Source: Paraphysoderma sedebokerense
Lineage: Eukaryota > Blastocladiomycota > Physodermatomycetes > Physodermatales > Physodermataceae
Assembly (NCBI GenBank): GCA_025602915.1
Contig: JAHLJZ010000106.1
Coordinates: 1 to 64,000, forward strand
Reading direction: 5' to 3'
DNA length: 64,000 nt
Below are positions 1 through 64,000 of the stretch, piece after piece (within the stretch, counting starts at the first letter, position 1; each line of letters starts with the position of its first letter). Made by a program: the position numbers and the translations under genes. Under the pieces are notes generated by a model, which was not told where the DNA came from, searched no databases, and was given only the letters and a program-made list of their open reading frames with translations.

Positions 1-288
1 CGCTGCGTATCTAAATTCATGTGGTACGATCAAGGTAACAAGAACGACAAAAGCAGTTGTATTTCACCAGAGAAGAGCGTTGTCGTACAAGTCGCCGATG
101 CTTGTCCCAGCATTCACAAGATAAACCGAAATAAAGGTAATCAGAACCCCTGTGGAGAAACCAGTAGAAGTTTGAACCACTTTGATCTCAACCGTGATGC
201 ATTCCAGGAGATTGCAAAGACCGGAGATGGAATCGTCCATATGGAGTTCAAAAGGGTCGACTGCTCTGTTGGGCTTGGAGTTAAATAA
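1..288 (+). CDS. Expansin-like DPBB protein, 3' part (cut by window edge)
   Basis: This is the C-terminal exon of a single-domain expansin-like (double-psi beta-barrel, loosenin/barwin-type) secreted protein; the rest lies left of the window. Reading frame 1 opens with RCVSKFMW, contains VVVQVADACPS and the family signature HFDLNRDAF, and ends LGVK-stop. HFD is the conserved expansin domain 1 motif. The segment is almost the same, base for base, as 3088-3374 in the next gene, so the two are head-to-tail tandem copies. Similarity fades right after the stop codons. Family members bind or loosen wall polysaccharides without hydrolysis; that role is inferred from the family. Confidence 0.8.
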   Translation, partial: RCVSKFMWYDQGNKNDKSSCISPEKSVVVQVADACPSIHKINRNKGNQNPCGETSRSLNHFDLNRDAFQEIAKTGDGIVHMEFKRVDCSVGLGVK

Positions 289-1423
289 ATTAATGCCGAA
301 GACAACAGTTATATAATCCATATAGTCACATGTAAATAATCATATCTAATTATTATTGTACAATATTTGTAAATATCTATAAATATACTGATTCAATATT
401 TTTATGTGATTTTAACGATCGCTTCTGAAATTCCGACTGTACTTATTATTAATGTGTACTCATTTCGTTAGGATTTTCGTGGAAAATCTACGCACCCACC
501 AAGGTTCAAAATAGCCACCTTACATCGTTGGCAACTGTGATCCTCGGCAGTACGTGGGCAAAGGAGTCCTTGGTGTAATAACCTACATGAATTGCCCTAG
601 TCTTGGTCTAGAAATCGTTCTGAGCGACGATTGATTCTGGTAATCCTTCATTTTCTGATTTTAGTCATCTATTTGCTTTGGGCATACATATTCCACGACC
701 ATGCAGATAATACTTGCACAGACACAATAGGAGATAATACAACCACCAGGGACGCTGTCCATATGAAGAAACCCTTTTGGTATTCCATAGTACTCATTCC
801 TAAAAGTGGATTCAATGGTTGCATTTAAAACCTAGTTTTCTTCAAATAAGTAAAACAGTGTAATATATCAATGAATATCCAAAATTTACCATAAAATGAA
901 CTTTTCTTTCAATTTACACGTTTTCGGACATCCGGTATGGCATACGGCACTGTCATGGCTTGCCATTGAGATTAATAAGCTTTTATAATTGCTTCGAATT
1001 TGTTATTTCCTGGTGAACATCTACAAGTGGAGAAAATAATTTATACAAGCAGTATTTTAACTGTGGATAGGCCTTCAATAAAAGCATAAATTGCTAGCCA
1101 AACGCCTCCGACTTGTGGCTCGTCGCACTGGCAAACATGATACAATTATTACAATCCGGCAAAAGGACTATGAGTAAAGTACAAGACTCCGCCCCAGGGG
1201 CATTTAGTTTGGAGTAAGTAATATTATTAATTTTCTCCGTTATACTAGCTTCTTGATAGTATATACATGCAGCGGTGATTCTTTTCTGTCGATAGAACGT
1301 CTTTCTGTTGATATTGGCGAACGAAGCTCATCCATCAGCCGAAAGCGAAAGATACCATATTTGCCAATCAACTTTCATAAATATCGAATATCCTCCTCTA
1401 AAAGATATGATTTGGATTCCAAG
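289..1423. other. Intergenic spacer between tandem DPBB genes
   Basis: AT-rich spacer holding the 3' end of the first DPBB copy and the promoter of the second. No TATA box stands out. A possible upstream coding exon starts at ATG 1138 and could splice at about 1214 (GTAAGTAAT) to about 1249, joining the open frame that runs through 1253-1615. That longer start for the next gene is possible but has no recognisable similarity. Confidence 0.4.
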
Positions 1424-3374
1424 ATGTTCAACAATTTATTATTGTCGCTGTTGATATTCTGGCTATCTTACCAGCACACCAGCGAACAAATTCTGGTCCG
1501 GGCTCGAGAAAGCAGTCTCGGACATCTCGCCCCAGTCCAACGACACTGCCTTCGCTTCAAATACGAGAAAAATATATATCCGTCGGCATATTGGCCCAAT
1601 CTACAGCCTCAAAGGGTAAGCGTCAATAGTTACTCAAAAGTTACTTCTCCCTGCTGATCGATTGTACATATATAACTTGTGATAGCTCAACCGAAACGAC
1701 CCCAATCTCCACCGAAACCTGCCACGAAACCACAACCAAAACCGCAACCAAAACCTCAACAAAAACCTCAACCGAGACCCCAACCTAAATCTATATCTCC
1801 AAGCGCTCCACCGAAGTCTCAACCAAAACCGCAACCGAAAACTACACCTCCAACTCAAAGAGTTCAACCTAGACCCCCGCAACCGCCACCTCAGCGCAAC
1901 CAACCGAATCCGCAACCAAGACTGGGTGGTATACCTCAAACTCGAAACCCCAATCCTGGTAGCTCAGGACCGAACCCCAATCCCGCTCCGAATGAAAGCA
2001 ATACTGGACAAAGGCGTGATCCACCCAGAGTTGATAACCCTCCACGAAGTGGTTCAAGCAATGATCCACCTCGATCCGTTTCACCTAATGCAGGTGGTAA
2101 TCCATCCCGAAACGGTCCTCCTCAATCAGGGAATACCCCTAAACAAGGCAGCCCGAAAAATACGCCACTGAGAAAATCTCCAAACGGAGGCTATAGTCCT
2201 TCCAGAAACGGCTCACTAAAAACAGGCGATAATCAGAGACAAGGTGACTCTGGGACCAATCCACCGAAATCCGGATTTTCCAATGACGGCAATGCTAAAG
2301 ACTCCAAATCACCACAGTCTGGCTCCCCTAGCACCGGTAACAATCAAACGCGCACTCCGCGCAATGGTTCTCCAAACGATGGCAACAGTAAGAATCCAAC
2401 TCCTCCTCGGCCCGGCCCTCCAAACATTGGTAACAATCAAACTCGTACGTCTCCGCAAACTGGGCCTCCAAATAACCGGACTCTTGCTCCTCCTCAATCT
2501 ACCTCTCCCGACCCAAGAAATAATCAGACCCGTTCTCCTCCACGAACTGGGTTACCTAAAACAGGCAATAACCAAACTCAACCTCCAGAAAATCCTCCTG
2601 GTCAGACGAATGGTGATCCAAATGGTCATCAGGGTGGTGGACAGATTGGAGAGCCGAATGGTGGACAGGGTGGAGACCCCAGCGGGGGCAGTAAGTGGGA
2701 CCAGGACCCCCGGCAGAATCGGACTACATCGGTTGGATTTATTTTTGGCAGAGGTATGGTACATTTTGTCGGAAACATTTCTAAGTTTCTTTTTTTTTAA
2801 TTTTATTTGCATATAGCGTCCTTCTATCCTGGGCCCGGTGAGCCCGCGACAGATATGAGTAACCTTGCATGCCGGCAAAAAGTGAGTACGAAATACTTTG
2901 CCGCCATCTCTGATTTATCTCCTGGTATGTCCATTGTGATAATGCTCGCATTCATATTATCCACACCAATGGAGACACACCTAACATTGGCTCACAGTTT
3001 TCAATGGACCACCATGTCGCGAAAATCAATACGGTGGAACCCCTGATTGTCCGAATCAGGCATCCTGTAGACAATGCTTTCAAATTCGCTGCGTATCTAA
3101 ATTCATGTGGTACGATCAAGGTAACAAGAACGACAAAAGCAGTTGTATTTCACCAGAGAAGAGCGTTGTCGTACAAGTCGCCGATGCTTGTCCTAGCATG
3201 CACAAAATAAACCGAGGTAAAGGTAATCAGAACCCTTGTGGAGAAACCAGTAGAAGTTTGAACCACTTTGATCTCAACCTTGATGCATTCCAAGAGATTG
3301 CGACGACCGGAGACGGTATTATCCACATGGAATTTAAGCAAGTTGATTGCGCTGTTGGCCTTGGAGTAAATTAA
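1424..3374 (+). CDS. Secreted DPBB (expansin-like) protein with long proline-rich, NQT-repeat region
   Basis: Likely secreted wall-acting protein. A hydrophobic leader (MFNNLLLSLLIFWLSY) starts at 1424. From about 1685 comes a region of some 350 residues made of KPQPKPQ runs and imperfect PPRxGxPNxGNNQTR repeats; NQT is an N-glycosylation sequon seen four times. Introns at about 2754-2816 and 2926-2999 then lead into the DPBB domain: ASFYPGPGEPATDMSNLAC, YFAAISDLSP, CPNQASCRQCFQIRC and HFDLNLDAF, stop at 3374. The leader's frame does not join the proline-rich frame by the obvious GTAAGC donor at 1616 (needs phase 1, gives phase 0), so exon 1 or a splice site is uncertain. The last exon duplicates bases 1-288. 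The proline-rich part may be a glycosylated wall spacer (inference). Confidence 0.72.
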
Positions 3375-3892
3375 GTTGGTTATGAACTGATCGATACTAG
3401 TTTATTTGACTTTGCCCTTATGAGTGAATAATACTTAATTAAGACTTGTAAAAATTCTGTACAATATCTGTAAATTTCGGCCTTTTCGTTTCACCTGCTT
3501 GAATAATGTATTTCGGTGTCATCAACTAACATCTCATTGCCGTTTTTGACTCATCAATAAATATGCTAAGTAATTTTTAAATTCTTTTGCTGCGGTTCCA
3601 GAGCTGGTTCGCTAATTCGTCAAGTATTAATCAAATTCTGAGTAAATTCAACTCTGTACTGATCCTGTTATTATTTTTAGCTTTTTGTCGTCGATAGTCA
3701 ACGTAGAATCATATTTAGATTGATACAGAATGTTTGAGGCATGGAGAACAAAAAAGAGGAAGTCGCTTCCTTTGTGTCTGAAGTATATGCAACTAAATAA
3801 ATTTGAAGAGTGAAACAACGAAATTTATCTAGAACAGATGCAAAACTTTACATATGAGTTATATTTTATTCATAATAGTGTCTGGCCCGCAT
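3375..3892. other. Convergent intergenic spacer
   Basis: Non-coding space between the DPBB gene (+) and the seven-helix gene (-), which converge. AT-rich with several AATAAA-like hexamers (for example around 3497 and 3556) that could serve 3' end formation. I see no gene or repeat. Confidence 0.4.
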
Positions 3893-5015
3893 TTATAGAG
3901 CAGCAGTAGAACGGGCCGGCTGTCTGGCACCCCCTGACGATTCCATGCTCTTGACTTGAGTTGTTGTAACTTTGAAATTGACGCTGCCGGCTTGGTTATT
4001 ACTCACAACACTATTGCCTGAATTGCCTTCAGTGTCAAATCTGGCGGATCTTGCAAAATTCGTCATCAACCCTAAATTTTAGAATATCAAAAATTGACGT
4101 AAATGAGTTCGAATATTGTTTCAGGCAGCACGAAATGTCGTGTACAAATTACTTACATAGAGTTAAAATTGTTGGGTCCACGCATAAATAAAAAGCGTTT
4201 AGTAATGACAAGTCAACCGTGCCAGCCAATGTGAAAAGAATAACGATGTAAATGGTATCCGCGACCATACTCAACATGAGGACAAATGATTCGTTCTTGA
4301 CGATAGCCATATATTTTTCAAAAATATTACTTTGAACCCCGGACTTTGTATTCGTAACTGTTTGTGAAAGTATACGGTAAATGAATGCTCCTGTGACTAA
4401 GAAGTTGAATACAAGTTGAAGACTCCTGTCGAATGTGTTGATTGCTACAGGAAGCACCGTAAGACAACGGTTCTTCTTGTACCCGAAAGTATAATGGGCG
4501 AGATTGACAAGGTATGGGATTAATCTGAGTAGGAAAAGGCCTGCACAGATTTGACGAATGAACCTGTGGGATCGGTACATGATGTAGCATTTTCGAACCT
4601 AAAAGTTCAATTCATTAGGATATATCTGTGATGAAATTCAACGATATCGACATTACCTGAACGAATACGCAGCATAGAAATCCTATAGTTATGATGCTAT
4701 AAATTAACTTGACTCGGAACAGGCAGTCAGGTAACAACTGCATTTTTTTTGGTACTTAATTATCAATAGGACCGGCGGCAGTTTAATTTAACAAAATACG
4801 GTTCATACCTCCGAGTCCCAGACGACAAACAGAACCATCGCAATGCAGACTAAAAAGTTGCATATGACAGTTGCCAATGCATTGACATCTCGTTTCTTCA
4901 AATAAATTATTAGGACGACGATGAAGTTCATCGCGAGTGCACCCAAACTAACTACATGGCGATAAATATAGGTGAGATAAAGGGAAGGCAAGGGTTCTAC
5001 AATAATGCCAGGCAT
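3893..5015 (-). CDS. Seven-transmembrane protein, GPCR-like, unknown ligand
   Basis: Four exons on the minus strand: 5015-4811 (MPGIIVEPLPSLYLTYIYRH...), about 4747-4656 (LLPDCLFRVKLIYSIIT...), about 4599-4155 (VRKCYIMYRSHRFIRQ...) and about 4070-3893. The 5030 reading starts with TTG; the first ATG in frame is at 5015. Translation shows seven hydrophobic stretches: SLGALAMNFIVVLIIYL, ATVICNFLVCIAMVLFVVW, YSIITIGFLCCVFV, CAGLFLLRLIPYLVNLAHY, a segment around LVFNFLVTGAFIYRIL, FVLMLSMVADTIYIVILF and FYLCVDPTILTL. A hydrophilic Asn/Ser/Gln-rich tail of about 55 residues ends GGARQPARSTAAL. The layout fits a G-protein-coupled-receptor-like fold, but I do not recognise a DRY or NPxxY motif or a named family. 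It could equally be a seven-helix transporter or a lineage-specific membrane protein. Confidence 0.6.
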
Positions 5016-6864
5016 CTTCAAAATTGACAATGATGGAAAAGGTTTTCACACTCACCAGAACGGAGAACATTTGTTAGAAGATTATTCTTGTCGGCTAAGT
5101 AACAAAATAGTAGAGATTTGAGGTTAGGGAAAATCGCACTACAATGTATGCAGTATTATGACAGTTACATTCAGGATACACGCTGGGAGGATAAATAGGG
5201 GTTATGGTTGTCATTTTCCAGTGGGTTCACAGTTATGCGATATTGAAAGAATACACTGAATGAAGTATGTACTGTGCAATAAGGATAAGTTGGACTAGTC
5301 TTGGAGGGATAAGAGTTTTAAGCAGAGAGACTTGACTGGAAACGGGGAAACAACATCGGCGTATATCTCTTTATATAGGCAGTATATGTCCGCTGATTCT
5401 GCTCATCTCCGCTCCTAGTCCTGATTCATTCAATCACCAGCGATGGGCCGATGCAGAGATATGGATCGCGGAATTGTGTCAAGCGAGATGACCCAATTGT
5501 CCTTGCGCAAGACGACGCGTGAGGAACAGCATACACGGCCGGGCCGGTCTTTCCAAACTGCCAATCCCAATGTCGTGACTCAACACCCATCAAACAGTGA
5601 CATTGATGCTTTGCTAAATTTCTAGGTTTATGAACACTCTTTGACGCTATCTTGATGTCACATAGTTCGATCATAAGCAATCCCAAACCATCACATTCAA
5701 TTCTTCAGAGTTCAGTCAGTAAAACAGAAGAATGTCGGGTCATTCCACACGATACGGAATCCTAATTTTCCAATCTAGACTTATAGCACAGCGTATGTAC
5801 CGAATCTTGACGTATCCAAGAAGGAACCGTGACAAAAGTATGCATACCCCAGACCCCTCAGATCAGTATAATGTCATTCACCAAACAATAGACTGATTGT
5901 ATCTCAAGTGACATCATGCGATCATGCGAACGACAGAGTTTCCCTCCAGAGGCATGGTCATGATCATTTTGAACTCGGTTAGGTTGGAATGACGTCAAAG
6001 GATTGAATACAACACGGAGTGTATTATAGATTCGAAGGCAGTTTTGATTGGTCATAAGACTGCTATAAGTGTTTTGGAAACGAAAGAAGTCAAAGTTCTT
6101 AGGTTGTCAAATCCTGTAATTTTGAGTGGCGGCACATTTGCTGTTCGCGATAGCAGAGAAGTGTGAGATAGAGAGTAGGAAGCTCGTTGGTGACATGGAA
6201 TAAGCGTATGAGCCCCAGTATTATTATCAATTATGGTATAAACATTGTAATAAATAAATAACTATCCTATGAATGAATTAATTTGCTATGGCCAGAAGGC
6301 TTTCAATTTTAATTCCTCCCGCAGCAAATACAGGACTCGCTTACTATTACAAACTCTCCGCTTCTAAAACATTTCTTTGTTTTCCTTCCAGATTGTGTAG
6401 TCAAATTGAACATAAATTACAGTGTTAATCATCTGCGAGGCCGGATAATAAATCAACATTACTTCAATAATTACGGGCAACAGCATTTTCGCAGATTTCA
6501 TGGTTATATCTTGTGTTATAGGACGATTCCAGCAGAGTTATGATGCCACCACAGCAATATCCACATTGGTAGACAAAGGGCAATTTCATTCCCCTGTTAC
6601 TTCGCATCGCGCGTTTGCACTCTGCAACGACAAATTTTGTCTATTCTACCTATTCTCCTATTCTCCTGTTGTCCTTTGTCACAAACCCCTTTTTTATCCC
6701 TGATTTAATACATTATCATTGACAGCTGATCTGATTTGATGTCCTGTTTCTGAAAATATATAAAAAGCACATCAAGGGACGTTCCTTCTCACGAAAACAA
6801 AATATTAATCATCAATAGTACTAAATCGACAGAAATTACACAAGTATTCTTTCGCACTACATTG
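5016..6864. other. Intergenic region with one possible tiny gene and promoter of the secreted orphan
   Basis: Largely non-coding. A TATATA box at about 5372 is followed 71 bp on by ATG 5443 opening a 60-codon frame (MGRCRDMDRGIVSSEMTQLS... ends DIDALLNF) with no family resemblance; it might be a real short gene or chance. A strong TATATAAAAA box at 6757-6766 precedes the secreted orphan gene at 6865. I see nothing else. Confidence 0.35.
6757..6766 (+). promoter_or_regulatory. TATA box of the secreted orphan gene
   Basis: TATATAAAAA lies 99 bp before the end of the 5' leader at ATG 6865. The same arrangement (TATA box about 90-100 bp before an ATG that opens a signal peptide) is seen before 12582 and 38938. 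Confidence 0.5.
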
Positions 6865-8047
6865 ATGATTTTGAACCTTCACGCCTACCTTTGCTTGGCA
6901 TTGATCTATTTTGTCAACTCTACCCCTGTGAGTCTTGGGAACCTCCTGCCATTGTGTGGTTCCCAAGGTGTCCATTATGTTCAGCCTTCGGCTTCAGTTT
7001 GGTTCAAAATTGACCATTCTTGCGTGTAGATATAGACAATTCCGAGCTTTGTCAAATTCCACCTTCATTAACGAAAACAATAGACAGAAAGTTAACATTT
7101 CTCGGCTGGTTTGTTTTAAATCATTATTTTCCTTGTTGGCATCTGACTTCCAGTTGTTGACGTTCGGCTGGAATTGTAGGAGTGGGTACAGCGATGAAAT
7201 TCGATTTTCAACAAAGATGTTCGGGGACAAAAAGTTTTCATCAGGCCCCGTAGGAAAATCAATTTATGTGTATGTAGTTTTTACTTCCTATCCACTATAT
7301 GTATCCATACGAAAGTATTTTCTAACGGTAAATATCGTTAGTCATGAATCATTGAATGCGGCGAGAGATTTGATAACTAAGAAATATATGAAATATAGGG
7401 ATTATTTTAAAATTCAAGTGCACTTATGGCACTTAATTAATCATTCTGCCAAAATCGATAACTCCCCCGTCATATGTGATACATATATGCTCTCGTCAGC
7501 TTTCAGGAAATTTCATAAAGTCGTCTTTCCTCGAATATTCATAGTTCGGGAAGAGGATAATGTTCTCTTAGGTGACGGAATTATTTGGTATAAATTAAAG
7601 AACCATTGGGTATTGTATCTCGAATATGCTATATAAGACAGCGGGAGTACTTCCGAAAGCCGTCAGATTTGGACACATTTTACCAGTTACCTCATCAATG
7701 GAGGAAGTATTTAAAAAAGCTCCGACCAGTTGATATATATTCCTATCCTCAAAACCTATGCTCACGTCTTGACAAACACATCTATATTACATGTAGGCTC
7801 CAAATGGCTATCTGGCCGCAATATACCGATTTGCTTCAATCCCAATGCACAAGCCTACAAAATAGTGAGCAGTGGACCGAATTTCCGACATGGAAAGAAC
7901 GTGAACATTTGGGCTCTGGCGATAGAAAAGAGGTTTCTCCAAATGAGTGGATGGTGTATAACAGGGAACCAGTTTGGCACTTTTACGCCCCGACTATTGA
8001 AGGCGCCCTATGATTCCATCCGTCCCTTGACCTTTATGAGGAGCTAG
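6865..8047 (+). CDS. Small secreted protein of unknown function
   Basis: A consistent four-exon model gives 196 residues: 6865-7025, 7180-7267, 7638-7728 and 7797-8047, all with GT-AG borders and matching phases. The start MILNLHAYLCLALIYFVNS is a clear signal peptide. The mature part carries four spaced cysteines (PLCGSQG, DHSCVS, IPICFNP, SGWCITG) and ends YDSIRPLTFMRS-stop. I know no family with this pattern. The second intron, about 370 nt, is long for this window and contains open frames, so the middle exon assignment is the weak point. A secreted effector or wall-associated role would be a guess. Confidence 0.5.
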
Positions 8048-8594
8048 ATCTAGCCGAGTTTTTAAATATGATTAAGTGAATTTTTTTCATCAAATATTTG
8101 AATATGGGAGAATTTTTATTTTAGAATTGAATACAAATCGAAATATAATTTATTCTTTAGTCAATATAATGAGTTCTGTTATTCAAAAGTTGGTTTGCCT
8201 TTGCACTCAGACACGCATTGTCCTGTATTAAATAGCCATTGGCTTTTGTTTTGTTTTATTTTATTATTATTGGACATGTATATTCCGTCTAGCTCCAAAT
8301 CGCAGCATGTTGGTCCGGGCACAGCAGTGTACCGTGGCAATGCCACCCATAGAGTAAAGGGCACCTACCATCAACCATTGTACGATTTAAAACCAACATT
8401 TAGACAACCGTTAAAGTTCTGAGTAGATCACGTTTTGCAGTTGGAATTATAGAATCCCCTGCAACCATTGTTATCTATAATTAGTATTTCTGAGTCTGAC
8501 TCACTGGCGACGACTTTCCACATCTGTAATATTTTGGTTCAAGTGGTAAGTTGATGTAATTTCTTCATTTCTCTTAAGAATTAAAGGTTACCTA
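8048..8594. other. Intergenic spacer
   Basis: AT-rich 3' flank of the secreted orphan and short 5' flank of the RNA-repair gene. Reading frames here are short, begin with weak starts and show no familiar motif. No promoter element is convincing. Confidence 0.35.
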
Positions 8595-11500
8595 ATGTCG
8601 GTATTAGAATCGTGTATTGCTACAAAGCGAGGTTTTCTCGCCGTAGAATACGAAGACACACTTCAACTTCTACGCCGAACGACTCCGTCATTGAAAGCTT
8701 TGTGCCAGCTGAGGCAATTCGGAATAGAATCAAACGAGACGGCTCCGAGAAATTTCACCTCACAATACTAACATCGCACGAATTCAAACGGCTAAAGTCA
8801 AACCAACGATTGTCGATTGATGCTATTATTTCCAGATTCGAAGCCGTCCAACATAGTTTATCAATTGTCGGCCTTGGAACAAATCGCTCGGGCACTAAAT
8901 ATGGGCAATCGTGGTATTTGATTTGTTATTGGCCCGATGGAAACATTGTTCGTAGAAATTTGGGTCTATCTAAGAAAGATTTCACATTACTATTGGTTCA
9001 GCGACGAGGATATCCGTGATGCTGATAAAGGAATTGAAACGTTTGTTTACCTGAAGTACATACATGTGTCGACTCATATTTGGACTCTCTGGGTGCATAT
9101 TGCATACGAAATGGCCAAAGAGAGAGCAAACAAGCTGGAGAAAGCTGGCCTATTGAAATTTATGCAGGTGGTCATGGAGTCCAGGGATGATTTAGAGAAA
9201 CATGTCGAAGAAGCTACATTCAAGGCAGCAAACTGACACCAAAAAATTACTTGTCAAATTACTCTCGGCAAGGTCGCATTTGCTATTCTCAATGAAAAGG
9301 TATAGCGAAGCAATAGAGGATTCAATACAAATGCTCCAAATTCAACCGGAATCTCAAGTCGCACTTCTCCGTTACGCTGATTCAAATGCAAAACTGGGCA
9401 ACTGGAGAATGGCTCTCCGAACCTGTTACAGGGCACTAATACATACCATTCAGGACAACGTAACTGACCAACAAAGAAATGAAGTTCAGTCATATATTTT
9501 CGGAGTGCTGACAAAGGCGGTTGAAGACTATGGTGAACTTATTGGTTGCCGAATAGACGTCCTCACAAATGACGAGGATGATTTGAATGTGGATTACAGA
9601 ATCGATTTTTCTCAACTCAGCAGCAAATCTCGACAGTTGTATTTTTCCATCCTTCGACAAATTAGACAGAAAGTCCAGTATTCTCGTTACAGTCCGCCTC
9701 TGAATGACAACATCTATCGTTACAGTGTAGTCACCAATTTACTTCCATTTGGTACCGATAAGCTATTTCGTTTACCTCGCAATTTCAGCTCCATCATTCC
9801 ATTTTTTCTTTACGGTGCCTCGACTCCTCGAAATTCAGCCGATATAATTGCGTTCTCAGAACTTAAAATTGGACTCCTTTCACACAAGAAGAACCGCTTC
9901 AACCAACATGGTTCACCACTGATTTTGGCACTCGAAATGTGTTTTTGCCAATTCAAAATTACGAGCCTCCTATTATCGATCAAGTTGATATTTTTCTGTG
10001 GGAGCTCTACAAGATATGGTGTTCGAGCACCGACGACAACGAGAATAGAGTGGGCACATTGGTTCATTGCGGAGGAGGCAAAGGTAGAGCAGGGACAATA
10101 ATTGCATGTTACCTCGTTCGATTCGGATTTCAACCGTTTCCGGGGCAGTCTTTGCACATCTTGTCTGAAAGCATCGGATGAGATGGGAAGAATGAAATTC
10201 AATTCTAGTTGTGACAACCACGATGGGTGTTTGAATTGGGTCATGCCGGTTATGACGGGACAGGAAGCAGTTGAGAGGCTTAGGGAGGTGAGACCCGGAA
10301 GTATTGAAACCGATCAACAAGAACAGTTTGTAAGCACATGCGTCGATTACGCTTGGGCTCGTTTACATAAATGCAATCAATCCGGACCCGTAAGGGAAGT
10401 TTCGACTGACAGTCCTGCTGAGGATGGTCTATTGTGTTTTGGAAAACCGGATTCAGTACCATCATTTTTGATTCTAATGGGTCTTCCCGGCAGTGGTAAG
10501 GTTTATTTCATCTGTTTGTTTCCGTGAATTGGTGTTAAAAACATGCTCCATTCTCGTTTTTCTAGCGATAGGCAAGAGCTGGTTTGCGAACTCGCTAGTT
10601 CAGCTTTCGTCAACCATGAGCAGTACGCACAAATTTGTCTCCATAAATCAAGACGTCCTTGGTAGTCGTTCCTCGGTAGAGGATGCTCTGTATTCAGAAT
10701 CTCGTTATCTCTCTCCAGATCGAACCGTTGTTCTCGATCGGTGTAATCCAACTCGTGAAGATCGCAAGTATTTCATAGAATTAATGTTTAATCCAAAATC
10801 CTGCGGATGTGTATATTTCACGCCAAGCGAAGCCACTTGCAAGCATCGTGTGAAGAATCGCCGAGGCCATCCGACTATCCAAGAGAATTCCAAGCGGGGC
10901 GAATCGACAGTTAAGCATTTCGCCAAAGCTATTGAGGAACCGCATTTGAACGAAGGTTTTCAATCAATGTGGTTTGTAAAGAGTTTTAATGACGCAACAG
11001 AGCTGATTAGCCGTTGGACCGGGGTGGATGCAGGAAACGTAGAAACTGGAGATATATCAAGGGACAACGAAATAGAAACTCTGGACCGTACCATTTTGTA
11101 CAAGTTTCCTAGGACCCGACATTTATTCGACGCGGGCGGTAGTGGAGTCTCTCGAGACGATTTAGTTATTGCAGATGACGATTTTGTCCATGCAATCGTC
11201 AAACCTCTTTGCGAAACCTCAAAAACGTCAGTTCAATTAGTTCTTGAGGAAAAAATTGACGGTGCAAATCTCGGTATTTCGATTGATCCCCAGACAAAAG
11301 AATTCCGAGTCCAAAATCGGTCTCACTTTGTATTCTCTAATACCCACGTTCAGTTCTCACAACTCAATTCTTGGCTTAGTCAGAACTGTTCTGATCTGTT
11401 TTACATTCTCACTGGTACCTATTCTCCAACTTCGCAATGTTCAACCAATCGGATTCTATTTGGTGAATGGTGCTTTGCGAAGCATAGCATCAAATATACC

Positions 11501-11899
11501 AATCTTCCCGATTTATTTTTGGCATTCGACATTTTCGATGTCGCAAATTCCAAATTTTTATCTCGAGCTAAATTTCACTCCATCCTATCTAACACACGCA
11601 TAGCTACAGTTCCTTCTCTCCCAGACATTGATTTTGAATCGTTAAAATCAAAACGAGGTTGGACCGAACTATTCAAACGGCGTTCAGTATTTGCAGATAA
11701 CTATCTCGAGGGAATATATATACGGGCGGATGAAGGAGAGTGGTTAAGAGACAGATTTAAACTAGTTAGGCCAGATTTTTTAGCCAGTAGCCAACACTGG
11801 AGTACAGGGACGTTAGAAAAGAACATTGTTGACTACGAATGGAAGACTGAAAGAGAGATGTTATTACATCATGACTGCAGTTGGGATTGGGTCGTGTAA
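8595..11899 (+). CDS. Multidomain RNA-repair-type protein: 2H phosphoesterase - TPR - dual-specificity phosphatase - P-loop kinase - RNA ligase
   Basis: Domains in order. 2H phosphoesterase-like: KFHLTILTSHEF near 8750 (first HxT) and YLICYWPDG...LGLSKKDF near 8920-8980. TPR-like helices near 9270-9440 (RSHLLFSMKRYSEAIEDSIQ). Dual-specificity phosphatase: STPRNSADIIAF at 9826, NVFLPIQNYEPP and the P-loop HCGGGKGRAGT at about 10064, ending RPGSIETDQQEQFV. Polynucleotide-kinase-like P-loop: GLPGSGKSWF across an intron at 10496-10571, then INQDVLGS, VVLDRCNP and HRVKNRRGHPTI. RNA ligase: motif I EEKIDGANLG (11247), motif III-like GEWCFAKHSI, LEGIYIR, and motif V DRFKLVRPDF. The final two domains read cleanly to the stop at 11899. 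Upstream the frame changes near 8685, 8980, 9230, 9862 and 10135 with no splice signals, so the first half is either frameshifted by sequence error or decaying. The chemistry inferred from the families is end healing and sealing of broken RNA. Confidence 0.75.
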
Positions 11900-12581
11900 A
11901 CTGCATGTAGATATTTTGAACCAGACATCTGTTAACGCAAGCGCTCACGTAAACATCGAAGCTTTTTCAAGTATGATTACCAAGATATCACATGTTCCGA
12001 CTTTAATTTCTTGTAATAATCAATTTCACCGAGTATCCTGTGTGGTGCATGAATTTGGTTGGGTTGTGATATAAGGTAAATATAGAACTTGCACAAACAG
12101 AAGCCAGCAATGCTTACTCCGCTTTTTTGTGTGTGCATCGCAATCACGGCAGAAATAAAAAGCCTTCAAACGATGCGAAATAGCTGACGAGACCATTAAC
12201 ACTGAATGTGCAAAGATAATAATGCGCTTTAAATTCATCGTCTAATTTGAATGAAGTTCTAGTCGAAGCCACGCACGTGGGTCAAGTCCATGGTTGCTTA
12301 AAGAAGCTAGAACAAGCTTTCCGCGATTAATGAGATGAATCACGTTACCTAAGATATCACGATATTCAGGATACATTGTGCAAACCCAAATAAAACGCAT
12401 CTAACGTTTCCAAGAAACTTGCTTAAATCGAGCGCTTTACCGTTTTCACTTGAATTGATCTTTCGCAAATTATCCGCTCAGAGAAGTTATAAAAGAAACC
12501 ATCGTCCTCTGTTATTGCATCATACAGCTGAGCTGACCACCCAATAAAACTATATATATCACATTACTCTACACACATAAC
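11900..12581. other. Intergenic spacer
   Basis: Non-coding, between the ligase stop and the next DPBB gene. A TATAAAA box lies near its right end (12486-12492). Nothing else is recognisable. Confidence 0.35.
12486..12492 (+). promoter_or_regulatory. TATA box of DPBB gene 3
   Basis: TATAAAA about 96 bp upstream of ATG 12582, in a context (GAAGTTATAAAAGAAACC) free of other signals. Confidence 0.5.
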
Positions 12582-13328
12582 ATGCGGTCTACTTTGATCT
12601 CTTTTGTTTGCTTGATTGCCCTCAGTGGCTTCGCACTCGGCCAAAGCCAATGGAAAGTAGGGAGGTCTACCTTCTACCCTAAGTAAGTATCGTACGTTTT
12701 AGCCAATTTTGAGGAACAAAATAACTTATCTTACTTCAAATAGAAATGGTGAAGCACCGACTAACCCGAATAACCTGGCCTGTGTACAGAGCCGGAAGCC
12801 GAATTTTACTCCGCGCAGCAGTACCTGGTACGGTGCAGTCTCGGACCACTCCGGTATCTTTGGAGGGCCTCAGTGTACCACAAATGAACATGGAGGCGAT
12901 CCAAAATGTCCGGGACAAGGTTCTTGCGGTAAATGCTTTGAAATAAGATGCGTTGGGAAGTTCCCTGCTTATAATGGAGGAGACAAAACCTGTCGCGGAA
13001 ATAGCAGTGTAGTCATTGAAGTAGTTGATGGTAAGATTTCAAGATATGAAGTAAAACATGTCCGACAAAATATATTAACAGAAGATGTCGTTTCTTAGCT
13101 TGTCCTGGCAATGGGCATCCGATCAATGAGCAGCAACCTGGTCAATACGGTATTTCAAATCCATGGTGTAGAGACACTAATGTCGATCATTTTGATTTGA
13201 ATCGCAATGCCTTTGAACAGATTGCAAATACAAGAGATGGTGTCATCCGAATGCAATACAGAGAAGTTTCATGCTCTAATTTGGGACCTCAAAAAATTGA
13301 TTGGAACCCTTCTGAAACCACCAATTAA
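12582..13328 (+). CDS. Secreted expansin-like DPBB protein (loosenin type)
   Basis: Three exons, 12582-12682, 12744-13030 and 13099-13328, give 205 residues with all phases agreeing. The signal peptide MRSTLISFVCLIALSGFALG is followed by a single DPBB domain: GRSTFYPKNGEAPTNPNNLAC, STWYGAVSDHS, CPGQGSCGKCFEIRC, VVIEVVDACP and the HFD motif HFDLNRNAF. There is no second (carbohydrate-binding) expansin domain. Six or more cysteines are placed as in the other copies. Related proteins loosen or bind cellulose and chitin-rich walls outside the cell; the substrate here is unknown. It is followed 1.5 kb on by a Lag1 gene in the same orientation, as is the copy at 38938. Confidence 0.88.
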
Positions 13329-14104
13329 TGTGTAGAAAGTAACTCTGAAACTTAAATTTACAATGTAAGTTTGCACTAGTAACTAGCAAATTACATATAT
13401 CCAATATAATTGAATAATAGTGTAAATCAAGAAATTTCTATTTGTGAATGTGTATAACTGTATATAAGAAGAGATTGTCGGCTGTGGAGTATTTTACTAT
13501 CATGCCCGGTGCCTGAAGCATTGTGCTTTGTATTACATTGATTAAACGGTCATAAGTTTTAATTAAATGTCCTTTAATGAGTGTTTGCAGTCCGAGTATC
13601 ACATTGACATTTCTCATATATAAGTTAGAGATCAATATGCCACGAGACAAAATAAAGCAAACACTCTGCTCTTGACAACAAGTTAAATGCCCCACCGGGG
13701 ATTGTACCCTGGTTTTACTGCTCTGTCCCTTCGATGTTCGCAAAATATTTATCACTTGCACTTGCACGCCCTGGAAAAGTTCGGGACTCGGCCGTTTTGA
13801 ACCCACCGGAAGCTTTTAGTCTTGCATAAGCTTATAGGAAGTGATGATAGGAGCGAACAACTAAACCGTATGAATCAGAAAAGTTGCAAACAACGGAATG
13901 CCTGGTTCCTTAATATCTGCAGCCTTGCAACACATCAAGAACATCGGATCGCTGGCCCCTCTACTTCTCTAACAGTTCTTCCTGTGATCAAGACCAAAGG
14001 AATGTACTTTAAATTACATACTACGCACACCAGTTTCATTGTTTTTCCTAAGAAACAACATAAGTCACGGAAATAAAAGGCGATCAGCTAACAAAAAAGC
14101 AAAA
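13329..14104. other. Intergenic spacer
   Basis: Non-coding between the DPBB gene and a tRNA gene. Around 13687-13712 there is a short stretch (CACCGGGGATTGTACCCTGG) that looks like the T-arm of a tRNA on the minus strand, but no complete cloverleaf can be drawn. No supported gene. Confidence 0.35.
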
Positions 14105-14203
14105 GGGCCCGACCGGGGATTGAACCCGGGACCTCTCCCAAATTGAGATCCTCATTTAAGGATGCAACCCTAAGGGAAAATCATACCACTAGACCATCGG
14201 GCC
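14105..14203 (-). tRNA. tRNA-Pro(AGG) with intron
   Basis: On the minus strand the acceptor stem GGCCCGA pairs with TCGGGCC, the D arm reads GTCTAGTGGTATGATT and the T arm reads CCCGGGTTCAATCCCCGG. The anticodon loop TTAGGGT gives AGG, that is proline. About 27 nt follow position 37 as an intron that folds into an ATCCT/AGGAT hairpin, so the mature tRNA is about 72 nt. A and B boxes are intact; it should be transcribed by RNA polymerase III. Confidence 0.9.
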
Positions 14204-14812
14204 GATGTTATGCAAGGAATTTATAGTATATATTAGCTGTTAAAAAATGTTTTTTGGAAAAGCAATGTCCCTAGTACTGGTTCACGCTTCCGATGCCCAC
14301 CAATCGTCAAAGCAATGCATTCAAATCATATAAGACATTAATTTCAATTTCTCTTCTTGTGAATCTATCTTTATGCAACATATTGCAGCGGATTGTAAAA
14401 TATGATCTAAATTCAAAATAAAGAAAAGAGAATGTCCGGCCTCTTATAGATTGATAATAAACTTGATGGATAATAGAGGGACGTTGTTCTCCCCAATATT
14501 GGCAAGCCTTTGATGAAAAATGACGTTACATTTGCAACTGTTATGCATAAATCTCAATTACATTTTATATGACACAAACAGAAGCTCGACAAATCATAAT
14601 TTATCAATCCGCAGTTGTGGTATTTTTGTCGTTTCTCATTGTATTGTCGCACCATCATCAACTCGTGACTTCCCTGCTGGTTGCAGCTTGGTTGCCTTCC
14701 TCGTTCGCAAAATTTTCTTTTCTGTCATCACTCGTCACTCTTCCGTTCTTCCTTCATTGAATATCTTTTACATCGATTTGAATTAGCGTTGTGTTCTCAA
14801 CAAAGTTCTGAA
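14204..14812. other. Promoter region of Lag1 gene 1
   Basis: AT-rich, with pyrimidine-rich stretches (TTTCTTTTCTGTC around 14715) just before the ATG at 14813, as is common in fungal promoters. No gene seen. Confidence 0.35.
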
Positions 14813-16562
14813 ATGAGCCCCACTGATTCTAAAGAATCCCTCATACCGTCATCGCCGCAAAAGTCAAGTGATATGGGTGAGTAACCTCTTTCCCACAGCC
14901 GACACCAATGCAAAATATTTCGTAGAAATTATTACTCTTCAATATTGTGCGATGATGAGAATTCCACATGTTTATTGGTGCTGTCTATCTTTTGGGCAGC
15001 TCAATGGAATCGAGATATATTTCTTTCGCAGAAGTATAATGGCATCACAAATCTCAAAATATCTTTCTCCTTCAACCTTCAAATGTGCTGTAATCTGTAG
15101 TGACAATGAAACTTTCAAACCGGAGTGCAATATGCTGTGTTTTTGACGATATTTGTTTAATGTGGCTTTATATTCGTTGGATTTATCAACTTTCTTCATT
15201 CGTTCGACGTTGCCCGAATGCTATCGTTGCAGATGACTAACTGATTCGTCCTTTTTTTGTTTTCTCGGTACCTTTTACTTCTATTTAAATTGCCATATCT
15301 ATTACTGTATCAACGCAGCATCGATGAAGTCCAAAGTCCCACAGAAACCCACTCGCCACGGTCATCCTGCATCGGGCTGGAAACCCCACCCCATATTCCG
15401 CTTCATTCAAAATCACCAAATCGATATTCCACTGCTACTCATACTTGTAGCTATTTTACCCCGACATCTGCCACATCTGTTTCCTAGTTTCGTTTCTCAG
15501 TTTTGTGCTTCTCTTTATACCCTATCCTACCCGACGGACACACCAATTCCGAATGATGAATTCGCCTCGTACTTGGAAAACAAACAACTTTATACTAATG
15601 GCCCGCTAGATGTCAACTTCACTCTTTTCTACGTTCTCGTCGTCTTATTAATTCGAGAATTGTCAATGCGATATATATTCCGGCCACTTGCAACTTTTCA
15701 TAACATAAGATCGTCCGCTATGATTACCAGATTCCAAGAGCAGGCTTGGCTCGCCGTCTACTACACTACATTTTTCTCTCTTGGTTTCTACTTAGCATAC
15801 AACTCTCCGTACTTCACGAATTTCACTTTGTTCTGGGTCAACTACCCCCATAAAACCTACAGCGGCCTTTTCAAGTCATATTACCTCCTACAACTTTCCT
15901 TTTCGATTGCCCAGCTGGTTGTATTGCATATTGAAAAGCCACGAAAAGATTATGTGCAATACCTGGTTCATCATATAGTCACCATTTGTCTAGTTGCTGG
16001 AAGCTATGCTATGAACTACACAAGAATAGGGAACATGATTTTTATTGTGATGGATGTCGCTGATATTTTCCTGTCTAGCGCCAAGTGCCTAAAGTACTTG
16101 GGCTACACCAATGCATGTGACGTTCAATTTGGTCTCTTCGTACTCGTTTGGTTCTTATCTCGGCACATAGCGTATCCATTGGTTGTATCTTCCATCCCAT
16201 TCGATTTATATGGATGGTCTTTGCCGTGGGAAGCACAATCGAAGCAACCGATTAAAATGAATTACGATCCCTCCAACGGCGCCTACCTCAGCGATAATGT
16301 GATTAGTGGATTTGTGGTTTTGTTTGCCGGATTGAAAGGATTAATATTATATTGGGGTTACCTAATAGCCAGAATTGTCGTTAAGGTTGTTAAAGGGAAA
16401 GGCGGTGCAGAAGATACGAGGAGTGATGATGAGAGCGATTGTGAAGAAGAAGAGATCAGAGACCCCGTCGATGTCGCCCCGAAAAGTAAACTCATCGGAG
16501 AACAGAGCAAGGAGAAAGTTGCAGTTGTGAAAAGTGGTAAAATTGGAAAGGAAAAGAACTGA
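14813..16562 (+). CDS. LAG1: Ceramide synthase, Lag1/TLC-domain family (copy 1)
   Basis: Two exons, 14813-14876 and 15319-16562, give 435 residues. Lag1 enzymes join a sphingoid base to acyl-CoA in the ER membrane. Seen here: a cytosolic start, then GWKPHPIF and the first helices; LFKSYYLLQLSFSIAQLVVLH; the Lag1 motif region with the double histidine in YLVHHIVTICLV, then NYTRIGNMIFIVMDVADIFL, which carries the paired aspartates; and a last helix before an acidic tail (DTRSDDESDCEEEEI). The acidic C-terminus resembles the casein-kinase-2 sites of yeast Lag1/Lac1 (family knowledge). The 442-nt intron is the longest of this gene family here. Paralogues lie at 36270 (-) and 40459 (+). Confidence 0.93.
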
Positions 16563-17202
16563 GCTGGTGCTCAGGATTTTTTTCAACGATTGCTGGCAGA
16601 TGTCAATTTACATTCAGTCATAACATGCTCGTTTATTTCTTTTTCCCATGAGATTTCCTAGCTGGAGAACTTGGAATATGGGAGATTCGGAATGATGCAT
16701 TGGAAAGTGATATGAGAGCTTAGTTTTTCTTTCGATATTCTGATTTACTTAATATGTTACTTAGATTGTTTAAACCATAGTATCACTATCACATTCAAGG
16801 TTTTAGTAGTATTTATTTATTGTTTCTTTTCAGTTCATTTATCGGAAATTGTGGAGGTTTTGCACAGCTTCTTCTTTTCTTGTTCATCCTTTTCTTTTTC
16901 GAGAAACAGAAATATTGTCAATGGGAACGATGAGATTGGCAGGACTTGACGACGCAGCGTGGCAGCACTGTCTAAGCTGGGAATTGGAAGGGGATGAAGA
17001 TTGTGAGGCAGTGAAGATGTTTAAATACAATATGATACTTAGTATTGTATATATTTAGGATTGCAATATATTTCGAATTGCAATGTATATACGTGAGTTG
17101 CATCATGTCCGAGATGCTGAGTGGTTAAGCTGGATTGTATTCTAGAAATGACCTTCAGGTTTGAAAGATATCTAAAGTTGTATTTGTCCTGAGCATGCAT
17201 CT
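16563..17202. other. Intergenic spacer
   Basis: 3' flank of Lag1 gene 1 and 5' flank of a tRNA-Gly gene. Short open frames only; nothing supported. Confidence 0.35.
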
Positions 17203-17283
17203 GCAAAGTTGGTTTAGTGGTATAATTACCGCCTGCCAGTTCATGGATCGCGGTAGACCCGGGTTCGATTCCCGGACTTTGCA
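17203..17283 (+). tRNA. tRNA-Gly(GCC) with short intron
   Basis: Acceptor stem GCAAAGT pairs with ACTTTGC, discriminator A. D arm GGTTTAGTGGTATAATT, T arm CCCGGGTTCGATTCCCGG. The anticodon stem ACCGC/GCGGT closes a loop with GCC, so glycine. About 10 nt (GTTCATGGAT) sit between positions 37 and 38 as an intron. A and B boxes are good. Confidence 0.9.
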
Positions 17284-17893
17284 TCCTTTTTGGCATTTCT
17301 TCTTTGTACGTACTTCAGTATTCGATGATATATCTCTCTTTTCCAAAACAATGTAGTTTCCACGTCAAGTAATACACTTTTAACAAACGGCATTTATATT
17401 TTGCCCTAACATATAATGTTTGTTGGGCTACCTAAATCATAAAAACCGACAATTTCTTCATTTCATATGTTTGTAATAATTCTCCGTGAACGTTCTGTAA
17501 ATTATGTAAATTGCGTCCCATGATTTCCCTTTTTCTGGCGAAGATAATAATTCCGCACACTCAAGAAGTGAATCGACAAAATTTCGGGTCTTTGGTACTT
17601 ACCTCTGGTTATAAGCGTTGATGACTACAGAGCAAACACAAATAAATTTTATTCCGTATGAATATACTATTGGTTGTTAGAGGTTGCAAAATTTAAAGAA
17701 GAATATTGCGATGCGACATATTTTGCACGCTGCTTATTATAAGAATCAGCCCGTCGCGTTTAGGCAATTTAAAATGAGGAGTTACATGCGCGAGTAATTA
17801 GGTCCCAACTAATCCACATAGAAGCTGCGAATGTGATGCACTGATTTTTTTTATAAATACATTCCTTTTTTCTTTTTTGCGCTGTATTTTGAA
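17284..17893. other. Intergenic spacer
   Basis: AT-rich non-coding DNA between the tRNA-Gly and the subtilase relic. A TTTATAAATA stretch at about 17850 lies 45 bp before the ATG at 17894 and could be a weak TATA box. Confidence 0.35.
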
Positions 17894-18835
17894 ATGCATT
17901 TGCTGCCACTTTGTGTAACTCTTTCTGGACTGCTACCAGCAATTATTGCTAGTCAACTCTCTAACAGAAGTAACATAACCAGCCAGTCTTTACCTAGTGA
18001 TGGCACTTTTTGGCATCTTGATCAGTTGGATGGGGTCATGGACAACAAATACAGTTACCCTGAACAAGCAGGGGAAGGTGTGGAGATCTATGTAGTATGT
18101 GTTCGTTATAGACAATCATTTACCGGTGCAAGCGCTTTTAACTAAGGACTACCGTAGATTGACAGTGGGATATACACCGCACATGAAGTTTTCGCAGGAC
18201 GAGCGTCCGTTATTGCCAATTTTGTATCGACTGAAGCTAACGATGATTTAGCAGGACATGGTAGACATTTCTCATGATACATCTATAATCTATGTTGTCT
18301 TATTCTATACCACTAAATATTGACAAAATCAATCTCTTGCAGGGACCCGTGTCGCTGGTATTGCGGCTATGGTGGCCAAGAAAGCGAAAGTCATTGGCAT
18401 CAAAGTTTTAGGTAATTTGGAATTATTATAAATCAAGGCAGTCTGACAAAACTTCCTATTTGTAAAGTTGACATCATTCGTTAACAGATAGCAACGCTGC
18501 AGTTTATTATCCCACAAACGAGACAAACCTTCCGAGTTCTTGGATTCAAGGAATCAGATTCGCAATACAACAAATTATGGAGTCAAAAAGGCCATCGGTG
18601 ATAAATATGTCAATTAACAGCGGGCAGAAAGATGACGTTGGTAAATTGCATTCCGTTTTGCTGCACATGTGGGATATACATTGACTCTTTCGTAGATGCC
18701 GCGGTAAGAGAAGCAGCAAAATCGAACTATTCCTATCTTGGCCAAAAACTCCGGACGCTGACGAAAACGACAATAGTTGGTGAGCTACCCCCTGGTACCC
18801 CGCCATGGATTGCCAGCTTAGAATTGGTCGGTTAA
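17894..18835 (+). pseudogene. Subtilisin-like (S8) protease relic lacking Asn and Ser of the active site
   Basis: Five exons can be followed with matching phases. A signal-peptide-like start (MHLLPLCVTLSGLLPAIIAS) is followed directly by WHLDQLDGV and AGEGVEIYVV. The catalytic Asp is in IDSGIY (18157) and the catalytic His in AGHG/T (about 18262, completed after the intron at 18265-18342). VINMSINSG follows. After an intron near 18643-18694 the text goes from DAAVREAAKSN straight to YLGQKLRTLTKTTIVGEL, which is normally the very end of the protease. Some 130 residues with the oxyanion Asn and GTSMA serine are therefore missing, and no inhibitor-like propeptide is obvious. It cannot be an active peptidase as read. 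It is either a pseudogene with an internal deletion, a deliberate pseudo-protease, or an assembly collapse. Confidence 0.75.
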
Positions 18836-19753
18836 GAAATCTGAAGACGATGAAACAAAAGGATTGCTGCTCGTTACTCCGTGAGCATATAAAGATACTG
18901 TCAACGATCGTATAGAACTTAAGAGATTCTACATTACTTTCCGGAGAATTATCTCTGATTAGAATGGTTCTAAATCTGATGGATTACATGTTCCTATCTT
19001 GTAGGACCATGATCCATGATCTTACAAATTATTTCTGAAATAAACATATATTGATAAACAAACAATATAAGTTCTTGCACATGAATTGACGGCGTTTGAA
19101 CGCAAATGACGAGATTTTATGTGTGTGTTTTCCGATGCATCGGTTTATTTTGTATTTCAGTTGGGCAATGATGTGATTCGGGTGCCAAGCATTTGAATCA
19201 ATTATCAGATAACAGGGTAGCAGTTGAAAATCCTAATCTGTGTTGAATGAACATTCTGGGAAAGGAAATGCTTCTATCATCGCTCTATGTGATTTCCAAT
19301 CTCAGATTGTAGCTTCAAGTATTTCGAAGGCTGAAACAGTAGTGAAATATGCGACAATCCATCACATTGCAATTCATCGCATAGATCAATGCTGGTCTCC
19401 GCAATTTTTCATATTTTTCATTTTCGGCGAGAGCTGTTGCACAGCATCTATGGGAGTCTTCCGGTTCATTCCATTTCACAACAATTGAAGTTCTGATTTT
19501 TTGCGCCCATTCTGCATCCCTGATTAGAAATGACCAATCAGATAAGGAACTGATTCCGAATTTCAGCCCGACACGTTGGTTCCTTCAATATCCGTTTCTC
19601 ATCAGATAAGTGCGCGGCCTCGTGGCTCTCCTTCGGCCGTCTATTTATCAGATCCATTCCCCCCTTTTGATTGCAGACCACAACACGGTGATAACAAGTT
19701 TCTCTATTCAACACAAACAAATATTCTCAAGAACAAACATTGAACTTGTAAGG
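18836..19753. other. Intergenic region upstream of FTR1
   Basis: Non-coding. It contains TGATAAG-like and GATAAG motifs (for example near 19550 and 19600, CAGATAAG), the type bound by iron-responsive GATA repressors in fungi. Because GATAAG is short these may be chance, but their position before an iron permease is worth noting. No gene seen. Confidence 0.4.
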
Positions 19754-21226
19754 ATGACTGAAGGAGACTCATCAACTACCACAACAAACACAATCTTCTC
19801 TGTGCCTGCCTTTTTTATTTTCCGTAAGTGATTTTCATTTGAATGCGTTTTCCCCCATGTCTTCCTGCATTTCATTTGTCAAGACAATGTATCAGAGAGC
19901 AAGCAAGGAACAAGTTGATCTAACGCTCACTCATCTTACAATGTAGTTCGGGAAACTGTAGAAGCTGCCGTTATTCTTGGCGTTCTTCTTGCCTTCCTCA
20001 ACAAGTTGGTCGTCAATAATGATACTTTATTGCGCCAACTCAAGAGACAAGTTTGGATAGGCACACTAGCTGGAGTCGTACTCAGTGTTATCATCGGTGT
20101 TGTTTTCGTGGTGGTTTGGTATGCTATTAATCTCGTTCTGACGTTTGGGTCGCGTTGGTGAATGACTTGGCTAACAATCAAAATTGTCATAAAATTTCCA
20201 GGCATATCGCAAAAGTAGACATTTGGCATTCCAGTAATGGCGCTTTTGGTCCCATCTTTGAAGCTGTCTTCATGTATATTGCTGTCCTGATCATTTCTAT
20301 TATGGCATTTACGATGCTACGCATCCAAAACTGGCAACATAAGTGGGCCAAAAAACTGGAACAAGCCGCCACAGACAGTGTCAACGATGTACAAAAGAAG
20401 AAATTTGCACTGGTCTTTCTGCCATTCACTATCGTCTTGAGAGAAGGTTTGGAGAGTGTCTTGCTTTTGGGTGGGGTATGTTTAGATTTATCATTTGTTT
20501 ACATCGCTCGTCGAGTTGCTCTAACAACCTTATATTCTTACCATGATTTTGTTCATAACGTACTAGACATCTTCCCAATATCCTCCCACTAGTGTCATTC
20601 TTCCAGCAGTTATTGGTATCATCGCTGGTTCCCTCATTGGTTACATGTTTTACCGCGCTGGTTCAGTCCTGGCTATTCGATATTTCTTCATGGTATCTAC
20701 TATTTTCCTGTTATTCATTGGTGCAGGTTTGTTCTCTCAAGCTGCCCATGAAATCGAAGAAGTCACCGGAGAAACTGCGAAGTTATGGGAAATCGAAGAT
20801 GTGAGTTCTTTTTTCATACAGCCCTTTTGTTAATCCTTTGAATATTAACATGTGATTAAATAATTTCTGGTAGCCAACCTTCAATCCCAAGAAAAATGGA
20901 TTCTTCGGTGTTATGAAAGCAATCTTTGGCTACACTCATGTACGTATTTGCTTTTACTTTCTCTTCTGGTTTGAGTTCGACATCAATAATAATCATGCAA
21001 CATATTCTTACCACAATCACAACAGGAAGCAACCGTTGCAACTACAGTGTCCTATTTCGGTTACTGGCTGATTATGGGTATTGGTTTAATATTTGTTCAT
21101 CGACGAGAGTCCAAGAAAGCCGAAGAGTATCAAAGAGAGCAGAGTAATAAGTTAAGCAATAATGATACTTGGGTGGAGAAAGAGAAGGAAATGTTGGAAG
21201 GAAAGACAGTGGTTGAAATTGTGTAA
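19754..21226 (+). CDS. FTR1: High-affinity plasma-membrane iron permease
   Basis: Ftr1 moves ferric iron produced by a multicopper ferroxidase across the plasma membrane. Six exons are readable. Exon 1 (MTEGDSSTTTTNTIFSVPAF) joins an exon starting RETVEAAVILGVLLAFLN; RETVE is the first REXXE iron-binding motif. The second is in FTIVLREGLESVLLLGG. Other family landmarks are LPAVIGIIAGSLIGYMFYRAG, LFIGAGLFSQAAHEIEE and FFGVMKAIFGYTHEATVATT, with a last helix YWLIMGIGLIFVHRR. The tail is short and charged and ends KTVVEIV at 21226. About seven hydrophobic segments are present, as expected. No ferroxidase (Fet3) gene lies in this window, although the two are adjacent in many fungi. Confidence 0.95.
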
Positions 21227-21485
21227 ACTACTCAATGCATTTATTCGCTGATGTATGTACAGAAGGCCGAAAGTAGACATCAATATTCAAATTTGTTTTA
21301 ATGAAATTAATAAAGTTATTCCCGTCATTTTATATCCTTTTACTTGGCACGTTGCTTTGGAATGCTTCGAACCACTATCAGAGCGAGTTGTCAGATTCCG
21401 AAATTTTGGATATTATATTTCACTGTTATCCAGTGTTTCCACTACACCCGCAGGCAAAACGTTACATCGCTGGTCAAAATGTCAT

Positions 21486-21565
21486 TGCGCAGGCCGGGAA
21501 TCGAACCCGGGCCGACAGCTCTCACAAACTGGGAGGCAGCCATTCTACCACTGAACCACCTGCGC
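21486..21565 (-). tRNA. tRNA-Gly(CCC), short intron, one mismatch in the anticodon stem
   Basis: On the minus strand the acceptor stem GCGCAGG pairs with CCTGCGC, discriminator A. D arm GGTTCAGTGGTAGAATG and T arm CCCGGGTTCGATTCCCGG are canonical. The loop contains CTCCCA, giving anticodon CCC (glycine), followed by about 10 nt of intron. The anticodon stem GCTGC/GCTGT has one T-T mismatch, so function is likely but not certain. Confidence 0.8.
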
Positions 21566-21831
21566 ATTTGAAACACGGGGCTGAATTTAAAACCTATGTA
21601 ATCATACAGTATATACATGTCTTCTGCTAAAATAACAGACCTTCTGAATTCCAATCCATGATGTATGTCATTCAGTAATAATCTCTTGTCCGATTGGTGG
21701 TAAAACCAAACTCAAGCAGAAAAGTCTTCTACGGCATTGTAAGTCGGTCAAGTTCACAGTTACATAGCTAGGGTTTATTTTTACTGATTCTACTATACAC
21801 GAACTATTAGTTACAGAGACAGAAAACTCCA

Positions 21832-22375
21832 TCATATCTCATCTTTGACAACTTGTGGGACGACATTCCCAGTCTTATCTGCACTTTCTCCGCTTCCCTT
21901 ATTCGAATTAGCTGACACATCAGGCTTATCACCCGAAATCCCCAACTTTCTAGCCGCTTCCATTAATTTATCTGTATCCATGGTACCATCTTCCTTCATA
22001 AACTGAGCCAACATGTCCCAATTTATCTTATCCAGATCGCCTTCTTCGGTTGCTCCATCCTGTGTATTTGGTTTTGATGCGGGCGCAAAAGGTGATGGGG
22101 ACGAACTAGTGCCAAGTCCATATCGCAAGAAAAAAAGTAGAGCGAATACAACAAGGAAAGCAATGATGGAAGGAATGACATATTTCTTCGCTTGCTCTTT
22201 GGCTCTCTGTTGAGCCAGCAGCCTTTTCTCTCTTTCTTCCTAATCCGGGCGGGAAAGGACATGCAGTTAGGTTTAACTTGTAAAGAAACTTCACTTCATG
22301 CGCCTTCCATGGAAACGGTCAAAGAAATACCTTTGATTCTTTCTGTTTTTGTGTTCCAGTTCTCTTTCGGGCCAT
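21832..22375 (-). CDS. Small single-pass membrane protein, unknown
   Basis: Two exons, 22375-22331 and 22239-21832, give 150 residues. The start MARKRTGTQKQKESK is followed by EEREKRLLAQQRAKEQAKK, a highly charged, possibly coiled segment. One hydrophobic helix follows (YVIPSIIAFLVVFALLFFL), then an acidic tail with DLDKINWDMLAQFMKEDG and LMEAARKLGI. The basic N-terminus suggests it lies on the cytosolic side. I do not recognise the family. The exon 1 start was chosen because its phase and length (45 nt, GTATTT donor) fit. Confidence 0.6.
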
Positions 22376-23104
22376 TGATTTCAGTAAAACTGATAGGTAT
22401 TGCTTCTGTTGACAACTAGGTAAATTCGGTGTTCTTAGATCCCGTCTTTTTGGGCGCACTCTTGAGTTACAACGTGGCAATTTGCCTGGAGCCGGTTAAT
22501 TGAAGGAATAGTTATTATATTGTACAGAATTCAATGAATAACATATAGATGGGCATAGTACTGTCTTATTGTATCAACGGGCCCCCTGTAATGCTTTTGT
22601 ATACAAATAGAGGTGCAATTTGGATACAGATAGGGGTTGAGCGGGAATACTGGTTGGCCAGTTCATTTACCACATTTACCACCCACAGAAAACATCATTA
22701 TCTATATCCCTGTAAAAGAAGCTATTTTTTAAAAATCGTGAAGTGGCAATGGAGATCTTCCGATTTATTAAAGTATGATAACGCTATGCCCAGCTGTATT
22801 GGGGGAGAAGGCGATCAGTGAAATCAACGACAAATCAAGGATCTATTTCCACATCATATTAACATATCCCGAAAGTTGACATATCTTTTCACTTTGCATC
22901 TACTAAACGCTGTTTTGGAATATGAACTCCTATTTCTGTTTCAGACAAATTCTTTCACTTAGGGAATGTCGATTGTTTTCGCGTTCGAAGAACAATATCA
23001 TACCCTACCATCCAACGTCGCCTCAACAGGAGGTAAAAAAATGGGATTGGGCGGTATCTTATTTCATAGCTCTTAACAAGAAAAAAGAAAAAAACTGATA
23101 ACAG
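22376..23104. other. Intergenic region, possible first exon of the LRR gene
   Basis: The LRR frame at 23105 is directly preceded by GATAACAG, which would serve as an acceptor, and the LRR protein lacks a signal peptide as read. A signal-peptide exon may therefore lie here; GTAAAAAAAT at 23032 is a candidate donor. I could not identify the exon itself. Confidence 0.35.
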
Positions 23105-24881
23105 ATGTCCGCCGGTGAATGTGCCATCCTCGCTTTAATCCACGATCAACTGCGTCCTCCCACTATCCTGACAAACTGGACGAATACTGTTCCTGCCGCC
23201 GGTTTTGCTAGAGGTGCTTGCTGTACATGGAAAGGAGTTCATTGTGACGAGTCCAGTGAGACTGTCACTTCGATTTATCTCGGAAGAGAAGGGTTATCTG
23301 GCACTCTACCAAATGCGATTGCAAGTTTGACAGAATTGCGAGTATTGTATGTCACTGGATGAGAATTTCTTTGGATCGGATGTTGTAGTCAATCGGTGCT
23401 AAATGGAAGGTTTTGTAGGAATATGTTCCAAAATCAGATGACAGGCTCGATACCAGCTGAGATAGTGAGTTTGCAAAGATTACAAAACCTGTTTGTACTA
23501 CCTCCCAACTACTCGAGTGCTCGGCATTGACTGGAACCAATTGACAGCAATTTTTCTTCCATCAGGGCGTTAGGTATAAACAACTTCACTGGTACCATTC
23601 CCGATAACATTGGGCTATTAACTTCCTTGACTCAGCTGTAAGTTTGTGTTTTCCATATAGACATTTCGGATCTCTTCATTAACTAGACGCTTTCGAAAGG
23701 GCACTCGACAAAAATCAGATATCTGGTACCCTTCCTTCCGCTATTGGAAACTTACGTTCGCTGACAGTTTTAAATGTCGGAGTCAACAAGCTTACCGGCA
23801 CTTTGCCGTCCGAAATTCAGAATCTTGTTTCCCTAGAATGGTTGAATGTCGGGGTCAATAGCTTTTCAGGAACTATCCCTACCGGAATAAATAGTTGTAA
23901 ACCTATGAAAACATTGTATGTACTCCATTCTTTTTGCCACCATCATCCTGTGATCTAACGTTTCTAATTGCCAGGTATCTATGGAAAAATCGTTTCACAG
24001 GCGAAATTCCTTCCCAAGTCTTCGAACTAACTAATTTAGAACTTCTGTAAGCTCGATAGTTTGTATAGAACATAATCTCAAGCGCTTGTCTAATGCTCCA
24101 TTCTTCTTATTCTTTTAGCACCCTCGATACTAACTCTTTTGAAGGAGCATTGCCAACTAATATAGGCAACCTTCAATCATTACGTGAGCTGTGCGTATTT
24201 CATCATGAGGTGGCCAATTTTCTATTTTTACGTTCTGACTTGCATTTTCATACCTTTAGGGATCTCCGTTCAAATTCATTTACATCCCTTCCTCCTCAAA
24301 TCACCGATCTTTCTCTGAAAGAATGCAGGATTGACAGTAACCCTTTTACATGTCTACCTAAATTGCCCCCGGCTTGCTCTACTTCTCTTTTTACCGCCTC
24401 CAAATGTCCCGCGCCGACGGGGAATGTTGAGATGGATCCCGGTGCTGTTTCTTCTGACCAATTAATCGCTATAATTGTGAGCGTAATAGGTGTTGTTGCG
24501 TTGCTCATTGGAGGAATGTTTTACATAAGAAGACGTCGCTTGCTGAGAACTAGAAAAGAAAGATTTATAGTCGGCAATCGCGAAAATTACAAAAGTAGCT
24601 CAAACTCAGATATCAAGTCGAGTGATCCGTTGGCCACCTACATCGAACCTTTTAATCCAGCCATTCCTGAGACAGTAAATCAATCTCATCTTCTATGTTC
24701 ATCAGTGGACCAAACCGCCAACTCTATAAACCCCCCACTCCAGGCTTCAGGAGGTTTGAGCACCAATCACAACGAAGTCTTGATTTTGTCCTCTCAGCCA
24801 TATCTGCCTCGTGCCTTTTTGTCTAATAATGACGCGGAAGTACTGATTCTATCCCAAGATTTACAGCAGAAATCAGTGTGA
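23105..24881 (+). CDS. Leucine-rich-repeat single-pass membrane protein (plant receptor-like architecture)
   Basis: An N-terminal cap of the LRRNT_2 type (ECAILALIHDQL...CCTWKGVHCD) leads into about eight plant-type repeats with the consensus LxxNxFTGTIPxxIGxLxSL, for example INNFTGTIPDNIGLLTSL and LDKNQISGTLPSAIGNLRSL. Introns of 55-75 nt interrupt the repeats at the same place in the unit, mostly after the LxxL that ends a repeat. Then come a Cys-containing end cap (FTCLPKLPPAC), a transmembrane helix (LIAIIVSVIGVVALLIGGMF), an RRRR stop-transfer signal and a cytosolic tail of about 130 residues without a kinase. It may be a surface recognition or adhesion protein (inference). The start at 23105 lacks a signal peptide; a 5' exon is probably missing. 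Confidence 0.8.
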
Positions 24882-25247
24882 CGATAGATATTGAATGCAC
24901 AGAACCAGACCTACTGTATTTTATTTTTGTTGCCCTAACCAGATGACCACTTGCATTGGATAATTGTATAATCTGTGTCTTACATTCTGTTGCACGAATT
25001 ACTTGCCATTATAATATATTCATTCGTACCGAGTTCATTCATTGCTCTCGCGTCCCTGTTGTCTCGTTCTTTGCGGATTTCCTTTTCGATTGCCAATTAA
25101 TTGTTCAACCTTAACCTCCACGTATCTCACTTCCGTAACCCAACAGCGCTACTGCATTTGCGAAAAAATCTTATTGAAATTTGATTGTTAATAACTTTAC
25201 TTATTCATTGCTAGCAACAGCACAACAACACAATCCAGAAAGCCTGA
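24882..25247. other. Intergenic spacer
   Basis: 3' flank of the LRR gene and 5' flank of the ARL13-like gene. AT-rich, no gene. Confidence 0.35.
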
Positions 25248-27163
25248 ATGCTGAACGGAAGAAAATCTACACGTAGGACGATCAACAGAAGAAAGCGGCG
25301 GAGTATAGGTCCCAAAAAATGGAAAGGAGATCCTGAAGTGACAATCTCTGTGTTTGGATTAGATAATTCCGGAAAAACCAGTTTGATTTCATCATTGTCT
25401 CGTTGGAGCGATTCCAACAGACTTTCTTCGGCTATCAGGTCTTTCTTCTCACTTTGTCTTCCTTGTGCTTCTATATCGAATCGCGCTGCCGCTAGAGTCG
25501 GCCCTTTTAGAGAGTTAAGGGATGAAGACATAGACCGACCAAAAGCTGCTCAAAGTGATGAGCGGAAGTATTCGCCTACCATAGGATTTTCATTTGCGCG
25601 AATCAAGATTGGTAGGTGTACTGTTCGACTGTTTGATGTAGGCGGCGGTGAGAAGATAAGAGGTCTATGGGAGAATTACTTTGCAGAGGTTTGTCTTCTA
25701 ATGATCAAACATTTCATTGCACAAAGTATAGTCTGGGAATGGAACTTGTGCTTAACTATTTCTACTGTTATCTAAGACTCACGGAGTTATTTACACCATC
25801 GATTCTACATCTTCACACTCGAGACTGCAAGAATCGAAGGATCAGTTATACAAATTATATAGAGATCACAGAGTATTTGGAAAACCATTGTTAATGTATT
25901 TAGCTATTTCTCGGCTTTATTCGATAGCTAGCATTGTTACTTGATTTGTTGTCGTATCTTGTTTTTCATTTTCACTCTTATTGTAACAAGTAGGTTGTAG
26001 ATGTGCTAACTGTATTTCCCATCCTTGCCGACCTTGCTATTCACTTCAACCTTCCGAATGCGTTTTAATTGTAGTCTATTCACGAAAATGGATCTTCCCA
26101 TTCCGACAAATGAAGGCCGAATGAGTATATCTGAATTAACGAACTTTTTGAATTTGGATCGCCTCACGTCAGATCTTGTTGTTCCGACATCGACACCGTC
26201 CGATATCTCTTTCCTTGGCTGTAAGAAAGAATGTGCGAACAAAAAGTCAATAGACTCTAAATCCTGCGTGGCGGAAGCACGGGAAGAACTCAAAACCACT
26301 CATATAGGTGAACCGACCCCTCCAAATGAAGTCACCTCATCGATAGATCATTCTTTGACAGCACGAAAAGATTCACAGTCAAATGACGAAAAGTTATATG
26401 CAGCTAAAGCCGAGGTCAATTTACCTCCAACACCAACTGATATAGATGCGATCCTGAAACTTTCTTCGGCAGTTCCTGCTAACTCGCTACGAAATCTGCT
26501 ACCCCCTATCACTCCTGTCTCTCCTTTTCATGTTTATAGGGAAGATGACCGTATCCCGGTTACAGAAAATAACAGAGTCCGGAGCCTTGACGTCGAAACC
26601 ATCGTTAAAAATGGAAATCTTGGAGTAGACGATGATGAAGTTTACCATGCCATTCAACAGAATAGCCTGAACCTAGACGAAGATAAGGACCAAGGAAACG
26701 CCGAAGTTGTTTTTAAGATGGATAAATCAGTAATTATAGTTTACAGCGGCGTATGTGTCAATGATGACAGACGGTGCAGATTTGAAAATAGCAAATTAGG
26801 GGACGAACGTACTGCCCCCAACAAAAGCAAGAGAGCCCTGGATACAGGGAGTCATCAAGGTTGGGATTTTCTATCGTCATGGAATGTTGCAATGACTGAC
26901 AAGGATAAATTTTTTTATGCTCCACTACAAAATTTGAATCATACGACAATGAAGGAATATTGCACCTTCTTTCGCTCATTTCTCAACAATCATTGAATGC
27001 CAAAATTGCGACACCGGCCAACTCTCTGCCAAAAATAATACATACAAATGACATGTGTCTTAAACAAAGAGTACAGGATGATTTAAAAATTCAAAAAAGA
27101 GGATATGATTTGGAGCAGGAAGAGCGGAATAAACGTGTAGCAAACTTGAAACCTGGATTATGA
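25248..27163 (+). CDS. ARL13: ARL13-like ciliary small GTPase with long C-terminal extension
   Basis: Exons 25248-25688, 25777-25895 and 26075 onward. A basic leader (RRTINRRKRRSIG) precedes the GTPase: P-loop ISVFGLDNSGKTSLI, an inserted 50-residue loop, switch I region SPTIGFSFARI, switch II FDVGGGEKIRGLWENYFAE, then THGVIYTIDST and the G4 motif LFTKMDLP. The DxGGG-RIRG-WxNYYAE signature with GGG in place of GGQ is typical of ARL13, which signals in cilia and acts as exchange factor for ARL3. An insert of some 200 residues rich in Ser, Pro and acidic residues follows LTNFLNLDRL. The end is unsure: the main frame stops at 26996, while a coiled segment (QRVQDDLKIQKRGYDLEQEE) in another frame runs to 27163, so a last intron near 26870-26955 is likely. 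It implies a flagellated stage. Confidence 0.78.
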
Positions 27164-27666
27164 GTGTAGTAGTTGTATTTTGATAGATTAGATATATTGC
27201 AAGTGCCAAAAATATAGTTGCCAATTCATATTAGTGAATAAATCGGGGAGTATTACAAAACAGCCGTATCAACCCCTACAGTAGGTAGATTTGCAGAGCT
27301 ACCGTCCGTCGCTGTTGCCCAGTTTTTTCTCGTTACACAATTCGGAAAAAGCGAACAAATGGTAAAAGCATACATGAGACTTTTGTCATCATTTCTTTCT
27401 ATTGAAAGCATATACTAATTGCGATCCATATTAGAAACAAGGTAAAGTTGCCTCCTCTGGATTCTGGAGTTCTAATTAAATTTACTTTTGTTCCAATTCC
27501 GTTGGTTCTTCCTTCCAAATCGAATTCCGCGTTCGCTTCCACCCGTGGGTTCTCCCGTAATTTTAACTTGTCCTTTAATTCTTTTGTCTTTAATTTCATC
27601 ACCATCAATTTCTCCATAATCACGCAGATATTACTATTCCTCCAGTTTAGAATAAAGAAAACGAAA
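27164..27666. other. Intergenic spacer
   Basis: Non-coding region before the SWEET gene; a pyrimidine-rich tract near 27500-27600 precedes the ATG at 27667. Nothing else is seen. Confidence 0.35.
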
Positions 27667-28884
27667 ATGGAATGTACGACTTCCCTTTGCTCGACTTTAT
27701 TGAATTACGTGGTTCCAGTCGCTGGAAATATCACAGCGATTACTGTGACATTGTCACCAATGAAAACAGTGATGAATGTTAGGAAAAGCAAACAATTATC
27801 AGGAGTGAATCCGTATGTCATCTTCTTCCTTGAAAACCTGTTGATGGTGAGAATAGGTGTCATTGATGTGCTGAGGGACACGGCGTGAGATAAAAAGTTC
27901 TTGCAAGACAAAATTTGGATTTTATTTGTGTAATAACAACACTCTTTTTCTGATATTCTTACTCCTTATTGGATGAATCATTTAATTGCTGCTTGAAACA
28001 CCCACTATGTGACGTAGCATTCCGTTTGCTTTCATCTACACGAATGCATTGGTTTGGGTAGTTTATGGATACTTCTTGAAGGATTACGTAAGTTGGCTTA
28101 AAGTTCTCTTCGGGAAATGGTATAAGGAATAACATTAGTTCCCTCTTCGCTGTTGACATTATCAATTGCTCCACTCCGTCCATGCTACGCTGAATTTCGG
28201 GATGTTTCAACGTTTTTCTTTTGCTCATACTTTCCGTTACATATCAAGTTTATAATAACTCCCAATTTAATCGGTCTATCTGCGGGTCTTTTCTATACAC
28301 ACTCAACTTATTCATTATCTTCTCCACGCACGCGGACAATTCTCGATCTCATCATGCATGCCTTCACATTCACCATTCTGCTGTGTGGTTCAATCTCATT
28401 CATCTCTCTTCCTACCGAGACCGGGAAACTTCTCTTAGGGTCTTTATCAATCGTCATTCTGACCTTATTCTATTCGTCCCCGTTAACAACACTTTACCAA
28501 GTTATAACGACCAAGAACTCGGTGTACTTTTTCTTACCTCTGAGCATCACTTGTCTATTAAACGGAATGTTTTGGACAGTTTACGGCATGGTTATAAGTA
28601 ATCCATTTGTGTGGGGTCCCAATAGCGTTGGCGCGGGTTTCGCTTTGGTCCAAATCTTGTGTAGAATCATTTTTCCGTCGAGAGAATTATTCCCGGGAGA
28701 GAGAGAAGCAGAAGTTGACGTGAATGAAGATGGAAATCGAAGAGATATTGAAGGAGGATTAATTGGCAGAAGGCCTCTTTCGAGAAGTATGAGTCCAGAA
28801 GATGGTTTGAGCCCAGCCGTTAGTCCAATCCGGACAGAGAAGCAAAGTTTGCTAATTAAGCCAGGCGAGAAAGGTATGGTATAA
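27667..28884 (+). CDS. SWEET-family sugar transporter
   Basis: Three exons, 27667-27812, 28018-28087 and 28249-28884, give 283 residues with consistent phases. SWEET proteins are seven-helix bidirectional sugar carriers built from two MtN3 triple-helix units. First unit: LSPMKTVMNVRKSKQLSGVNP, then IPFAFIYTNALVWVVYGYF across the first intron. Second unit: YSSPLTTLYQVITTKNS, LPLSITCLLNGMFWTVYGM and NSVGAGFALVQIL. The proline at the start of each unit and the repeated N-xxxW-xxYG pattern are the family marks. The tail is hydrophilic with a possible phosphorylation cluster (RPLSRSMSPEDGLSP). It probably sits in the plasma or an inner membrane; substrate unknown. Confidence 0.88.
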
Positions 28885-30181
28885 TTGGTTATATCTGAGA
28901 CTCTTTTTGTAGTAGTTCTATTTATGGTTGAAATGGGAAAGTCCGTTTCATTGCCGTTATTGAAGTTCAGTTGTTGTCGAGGTTTGGACAAAGGTTTCTA
29001 TCGGTTCCGGAATGATGTAACTGCGAACCGTGGGACGAGTCCTAGAGTTGGATGCGGTCTTTCCGCATTCGAATAAATTTTGCATCTTCGTTTTTTCTTC
29101 GTTGATTCTATTCTTAACCGGATTGCATACGAGTGTCGCTTGACTGTTCATAGCAATGTTCTATTTGTTACCAGTTTCTTTTTAAGTAGAGGTTTCTACA
29201 GTATAAAATGCTGCTACTCCAGCAGTTTTCGCAGGTTGATTTCTATTTTCTTTCAAAAATTTTATTGAGTTCAATCAATCTGCGTATTTATCTCGTAGTT
29301 TGAAATAGTATAATCTAACCGACACGGCTTCCTTGCATATTTCACTTTCTTCTGTTCTTCTCTGAATCAATGACCGTCCAAAATCCGACTCTTCCGACTT
29401 TCAACCGTCATTAACCAATCGTAAAATTCTATGTCTGACGTAACTCCAATCATGTCTACGACGGTGACTCCTTGACTATCATGTTTATCAAATGGCATCG
29501 TCGCCACAAACTGGATTGTTATCTTATGTCGATATCAACTGTCTTCTTTAGACTTGATACTTACATTTAATGACCTCAGTGATAAGGAGGAAAAGAGGGA
29601 ACGTGGTGCCACAATGAATTGGTAGTCTTCTGTTATAACGATACCAAGTATTCAAATTAGTTCTCAACGGATAGAAAATAGTATATTTTTTTCAAAAAAT
29701 TGTATGATTAATGCCTTTTGGTTTCCTTGTTCTATGTAATGTAATGAATACATTCTCGGCGTGCTGCCAGGCCAAAATGCGTTGTAGAATTAGAAGTGGG
29801 ATCTATCTGCTAATTGTGATTAAGTTAACAAGTGCTTTCATAAAAGTATAATGGGTTTTTCTCAAATCAAGAAGAGATGATTTAGCACGTATATATCATT
29901 AGCCGTTCAATAAAATCATTTTAATTAATCGAGCCATCGAGCGGGTCTCTTTCCGAACGGTAATATCAGCCTTCTTGTGACTTACGCGTCTCCACTCTGA
30001 TTGATCCGCCGTGACGCGCCACTGGAATAATTTTCAAAACCAATCCAACACATGGATCGAGATTAAGAACGAGCAAACCATCGTCAGCCCATAATGAGAG
30101 CGGACTACATTTTTCTGGTGAAGTCCCCTTCAAAAGTGGAGAACTAAAGGTTGACTAAATTATTCCTTTTCGTTGGCAACT
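28885..30181. other. Long intergenic region
   Basis: About 1.3 kb of non-coding DNA, AT-rich, with only short frames. No tRNA, repeat or motif is convincing. It is one of the longest featureless stretches in the window. Confidence 0.4.
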
Positions 30182-30766
30182 ATGGTGCAACTCACAATTG
30201 CTCAGTTGAGCGGTCAAAACTGGCATTTGTTGATATGGTTGCTGCTCATACTTCAATTTTCGATACCTACAAGTTACGCTCAAAATTCCACTTTAACAAG
30301 CAGCTCTATCTCTTCCTCATCAACTACCCGGATTACGCCTATTACATTTACGGTCACTACAAGGACCTTTACTATTACTACTAGACCACTACCTACGTCG
30401 AGCAGTACACCGCCCATCCTAACTACATCAGTAATTCCCTCTACAACTACATCACAAATCTCTTCAACTTCCAGAACGGCAACTGAGTTTAGTAGCTCTT
30501 CCACGCCGGTTACATCACTGCCGGTCGAGGTCATCCCAGCCGGTCCACCGTTTTCACCATTAGATCCCAACCGATTTAATTCTGAAATTCCCAGAGAATC
30601 TGAGCGCAATGCTGGAAGGGGTATTGCAATCGCTATAGTATCTGCTTCAAGCTTTGTGGGTCTTGTCATGGCAGTTTTCTTTGCACGCAGGAGGAGAAGC
30701 ATTGCAATTTTCCCTGAGCTGGGATTGTCAAACGATAAAAGCGATATGAAAGACATCAAATTGTAA
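30182..30766 (+). CDS. Mucin-like single-pass surface protein
   Basis: Single exon of 194 residues; the frame extends upstream only by a TTG, so ATG 30182 is used. A signal peptide (LLIWLLLILQFSIPTSYA) is followed by about 100 residues in which most are Ser or Thr (for example SSSISSSSTTR and TFTVTTRTFTITTRP), a typical O-glycosylated stalk. Then come a short Pro-rich stretch, a transmembrane helix (GIAIAIVSASSFVGLVMAVFF), the stop-transfer ARRRR and a 25-residue tail rich in Lys and Asp. It is probably a wall or surface sensor-like protein in the style of fungal Wsc/Mid2 stress sensors, but no Cys-rich WSC head is present, so that is only an analogy. Confidence 0.78.
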   Translation: MVQLTIAQLSGQNWHLLIWLLLILQFSIPTSYAQNSTLTSSSISSSSTTRITPITFTVTTRTFTITTRPLPTSSSTPPILTTSVIPSTTTSQISSTSRTATEFSSSSTPVTSLPVEVIPAGPPFSPLDPNRFNSEIPRESERNAGRGIAIAIVSASSFVGLVMAVFFARRRRSIAIFPELGLSNDKSDMKDIKL

Positions 30767-31579
30767 TGATGACAGGAGAAATGTATATATTCAGGAATAA
30801 AAAGCCAAAATTCTATATGTATTGGTTTTTCTGCTGGTAGACCCATGTCCCCGGACAGAGTTATCTTGATAGCGATGGTTTGATTTTATTCTCGGAATTC
30901 TTGGCTTATATTGCCCCAATTATGTTTCAGTTTATAATGGCATAATTGTGTGTTTGTACTATGGGCTAGAACTGATCACATTCAACCGTTGAATTATGAC
31001 AAAAATCTCACCATAGAATCCGGAAGCAGAATTCAATACTGCTCCATTGAGCTGCTACATATAAATTACAAACATTAAGAACAGGCAATCCTTTTAGGCA
31101 TGTGTGACATTGAAAAACAGCTTCCAAAGAAGCGGAGCTAATAGATCCATGAAGCGCAATGTAATTTCTGTTTTCACAGCTGCTTTTTTTTCCGAGAGGT
31201 TTGGGTTCGTGAACATTGTGACGAATGCGCGGCTTGCTGTAACTGGCTTAATTGGCATTAGCTTAAAAGGAAGAAGACGCGGGGACAAGCTTTTAGCCGA
31301 GGCTGGAGGTATAATAGCATGGACTACGGACAGAAGAACATAATTGAAATAGGAACATAGCCAAAATTGTTAGCGTGAAATACTCCGAGCACGCATTTGC
31401 TATTGATTCGAATTTTCACAGAGATAGACTGGAATAAGCTAGCGGAAATATTCATTGATATGGCTTTTGAAACATACTCCAACTTTTATTTTGTGCTACA
31501 TAAATATTCAATGAACTTCAGATCAATGTCAGATCTTGCATCACTTTCTTCGTCTGAAACCGAAAAGGCAAACAACAAA
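30767..31579. other. Intergenic spacer with ambiguous short frames
   Basis: Between 31094 and 31343 both strands are open for about 64 codons (plus strand MKRNVISVFTAAFFSERFG...). Neither shows a known motif, and overlap of the two frames argues that at most one is real. No other feature. Confidence 0.3.
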
Positions 31580-32053
31580 ATGCAACAAATACTATATCTG
31601 TTTATCACTCTTGTGGTCCTTTCAAGTTCGATTCATGCTCTACCCGCACCATCCCCGAACCCTCAGGTCACAGGAATCATAGGCGGCATTTCAGGAGCTG
31701 TGAACGGGATAGTACGTGGTGGTTGTATAGTTACACCTCCGCCAGCAGCGCCAATCACTAAAAGATCGCTGGCCGGAAATATTGTAAGTTTAGTCGGCGA
31801 GATGGGTCAAGATATTACTAGAACCGTACAAACCTGTCAACAAGCCAGGCCGCAACCAGTCCCTGTCCAGCCGGTTCCTGTTCAACCAGTTACGGGTCAA
31901 CCAATCCCGGTTCAGCCAGTTCCTGTTCAACCGGTTCCTGTCCAGCCAGTTCCTGCCACTGCCATTGTGGACAATGTGTTTCGAGGTATTGGAAATCTTG
32001 GAAAGACCTTGCCATTTGAGGTGAAAGAAGATAGTGCTGAGAAGCAGATTTAA
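31580..32053 (+). CDS. Secreted protein with KR processing site and VPVQP repeats (paralogue 1)
   Basis: Single exon; ATG 31580 was chosen over upstream in-frame ATGs because it opens directly on a signal peptide (MQQILYLFITLVVLSSSIHA). Next comes a short segment GIIGGISGAVNGIVRGGCIV, a dibasic site KR-SLAGNIVSLVGEMGQDI, a Cys (TVQTCQQ), then about seven VPVQP units and a tail FRGIGNLGKTLPFEV. The gene at 32940 has the same plan: GISAGVNDIVRAGCNV, KR-D, IVGTVGNVGSDIVNTVNAC, and a QPA repeat. Two cysteines in equal positions could pair across the KR cut, leaving two linked chains; this and cleavage by a Kex2-like protease are inference. I know no family. Confidence 0.72.
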   Translation: MQQILYLFITLVVLSSSIHALPAPSPNPQVTGIIGGISGAVNGIVRGGCIVTPPPAAPITKRSLAGNIVSLVGEMGQDITRTVQTCQQARPQPVPVQPVPVQPVTGQPIPVQPVPVQPVPVQPVPATAIVDNVFRGIGNLGKTLPFEVKEDSAEKQI

Positions 32054-32939
32054 TGTGTGATAATTGTATTGATCTCAATTACTCTGGGACAGTCGTCGCT
32101 GTAGATCAGCTTGTAACTTGACAGAGTTCTGTAATAATATATAGTTGATGTAACTAATAATTTTCTGAATCAATTACATTTATATCGTGTAGCATACTTC
32201 GTTCACAGAAAGATAATTTAATCTAAATTTGAAATTGCAAGCATTTGCATCAAGAAAAAGTTCCTTAGCATATAAAGATCGCCTCAATTATTACAATTGT
32301 ACTCGCGATAATATATATTTTGCAGTATCGTTTGTTATTTATTGCATTGTTTCCTTATTATTTGGATATATTACTGAAACTAAAAACCAAGTTACTCCTA
32401 TTTGTCCTTATCCTTACGAGTCTACGCGCGCTTTACTTTGATCGCGCCATCACAAGTGATTTTACAGTTGAAATTTCAATTTTCAACAAAGCTAGCTTAA
32501 TTTATTCGATAGTTCATTGCGTAAGTACATAAATCAGGATTTGGCTAATTGGGGCTCTTTGCGAGTCTTGCCGCCTTCGAAAGTACGTTCTTCTACGAAT
32601 CAAGGCCGAGAAGCACGGGTGACGCGGTGAGCAATCATTCCATAATAGAACGCAAAGGGGCTTGAAGCTCTCACTCGTGAAAATCTCGAGGCATTTACGA
32701 GGGAAACGGCGCAGAAGCTGATAGTAAGCTTTTCGGTGAGCAATTAACCGTCCGTTAATTTGTTGTTTAATCGGTAATATGCTTTGTATTTTGCCCGCAC
32801 TCGCGATAATTGGTTGAAGTAGTAGTATGGATGAAGAAAGAGAATGCGACATAAATACCTGCGTAGTCTTTCCTTCATTCGAGAGATACATCGACATCCG
32901 CTTCATACAGCACTCTTACCCATACACAGATAATTTAAA
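32054..32939. other. Intergenic spacer between the two secreted paralogues
   Basis: Non-coding. CATAAATACCT at 32850-32860, about 85 bp before ATG 32940, resembles the TATAAATACCT before the DPBB gene at 38938. No gene seen. Confidence 0.4.
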
Positions 32940-33509
32940 ATGCAAAAATCGAAGGCTTCCCCATTATTATTATTGGTTCTTCTTGCTTCAGCGGCTCTAA
33001 TCAATGGTGTACCAGTCCCTACTACCGGAAATCCCATAACTGACATGGTACAAGGAATTTCAGCCGGGGTCAACGATATTGTTCGAGCCGGATGTAATGT
33101 TCCACGGATGGTAAAAAGGGACTCAACAGGGGCCATTGTAGGAACAGTTGGCAATGTTGGATCTGACATCGTAAATACTGTCAACGCTTGTCAGAATGCA
33201 ATTGCTGGTCAAACTCCCGCTTCCGGCTACCAACCTCAACCTGCTGCCCCTGCTCAACCAGCTCAACCAGCTCAACCAGCTCAACCTGCCCAACCTGTTG
33301 CACAGTATCCTTCGACAGGTAATGTAGTGACTTCGCCAGGTGGTGCCACCGGAGCCTACTACGGTCCCGGAGGAGTTGGTGCTTATATCCCTGGTGGAGG
33401 AGCATCAGTAACACCAGGAGGAGCAAGCGCTTCAGTTCCCGGGGCTAGTGCAAGCATCGGGCCCGGCGGCGCAAAGGCATGTTTCCTAGGACTTTGTGTC
33501 GGTATATAG
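32940..33509 (+). CDS. Secreted protein with KR processing site, QPA repeats and Gly-rich tail (paralogue 2)
   Basis: Single exon of 189 residues. Signal peptide SPLLLLVLLASAALINGVP, then ITDMVQGISAGVNDIVRAGC, dibasic KR-DSTGAIVGTVG, IVNTVNACQNAIAG, five QPA/QPAQ units (QPAQPAQPAQPAQP) and a Gly/Ala/Ser-rich tail (GGASVTPGGASASVPGASAS) ending KACFLGLCVGI. The N-terminal third aligns with the gene at 31580, while the repeat unit has changed from VPVQP to QPA. The extra CxxxxC at the end is absent from paralogue 1. Likely a wall or extracellular structural peptide; function unknown. Confidence 0.78.
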   Translation: MQKSKASPLLLLVLLASAALINGVPVPTTGNPITDMVQGISAGVNDIVRAGCNVPRMVKRDSTGAIVGTVGNVGSDIVNTVNACQNAIAGQTPASGYQPQPAAPAQPAQPAQPAQPAQPVAQYPSTGNVVTSPGGATGAYYGPGGVGAYIPGGGASVTPGGASASVPGASASIGPGGAKACFLGLCVGI

Positions 33510-34012
33510 ATGATCTATTGAAGAATGTTGTAACTTATTGTTGTCTATAATATGTAAAAGTATAATCTGTGATATTCCAATTAAGAATGGTTGAGTATAC
33601 ATTTGTATGACGTTGAACGGACATATCAAAAAATAGTGATACTCTTGAATAAAGTAGTATAAGTAACGATGATTCTTTGGACCATTTAACGTCTGACATC
33701 ACATCTGGCAGATATATACAAATAGCTCTGCAAATTTTCGCAACTTTATCCCTAAGTTTGTAAGCCCGCAAAAAAAAAAAAAAAAAAAAATTAAGTTTCA
33801 GAGGCAATCGAACAGCGGAACAGGAAGTTTCGTTCGTGGAGGAATTGTTTGTGGCTGTGACATCACTCGTATTCAGAGTTATATCATTTGAACTTGGATT
33901 CTATCGACAACCTTCTTAAATAAGACAGGGAGAAGCACTCATACGATTGATCGAACCGCTGGAATCATACCCTTAGACTCAGTATATCACAAACAGCACT
34001 ATACGGATCAAA
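33510..34012. other. Intergenic spacer with poly(A) tract
   Basis: Non-coding. A run of 21 A at 33770-33790 is the only notable sequence. No gene seen. Confidence 0.4.
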
Positions 34013-35869
34013 ATGTCCAAGGCCGCTAAATCAATTTTACGGAGAAAGAAAACACCCACACCCTCACCATCTGCATCGCCATATCATTCAGAAGATGAAG
34101 ACGGTTTTGATGATGAATTTTCGGATTCCTCCTCTATTATCAGTTTAAGATCCGATGATACAACTGCCGAAGAGGTAGTGCAACAGCTTGGGAATACAAG
34201 GGATATCTTGAGTTCAGTACTCGAAGGGATGGAGGAAAAAAGGACAACGTATGTAAAAATGAATTTGGTATTTTCTTAAAGTTCGAATATGGGTTGTCAT
34301 AATCCTTCATCCCTTTGAAGGAACCAATGTGTACTGACTTTGCGTTGTAGTACTCGGGAAGAGGCTTTGGGCAAATTGATCAAGTTGTTATCATTTAAGT
34401 ATGCCTTCGATGCATTATCAGATAAGCAAGATACAATCCTTGATCTCCTTCTGCGGAGTGTCAAGAAAGAGAAAAGCAGCAAAGAGAATATTTTGGCTGC
34501 CAAAGGTTCGTTGCTCCAGAAATGAATTTGACATTTTTCCAGACTCTTGAGTTACTGACATTCCGTTCATTATCAGCATTGTCTCTGTATTTCGTCACTA
34601 TGGGTCCCGAGAACGACGACAAATATTCTCAATACAACTCGGCAGTCCGAGATCTGATCAGTAAGAGTGCCAGGAGCGATGAAGTTAAAACTGCGGTTTG
34701 TTCAAGCTTTTCTGCAAGCCTTTTTGCTGTCAGTATCACTAAATCCGTATCACACAATCAAAGTTTGTCGATACTCTTGCTCTGTCAAATTTTATAGCCT
34801 CCTCTTCACCTCATACTACACTCGATTTAGTCCATTTTTTCGCTACCGTACTCTCAAATAGCTCTACATCATCTCAAACATTTAATGCCTTGCTCAAAGG
34901 ATATACGCTTCTTCTCACTACTATATCGGAATCTTCAATACGAAGTGAATTTGCTAATGCGATTAAGATTTTCATGAAAGGATTAAACAGTACTAATTTA
35001 GAAACCCGGTTGTCCAGTGGCGAAGGCATTGCAGTTCTGTGGGAAGGGCTCGGAGTTCTATCGAATGCGGTTAACGGCGATAGTATGGACGTTGATAACG
35101 ATAAAAGTGACGACAATACGATAAGTGAATTGTTGACCACACAGAAAAAAACTGATTTGCTGGAATTGTTGAAGACTTTAGCTAGAGGTATGTTTCATTT
35201 CAGTTTCCATTTTCTCAGTTGGATAACATTAAAGTGATCATCTCTCATAGATTCAACCCGATATCGAGCCAAAAAAGAGCGATCGTTCCAAAGATCTGCT
35301 TTCCGGGATATTCTGAACACTGTCGAGGTAACATTCCGGCTTTCAGTTAGAATGTATTCTTTAGTGTTATAACATTTCATTGACGTTCCTAATCCTTGAA
35401 TAGAGCGGAATCTCTCCTCACCTCAGACTAAGATTTAAACACGAGCAGGTGTACTTTGAATCATGGGGTATGGATCCTTGCCTTCACAAATGTAAGTATA
35501 TGATGACAACTGACATTTGTGGCTTCGCGTAATAGCTCAAATTCGACAGCTTTATGCATTTCGCGAAGCATTGGGACAGGGTCTTCATGTGCATTTCCAT
35601 GTATGTTGCCTCTTTAAAAGATCATATTGTGAATTTCCTTATCTGACTTATCTCTCTTGTCCGTTGCTGACCATCATCACCAGGAGAATCCTCTACTTCG
35701 AGATATTTTTGCCATTGAACTTAATACTCATTCTCACCTTTCGAAAGCCGAACGCAAAGCATTGTACCATCCTTCGTCAGAGTTTAGTAAAGCTAGAACA
35801 AAACATTTAGTGAAAGAGAGACGTGGAAAAATGATTAGAACTGGGGCCGTGGGAACGGAGGATGAGTGA
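34013..35869 (+). CDS. IFRD-domain (interferon-related developmental regulator) protein
   Basis: A Ser-rich acidic start (MSKAAKSILRRKKTPTPSPS, EDEDGFDDEFSD) precedes an all-helical IFRD domain: TREEALGKLIKLLSFKYAFD, TLELLTFRSLSALSLYFVTMG, then FVDTLALSNFIASSSP and LSSGEGIAVLWEGLG. The C-terminal half reads RAKKERSFQRSAFRDILNTVE, IAQIRQLYAFREALGQGLHV, and ENPLLRDIFAIELN, ending in a basic tail (ERKALYHPSSEFSKARTK). Family members act in transcription control and, by recent work on animal IFRD proteins, in ribosome recovery. Seven or eight exons are needed. The border near 34505-34543 does not join in phase with a plain GT-AG intron, so one base or one border there is wrong in my model. Confidence 0.82.
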
Positions 35870-36269
35870 ATTTTCAGATGGATGTATCGCAGCAGTTGCA
35901 CTTAGTGAATTTTATCTCATATTATGGTTTGCGTCGCAATTGATTGCACAATTTAATGTACCCGTAATACAATATCAGTGAAACCGACCTATAATAATCG
36001 AATAGCTTAACGGGGTCTTAAATTACCACTCCCCCTTGCAGAGTTGAACTTGATATTTCACTATACTTACTGAGACAATCTAGGTTTAGTAATTGGAAAA
36101 ATTACAGCTACAAATTATTTACAAAGATCAACCACTTGAAAACTCCTGATCTTAAAACATGGGTGATCCACAAAAAGCGACATTTGGTTAATTATGAGAA
36201 TATTGCCTAAACCTACTACAAAGAGAAATATAGCCAGCTTAATGACTCACTCCTAGTGAGCGAAAGCTT
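35870..36269. other. Convergent intergenic spacer
   Basis: Short region where IFRD (+) and Lag1 copy 2 (-) converge. No gene or repeat seen. Confidence 0.35.
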
Positions 36270-37508
36270 TCAATCGTCATCTGAATCATCTTCATTATCA
36301 CTGCGATTATCTTCCGCGCCACCTTTCCCCTTTATCACTTTCACCACAATCCTCCCGATCAAGTAGGCCCAGTAACATATCAAGATTTTCAATCCGACAA
36401 ACAAAATCATGAAAACAGTAGCAACACCGTAACTCAAATAGATTTCGTTTTTAGGATCCCAAACAGGGTCAATAACTGCTATGACGTCAACGAATATAGA
36501 TCTTACGATGTAAAGATACACGAAATGTCTTGAATAGATCCAAGAGAGCACGAACACCACGAACGTAAAGTCACATGCTTTCTGGAATTTCAAGTATCGA
36601 AGACATTTGGCGGTAGAGAGAAAAATATCGGCGAAGTCCATAGTCACGAAAACAGCGTGTCCAATTCTAATGAAATTCATGTAGTACGATAGCGACACTA
36701 ACATAATTGTGACGATATGGTGAACCAAGAATTGAGTGTAATCTTTACGTGGTTTTTCGAGGTGGAGAACGACCAATTGCGCTATCGAAAACGACAGCTG
36801 GAGAAGATAATAAGATTTGAAAACAGCAGTGTAACGAATATGCGGATAATCTGCCCAAAAGTTGGGTGTATTGAAGTAGTATGGTGAATGGTACAGTAGG
36901 TAAAATCCCAGAGAAAAAAAGGTGGAATAGTATAACGAGAACCAAGCTTGTTCACAGAATCGATCCTGAGCTTCTTTTTTAATGATTTTGCGTAATCGGG
37001 TGATTGGCAAGAAGACATATCGAAAACACAAAGCCCTGGCGAAAATGATGATGAGAACGTAGAACGACACAAAACGAAAGTCGAGGCGCCCCTTGGTGTA
37101 AAGAACCGAGCCGTGTTCGTCAACTTCGTGAGTTTTATGAGAAAGTTTGTAGAAAGATTCGCTGAATGATTTAACATTTGGAGGGATGAAAGAGGGGAAG
37201 AAATGTGGAAGAAGGATATAAAGTATAATCATGAGAGGAACATCGAATTGGTGGGCTTTTATATTCTCGAAGATCGGGTGCGGTGTCCATTCAGATATAT
37301 TCGAGCGGTAAGTGGTGGTTAGGTTTTTGCCATTCTGATATCCATTCTCCTTGTATTTTCTAGCATAGCCTACAACTGTCGTCAGAAATTTTGTGTTCTT
37401 CAGATTTAGAATTTGTTTTGAATACATACCATTCTGCAATTTATTGCTATCTTTGGCTTCTTCCTTCCTCGATACCTCCGAACCCAACGTTTGAACTTTG
37501 GTAGACAT
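36270..37508 (-). CDS. LAG1: Ceramide synthase, Lag1/TLC-domain family (copy 2)
   Basis: A single exon of 412 residues; the other two copies have an intron near the start, so this copy lost it or begins differently. Landmarks match the family: EWTPHPIFENIKAHQFDVP, FKSYYLLQLSFSIAQLVVLH, FLVHHIVTIMLVSLSYYMNF, then RIGHAVFVTMDFADIFL with the paired Asp, and a C-terminal helix followed by GKGGAEDNRSDNEDDSDDD. The double His is present, so it should be catalytically able. It has a long N-terminal extension of about 90 residues (KNTKFLTTVVGYARKYKEN) not seen in the others. Its orientation opposes its paralogues. Confidence 0.93.
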   Translation of the reverse strand: MSTKVQTLGSEVSRKEEAKDSNKLQNGMYSKQILNLKNTKFLTTVVGYARKYKENGYQNGKNLTTTYRSNISEWTPHPIFENIKAHQFDVPLMIILYILLPHFFPSFIPPNVKSFSESFYKLSHKTHEVDEHGSVLYTKGRLDFRFVSFYVLIIIFARALCFRYVFLPITRLRKIIKKEAQDRFCEQAWFSLYYSTFFSLGFYLLYHSPYYFNTPNFWADYPHIRYTAVFKSYYLLQLSFSIAQLVVLHLEKPRKDYTQFLVHHIVTIMLVSLSYYMNFIRIGHAVFVTMDFADIFLSTAKCLRYLKFQKACDFTFVVFVLSWIYSRHFVYLYIVRSIFVDVIAVIDPVWDPKNEIYLSYGVATVFMILFVGLKILICYWAYLIGRIVVKVIKGKGGAEDNRSDNEDDSDDD

Positions 37509-38937
37509 CTGGCGATTAGTGAAGCGGGAGAAAATTATTTAATATGATTATGAATTGTATAGGCAAAGAGAATTCAGTCTTGTTATCTCCTCAAGAGCCT
37601 AATGGCATCAATCAATGAGTGGGCTGGCTCTTCGAAGAGTCACTTTTCAAAACGCAATTAGCGAAACTTTTTGCGAAAGCTATAATGAGAAACATATATC
37701 GAAGTGCATTCATGCATTATAAAGAATTTATCAGTCAAAATCAAAATATCTACAATACTATATATAACATAGTATATTGGTCGCTTCAATACTCTAACAG
37801 TCGATTGCTATTACAACAGAGCGAGGAAACACGAATAATTGATCCTTACCGTAATCTATTTGACCTTGTACACTTCAACTCCCTTGGATCTCGAGACTAA
37901 ATCCTGGCAGAAGAAGGAACATTCGCTTGTGGATTCTAATAGATGAATTTTAGTTATGAGCGACTGAATATTTTATCTCCCTTGCTTCATTAAAGATTGC
38001 TATTAATAAATTAAAAACATGACGTCACTGTACATGGGGTCTTCCGCGCCTTGACTGGGTTAAATTGCCATCCACGTATTCCTACGTTTAACAAGCATTC
38101 ATTGTTCCATTTTTGTGATTATCGTCGCAGTAAATTATTCATTCCGTAATGATGAAATACCATAAAACAGCACGAATGTGTTAATTGGCGGAATCGATTG
38201 AACTACTTACGGAGCACACTTTCTACTGCAACAATGAATGCTCTGTTTATGTTTGCAACATTCACTTTGCTAAATTCATCTTTGATTGAGAATAACCTGA
38301 GAATTAATGTTATTGATGACTCATTTTTGTCATCGTAGGCCTTCAAATCTCGCCAACTCCGTGAAATTTCGACTCTTAATCGGACTCAACTGGCCCCAAT
38401 CAAATTTCGTGTTCCCAAATTTCGACCATGTATCTGAATTCGAAAACCAAAATTAGATACAGAGGACAATATTCTAATTTGATATTCAAGCATTTTGCTA
38501 CTTCAAGTCTAAACAATGGTCGTCGCTCTTATATCGGTTTAGGGACAATCAAGCAAGCCCCCTATTCAGCATCTTCCGTTCCAGCAAGCCAAAATCACCG
38601 GTTGCAATGCGTTCAACAATACGAACGGTCATATTTAAGTGAGAAGGCTCGACTTAGGTGTCCGAGAATATAATGTATCACTGGGTTCAAATACCCATAA
38701 GCAAGATTTCCAGCCGGCTTGGTAATTCAACCGGAAGGGAATTAGAATTATGGCGACTGCGACATGGCAAATTGTTGTATTGTTAACGATTTCAGAATGA
38801 GACTGTATTTCTATTTTTATAAATGCATAAAGGGCTAGATCCTGGTATAAATACCTTCAAGAGATCTTGTCAAGAATTAACCAATCTTACCATACATTCC
38901 CACATAAATATAAAATATCAATATACCTTAAATTACA
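37509..38937. other. Divergent promoter region between Lag1 copy 2 and DPBB gene 4
   Basis: 1.4 kb of non-coding DNA between two divergent genes. The right end holds a TATAAATA box (38846). Several short frames but no recognisable protein. Confidence 0.4.
38846..38853 (+). promoter_or_regulatory. TATA box of DPBB gene 4
   Basis: TATAAATA, 92 bp upstream of the ATG at 38938; the longer string TATAAATACCT resembles the one before the secreted gene at 32940. Confidence 0.5.
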
Positions 38938-39707
38938 ATGTTCAGCCTTGTCGTTCTCGCTACACTCGCCGCTTTGACTTCTACGACTTCGGCTCAATGG
39001 ATTGACGGCCGCGCAACTTATTACCCGTAAGTAACTCAGGCTCCATCATATACAACAAACTTGAACTGACAATGATTCCTTTTATCTTCATCAAAGTGGT
39101 CCTGGGGAAGCAGCGACTGATATGTCTACACTCTCTTGCACACAGTCGATTCGCGGCTTTACTCCAAGATCAAACAGTTGGTTCGGAGCAATGGCAGATA
39201 AAGCGCCCCTCTACGCTGGTCCTGCTTGCCAACCTAATCCTAATGGTGGTCCGTACCCTATTTGTCCTAATCAAGGATCTTGCGGGAAATGCTATGAAAT
39301 TAAATGCGTCTCAAAATTCCCGGCTGAAAAGTATGTGTTCCGACATTCTTAAATATAAAATTACATATTTACTTATTAGTTTTGTTTAGTGGTGGCGCGC
39401 AGACTTGTATTCCTGGAAAATCGGTGACAGTTCAAATTGTAGATGGTTGGTACCAGTAACTTTTGTATCTTGGTCACAAATCATCGCATTAATCATATTA
39501 ATCATCCATCTTTTCTTAACAGCTTGTCCGCACAACCACCCTGTCAACCTTGGTAAGAAGAATGATAATCCATGTCAAGACACTGGGGTCAATCATATCG
39601 ATCTGAATATTAATGCGTTCAAAGAGATCGCGAATTTGGGTGCCGGAACGATTCGTACACAAATTAGAGAAGTAGCTTGCACAGGCTTAGGTCCTAATGC
39701 TGTGTAG
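38938..39707 (+). CDS. Secreted expansin-like DPBB protein (copy 4)
   Basis: Four exons, 38938-39026, 39097-39330, 39390-39445 and 39523-39707, give 187 residues in agreeing phases. Signal peptide MFSLVVLATLAALTSTTSA, then WIDGRATYYPGPGEAATDM, SWFGAMADKAPLYAGPAC, CPNQGSCGKCYEIKC, SVTVQIVDACPHNHP and HIDLNINAF. The conserved HFD motif reads HID here, so Phe is replaced by Ile but the key Asp remains. One more intron than copy 3 splits the DPBB fold. It lies 0.75 kb before Lag1 copy 3, in the same order as the copy at 12582. Confidence 0.88.
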
Positions 39708-40458
39708 ACAGTGTGCGCACTTTCCTTAATTATGTAGCGAGCACTTATTAGTATGTGGAGGCCTCTTTCCTTGTAAATTAAGATCCATTATCAAAATTTC
39801 ACTGTTGATCAAATCATCCGCTTGATAGCATTCCTGTTGTATACATCCACTTTTGTTAAATAAAGAATAAATAGTACATTTGTGAAATAGTTTGCATTCG
39901 TTGCTATGATATATTTAAAAAGACTTCGGCAATGAAAAAATTCCGGCGTCGGAAAAAAGAAACTGTGCCGCAGTTGCTGTGCCACAGATCCACGTGATTG
40001 CCACATGGATCGAAAACTCGAAAAGTTTCACTCCCCTTGGGCCCCGTCCTCGCAAATTTTTTTCTTTTAATTTCGACATTTGACGACAGCACAGCTTTGG
40101 CAGATATAACCATATCAGAGTTGTGATATAGCAGAGATAGATTGTTCGTCATTGTGCTGGCCTCCGGATATAGCTACTCTGATCAAGGTACTGATTTGCC
40201 CTCGGTTGTTGTGACACCTGATTCCGCTTGGACAAACTGATGTTTCTTCTGATTGCATATAATCAAAAGAAACTAATAATAAATTCATTGTATACTGACT
40301 TTTTCTTTCTAACTTTCATTGTTTAGTCCTACTGTTTGTGATTATTGGTTTATTGTTACCTTTTTCTGTTGATCTCTTTCTGCCGCGGCATACACCATCG
40401 GCACTATCGATTTTAATCTGCAGAAAGTGCTAAAGGTTATCGGTACCAAGTTTGCATT
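39708..40458. other. Intergenic spacer
   Basis: Non-coding DNA between DPBB gene 4 and Lag1 copy 3. Nothing beyond short frames is seen. Confidence 0.35.
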
Positions 40459-41738
40459 ATGGCAACAGAAAGCATCACCGAACCCAATTCTGTATTGGTT
40501 CAAAAAGTAAAAGGTCTGTGATCAAGTTCCATCTAACAAATTCGTCAAACCTTTGTCGCTCACATTTGCTTGGTCTCCCCGCAGCCCCTGACGCCGGCCA
40601 GATAAAACTGAAGAGTTCCAAGCCAAAATCCAGATCAAGATATTCCGTCCCAAAAGATTGGAAACCTCACCCCATTTTCGCACTCATCAATTCACAACTA
40701 CTTACCTTCCCGCCGCTTCTTATATTCTTCACTGTCCTCCCGTCCTTTGCCCCCACACTTTTCTCGCAACACACTCTTGATTTCACGCAATCGTTCTTCA
40801 AACTTTCTTATCTGACGTCTTTACGAAACGAGGATGATCAGCTATTATATACCAAAGGCCGTAATGACTTTCGCTTCGTTGCATTCTACATCATTGTTAT
40901 TGTCTTCCTTCGTCAGTTGACGATGCAATATGCTTTCAAACCATTCGCCAAGTACATGGGCACCAAATCTTCTGCTCTCCGTGAACGATTTTGTGAACAA
41001 GCTTGGTTCTCGATCTACTATAGCACATTTTTCTCAATCGGCTTATACTTGGCGTATCACTCACCGTATTGGCTTAGGACAGAATATTTTTGGGTCGATT
41101 ATCCTCATATGCATTACACCGGTTTATTTAAATCATATTATCTTCTTCAGTTATCTTTTTCTCTAGCGCAAATTGTCGTTTTGCACTTAGAGAAACCCCG
41201 AAAGGATTATGTACAATTCTTGGTACACCATCTCTTAACTATCGGATTGGTTTCATTATCCTACTACATGAACTTTACACGAATCGGGAACGCAATCTTC
41301 ATCACCATGGACTTTGCGGACATATTTCTCTCCACCGCTAAATGTTTAAAATACATCAAGTTTCAAAAATCGTGTGACGCCATGTTTGTTCTTTTTGTGG
41401 TGGCATGGATTTTCTCCCGACATTTTGTTTACATCGGTATCGTTCAATCTATATACACAGACGTAATTGCCGTTAGACCTTTAATTTGGAAGCCGGAGGA
41501 AGGAATGTACATGAGTTACACTACCGCTTGTGTGTTTGTAGCATTATTTGCCGGGTTGAAGATTTTGATTTTGTACTGGGGATGGCTTATTATGAAGGTC
41601 GTAGTGAAGGTTGTGACGGGCAAGGGCGCCGAAGATAATAGAAGTGATGGAGAAGAAAGCGACGACGAAAATGTGGAAATCAAAGATTCTGTCTCCACAA
41701 ACAGCGAAAATCAAACTGCGAATAAGAGTCAATGGTAA
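40459..41738 (+). CDS. LAG1: Ceramide synthase, Lag1/TLC-domain family (copy 3)
   Basis: Two exons, 40459-40513 (MATESITEPNSVLVQKVK) and 40585-41738, give 402 residues; the donor GTCTGT is unusual but phase and family length agree. Landmarks: DWKPHPIFALINSQLLTFPP, FKSYYLLQLSFSLAQIVVLH, FLVHHLLTIGLVSLSYYMNF, RIGNAIFITMDFADIFLST with the paired Asp, and tail GKGAEDNRSDGEESDDENVE. The double His is intact. It is closer to copy 2 than to copy 1 (shared RFCEQAWFS, SLSYYMNF, FQKxCD), so copies 2 and 3 are the younger pair. Expected in the ER membrane; each paralogue may use a different acyl chain (inference). Confidence 0.93.
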
Positions 41739-42580
41739 TTCATTTCCTCTCGTTTCGGCTTTCTGGAAATTATCTTTCACTGTCAAAGATTCCCTGATTT
41801 TAACTCGTCCTATTTGTCGATTTTATTTTACTTTCGTTTCGCTACAGCTCTCCGAACTCTCATCTTAAGCAAAAGGAGGAATAATGATCTGTCTCTTATA
41901 GAAGTCACCGCTTTCGCACGGTTCGCGCTTAGACAACGTCATCAATAATTTTCATTCTATTTATCATTCGTATTCAAACAAGTCGCAGTTACAATTCCCT
42001 CCCTTTGATCGATCCTGTCATTTCAATCTGCCCATCGACAGGTTTAGCTTTGGCGATTATATATATTTTTTTGCAGCGCATTGTTTCTGTTATTGTAAAA
42101 TTTTAATTTTGTATTCGATAAACAGAGTGTAGATAAGTAATATTCAAAATCTTGTGGTTCTCCGTCGGTGTCCACTTTCCACTGAGGCCTGTCGCTCAAC
42201 GGATTTTGTATTGAACGCTGCATTTGTACAATTTTGGTTGGTTTCCAGCAATTTGCTGCTATACTGCCAGATTTATTTCAACAAAAGAACGATTTACGTT
42301 GTTATCAAAATCTTTAAGCCAGTCGTAACTATCAACATACAGACTCCGCCATATATTATTAGATAACTGTAAATATTGCAAGCACTGAAATAAAAGTATG
42401 CGTTGTTTAACATAAATCAAATCAGCTACATTAGTTTGAGGAAATTGTCCCTAATCATTGTCAAGCGGCACGTCACGTGTTAGAACCCATCGTCCTTGTC
42501 CAAGGAACAAAAGTCGACAGCATCATCGTTATTGTCGAGGAATACATTCTTAAATTTCAAAATCTGAGTCTGGCTTTAGA
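41739..42580. other. Intergenic region upstream of SF3B3
   Basis: Non-coding. A CACGTG-containing E-box (GTCACGTGTT) lies at about 42473, some 105 bp before the SF3B3 start codon. No gene seen. Confidence 0.35.
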
Positions 42581-45500
42581 ATGTTTCTGTATAACCTCGA
42601 TCTGCAGTCGCCGTCCCTTACGTCACAGGCAATCATCGGCAATTTCAGCGGAACAAAACAACAGGAATTTGTCCTGGCCAAACAGACGCATCTTGAACTA
42701 CTCAGAATTGACACCAATACAGGAAAATTCCATAGTGTACTGGAACACAATGTTTTTGGTGTGATTAGATCCATTGCTGCTTTTAGGTTGACAGGAGCAT
42801 CGAAGGGTAAGTTATAGTCACAGGCCATTCTTATGGACGAATATGAATTGTGGTGGTTTTTGTTTATTTAAAGTCTGTGGTGCTAGTACATAATGCCGCA
42901 GTCAATATCATTTCTTATGATGATTATTAACATTTATTTATTTTTCGGACTGTTTGATATTGATTCTACTAAATGTCGATTCGAACGATCTTCATCCATC
43001 TAAATCTATTTCATCGAAATCTTTCTATTATCGAATGAAATAACAAATCATCACCCATCGCCATATTTTGACCTATCAATCACGATTTACACTATGCAGA
43101 TTATATCGTAATCGGATCTGATTCTGGCAGGATAGTCATCCTGGAATACAATCCCGCGAAGAATGTTTTTGATAAAGTTCATCAAGAAACCTTTGGAAAA
43201 TCTGGTTGTCGCAGGATTGTTCCAGGCCAGTATTTAGCTTGTGATCCAAAGGGAAGAGCAGTCATGATTGGTATGTTTTCGGCAAATTAAAGCATTTTAG
43301 GGAGACTTAGCATTACGGGACGTTCGATAAAGGAAGCGGACAATGTGAGCAGGCGGCGGGAATTCCATCATAAACGACGTTCTGCTAAAATGCAGGGATA
43401 TGGCTTGCACTATAAAGAGAAGAAGCCAACAGCCTTAGTAGCTGGGTCAAGCATTTCAAAGGGTTCTCGGCATACCGCTCTGTTCACATTATGTCCACGT
43501 TTTCTTTCATCTATTTTGCGTTCATTGATCCTTACTATTCAAGTTTACTTGCTCTATTAACAATTCTTTTCGTTTCTTTTATCCTAACGTCTGAATATGT
43601 GCCGATTTCGTTGTATATTCTCTTCTATGTTTATAACATATAGGCGCCGTCGAGAAATCGAAATTTGTTTATATCCTTAACCGAGATAGCGCCGCCCGAT
43701 TGACCATATCGTCCCCTCTTGAAGCTCACAAATCCCATACAATACTTTACCATATGACAGGAGTAGATGTTGGGTTTGACAATCCTGTGTTTGCCTGTCT
43801 GGAAGTAGATTATAGTGATGCAGACCAAGATCCCACGGGCGAGGCATTGGAGAGGGTTGAGAAGGTGTTGACTTATTATGAACTTGATTTGGGTTTAAAT
43901 CATGTAGTGAGAAAATGGAGTGAAGCGGTGGATACTAGATCAAACTATCTTCTATCTGGTAAGTTGAACAGCTACTGGCACTCCTGGGGGAAACCCCATA
44001 TTCGGTATATATCGGTTGTCCAATGGCTAATATCGTTCATTCTCATCAGTCCCTGGTGGCACAGATGGTCCATCCGGAGTTCTTGTATGTACAGAAAACT
44101 GCATTTCGTGGCGCCACCCTGGACAGCCTGAACATCGTGTCCCGATCCCTCGAAGAATGAATTATTTGGAAGATGCCAATAGAGGTCTGCTCATTGTAAC
44201 AGGAGTAATGCACAAAATGAAGGTTAGTAATCATTTCTTTTGTTCAAGTGTGGTAAATCGCCTTTTCACTCTTCATTGCACTGATTCTAATCTATTCTTT
44301 GCGTGCCGTAGAACGCATTTTTCGTGCTACTGCAATCAGAAGAAGGGGATATTTATAAACTCACAATTGACCATTCCGAGGGTGAAGTTCAAAGTCTTCG
44401 GATTAAGTACTTCGACACAGTTCCAGTAGCTTCTAGTTTAGTCATTTTGAAAGCTGGATTTTTATATGTCGCAAGTGAAATGGGTAACCAGTTGAGTAAA
44501 ATTTTCACTTCTGCAATTTTTTTTCCATTCTGTTGAGGTTTCTGTTCATTGGTACTAACACCATTACTGAAATAGTACTCTATACCAAATTGAAAACCTT
44601 GGCGATGACGACGAAGAACAGCCCGAATATGTTTCTACCGATTTTATAAATGAGGATGGAGAATTCGATGAAAAGTTAGTGTATTTCAGACCGCGACCAT
44701 TAAGAAATCTGGTGCCGGTAGATGAAATTGAAAGTCTGGCAGCATTGGTGGATGCTAAAGTTTGTTGGCTTCAACTGTTTACGAAGTAAACGACATGACA
44801 TCTAACCGGATATTCAAACTACAGGTGTTGAATATTACCGAGGATGAAACACCTCAAATATACGCTTTATGTGGCCGATCGTCACGATCTTCATTCCGAA
44901 TTCTTCGACATGGACTCGAAATCACTGAGATGGCGGTATCTGAACTTCCTGGGAATCCAAAAGCAGTATGGACTGTTAAGACTAAGGCCGATGAGGAATT
45001 CGATAGTTTTATCGTTGTAAGCTTTACAAATGCAACGTTGGTGTTAAGTATCGGAGAGACCGTTGAAGAAGTAACAGATACTGGATTCTTGGCAAACGTT
45101 TCGACGCTGTTGGTTAAACAGATGGGCGAAGAAGACTTGGTTCAGGTTTGTTGTCCTACTCTAAATTTCGCCTCCTCCTTCAATTTTCGATATGATGGAT
45201 AAACTAAAACTGTTTCCGACACAACCATAGGTTTATCCAAACGGAATCCGCCATATTCGATCCGATAAACGTGTCAATGAATGGAAAACTCCGGGAAATC
45301 GCACCGTCACACATGCAACCGCGAATAACCGACAAATTGTGATTTCCTTAACAGGCGGAGAAATTGTTTACTTTGAACTTGATCCTTCTGGAAATCTCAA
45401 CGAGTATCCCGATCGAAAGGAAATGAGTGCACCCGTTACGGCGTTAAGTATTGGTGAAATACCTGAAGGAAGATTAAGGTCCCGATTCGTTGCAATCGGT

Positions 45501-47930
45501 TGTATGGATAGTACAGTCCGAGTGTTAAGTTTAGATCCGGAGAGTGTATTTGATGGTTTGAGTATGCAGGTACGGGAATATTGTCATTTCATGTGGCTCC
45601 TTTTCCTTCACTGTGGTTGGTTAAAACTCACGGAAACCCTTTCAATATTCTAGGCTTTGAACACACCTGCCGAATCACTTTTAATTCTTGCGCTTCCCAC
45701 CACACCATCTTCTCCTCATGGCACTCTTTTCCTCAATATCGGCCTTCAGAATGGTGTCCTCATTCGTTCTATCCTCGACGACATCACTGGTGCTCTAACC
45801 GATACTCGACTTCGATTTTTGGGTCCGAAACCTGTTAAACTGTTCTCAATCTGTGTCAACGGTGGTTCTGCCGTCTTAGCGTTAAGCTCAAAACCGTGGA
45901 TAGGATACGTGTGGCAATCACGAGTTACATTAAGCCCTGTCAGTTATGAAGCGTTGGAATGGGCTAGTGGCTTTAGAAGCGAACAATGTGAAGAAGGTGT
46001 GGTAGCTGTGACAGGGAATACGCTAAGGTTTGTAGTCATGCTAGTGATCAGTTTTTCAAACGTTTAACGTCTTTTTGGATCAACGAATATTATAGAATCA
46101 TCGCTGCGGAGAAACTGGGCAAAATATTTCATCAATCCGCCATACCGCTTTCTTATACACCGCGAAGATTCACTCAGCATCCCGGCTCAAAGAATTTTGT
46201 AATCATTGAAACTGACAACGCGACGTATGGAGAATCTGCTTTACAGTCGGAACTGAAGAAAAAGGTATATTATGACATATCCCCTCATTCCCCCGTGTAT
46301 CTCTTTCCCACGTATTATTACGAGTCGATAATTCTATTCTCTGACTTGTCATCGTTGTCATCAGGCGGAAGAATTCGAAGACGAATCTGTCCTAAATTAC
46401 CCAGAAGAATTTCCGCCGGAGCAATTCGGGAATATTAGATCCGAATCGGGAAAATGGGCGAGTTGTATAAGAGTTGTTAATCCATTCACTGGTGACACTT
46501 TGCAAAAAATTGAATTAGAAGACAACGAGGCTGCATTTTGGTACGTTATGGTTCCTCTTCTGTTTATTTGAGTTATATAAAATCTAACTTATACTGCTTT
46601 CAAAGTGTGACAACTATTCAGTTTGCTTCCGCACCCGAGGATATGTATCTTGTTGTAGGTACAGGCAAAGACGTTATGATGGCGCCGAGAACCTGTTCTG
46701 CCGGCTATATCCATTTATATAAATTTGTGAACGAGGGTACTGAATTAGAGTTCATGCATAAGGTATTTAGACCCAATCAATTCGGAGATCTCGCTTTTGT
46801 TTCTTTTTATCAGGAACGACTCTTCAAAACGTTTGAAACTCACTGTGAATACATCTGTTCATGACATTATTCTGTAGACACAAGTGGATGATGTTCCATT
46901 GGCTTTTTGTCCATTCCAAGGACGATTATTGGCTGGCATAGGAAACGTACTGAGGATTTACGATATTGGAAAGAAAAAATTACTAAGAAAATGTGAAAAC
47001 AAGGTTAAATCTTTAGCCATCCTTCATTCCCCTGTTCGCCCCACTAATTTGTAATTGTCTGCTATGTTTTGAAATTTACAGCAAGCGCCAAATCTGATAG
47101 TTTCCCTCGAGACTCAAGGTTCCCGCATTGTCATTGGGGACATTTCAGAGTCGTTTCATTACGCTACCTATAGACAGATGGACAACAGAATCATCGTGTT
47201 CGCCGATGACACCACCTCTCGATACCTCACTTCTTCAACAATGATGGATTACGAAACTATCGCTGGGGGTGACAAGTTTGGTAATTTTTGGGTGAACAGG
47301 TTGGATAGTAAAGTAACAGAAGAAATCGATGATGATCCCACCGGGAATAAAGGTTTGATGGAAAAAGGATACTTAGGTGGTGCACCCAACAAGGTCAGTT
47401 TACTATCGATCTTTGTATAATATCTAATTTTCATTATCTCGTTTTAACGTCATGTCTTTTCTTCAATCAGACCGCCGTTGTAGCAAACTTTCACCTCGGT
47501 GATATCGCCACCCATTTCACCAAAACTTCACTCGTGCCAGGTGGTCGTGACGTGTTACTTTACACGACGTTAGGCGGTGGTATCGGTTTTTTCGTACCCT
47601 TCTTGTCCAAAGACGATGTCGATTTCTTTCAAAGTCTAGAAATGGCAATGAGAAATGAAATGCCGCCGTTATGTGGTCGTGATCATTTAGCTTGGAGAAG
47701 TTACTACACCCCTGTCAAGGTACTCTTTCTCCACTCTTCATACACGTTTAACCTTGAATATCAACTTAATTTTTCTTTTCGTTTTGTAGTCCGTTATAGA
47801 CGGAAACCTCTGTGAACAATACAATGTTCTCCCTCCCGAGAAGAAACGGTCGATAGCTGAAGATCTGGATCGATCTCCCGCCGAGATTTCGAAAAAATTA
47901 GAAGACATGAGAACTCGTGTTGCTTTTTAA
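42581..47930 (+). CDS. SF3B3: Splicing factor 3B subunit 3 (Rse1/SAP130)
   Basis: A core SF3b subunit of the U2 snRNP, made of three WD40-type beta-propellers and a C-terminal helical domain, working in the nucleus in branch-site recognition. Sixteen exons join in phase to about 1,200 residues, against 1,217 in human. Recognisable parts: [149 protein letters not shown] and [20 protein letters not shown], ending [14 protein letters not shown]-like. Most introns are 50-100 nt, but introns 1 (about 293 nt) and 2 (about 373 nt) are longer. One donor (GTTGAG at 44491) is non-standard. Confidence 0.97.
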
Positions 47931-48636
47931 TTAAATCACATTTTGAATGGACGTTGAAATTATTGGTTGTCAAGTACAAAATCTTGAATTAGCATCTAGT
48001 ATCTCTACTGTCTAAAACTACACAAAAATGTAACACGAAAAACCTGAAAAGCCGGGAAACCTGAAAATCGAAAAGCGAATAAAAAGATTTAGGGTTGAGT
48101 GTGACCAAATATTCAAGAGTTAATACGAACCCCAAATTCTCAGTCATGAAATCACCCGTTAGTTTGTGTGAATCGTGTAAACCACAGTCCAGATAAAACA
48201 AAAACAAATGAAAAATAAAACACAAGAGTTTTGGATACGGGATATTAGGATATTTGAGTATTGAGTATCGAGTATTAAGTTGGTATACTGCAAATTTAAG
48301 AATTTGAAGGTACAAAACTGGTTTTTGCCATGTTCTTGTTCTTGTTCTTGTTCTTGTTCTTGTTCCGTTTCTTTCTGGATTCTTCTGTAGTGTGTACGGC
48401 GATATTAAACAAATTTGTAAAAAAATAAAAAAGAAAGAATAAAGAAAACAGGAGAAAGTTTGTCGTTCTCGTTTGTTTTTATTCCAAATTCAACTTCCCC
48501 CAGAGACAACCCTGTTTCATTCCTTTTTTTCAAATTCACTTTTCCTTCGTCCTCAATTTTAATAACTCCAAGTATATCAGCAAGTCAAGTTTTGTAAGAT
48601 TCAAGTTTTTAAGATTCAAGTTTGTAAAGTCAAGTT

Positions 48637-48637
<1 letters not shown>

Positions 48638-48686
<49 letters not shown>
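48638..48686. repeat. Poly(A) run, about 49 bases
   Basis: Uninterrupted A from about 48638 to 48686. No target-site duplication or retroelement body is visible next to it, so it is listed as a homopolymer rather than a SINE or LINE tail. Confidence 0.9.
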
Positions 48687-48687
<1 letters not shown>

Positions 48688-48740
48688 AAAAACCATTAAA
48701 ATCCATAAAGCTATAATCCGGGTTTAAGAAAATACCGATT

Positions 48741-48874
48741 CATTTATACATTTATACATTTATACATTTATACATTTATACATTTATACATTTATACATT
48801 TATACATTTATACATTTATACATTTATACATTTATACATTTATACATTTATACATTTATACACTTATACATTTA
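48741..48874. repeat. TTTATACA octamer microsatellite
   Basis: About 16-17 near-perfect tandem copies of TTTATACA; one late copy has C for T (CACTTATACA). High copy number and purity point to a young, unstable array. Confidence 0.95.
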
Positions 48875-49250
48875 AGAAAAAATAACTATTATATCTATAA
48901 TAATTATTAAAAAAAAACCAAAAAAAGACTCTCATCACTAAAACCTATCCTTATCTCCATCAACCAAACTCTAAAACTCAAAAACTCAAAATCCTCAAAA
49001 AACTCAAAAAACCCAAGAACTCAAGAACTCAAGAACTCAAGGTGACCAATCGAGAAAAATAAAGTCGAGTAAAGTCGGGTGAGGTTTATTTTAAAGTCGG
49101 GTAAAGTCGAGTAAGATTGAGTTGACCATAGAATTAAAAAAAAAGTTTCTAGGTTTCGGTTTTTGGGTTTTGAATTGGTGTGTTAGAAATCGGTGTGATT
49201 CGAGATATTCAAGATAATTTAGATTTCGGGGGAATATGAAAGATGAATTA

Positions 49251-49356
49251 TGAAATATGGATTCTAGAATTTTTATTTGGTTATTGAAATGTAGGGGATT
49301 GTAATGAAATATGGATTCTAGAATTTTTATTTGGATATTGAAATGTAGGGGATTGT
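49251..49356. repeat. 53-bp tandem duplication, two copies
   Basis: The unit begins TGAAATATGGATTCTAGAAT and ends GTAGGGGATTGTAA; the second copy starts at 49304. The copies differ at one position (GGTTATTG against GGATATTG), so the duplication is recent. Confidence 0.85.
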
Positions 49357-49814
49357 AAATGGTAGATTAAAATATAAACTGTTTTGGGTTAATTTAATTT
49401 GATTCGATGCATTTGATTTGATTGGTTTTATTTTCATTGTTTGTTTGGTTGAATTGTTTATTTTGATATGTTTGTTTTATACTACAAACTCGTACTATCC
49501 GTGCACACGCACCTTTTCACTTTTAATTTTTTAATTTTGATTTTGGGGGGTGGTAAGGTGTAACATTTTGAATGATGAATCTGAATTTGGATTTTGAAAG
49601 TTGAAATTCGAGGTTTAATTTTTAAGTGGGGAAGAAATAATTAATAAAAGAAATAAAAGGAATGAGTGACGAAGAAAACATAAGATATGATGGATCAGAA
49701 AATAAGAAAATTTGAGATAGAGAGAGGAGAAAGTGAAGAGACAGATCAAAAAAAGAAAGGAAAAACAAACAAAAAAGAAAATTGAAGGGAAAAGGATGTA
49801 AGGATGTACAGGAA

Positions 49815-52800
49815 TTAATCAAACAACGGTGCATCCATTTCCAAATCCCCATCCATCACCACCCCCGCCGTCTCCATAAAATCAACACTACTCTCATTCA
49901 AAATCAAATTCTCAAACAACTCTTCCAACTCTGTCTCCCCAATTAACATCACCCCCCTAATTTTACCTCCACTACCATCTACTTCGTTGCCTTTTTCTTT
50001 CACTACTTTAACGTATTCCCCCGGGTGAGAAGATCGGACCATGATTTCGTAGGAACCGGGTTCGAGTCCTTGGGCGTTGAAAAGACCGAGGAGGACGACT
50101 TTGAAGCCGAAGAAGCGGGAAACGTGGGCGAATAAATCGAAATGAATGTCGAGGAGGGGTGGTAACTGTTGTTGTTGTATCAGTTGCTGATTTTGATTCT
50201 GGTTTTGTTGCGGAGGATGGTTAAACTCGTGAGGCGGAGAAGTGTGACCTTGAGATTCAGGGGACGACATTTCAAAAAGGGCGGGTGACTGTGACGGCGA
50301 CGGAGAAGGTGACGTGAATATCGATTCAGTAAGTGACGGTGTAGTAGACGGATTAGAAGAAACGGTTGATTCGGTGGCTTGTTGATTTTGGTTTTGGTGT
50401 GGTGGTGAGTTTGTAGCGGTTGGTAATGTCGGATGTGAAGGTGACTCTGAAGATTGAGAAGGTTGTAATGTGGAGCGAATCATGGATCGTGCGGCCTTTT
50501 TATTTCAAAAACAAGAAAGTCATCGTGAGTTTTCTGTTACTGTGATAGTTGAGATTTCGAAAAGGTTGTTTGTTAAACACAAACCTGTAACCCCATCAAC
50601 CTCGCTTGACTCCACAATCTCATTTGAAACCAATGTTTACTCCTTTCCCAATTAGCAGTGACACAATCCCCCGCGGCCCAAACACCATCGATATCCGTCC
50701 TCATTTCTCGGTCTACCAGTATACCTTCGTCTTTAGGCGAACAGGCGATACCGGCTTCCATTGCGATCGAAGAGTTGGGGAGAACACCGGTGGCGGAAAT
50801 CATAAAGTCGACGCCGTACGTGTGGTTGTTGGAGAGGGTGACGTAGATCGGGTAGTGGTCTTCTTGATCTGTCGATGTGGATAGATCGGAGGGTAGCTGG
50901 TGTGGTTGTTGATGCTGTGAGGGTTGCGATGAGGGATGTGACTGAGGTATCGGTTGAGATGGATGTGGTTGGGGATGCGAATGGGACAGAGAGGTAGATA
51001 ATGAGGTAGCGGAGGTGGCTAATGATTTCGTTTTCTCAATGGCGGTTAGACCTAACCTTCCATCACCGAATAACTTGAAATCGGGTATAAAATTAAAATC
51101 TCCTCTTTCACTGTCTGCACCAAAATCGGATCCGTTCTTGGCGTCTGAATGGTTGTCTCCATTTTTGACTGCTCTATCCTCTTGTTCATTTCCACTGTGA
51201 TCTTCAGACTCACTGATGTCGATTTGCTGAGGGACGGGAGCTCCCATGCCGACCCTCCTCTTTTTGCCTTTCCTTTGCCATTCTTCCCAGTTTTCTAGTT
51301 TTTCTATTGAACTTTCCATCTCGATGACCAAGTCACGATCACTGGGAACCATGCTTTCAATGATACTTGTGGTGGAAGGTACCGGGACATTCAGCGATGT
51401 TTTCCACACTGGTCCGAGGGCTGCACCGGGGGAAAGAGGCGAGGTTGCGTTGGATTTTGAGGGTGCTTGAGGGGGTGATTTTCGTTTGCCGATGAGGGAA
51501 GAGGTGATGTGTTGGTGGCCCTGCGGTGGTTTGATTTGATTGTTTGGATGAGGAGGTTGGGAAGACGTAGAGGCGGACGAGGAGGAAGAGGAAGAAACGT
51601 CGAGATTCATTCCGCCCAACTGCCTGGCAGTAGAGCTCATTGGATTGATCAACCGCTGAAAAACTGGTTCATTTTTGGTGAATAAATGAGGCATAAAGAA
51701 GGCAGAAGCGCCTTCGTCCAAAAACGTATTTCCCAAAAAGCTATCTTTTATCACCCAGACCAAGGGTATCCGTCGAATTTCGTTTAGTAGTTCCAGAGCT
51801 ATACCTCCGTTTCCAACCACCATGACTCGTTTGGCGGTCGAGAGGCGTGTGCAGAGTTCTTCGACGGAGTGAAGGTCTCGAATGCCAATGACGTTTGGGT
51901 GGGTGGATATCAGTTTTGGGCGGGCGCCGAGACAGAGACACAGTTTGTCGTAGGTATATGTGTGTCCCGTCGATGTGTGAATCAGCTGTTGATGGAGTTG
52001 GTCGAGGAAGGCAGCGGCAGAGTGGAACGAAAGCGGCAGATAGCAGTGCCATTGAAACAAACAAAATGAAAGAAACATTTTGAGCTGATGAGTCAACCAT
52101 TTTGATAATGCAGTGTAGATTGGCAAAAAGATGATATTGGGTAGAGATAGACTATACTATCAAGCCGCAGATGATTCCATCTGAACGAAAAGTTCAAAAG
52201 AGGCGAATAAAAGTGTACCTTTTTTCGGACATCAATTCTGTCGACCGAGGCTTCGTAGACATGGAGATTAGAGTTTTGTTGTCTGTAGGTATCGAGGTCG
52301 GTAGGAACCAAGTCAAAGACTTCGGTTGAGTTGGTGATGAGTTGGACATTGGTGACGAGCTGTTGGTGTATTTTGATGTTTTTGGGATTTCATATTTTTG
52401 ATTTTTTGGGGAAAATATGTGATTGAATGCGACAATGAATAAATGTAGTCATAAGAGGGATTGCGGTGGAGACAAAAAAAAATCAAGTGATTTTTGTGTT
52501 CAATGTATTGGATGTAGCGGATAATTGCGGGTAGACGGATAGTATGGTGTGGGAGGTTGCAAATGGTCAAAGGAATAGATAAAAGACAAAGGAGGTTAGT
52601 CTCACATCTCTGACTGTAGTGGGCGAAAGAAAAAAAGCCAAAAAACATGAAAAAAAAGTGCGAACAGAAGAGTGCAGCAGCAGGGTGCAGTGAATGCCGG
52701 CGAGTAGGGTAGACGGCCCGGGAGGAAAAGTGATTTGGTTTGAGGAATGGATTGATTGATTGAATGAATTTACCTTTAGTATTCTGCTCGAGCTAAAGAG

Positions 52801-52893
52801 GACGACCTGATCGTTAGGGGAGGCGAGTCTGGATATTTCCTCAGCGGCCGAGACACCGGCGACGCCACCCCCGACGACGACGAACTTGACCAT
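49815..52893 (-). CDS. PYROXD1: PYROXD1-type FAD/NAD(P)H oxidoreductase with low-complexity inserts
   Basis: Four exons, 52893-52774, 52359-52219, 51985-50585 and 50495-49815, give about 780 residues, against about 500 in human; the excess is low-complexity insert. FAD-binding start: FVVVGGGVAGVSAAEEIS. NAD(P)H fold: RVMVVGNGGIALELLNEIRR with VWVIKDSFLGNTFLDEGASA, both near-diagnostic of PYROXD1. Second FAD site: FMISATGVLPNSS, then VWAAGDCVTANW and WFQMRLWSQARLMG. The C-terminal domain has FFGFKVVLLGLFNAQGL and IRGVMLIGETELEELFENL. Inserts are a Ser/Pro/Gly/Asp-rich block of about 250 residues between the NAD and second FAD parts and a Ser/Pro/Gln-rich block after the latter. In animals PYROXD1 protects the tRNA ligase RtcB from oxidation; the partner here is unknown. 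No redox CxxC was seen. Confidence 0.9.
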
Positions 52894-53595
52894 TGGTGTG
52901 TGGTGTGTTGTGTGTGTAGATGTGTTGGGGAGTGAGTGAAAGGGAGTGTACGAGGGAGTGTATGAGTGAGTGGGGAGTGCAGGGAGTGAAGGGAGTGAAG
53001 GGAGTGATAATTAGGAGTGCGTAAGAATGACTTGTTTGTGTTTCAGCTGGAGAGTGGAGAGAGAGGGAACAGAGGGGGAACAGAGGGGGAATGGCAGCAA
53101 TTGGCAAACTCACTGGGGGAATCCAGTCCAGCAGAATCCACGGGAATGCTCTGGAGGGAACTCGGCACACTCTCCACTGGGCACACGCACACGGCGCATT
53201 CACTCAGCCACTCTGCCTGCTTATTCCATACACCCCGGCAATCAACAACAAAAGACACCGCAAGACACACGGTGAACCAACGGTGAACCACACCCGATGA
53301 ACCATCTGTGAACCAACTGTGAACCACACCCGGTAAACAACTGCTGACACACCCCGGGACAATTGTCACTCTGTCACGCCGTCCCTTCCCACCGACCACA
53401 TGTCACCTCCCTCACACAAGTACCACAGAGCACACAACCGCAACAACACAATCCCTTTTCCCGATTCCTTAATTCACGTCTCCTGACAAGATCAATGTTG
53501 CAACATCGCGAAAGTGTCACCAAACATTGACGAGAGAATATTTTTATTCAAATGCTACATTACTATTTTGCTGACAGAGGTCTAAATCAAACTAG
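52894..53595. repeat. PYROXD1 upstream region with short tandem repeats
   Basis: Directly upstream of the PYROXD1 start, the plus strand carries AGGGAGTG/GAGTGAGTG units (about 52925-53010), a purine-rich tract (53053-53090), and imperfect GTGAACCA repeats (about 53271-53340, with GTGAACCACACCCG twice). Frames here are composition artefacts. Confidence 0.7.
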
Positions 53596-54800
53596 TCACC
53601 CTTTACTACTTTTCACGTGCTCCCACTTCCCAAGGATCCAGCATCTCCTAAAATCATCATTCATGGCCAAAAACATATTCGCAGTCTGCTCCTCCTTGAG
53701 CATCTCAACAATAGATATACACTCTATAGTCGGTAATTTCAACTCGGCGGTTATCTCCATGAACTGTTCTATCGCTTTCTTTTGATAGTTTGAATCTTGA
53801 CTCATATGCTGACATTGGTTACACTCCGCCGACGATTGCGCCAATTCTAACTGCTGAATCCTCTTTTTCAAAATGGCGACGTCCGCCTATATAGATTTAA
53901 TAGGTGTAATACACACCACAATGCAGTCAGTATCCTGTTTATCTTCTCCGATTCTCCACATTATCAACATGATCCAAGATCCAAAATTGTCGGTCGACTT
54001 ACCTGACAGGTGTCTAGTAACCGATCAAATCTCTTGTTCGTTTCATACACGTATTTTTCTATACAGCGAATTTTCGCCATGAATTCTTGACAATCGTAAT
54101 TTATCTAAAATCGATGGTACGGGTTTAGTGGTGCATGTAATATACGAATTGACCGAGTAAGAGTAGGAATTTTAATAAGAACACCCCCTGTAAACCAGAT
54201 TCTTACCGCTTCTTGCTCTTCCCTTTCTTTAAGTTTTCGTAAAAGCGTCCCACCATAAGTCACTTCTTCCAGCTCTTTCACGTCGGCACCATTTTCGATC
54301 AAAAGTTTGGCAAGATGAACGTATTTAGAAGTATCTAGGAAATGGGCACCCCGGGCGGCGACTTGCAGAGGTGAAAGATTTTCGTTTTTCCGTCCCATTG
54401 TAATAGCTTGCGGCGTCGCTTCCGTCCGCCAGGAAACATTTGAACCGTTTTTGAGTAAAATTTCAACCATCGTAGACCATCCCATCTCGCAAGCCTGATG
54501 AAGTAAGGTCGGGTCCCTCGAATCTGCGCCTTTCTCGATAAGAAACTTGACCATGTCTTCATCGCATTCATTGAGTGCACGCCGTAATAGACTTCCACCG
54601 CAACCGTGTAATTTGTAACCATTTTCGAGCATAAATCTTAATACTTCCACCTGCTTGTGTTCGACACATTTATGAGCAATTTGAGACCATGGGTCGCCGG
54701 AGCACACAGGGGCGTCCTTCGGGAATTGAAGTAACATCGACTTGGCGGTTTCCACATCCCCTTCTTCAATTTTCCCAATTATCATAAACTGATTTATCAT
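53596..54800 (-). CDS. Ankyrin-repeat protein with coiled-coil tail (copy 1, not tail-anchored)
   Basis: ATG 54800 (MINQFMIIGKIEEGD); the frame upstream starts only with TTG. Exon 1 (to about 54207) holds about five ankyrin repeats, such as EVLRFMLENGYKLHGCGG, MVKFLIEKGADSRDPTLLHQ and HLAKLLIENGADVKELEEV, ending YGGTLLRKLKEREEQEA. Exon 2 (about 54107-54004) reads INYDCQEFMAKIRCIEKY and exon 3 (53871 or so down to 53596) begins ADVAILKKRIQQLELAQ, a coiled coil. Unlike its paralogues it ends WEHVKSSKG with no membrane helix, and gains a Cys pair (CNQCQH). It may bind partners in the cytosol; role unknown. Confidence 0.75.
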
Positions 54801-55589
54801 ATTTCGTTCAAATTGATGTGTGGATAAGTGAGCCAAGAGGCAGAAAATTCCGAAAATCTCATTTGCTTTTCTTCCACAGGTTCACATGGCCATAATTGGA
54901 ATCATGGATTACTATTCTTAGTAGCAAACCACAATACGCATTTATCCCGTTCTTACCTGATCCAACTATATCCGTTGAACCACACTCAACTTTCTGAATG
55001 CCCCGCTTTCAAAACTTTTTAATTCAATTCGCTAACGGTTAAGTTCTCAAAGATGAGTATATTGAACGATGAATCCAAAATCGGGTTTAACTGTGCAGAC
55101 TCGATGGATCATGGATTTGTGGATGCATCATCAGTTGAAAGGCTATCTAGCATGGAATGTTCACGATTTTCAAGTCATAAAGTTAACAACAGATTTACAC
55201 TCTGAATCTTTTGACACATGATTCATCGCTGGAAATTACACAAGATATGCACTCTAAATTCAAATATGATTTGTATTTGTGAACCAGTAATTTACATCTC
55301 TGTAGCCCATGACTGTTGATAAGAGAAGCGATTTGTGAAAACTGAAAGTTCTGGGTTTCTTTATTTTTATCAAGATTGGTTAATGTTTCTTGTTTTTTGC
55401 ATCGTATTATTTTTATTTTACGGTTCAGATGAATGGCGATTTTGATAAGTTTTAGGTTTTCTTAATTTTATCATGATTCCGTTTTGTCCTTTGAATTGTT
55501 TATTTTTTTTGGCAGAACAAAGAATTATAAAACTCAAAAAGTAAATCATACTCGACGCTTAATTAAATTAAAATTTTCGTTCGCCACTT
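54801..55589. other. Spacer in the ankyrin cluster
   Basis: AT-rich, non-coding. It separates ankyrin copy 1 from a fragmentary copy. The frame at 54828-55022 (+) has no motif. Confidence 0.35.
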
Positions 55590-56060
55590 TAATATGAAAT
55601 TACAAAGAAACCCACCGACACTGTAATGACAAGGGTCAATTTGACGGCAGATTCTAACTGCGTCACCTTGCCTTTTAAAATATCAATTTCTGCTGCCTGG
55701 GTATTAATCAAACTCAGATGGTGCGCCGAGATACCCATGATCAATTTCATAATGGTTTCTGTCAAGGCTCTGACTTCAGCTTGATCCTATATTATATATA
55801 TGTAAAAAGCAGAATTTGCATAATTTTTTAGGCCCGATATGAAAATATATTTTACCGTAATTATAAGTTTATCATGAAATGTACGAAAGAAGACTTAAAA
55901 TGTCACTTTAACTTACCCGGCCGATAAAAAGATTGAACCGTTTCATTTTCAAAACGGTCAAGTCGCTTTGTAACATTCGTTCAGAGACATCGTCATGGCT
56001 TGTAACTTTTATCAATCTTTGTCTGTCAGTGGTAGTCACTGGACACAGTTCAGCTTTCGA
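55590..56060 (-). pseudogene. Coiled-coil/membrane-anchor fragment of an ankyrin-family gene
   Basis: Minus-strand exons at about 55590-55786 and 55917 upward join in phase across an intron (donor GTAAGT, acceptor TATAG). They read MLQSDLTVLKMKRFNLFIGR, then DQAEVRALTETIMKL, QAAEIDILKGKVTQLESAV and a hydrophobic end KLTLVITVSVGFFVISY-stop. This is the ILKxKxxQLES coiled coil plus tail anchor of the ankyrin genes at 56511 and 57964, in the same orientation, but no ankyrin exon precedes it. Either the 5' part has been lost, or it is a short tail-anchored protein with its own start that I have not found. Confidence 0.6.
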
Positions 56061-56510
56061 ATTCGAAATAAAGCGGTTCGGTATAACTGTTATAATTTGG
56101 GCCCAACGAAACCATAAATTTTGTGGACCGCACTCGATATAGGGTTAAATTTTTAACAAGTTACTGTTGTCGCAGAATAAGTAACAGATTTCAGCAAACG
56201 TGGGATTCTGGATGCTAAAATAAGGAACCCGAAATATTCATCGTTTTCTTTTCGTGTTATTTTGGGTAATATTAGTTCACTTTTCTATATATATGTCCAA
56301 ACATAATGGTAGATGGAGACTGGTGAAGGTGGATTCAAAGAAAGGTTACATCAATATATTAAAAGTAGATATTGCTTTTGTGATTCAAAACGTGCGCACG
56401 CGAGAGATAAGAATTACATATTGCAAATTTTACGTTATATTTAATACGAACAATACCAAATCTTTAAAAGTAATGATATACTCAGCGGTTCAGTATACTT
56501 TGTGTTTAAG

Positions 56511-57555
56511 TTATTTTATTATTGTGTACATTAAAAAAGCTACGAAAGCGACGATAACTGACGCTTTGAAACCAAAATTTTGAAAATCCGTAGTACTTTT
56601 GACTGATGATTCTAATTGTTGTATCTTGGCTTTTAATATAGCTACATCAGCCTGTTATATATAAAAAATACATATACAATAGTGGAGTTAGTATCAAGTT
56701 ATCCTGTGAAGTGATCTAGTATCCAGGACTGATGATTGTCTAAATGAATTACGAATTCTTGATGAACAGAGTTGATTTACCTGACTGGTTTCTTGTAACC
56801 GCTGCAACGATTTTTCTAGGGATTGAGTTTTTGATGTTAATTCTTGATATTGAGATTTCATCTAACGGTTAGGTACGTGAGAAGCATAGGGTTAAATTAA
56901 ATTGAAAATTAAGGGATGTCACGACTTGGTACTTAAGAAACCGAAAATAGATTCTTACCATTTCTTGTTCCTCTAGCTCTTTGAGTCGACGTTTAAGAGT
57001 TCCACCGTAATCTACCTCTTCTAGTTCTCTGATGTCGGCACCATGTGCCAGCAACAGTTTGGCGAGGTGAACGTAGTTGGAAGTATCAAGGAAATGGGCA
57101 TTTCGAGCGGCGACTTGAAGAGAAGTAAGATGTTCTGTTTTCACCCCGATGATACAGGTATCGGGACCGATTGTAAATCTTGAAGAAACATCCGAAAGTG
57201 ACTTGAGCATGAATTCCGCCAATTCGACCAATCCCTTATCGCAAGCTAAATGTAGTAAATCCTTCCCTTTGGAGTCCATGATTGCAGGGCCTTTGTCGAA
57301 TAGGAATCTTGCCATTCTCTCGTTGCCAAAACATATTGCGTCAAACATAAGATTATATCCCATTTTACATATATCAAGACCTCTATCCAGCATGAAATTT
57401 AAGATGTCGGGTTGATCGTTTTCATCGCATAATGCAGCGAATTGATTCCAATGACCCGCTTCGTTGCTGTCACAAGGATACTGGAGTAAAAGTAACTTTG
57501 CTCGTTCTACATCCCCTGCTTCAATTGTCCTTATTATGTCATCTGCGGAAACCAT
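56511..57555 (-). CDS. Tail-anchored ankyrin-repeat coiled-coil protein (copy 2)
   Basis: Three exons: 57555-56959 or so, about 56862-56781, and 56655-56511. Exon 1 (MVSADDIIRTIEAGDVERAK) holds about five ankyrin repeats (DILNFMLDRGLDICKMGYN, RMARFLFDKGPAIMDSKG, LLHLACDKGLVELAEFML, HLAKLLLAHGADIRELEEV). Exon 2 starts MKSQYQELTSKTQSLEKSL (coiled coil). Exon 3 has ADVAILKAKIQQLESSVKS and ends with a single hydrophobic helix (ASVIVAFVAFLMYTIIK-stop), a classical tail anchor that would place the protein on the ER or outer mitochondrial membrane with its ankyrin part in the cytosol. Upstream and downstream paralogues share exon plan and phases. Confidence 0.78.
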
Positions 57556-57963
57556 TTTGAATTGCGATTTCAGTGAAGATGAGATATGTCGACCCGGGGA
57601 CGTTTCCTTGTTTATTCAACCCCTGCCCGGGCCATACGACTCGTCGATAATTCGATTGGTCTAATTTAGCAAACTGAATAGCTTTGGATTAACTTGATCC
57701 ATTATATTTCATTGGATATGTAATTTTTTGTTGAAGATTTGTAGTGCATTTGATTTTTTTTTTTTTTTTCAATTCGTAGTAAATTCTACACGGAGTATTC
57801 TTACGCCTACGGAATACAACATCTTGTGGAATGTAGTGTCGACTGTGAAATGTCCGATTCCAGATTGAGAATTAAGTTTCATTATATGAAGTTTGTATAT
57901 AAAAATTTGGAATGTTGACAGAACGACAACTGCTTTCATTTAACACAAACTGAACTTTGCCTT
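57556..57963. other. Spacer between ankyrin copies 2 and 3, part of a duplicated flank
   Basis: The promoter side next to copy 2 (GATGAGATATGTCGACCCGG... TTTCCTTGTTTATTCA) resembles the region just upstream of copy 3 (about 59329-59365), and the side next to copy 3 (about 57801-57963) resembles about 59571-59733. Both are traces of segmental duplication. A poly(T) run lies near 57753-57770. Confidence 0.55.
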
Positions 57964-59305
57964 CTACAGCACCCGAAACAACACAAAGGCAATCGCGATT
58001 GCCGCTAACGGTAGTAGTATGCCCTGATAATCTGATTTCTGCGCTCCAGATTCTAACTGTGCTATTTTTGTTCTTAAAATTTTGATTTCCGATTCTTGAG
58101 ATGTCAGCTGCTTTTTGTGTTGTTCTGCTAAAAATGTAGTGAGTTGCGTCTGAGAGGCCATCTGCTGTTTGTGTTGTGCGGCTACAGATGTAGTGAGTTG
58201 CGCCAGAGCTACCGTCATCCTTTCCATGCCGAATCTGTCCTCCCGGATGTGAGTTTTTTCCTTTATAAAATAAAATACAATTTTAACAAAAGTTTGTAAA
58301 TACTGATAAGTATATCTTAACGTCTTACTTTGGATATCGTGACAACTTCCTCTTCACAAGAACCGAGTCTTCCGTTTAAATCGTTTAAATGTTTCTCCAT
58401 TAAATGAGATTTCGCCATCACTTCCTCAGCCAATGATTGTACCTGCGTCCGAAAAAACATTAATTCAACCAGAAAATACTTTTACGCAAACGAAGCAAAT
58501 ATTTTACCATCTTCAATTCTTCTAACAATGTTTCTTGGCCTTCTGGTTCTTCAAGAGATTCGGACTTGTTTATTAAATCATTCAAAGTCGCTTCGAAAGA
58601 TTGTGTTTTTGTTTTCAATTCTTGATAGTGAGATTTCATCTGTTTGAATCAGAAGTCACTGTGGTTAATTAATTGATTGAATTTTGAGATTTAAGATAAA
58701 ATTGTTACCGTTGAGAGTTCCTCCATTTCTTTGAGTTGACGTTTTAGAGTTCCACCGTAATCTAGCTCTTCTAGCTCTTTGATGTCGGCGCCATGTGCCA
58801 GCAACAGTTTGGCAAGATGAACGAATTTCGAAGTGTCTAGGAAATGGGCATTGCGTGCGGCTATCTGAAGTGGAAAAAGGTTTTCGTTTTTCACTCTGAT
58901 TCTTAAGTCCTCATAAGACGCTTTTATCCTTGAAGAAACATCCGAACCCTTTTTGAGCATGAATTCAGCCAAGTCTACTGATCCCTTATTGCAAGCGACA
59001 TGGAATAAGTTCGTTCCAGGTTGGTGGTTCGTTTTTGCACCCTTCTCGACGAAAAACTTAGCCAATTCCTCGTTACTGAACTGTATAGCGGTCGCTAGCA
59101 AATTGTATCCCACAATATTTATATCAAGACCTCTTTCCAGCATGAATTTTAAAAGTTCGAGGTGGTTGTTTTCAACGCATAATCGAGCGCATTCTTGCCA
59201 ATGTCCAGCTTTGTTAGCATCATAAGGATACTGGAGTAAAAGTAACTTTGCGCCTTCAACATCTCCTGCTTGAATTGTCCTTTTTATGTCTGCTTCGGAG
59301 ACCAT
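57964..59305 (-). CDS. Tail-anchored ankyrin-repeat coiled-coil protein (copy 3)
   Basis: About four exons. Exon 1 from ATG 59305 (MVSEADIKRTIQAGDVEGAK) to about 58710 holds the ankyrin repeats (LLKFMLERGLDINIVGYN, LFHVACNKGSVDLAEFMLKK, HLAKLLLAHGADIKELEEL, YGGTLKRQLKEMEELST). Then MKSHYQELKTKTQSFEATLN, VQSLAEEVMAKSHLMEKHL, and EKTHIREDRFGMERM, a longer coiled coil than copy 2 with a duplicated motif AAQHKQQMASQTQLTTF / AEQHKKQLTSQ, ending IKILRTKIAQLESGAQKSDY and the hydrophobic anchor ILLPLAAIAIAFVLFRVL-stop at 57964. It is closest to copy 2; the coil has been lengthened by internal duplication. Confidence 0.8.
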
Positions 59306-60524
59306 TTCTAGTTCCGATGGTGGTGGAGATGAGAAATATCGATCCGGAGAGGTTTCCTTGTTTATCCAGCCTGGCGTGGGCCATACAACTAGTTGCTAAT
59401 TTTGGCGATCAGTATGATCGAGGGCAAAGAACTACTTCAAACTGAATTGGTTTGAAAAAACTGAATCATCAATATTGCAATGAAGTTCTTTGGAGATGAA
59501 GACAGTGTAGTGAAATTCTGATTTCCTCTTTGATCTGTGCAGATACATACTAGGCAGGCCACAGGGTATCATTACCGCGGGGTGCAACACCTCGTCCAAC
59601 GCGGCGTTGACAGTAAAATGTACGACTTGAGATTCAAATTGAAGTTACATTATATCGGCTGTTATTTTAAAATCTGGATTTGTAAAGAAAAGACAACTGC
59701 TTTCGTCCCAGCACAATGTTTTCCCTCTTTTACAGCACCCGAGCAGCCCAGAGCCATGTGATTGCCGCAATGAATAGTGGTATAACCAGATAATCTGATT
59801 TAAGTACTGACTGCTAACATTTAGTGATTTGGCTGACTGACACAAATAATCAAATTCTAGACAACTTCTAGATTTGATCTGAATTCGTAACCTCACTTTA
59901 TCCTGCTGCAGAGACGGATGCTCTACTGATCTACCCAAGTCTAGTAGCAGCATGTTGCTGTACATTCTAATACACAGACGTTCAAGCTTGGAGCATTGGA
60001 TAGCTAGCAGAATGTTTTGCGAACAAAAGTCGGTTGTATTGTCAGACTGAACAATTGGAATGGAGCAGTCGTGGATTCGGGAGCGTGACTTGGCAATTGG
60101 GGAGACTCGCAGTCGCGGCCATACTCTGATTACATATGTGATAATATTATTACTACTAGACTGTATACAGAAGTGGACATGATATATACAGAGTTGTTTT
60201 GAAAACAGCGATTGTATCTATTGTAGAATTTGTGAATTGTGAATTAAAATCTGTTCTGGATTGATGAGAGTAGACAAATCTGTTGTAGAGATGCGAACAG
60301 GACGGCCGAGTTGACTTTTACTCTCTCATTCGCATCTTTATATTGCTGTGGCCATCTTCAGTCTTCTTTTATTAATCTTCTTTATTTGCTAAACGGTGAT
60401 TCTCGCTGGTAGAAAACCACCATTGTCAATTTGTCAATTGTCACTCACTCCACATCTGACCACCCTCATTCCGCACCACTTCAAATCCTCCCCGATATAT
60501 TAGTACCTATACTTCATATACCAA
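59306..60524. other. Intergenic region with ankyrin-gene remnant and tRNA-like segment
   Basis: Besides the remnant at 59733-59800 and a tRNA-like stretch at 59872-59947 (minus), there is no coding sequence. The left part is the promoter of ankyrin copy 3; the right part is the promoter of SNX4. Confidence 0.4.
59733..59800 (-). pseudogene. Remnant of the C-terminal anchor exon of a lost ankyrin copy
   Basis: Minus strand reads KSDYLVIPLFIAAITWLWAARVL-like sequence then stop; it parallels KSDYQGILLPLAAIAIAFVLFRVL of copy 3. The 160 bp on its stop side (about 59571-59733) also resemble the flank of copy 3 (about 57801-57963). No ankyrin or coiled-coil exon is left next to it. Confidence 0.65.
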
Positions 60525-63153
60525 ATGGAAGAAATCAATCCTCAAGACTATTCATCTGTACTCTGGGATACACAACCCTCGTCCCCTCCTCCCGCTGTTG
60601 CCACCGATGCCGCTGCCCAACATCCATATCCCTCGTCTACTACTGCCGCACCATCCGCCTCTACTTCCGTCCCAATCCTCAATCCAACTCCACTCCAAGA
60701 CAACACTTCGCCCCCACAAATAAATGCATTATCGAATGTCAATGCCGGCACCTCCGGCATTGGCAATTCTTCGTCCTCGTCTTCCTCCCCTTCAGCTCAG
60801 CTCTTTGATTTGAAAATGAATTACGGTTACTTGACTTCCGTTACTGATCCCCAAAAACATGGCGAAGGAATGAAAGATGCTTATGTCAGTTATTTGGTAG
60901 TGACAAAGGTAATGCAGGATTACTCAATTGTGTGCATTCTCAACTGTGTTTGCTAGATTCATAGTTTGTGGTTGAGAAGAACGTGTTCCCTTGTGATGTT
61001 TCCTCAAATATGAATTGAGGTTGTTTATTCTTATCCTTTTGTGTACATTCTTGAGACGTCTTCGGTGAGTTTCCCCCTTATTTGGGATTTATTCACAGGT
61101 TTATTCGTATACGTATATGAGTATAGACAAGTTTTGAGTTGATTCATATCATGGCTGATGACGTGTAGGATAGGACTCAGTCAATTTGATCTCTCAACTG
61201 CTTTTTATTCATTCTGAGTCTTATTATCCTCTGAAATTCAGTTGTCGTGAAATTTTTCTGCTGTTTCTGTTGTCTCAAATTTCTTTGAAACCAACCAAAT
61301 CTGAAACTAACTGTATTTACCCTTTGCTCTTGTAATTTTACCTTCATTCTCCCTGATGCTGTATATGCTTCGGCAAATTCAAATTCTACACCTTATATGA
61401 AACGAAATATACTCGACATTTTCCCGTAAACTTTCAGAAACCAAATTCTAATCAAGAAGTCTCAGCTCGCAGAAGGTTTACTGATTTCGTATGGCTACAT
61501 TCTCAGTTGGCGAAAGAGTATCCAGGTATCTTCCGTCTATTAATGTCCCAGACGTTCAGAAATGATACTGATACACAGATGATACTTATCGACTGTTCTA
61601 TTTTTTCATCGAATGTTAGCTTGTATCATTCCTCCATTGCCTGATAAGCATCGTATGGGTTAGTATTTGCAGTTTGTTTGTTCAAAAATGGCAAATGATG
61701 AAAGCGCATGTCTGAATTGAGACTAACATTTATTTTTACAATATAACTTGTTTTTCATATGTATTTACTCGCCTTTAGAATACATCACTGGAGATCGATT
61801 CAGTGCCGAATTCGTCGAAAAACGAAGAGGATCATTGGCGAGATTTTTAAACCGAGTAGTTCGACATCCAGTGTTGCAAAAGAGCAAAGAGTTGGAGGTG
61901 TTTTTATGCAGGACGGATTGGGTTTGTCTTCTCTTTTCCATTTCTTATTGGTCCTTGATTCTTCCTTTGGGAATGCTAAGAAAGGATTTTCAATTTTTAC
62001 ACATTTTAAATCATAGTCCATGCCCACTTCATCCGTTACAACCGCCGCTCCAACTACTCCACCAGAAAAAGAATCAGTTTTTGAAAATTTGACTGATTCT
62101 CTTCTGAATGCCCTATCGAAGCTTAAAAAACCTGATCCAAAATTCATGGAGATCAAAGAAGAAGTGTCAAAGTTGGAGGAAGGTTTAGCCGGGGTCGAAA
62201 AGGGAGTTGGGAAAGTTGTTAAAAGGAGTGCTGGTATGGCTTCAGTCTACTTGTTACGCTATTTTGTTTTTTGGTATCCGCTCACGCTCTCACCAATATG
62301 GAATAGATATCGAGCAAGATTATACTGATTTTGGAGCCGGTCTGACGAGCTTGGGTATTTTGGAAGTTGACATTACTGACGAGTTAACAAAAGTGGGTGG
62401 AATATTTTACGAGTTTGCCAAGGGATTGAAGGAGATGGTAAGTATATTTTTTTGTGCTGATGATACAAATTGAACGTAAAATTCATCTTTCGACTTGTTT
62501 GTATCTTCGGTTATAGATTCAGCATGAAGATATTGAGTTTTCGTCGCATATCAAAGAATACCTCAGTTATTGTCACGCAGTGAAGGTATTGTTATGTCTA
62601 ATACATCGTACGTTTAAATTTGTTCTGACTTTATCTTATCAATTTACAGTACGCTCTTAAATTGCGAGATCAAAAACAACTCGACCATGAAGAATTGTCA
62701 GATTATTTAGCAAAAGCTCAAATTGAGAAACAAAAGTTACTTTCAGGTCTTTCGACTTCATCCGGTATTGGAGGTTATATCAAAGAGAAATATGAAGAGA
62801 TGAAAGGTGTAGACGCAGAGACTTTGAGAAGAGAAAAATTGAAGAAATGCGAAGACAGAATTACCGAGGTAAATTGTTATTACTTTCCGGTGTTCTTCCT
62901 CTCTGACATGTTAACTTATGATCATTATACTTTATGAAACAAAAAGCTTACCTCCGCCATTCAACTCGCCTCCCAAGTCACCGACACATTTTCATCCACG
63001 CTATTAACCGAAATCGATTTTTTCCAAACTGTTCGAATTCATGACTTTAAAGAGATCATGGGCGACTATGCAAATAGTCAGGCAACATTTTGGAAGAAAA
63101 GTGGAGAATTATGGGACGACATGGCAAAATTGTTGGAAGAAAAGCATATTTGA
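60525..63153 (+). CDS. SNX4: Sorting nexin SNX4/Atg24-type (PX-BAR) protein
   Basis: Nine exons (60525-60908, 61438-61525, 61620-61658, 61779-61921, 62017-62233, 62307-62437, about 62516-62585, 62650-62868, 62947-63153) give about 498 residues. A Pro/Ser/Ala-rich disordered start leads to a PX domain: VTDPQKHGEGMKDAYVSYLV, the phosphoinositide-binding RRRFTDFVWLHSQL, the PPLPDKH motif, then RFSAEFVEKRRGSLARFLNR. Helices of the BAR domain follow: DPKFMEIKEEVSKLEEGL, DIEQDYTDFGAGLTSLGILE, YALKLRDQKQLDHEELSDYL and DFKEIMGDYANSQATFWKK. SNX4 works on early endosomes in recycling of SNAREs and in selective autophagy, usually as a heterodimer with another sorting nexin. The Ser run (SSSSSSSPS) is a low-complexity linker. 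Confidence 0.92.
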
Positions 63154-64000
63154 TTGGTTGATTTGCTCTTGTGTTAATCCTTTATAATTTTATCAATCAA
63201 ACGCACTTGCTTATTCTGTTGCTGGTTTTCAGCTGGTTGGCTAATATGTCTATGGTTTGAGATAAATGTATTATTTTGTTGCGATTCTTGTGTGAATTGG
63301 ACATTTGTACATAAACTATTATTCAAAAAAAAAGACAAAAAGAAACCTCTATATCGTTAACACTACCTTGAATGCAGTATTGCGGAGCATTCCGCTGTGC
63401 TGTTTTATTCGGTGGATCATTCAAACTAAGGATCTGCATGTGGTTTGAAAGGATCAAGGACTGAGTAATGACGTTGTCCAAGAAGAAATGACTTTGTAAG
63501 TGCCAATCTGTTACCGACTTCTTGAAAGCGAGCTTAAAAGTGTAACAACAAAATTTGGCACGCTTGTTATCCCATGACGGAAGGTTAATTCTGCAATTTA
63601 GATTCTTTCAATTACGTTAGTTTCCTTGTATCGTTAATTTGTCAGTATGTGTTACTTGTTGGTGGTACAAATAGCTGCGGGTATCCCGGCATTCTGGAGC
63701 GATCTACCCATCGATCAAAGATAGCCATGCAAAAGGGCCTTTTTCGGATTTGGCAACATCAGAGGAAGTGATATGCAGAAGTAAATAATTATGAAAGCAC
63801 AGAAGGCAACAATAAATTGTTGATTTGGATTAAAATAGTCTAGGGTACTCGGGTATGTAAAATAAAATTACCCGCAGCGAAAATCGATCCGAATGCAGCA
63901 AAACCAAGAGAGGGAACGCCCGCTCAATTTCACATCTGTCTCATTCCACGTTCAAGCATAAAAAAAAAGAGTCACTCCGAATTACAGCTAAATCTATACA
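63154..64000. other. 3' flank of SNX4, no gene seen
   Basis: The remaining 850 bp hold AT-rich non-coding sequence with no convincing frame, tRNA or repeat; the right edge may belong to the promoter of a gene outside the window. Confidence 0.35.

What the first reader, a model, noticed from the sequence alone, without database searches (positions are those of the whole stretch)
8595..11899. One gene carrying 2H phosphoesterase, TPR, dual-specificity phosphatase, P-loop kinase and RNA ligase
Seen: motifs of each domain in order, including HxT (KFHLTI), the Cys-x5-Arg phosphatase loop HCGGGKGRAGT, Walker A GLPGSGKS and ligase motif I EKIDGANLG with downstream motifs III-V. Known: 2H phosphoesterases open 2',3'-cyclic phosphates, kinases and phosphatases heal ends, and nucleotidyltransferase-fold ligases seal RNA; classical fungal Trl1 has the order ligase-kinase-CPD. 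Here the order is reversed and a DSP-type phosphatase and a TPR are added. Inferred: an all-in-one RNA repair enzyme different from Trl1, possibly answering RNA damage by ribotoxins. I recall related fusions in other fungi, so the architecture may not be new; its biology appears little studied.
Basis: partly seen in the sequence, partly recalled or inferred. Interest (0 to 1): 0.75.

Follow-up and report, generated by a model that had tools for sequence, protein, structure and literature searches.

The report
Frame-broken fungal Swiss-Army-Knife RNA repair gene
This stretch of a fungal-type genome encodes, in order, five parts of an all-in-one broken-RNA repair enzyme that databases already call a "Swiss Army Knife" protein, but in this sequence the first half carries several single-base breaks in the reading frame, so only the last two parts (kinase and ligase) can be read intact.

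Summary
The motifs are real and in the stated order: 2H phosphoesterase, weak TPR, DSP-type phosphatase, P-loop kinase, RNA ligase. Pfam already holds the first and third as 'Swiss Army Knife' families (2H-SAK, 1e-22; PTP-SAK, about 1e-43), so this is a member of a described enzyme class, not a new architecture. Contrary to 'one gene', 8595-11899 is not one reading frame even after splicing. There is one clear intron (10496-10571, inside the Walker A motif). At least three single-base breaks remain that introns do not explain: 8978 and 8995, either side of the second HxT motif, and about 9877, inside the phosphatase. A fourth break is likely near 8.66 kb. The kinase and ligase are intact. SF3B3 and three TLC genes in the same window show no breaks in about 6.8 kb of coding sequence, so a uniform error rate is unlikely. 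A patch of bad consensus and a decaying N-terminal half both remain open. The closest ligase relatives I could reach (34-41% identity) are bacterial, several of them on plasmids or mobile elements as the third gene of a module resembling candidate anti-phage system HEC-03. That is circumstantial support for a conflict-related RNA repair role.

The parts
8595..8665 (+). Putative start (ATG) and N-terminal stretch, frame 0; joins the 2H domain only through a further -1 shift near 8.66 kb
   Evidence: No homologue covers this stretch convincingly, so the start is an inference
8684..9048 (+). 2H phosphoesterase (2H-SAK, PF22547): first HxT (FHLTI) in frame 2, second HxT (FHITI) in frame 1, following GFSDEDIRDADKG in frame 0
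   Evidence: Pfam 1e-22 when joined, 3.6e-15 for the frame-2 piece alone; bacterial homologues L093/L094 align across the breaks
8978..8996 (+). Two single-base losses flanking the second HxT motif
   Evidence: Frameshift-aware alignment places both at 8978 and 8995 with two independent homologues
9283..9423 (+). TPR-like helical repeats (weak)
   Evidence: TPR_19 0.0039-0.0075, TPR_1 0.0035-0.009, all below cut-off
9775..10332 (+). DSP-type phosphatase (PTP-SAK, PF22784), with catalytic loop HCGGGKGRAGT at about 10065-10097
   Evidence: Pfam 7e-44 over positions 1-153 when joined; nearest solved relative DUSP23, 5e-9
9867..9882 (+). Single-base loss inside the phosphatase domain (frame 1 to frame 0)
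   Evidence: Profile position 34 ends at 9876 in frame 1 and position 39 begins at 9882 in frame 0
10148..10208 (+). Possible 61-nt intron (GTCTTT..TTCTAG, weak donor) between profile positions 119 and 121 of the phosphatase
10465..10942 (+). P-loop polynucleotide-kinase-like domain (AAA_33), Walker A GLPGSGKS spanning the intron
   Evidence: Pfam 1e-9; PDB 9drz 3e-14, 9d8a (Rhizopus azygosporus kinase) 1.3e-13, bacterial Pnkp kinase domain 4mde, mammalian PNKP
10496..10571 (+). Spliceosomal-type intron, 76 nt, GTAAGG..GATAG
   Evidence: Restores GSGKS in frame
11081..11899 (+). ATP-dependent RNA ligase domain (PF09414), all nucleotidyltransferase motifs intact, stop at 11897-11899
   Evidence: Pfam 1.2e-28; invariant EEKIDGAN, GE, EG, K-V-R columns in 14 homologues; AF2 model pLDDT 80.6, Foldseek top hits Naegleria RNA ligase, TbREL1, T4 Rnl2

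Best explanation
The locus is a eukaryotic (fungal-type) 'Swiss Army Knife' RNA-repair gene. The ancestral protein reads 2H - TPR - DSP phosphatase - polynucleotide kinase - RNA ligase. Proposed action: 2H opens a 2',3'-cyclic phosphate at an RNA break, the DSP-type phosphatase removes the remaining 2'/3' phosphate, the kinase phosphorylates the 5'-OH with NTP, and the Rnl2/NgrRnl-like ligase seals 3'-OH to 5'-P with ATP. Shown here: the domains, catalytic motifs and fold class. Inferred: the reactions and their order. In this sequence the end-clearing half is broken by at least three one-base shifts, while the kinase-ligase half is intact.
For: Domain profiles in order. Ligase motifs invariant in homologues, and the fold matches RNA ligases. 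The kinase matches Pnkp-type kinases and a fungal kinase. Frame breaks are located with independent homologues and adjacent profile positions. Control genes in the window show no breaks: SF3B3 aligns over 1043 aa to human SF3B3 and three TLC ORFs of 422-441 aa are intact.
Against: No substrate or activity is tested. DSP enzymes also act on proteins, lipids and RNA 5' triphosphates, so removal of a 2'/3' phosphate is a guess. No intact eukaryotic orthologue could be fetched with these tools. The paper that, from memory, describes the SAK class is not held.
Confidence: 0.72

Rival explanations
1. The gene is intact in the organism, and the frame breaks are local consensus errors in this assembly.
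For: All secure breaks are one-base losses. There are no other stops in the coding frames, catalytic residues are preserved throughout, and the C-terminal half is intact.
Against: No breaks in about 8.4 kb of other coding sequence counted (control genes plus this gene's C-terminal half), including runs of 5-6 identical bases. The chance that 3 uniform errors all fall in the 1.3-kb N-half is about 0.002. The losses are not in long homopolymers.
Confidence: 0.45
2. The N-terminal end-clearing half is really decaying (a young pseudogene, or a gene being reduced to a kinase-ligase), while kinase and ligase may still be made from a shorter product.
For: Breaks cluster in the first half. The kinase-ligase ORF keeps every catalytic motif over more than 450 codons. 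The possible intron at 10148 has a poor donor.
Against: The Walker A motif straddles an intron whose upstream exon is still in frame with the end of the phosphatase. No alternative promoter or start is shown. No premature stops in the coding frames besides those caused by the shifts.
Confidence: 0.45
3. The segments are two or more separate genes lying side by side.
For: Several frames are used.
Against: Breaks fall inside single domains (2H, phosphatase), and the Pfam family names indicate that these domains belong to one kind of protein elsewhere.
Confidence: 0.07

Closest known systems
Swiss Army Knife (SAK) proteins: Pfam 2H-SAK PF22547 and PTP-SAK PF22784
   Same: Both N-terminal catalytic domains match well above the curated cut-offs, followed by kinase and RNA ligase
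   Different: This copy is frame-broken in the 2H and phosphatase domains; the full domain order of other members could not be compared here
Fungal/plant tRNA ligase Trl1
   Same: Same three kinds of activity (cyclic phosphodiesterase, kinase, ATP-dependent ligase) in one chain
   Different: Order reversed, different ligase subfamily (Trl1 ranks below NgrRnl, TbREL1 and T4 Rnl2 in the fold search), added DSP phosphatase and TPR
Naegleria NgrRnl / T4 Rnl2 / TbREL1 RNA ligases
   Same: Nucleotidyltransferase fold and motifs; best PDB profile and fold matches
   Different: 13-18% identity; NgrRnl and Rnl2 are not fused to healing domains
Bacterial RNA ligases in HEC-03-like modules on plasmids and mobile elements
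   Same: 34-41% identity over most of the ligase, the closest relatives reached
   Different: Stand-alone protein next to an AAA_15/DUF3696 ATPase and a small HEC-03A-like protein
T4 Pnkp-Rnl1 and bacterial Pnkp-Hen1/Rnl RNA repair
   Same: Same logic: clear 3' phosphates, phosphorylate 5'-OH, seal
   Different: 3' phosphatase is of another fold and the parts are separate proteins (established knowledge)

Membership tests
Swiss Army Knife (SAK) | 2H-SAK domain with two HxT motifs | tested here: met
   PF22547 1e-22 when joined. Both motifs present, but in different frames
Swiss Army Knife (SAK) | PTP-SAK phosphatase domain with Cx5R loop | tested here: met
   PF22784 up to 7e-44 over the full profile; HCGGGKGRAGT intact. 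The profile also rings on generic bacterial DSPs at much lower scores
Swiss Army Knife (SAK) | Domains in one polypeptide with kinase and RNA ligase | tested here: inconclusive
   Contiguous and in order, but at least three frame breaks that introns do not explain
ATP-dependent RNA ligase (PF09414, Rnl2-like) | Motif I KxDG and motifs III, IV, V | tested here: met
   Invariant E56-N63, G128-E129, E210-G211, K227 in 14 sequences
ATP-dependent RNA ligase (PF09414, Rnl2-like) | Ligase fold | tested here: met
   AF2 pLDDT 80.6; Foldseek 1e-6 to NgrRnl and TbREL1
Pnkp-type polynucleotide kinase | Walker A and similarity to 5'-OH kinases | tested here: met
   GLPGSGKS after splicing; 9drz, 9d8a, 4mde and mammalian PNKP hits
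Trl1 tRNA ligase | Order ligase-kinase-CPD | tested here: not met
   Observed order is 2H-TPR-DSP-kinase-ligase
RNA repair system | Healing and sealing activity on RNA | not testable with these tools
   Needs biochemistry

The most novel reading that the evidence does not exclude
The sealing half of the fungal Swiss Army Knife enzyme was captured from a bacterial mobile-element defence module (HEC-03-like ATPase, small effector, RNA ligase). In this lineage the end-clearing half is being lost, leaving a kinase-ligase that depends on another enzyme to clear 3' ends.
Probability: 0.13. Interest if true: 0.6.

Novelty: new member of a known kind. Interest (0 to 1): 0.33.

Why it matters
Single-chain enzymes that could carry out every step of repairing a cleaved RNA are little studied, and a working orthologue would be a compact system for asking what cleaves RNA in fungi and how it is mended. 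The present copy mainly gives a corrected anatomy: it should not be annotated as one intact gene without transcript evidence. The link between its ligase and a defence-gene neighbourhood in bacteria gives a testable idea about origin.

Tried and rejected
Intron-only gene model: possible by dynamic programming but it deletes the second HxT motif and the start of the phosphatase and scores lower in Pfam, so rejected. Uniform sequencing error: judged unlikely against SF3B3 and TLC controls. Long-homopolymer errors: the secure breaks lie in short runs while runs of 5-6 elsewhere stay in frame; which base was lost is not determined. Viral relatives of the phosphatase and kinase: none found. The HCGGGKGR[AT]GT pattern in 84,980 prokaryote genomes found only a small unrelated Paenibacillus/betaproteobacterial DSP. 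2H-SAK in prokaryotes: rare stand-alone proteins (2 of 299 and 0 of 299 genomes above cut-off). Codon-usage log-odds alone were too weak to place the breaks. Papers on SAK and on PDB 9d8a/9drz: not held or not found. Whole-genome search for Trl1/RtcB: no genome held.

Full report
OBSERVATION. Profile searches make this far more than chance: 2H-SAK PF22547 (1e-22), PTP-SAK PF22784 (3.5e-42), AAA_33 (1e-9), RNA_ligase PF09414 (1.2e-28). TPR matches are weak (0.004 or worse, below cut-off). The descriptions of the first two families are 'Swiss Army Knife, 2H phosphoesterase domain' and 'Swiss Army Knife protein, DSP-PTPase phosphatase domain', so the multi-domain class is already recognised. From memory, it was described by Burroughs and Aravind; the candidate papers are not held, so this is a lead only.

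GENE STRUCTURE. The kinase Walker A is interrupted by a clear 76-nt intron, 10496-10571 (GTAAGG..GATAG), and splicing gives GLPGSGKS. The N-terminal half cannot be read in one frame. In the phosphatase, the frame-1 ORF matches profile positions 1-34 up to 9876, and the frame-0 ORF matches 39-119 from 9882. Joining them raises the score from 97 to 150 bits and covers positions 1-153. This leaves no room for an intron, so one base is missing there. In the 2H domain, two bacterial homologues found by profile (L093, L094) align without interruption as ...KDFHVTLGF... A frameshift-aware alignment to the window finds two single-base losses, at 8978 and 8995, on either side of the second HxT motif. 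A further shift near 8.66 kb is likely but has no homologue support. The change at 10148-10208 is better explained as a small intron with a weak donor. The change near 9230 is unresolved.

ERROR OR DECAY. SF3B3 (43-47.9 kb, about fifteen introns) aligns over 1043 residues to human SF3B3 with 1321 bits and no frame break within its exons. Three TLC-domain ORFs of 422-441 aa are intact, as is the 3' half of this gene. If errors were uniform over the roughly 8.4 kb of intact coding sequence counted plus the 1.3-kb N-half, three falling only in the N-half would have probability about 0.002. This excludes a uniform error rate but not a local patch of poor consensus. I hold local error and real decay about equally likely.

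WHAT IT IS. The ligase half has every nucleotidyltransferase motif invariant across 14 homologues. Its AlphaFold2 model (pLDDT 80.6) matches Naegleria RNA ligase, trypanosome REL1 and T4 Rnl2 best; Trl1 ligase domains rank lower. The kinase is closest to two solved P-loop kinase structures, one of them from Rhizopus azygosporus, then to Pnkp-type kinases. The phosphatase is closest among solved structures to DUSP23. The expected chemistry is therefore: 2H opens the cyclic phosphate, the phosphatase clears the remaining phosphate, the kinase adds the 5' phosphate, and the ligase seals. Only the domains, motifs and folds are shown; the reactions are inferred from the families.

RELATIVES. The nearest ligases that these tools reach are bacterial, 34-41% identical. 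In seven loci (L001, L003, L004 and plasmids L088-L091) the ligase is the third gene after an AAA_15/DUF3696-type ATPase and a small protein. In L001 and L003 these two match PADLOC HEC-03B and HEC-03A; in the other five the match rests on gene order, size and annotation. PADLOC has no model matching the ligase. This is circumstantial support for a conflict-related origin. It is limited by the absence of eukaryotic collections here, and no tree was built.

NAMING. The gene fails the Trl1 order test and is not a Trl1. It meets the SAK domain tests but, in this sequence, not the single-polypeptide test. Organism: no genome is held. Spliceosomal introns and the kinase's similarity to a Rhizopus enzyme point to a fungus; the exact lineage is not established.

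VERDICT. A new, frame-broken member of a known kind, of moderate interest. The intact-gene reading should wait for transcript or read evidence.

Noticed in passing
L001:1219-3810, L003:3063-5678, L004:2894-5498, L088-L091: RNA ligase (PF09414) is the recurring third gene of a module with an AAA_15/DUF3696-type ATPase (PADLOC HEC-03B, 1e-124 in L001) and a small HEC-03A-like protein; PADLOC's models do not include the ligase. L001 and L003 also carry an integrase-like gene just upstream. Possibly a third component of candidate defence system HEC-03.
   Followed up: partly
L092: A Pseudomonas aeruginosa plasmid carries a related RNA ligase followed directly by an AAA-family ATPase, without the small HEC-03A-like gene.
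   Followed up: no
window 15237-16559, 36273-37538 (-), 40434-41735: Three related intronless ORFs of the TLC (TRAM/LAG1/CLN8, ceramide-synthase-like) type within 27 kb; Pfam was run on the first only.
   Followed up: partly
window 2985-3371, about 12.6-13.3 kb, about 39.0-39.6 kb: Expansin-like double-psi beta-barrel proteins in several copies; the 12.6-kb gene starts 0.7 kb downstream of the ligase.
   Followed up: partly
window 54108-59395 (-): Several similar ankyrin-repeat-like ORFs in tandem.
   Followed up: no
window 29-79 and 3115-3165: The same translated stretch (IKVTRTTKAVVFHQRRA) appears twice about 3 kb apart, suggesting a duplicated segment.
   Followed up: no
L093:1165-1890, L094:1465-2067: Stand-alone bacterial 2H-SAK proteins, apparently with signal peptides, rare (2 of 299 genomes in one phylum).
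   Followed up: partly
L019-L083: A small bacterial DSP family with HCGGGKGRTGT, mostly in Paenibacillus and Cohnella and in betaproteobacteria such as Vogesella, unrelated to SAK in length and context.
   Followed up: no
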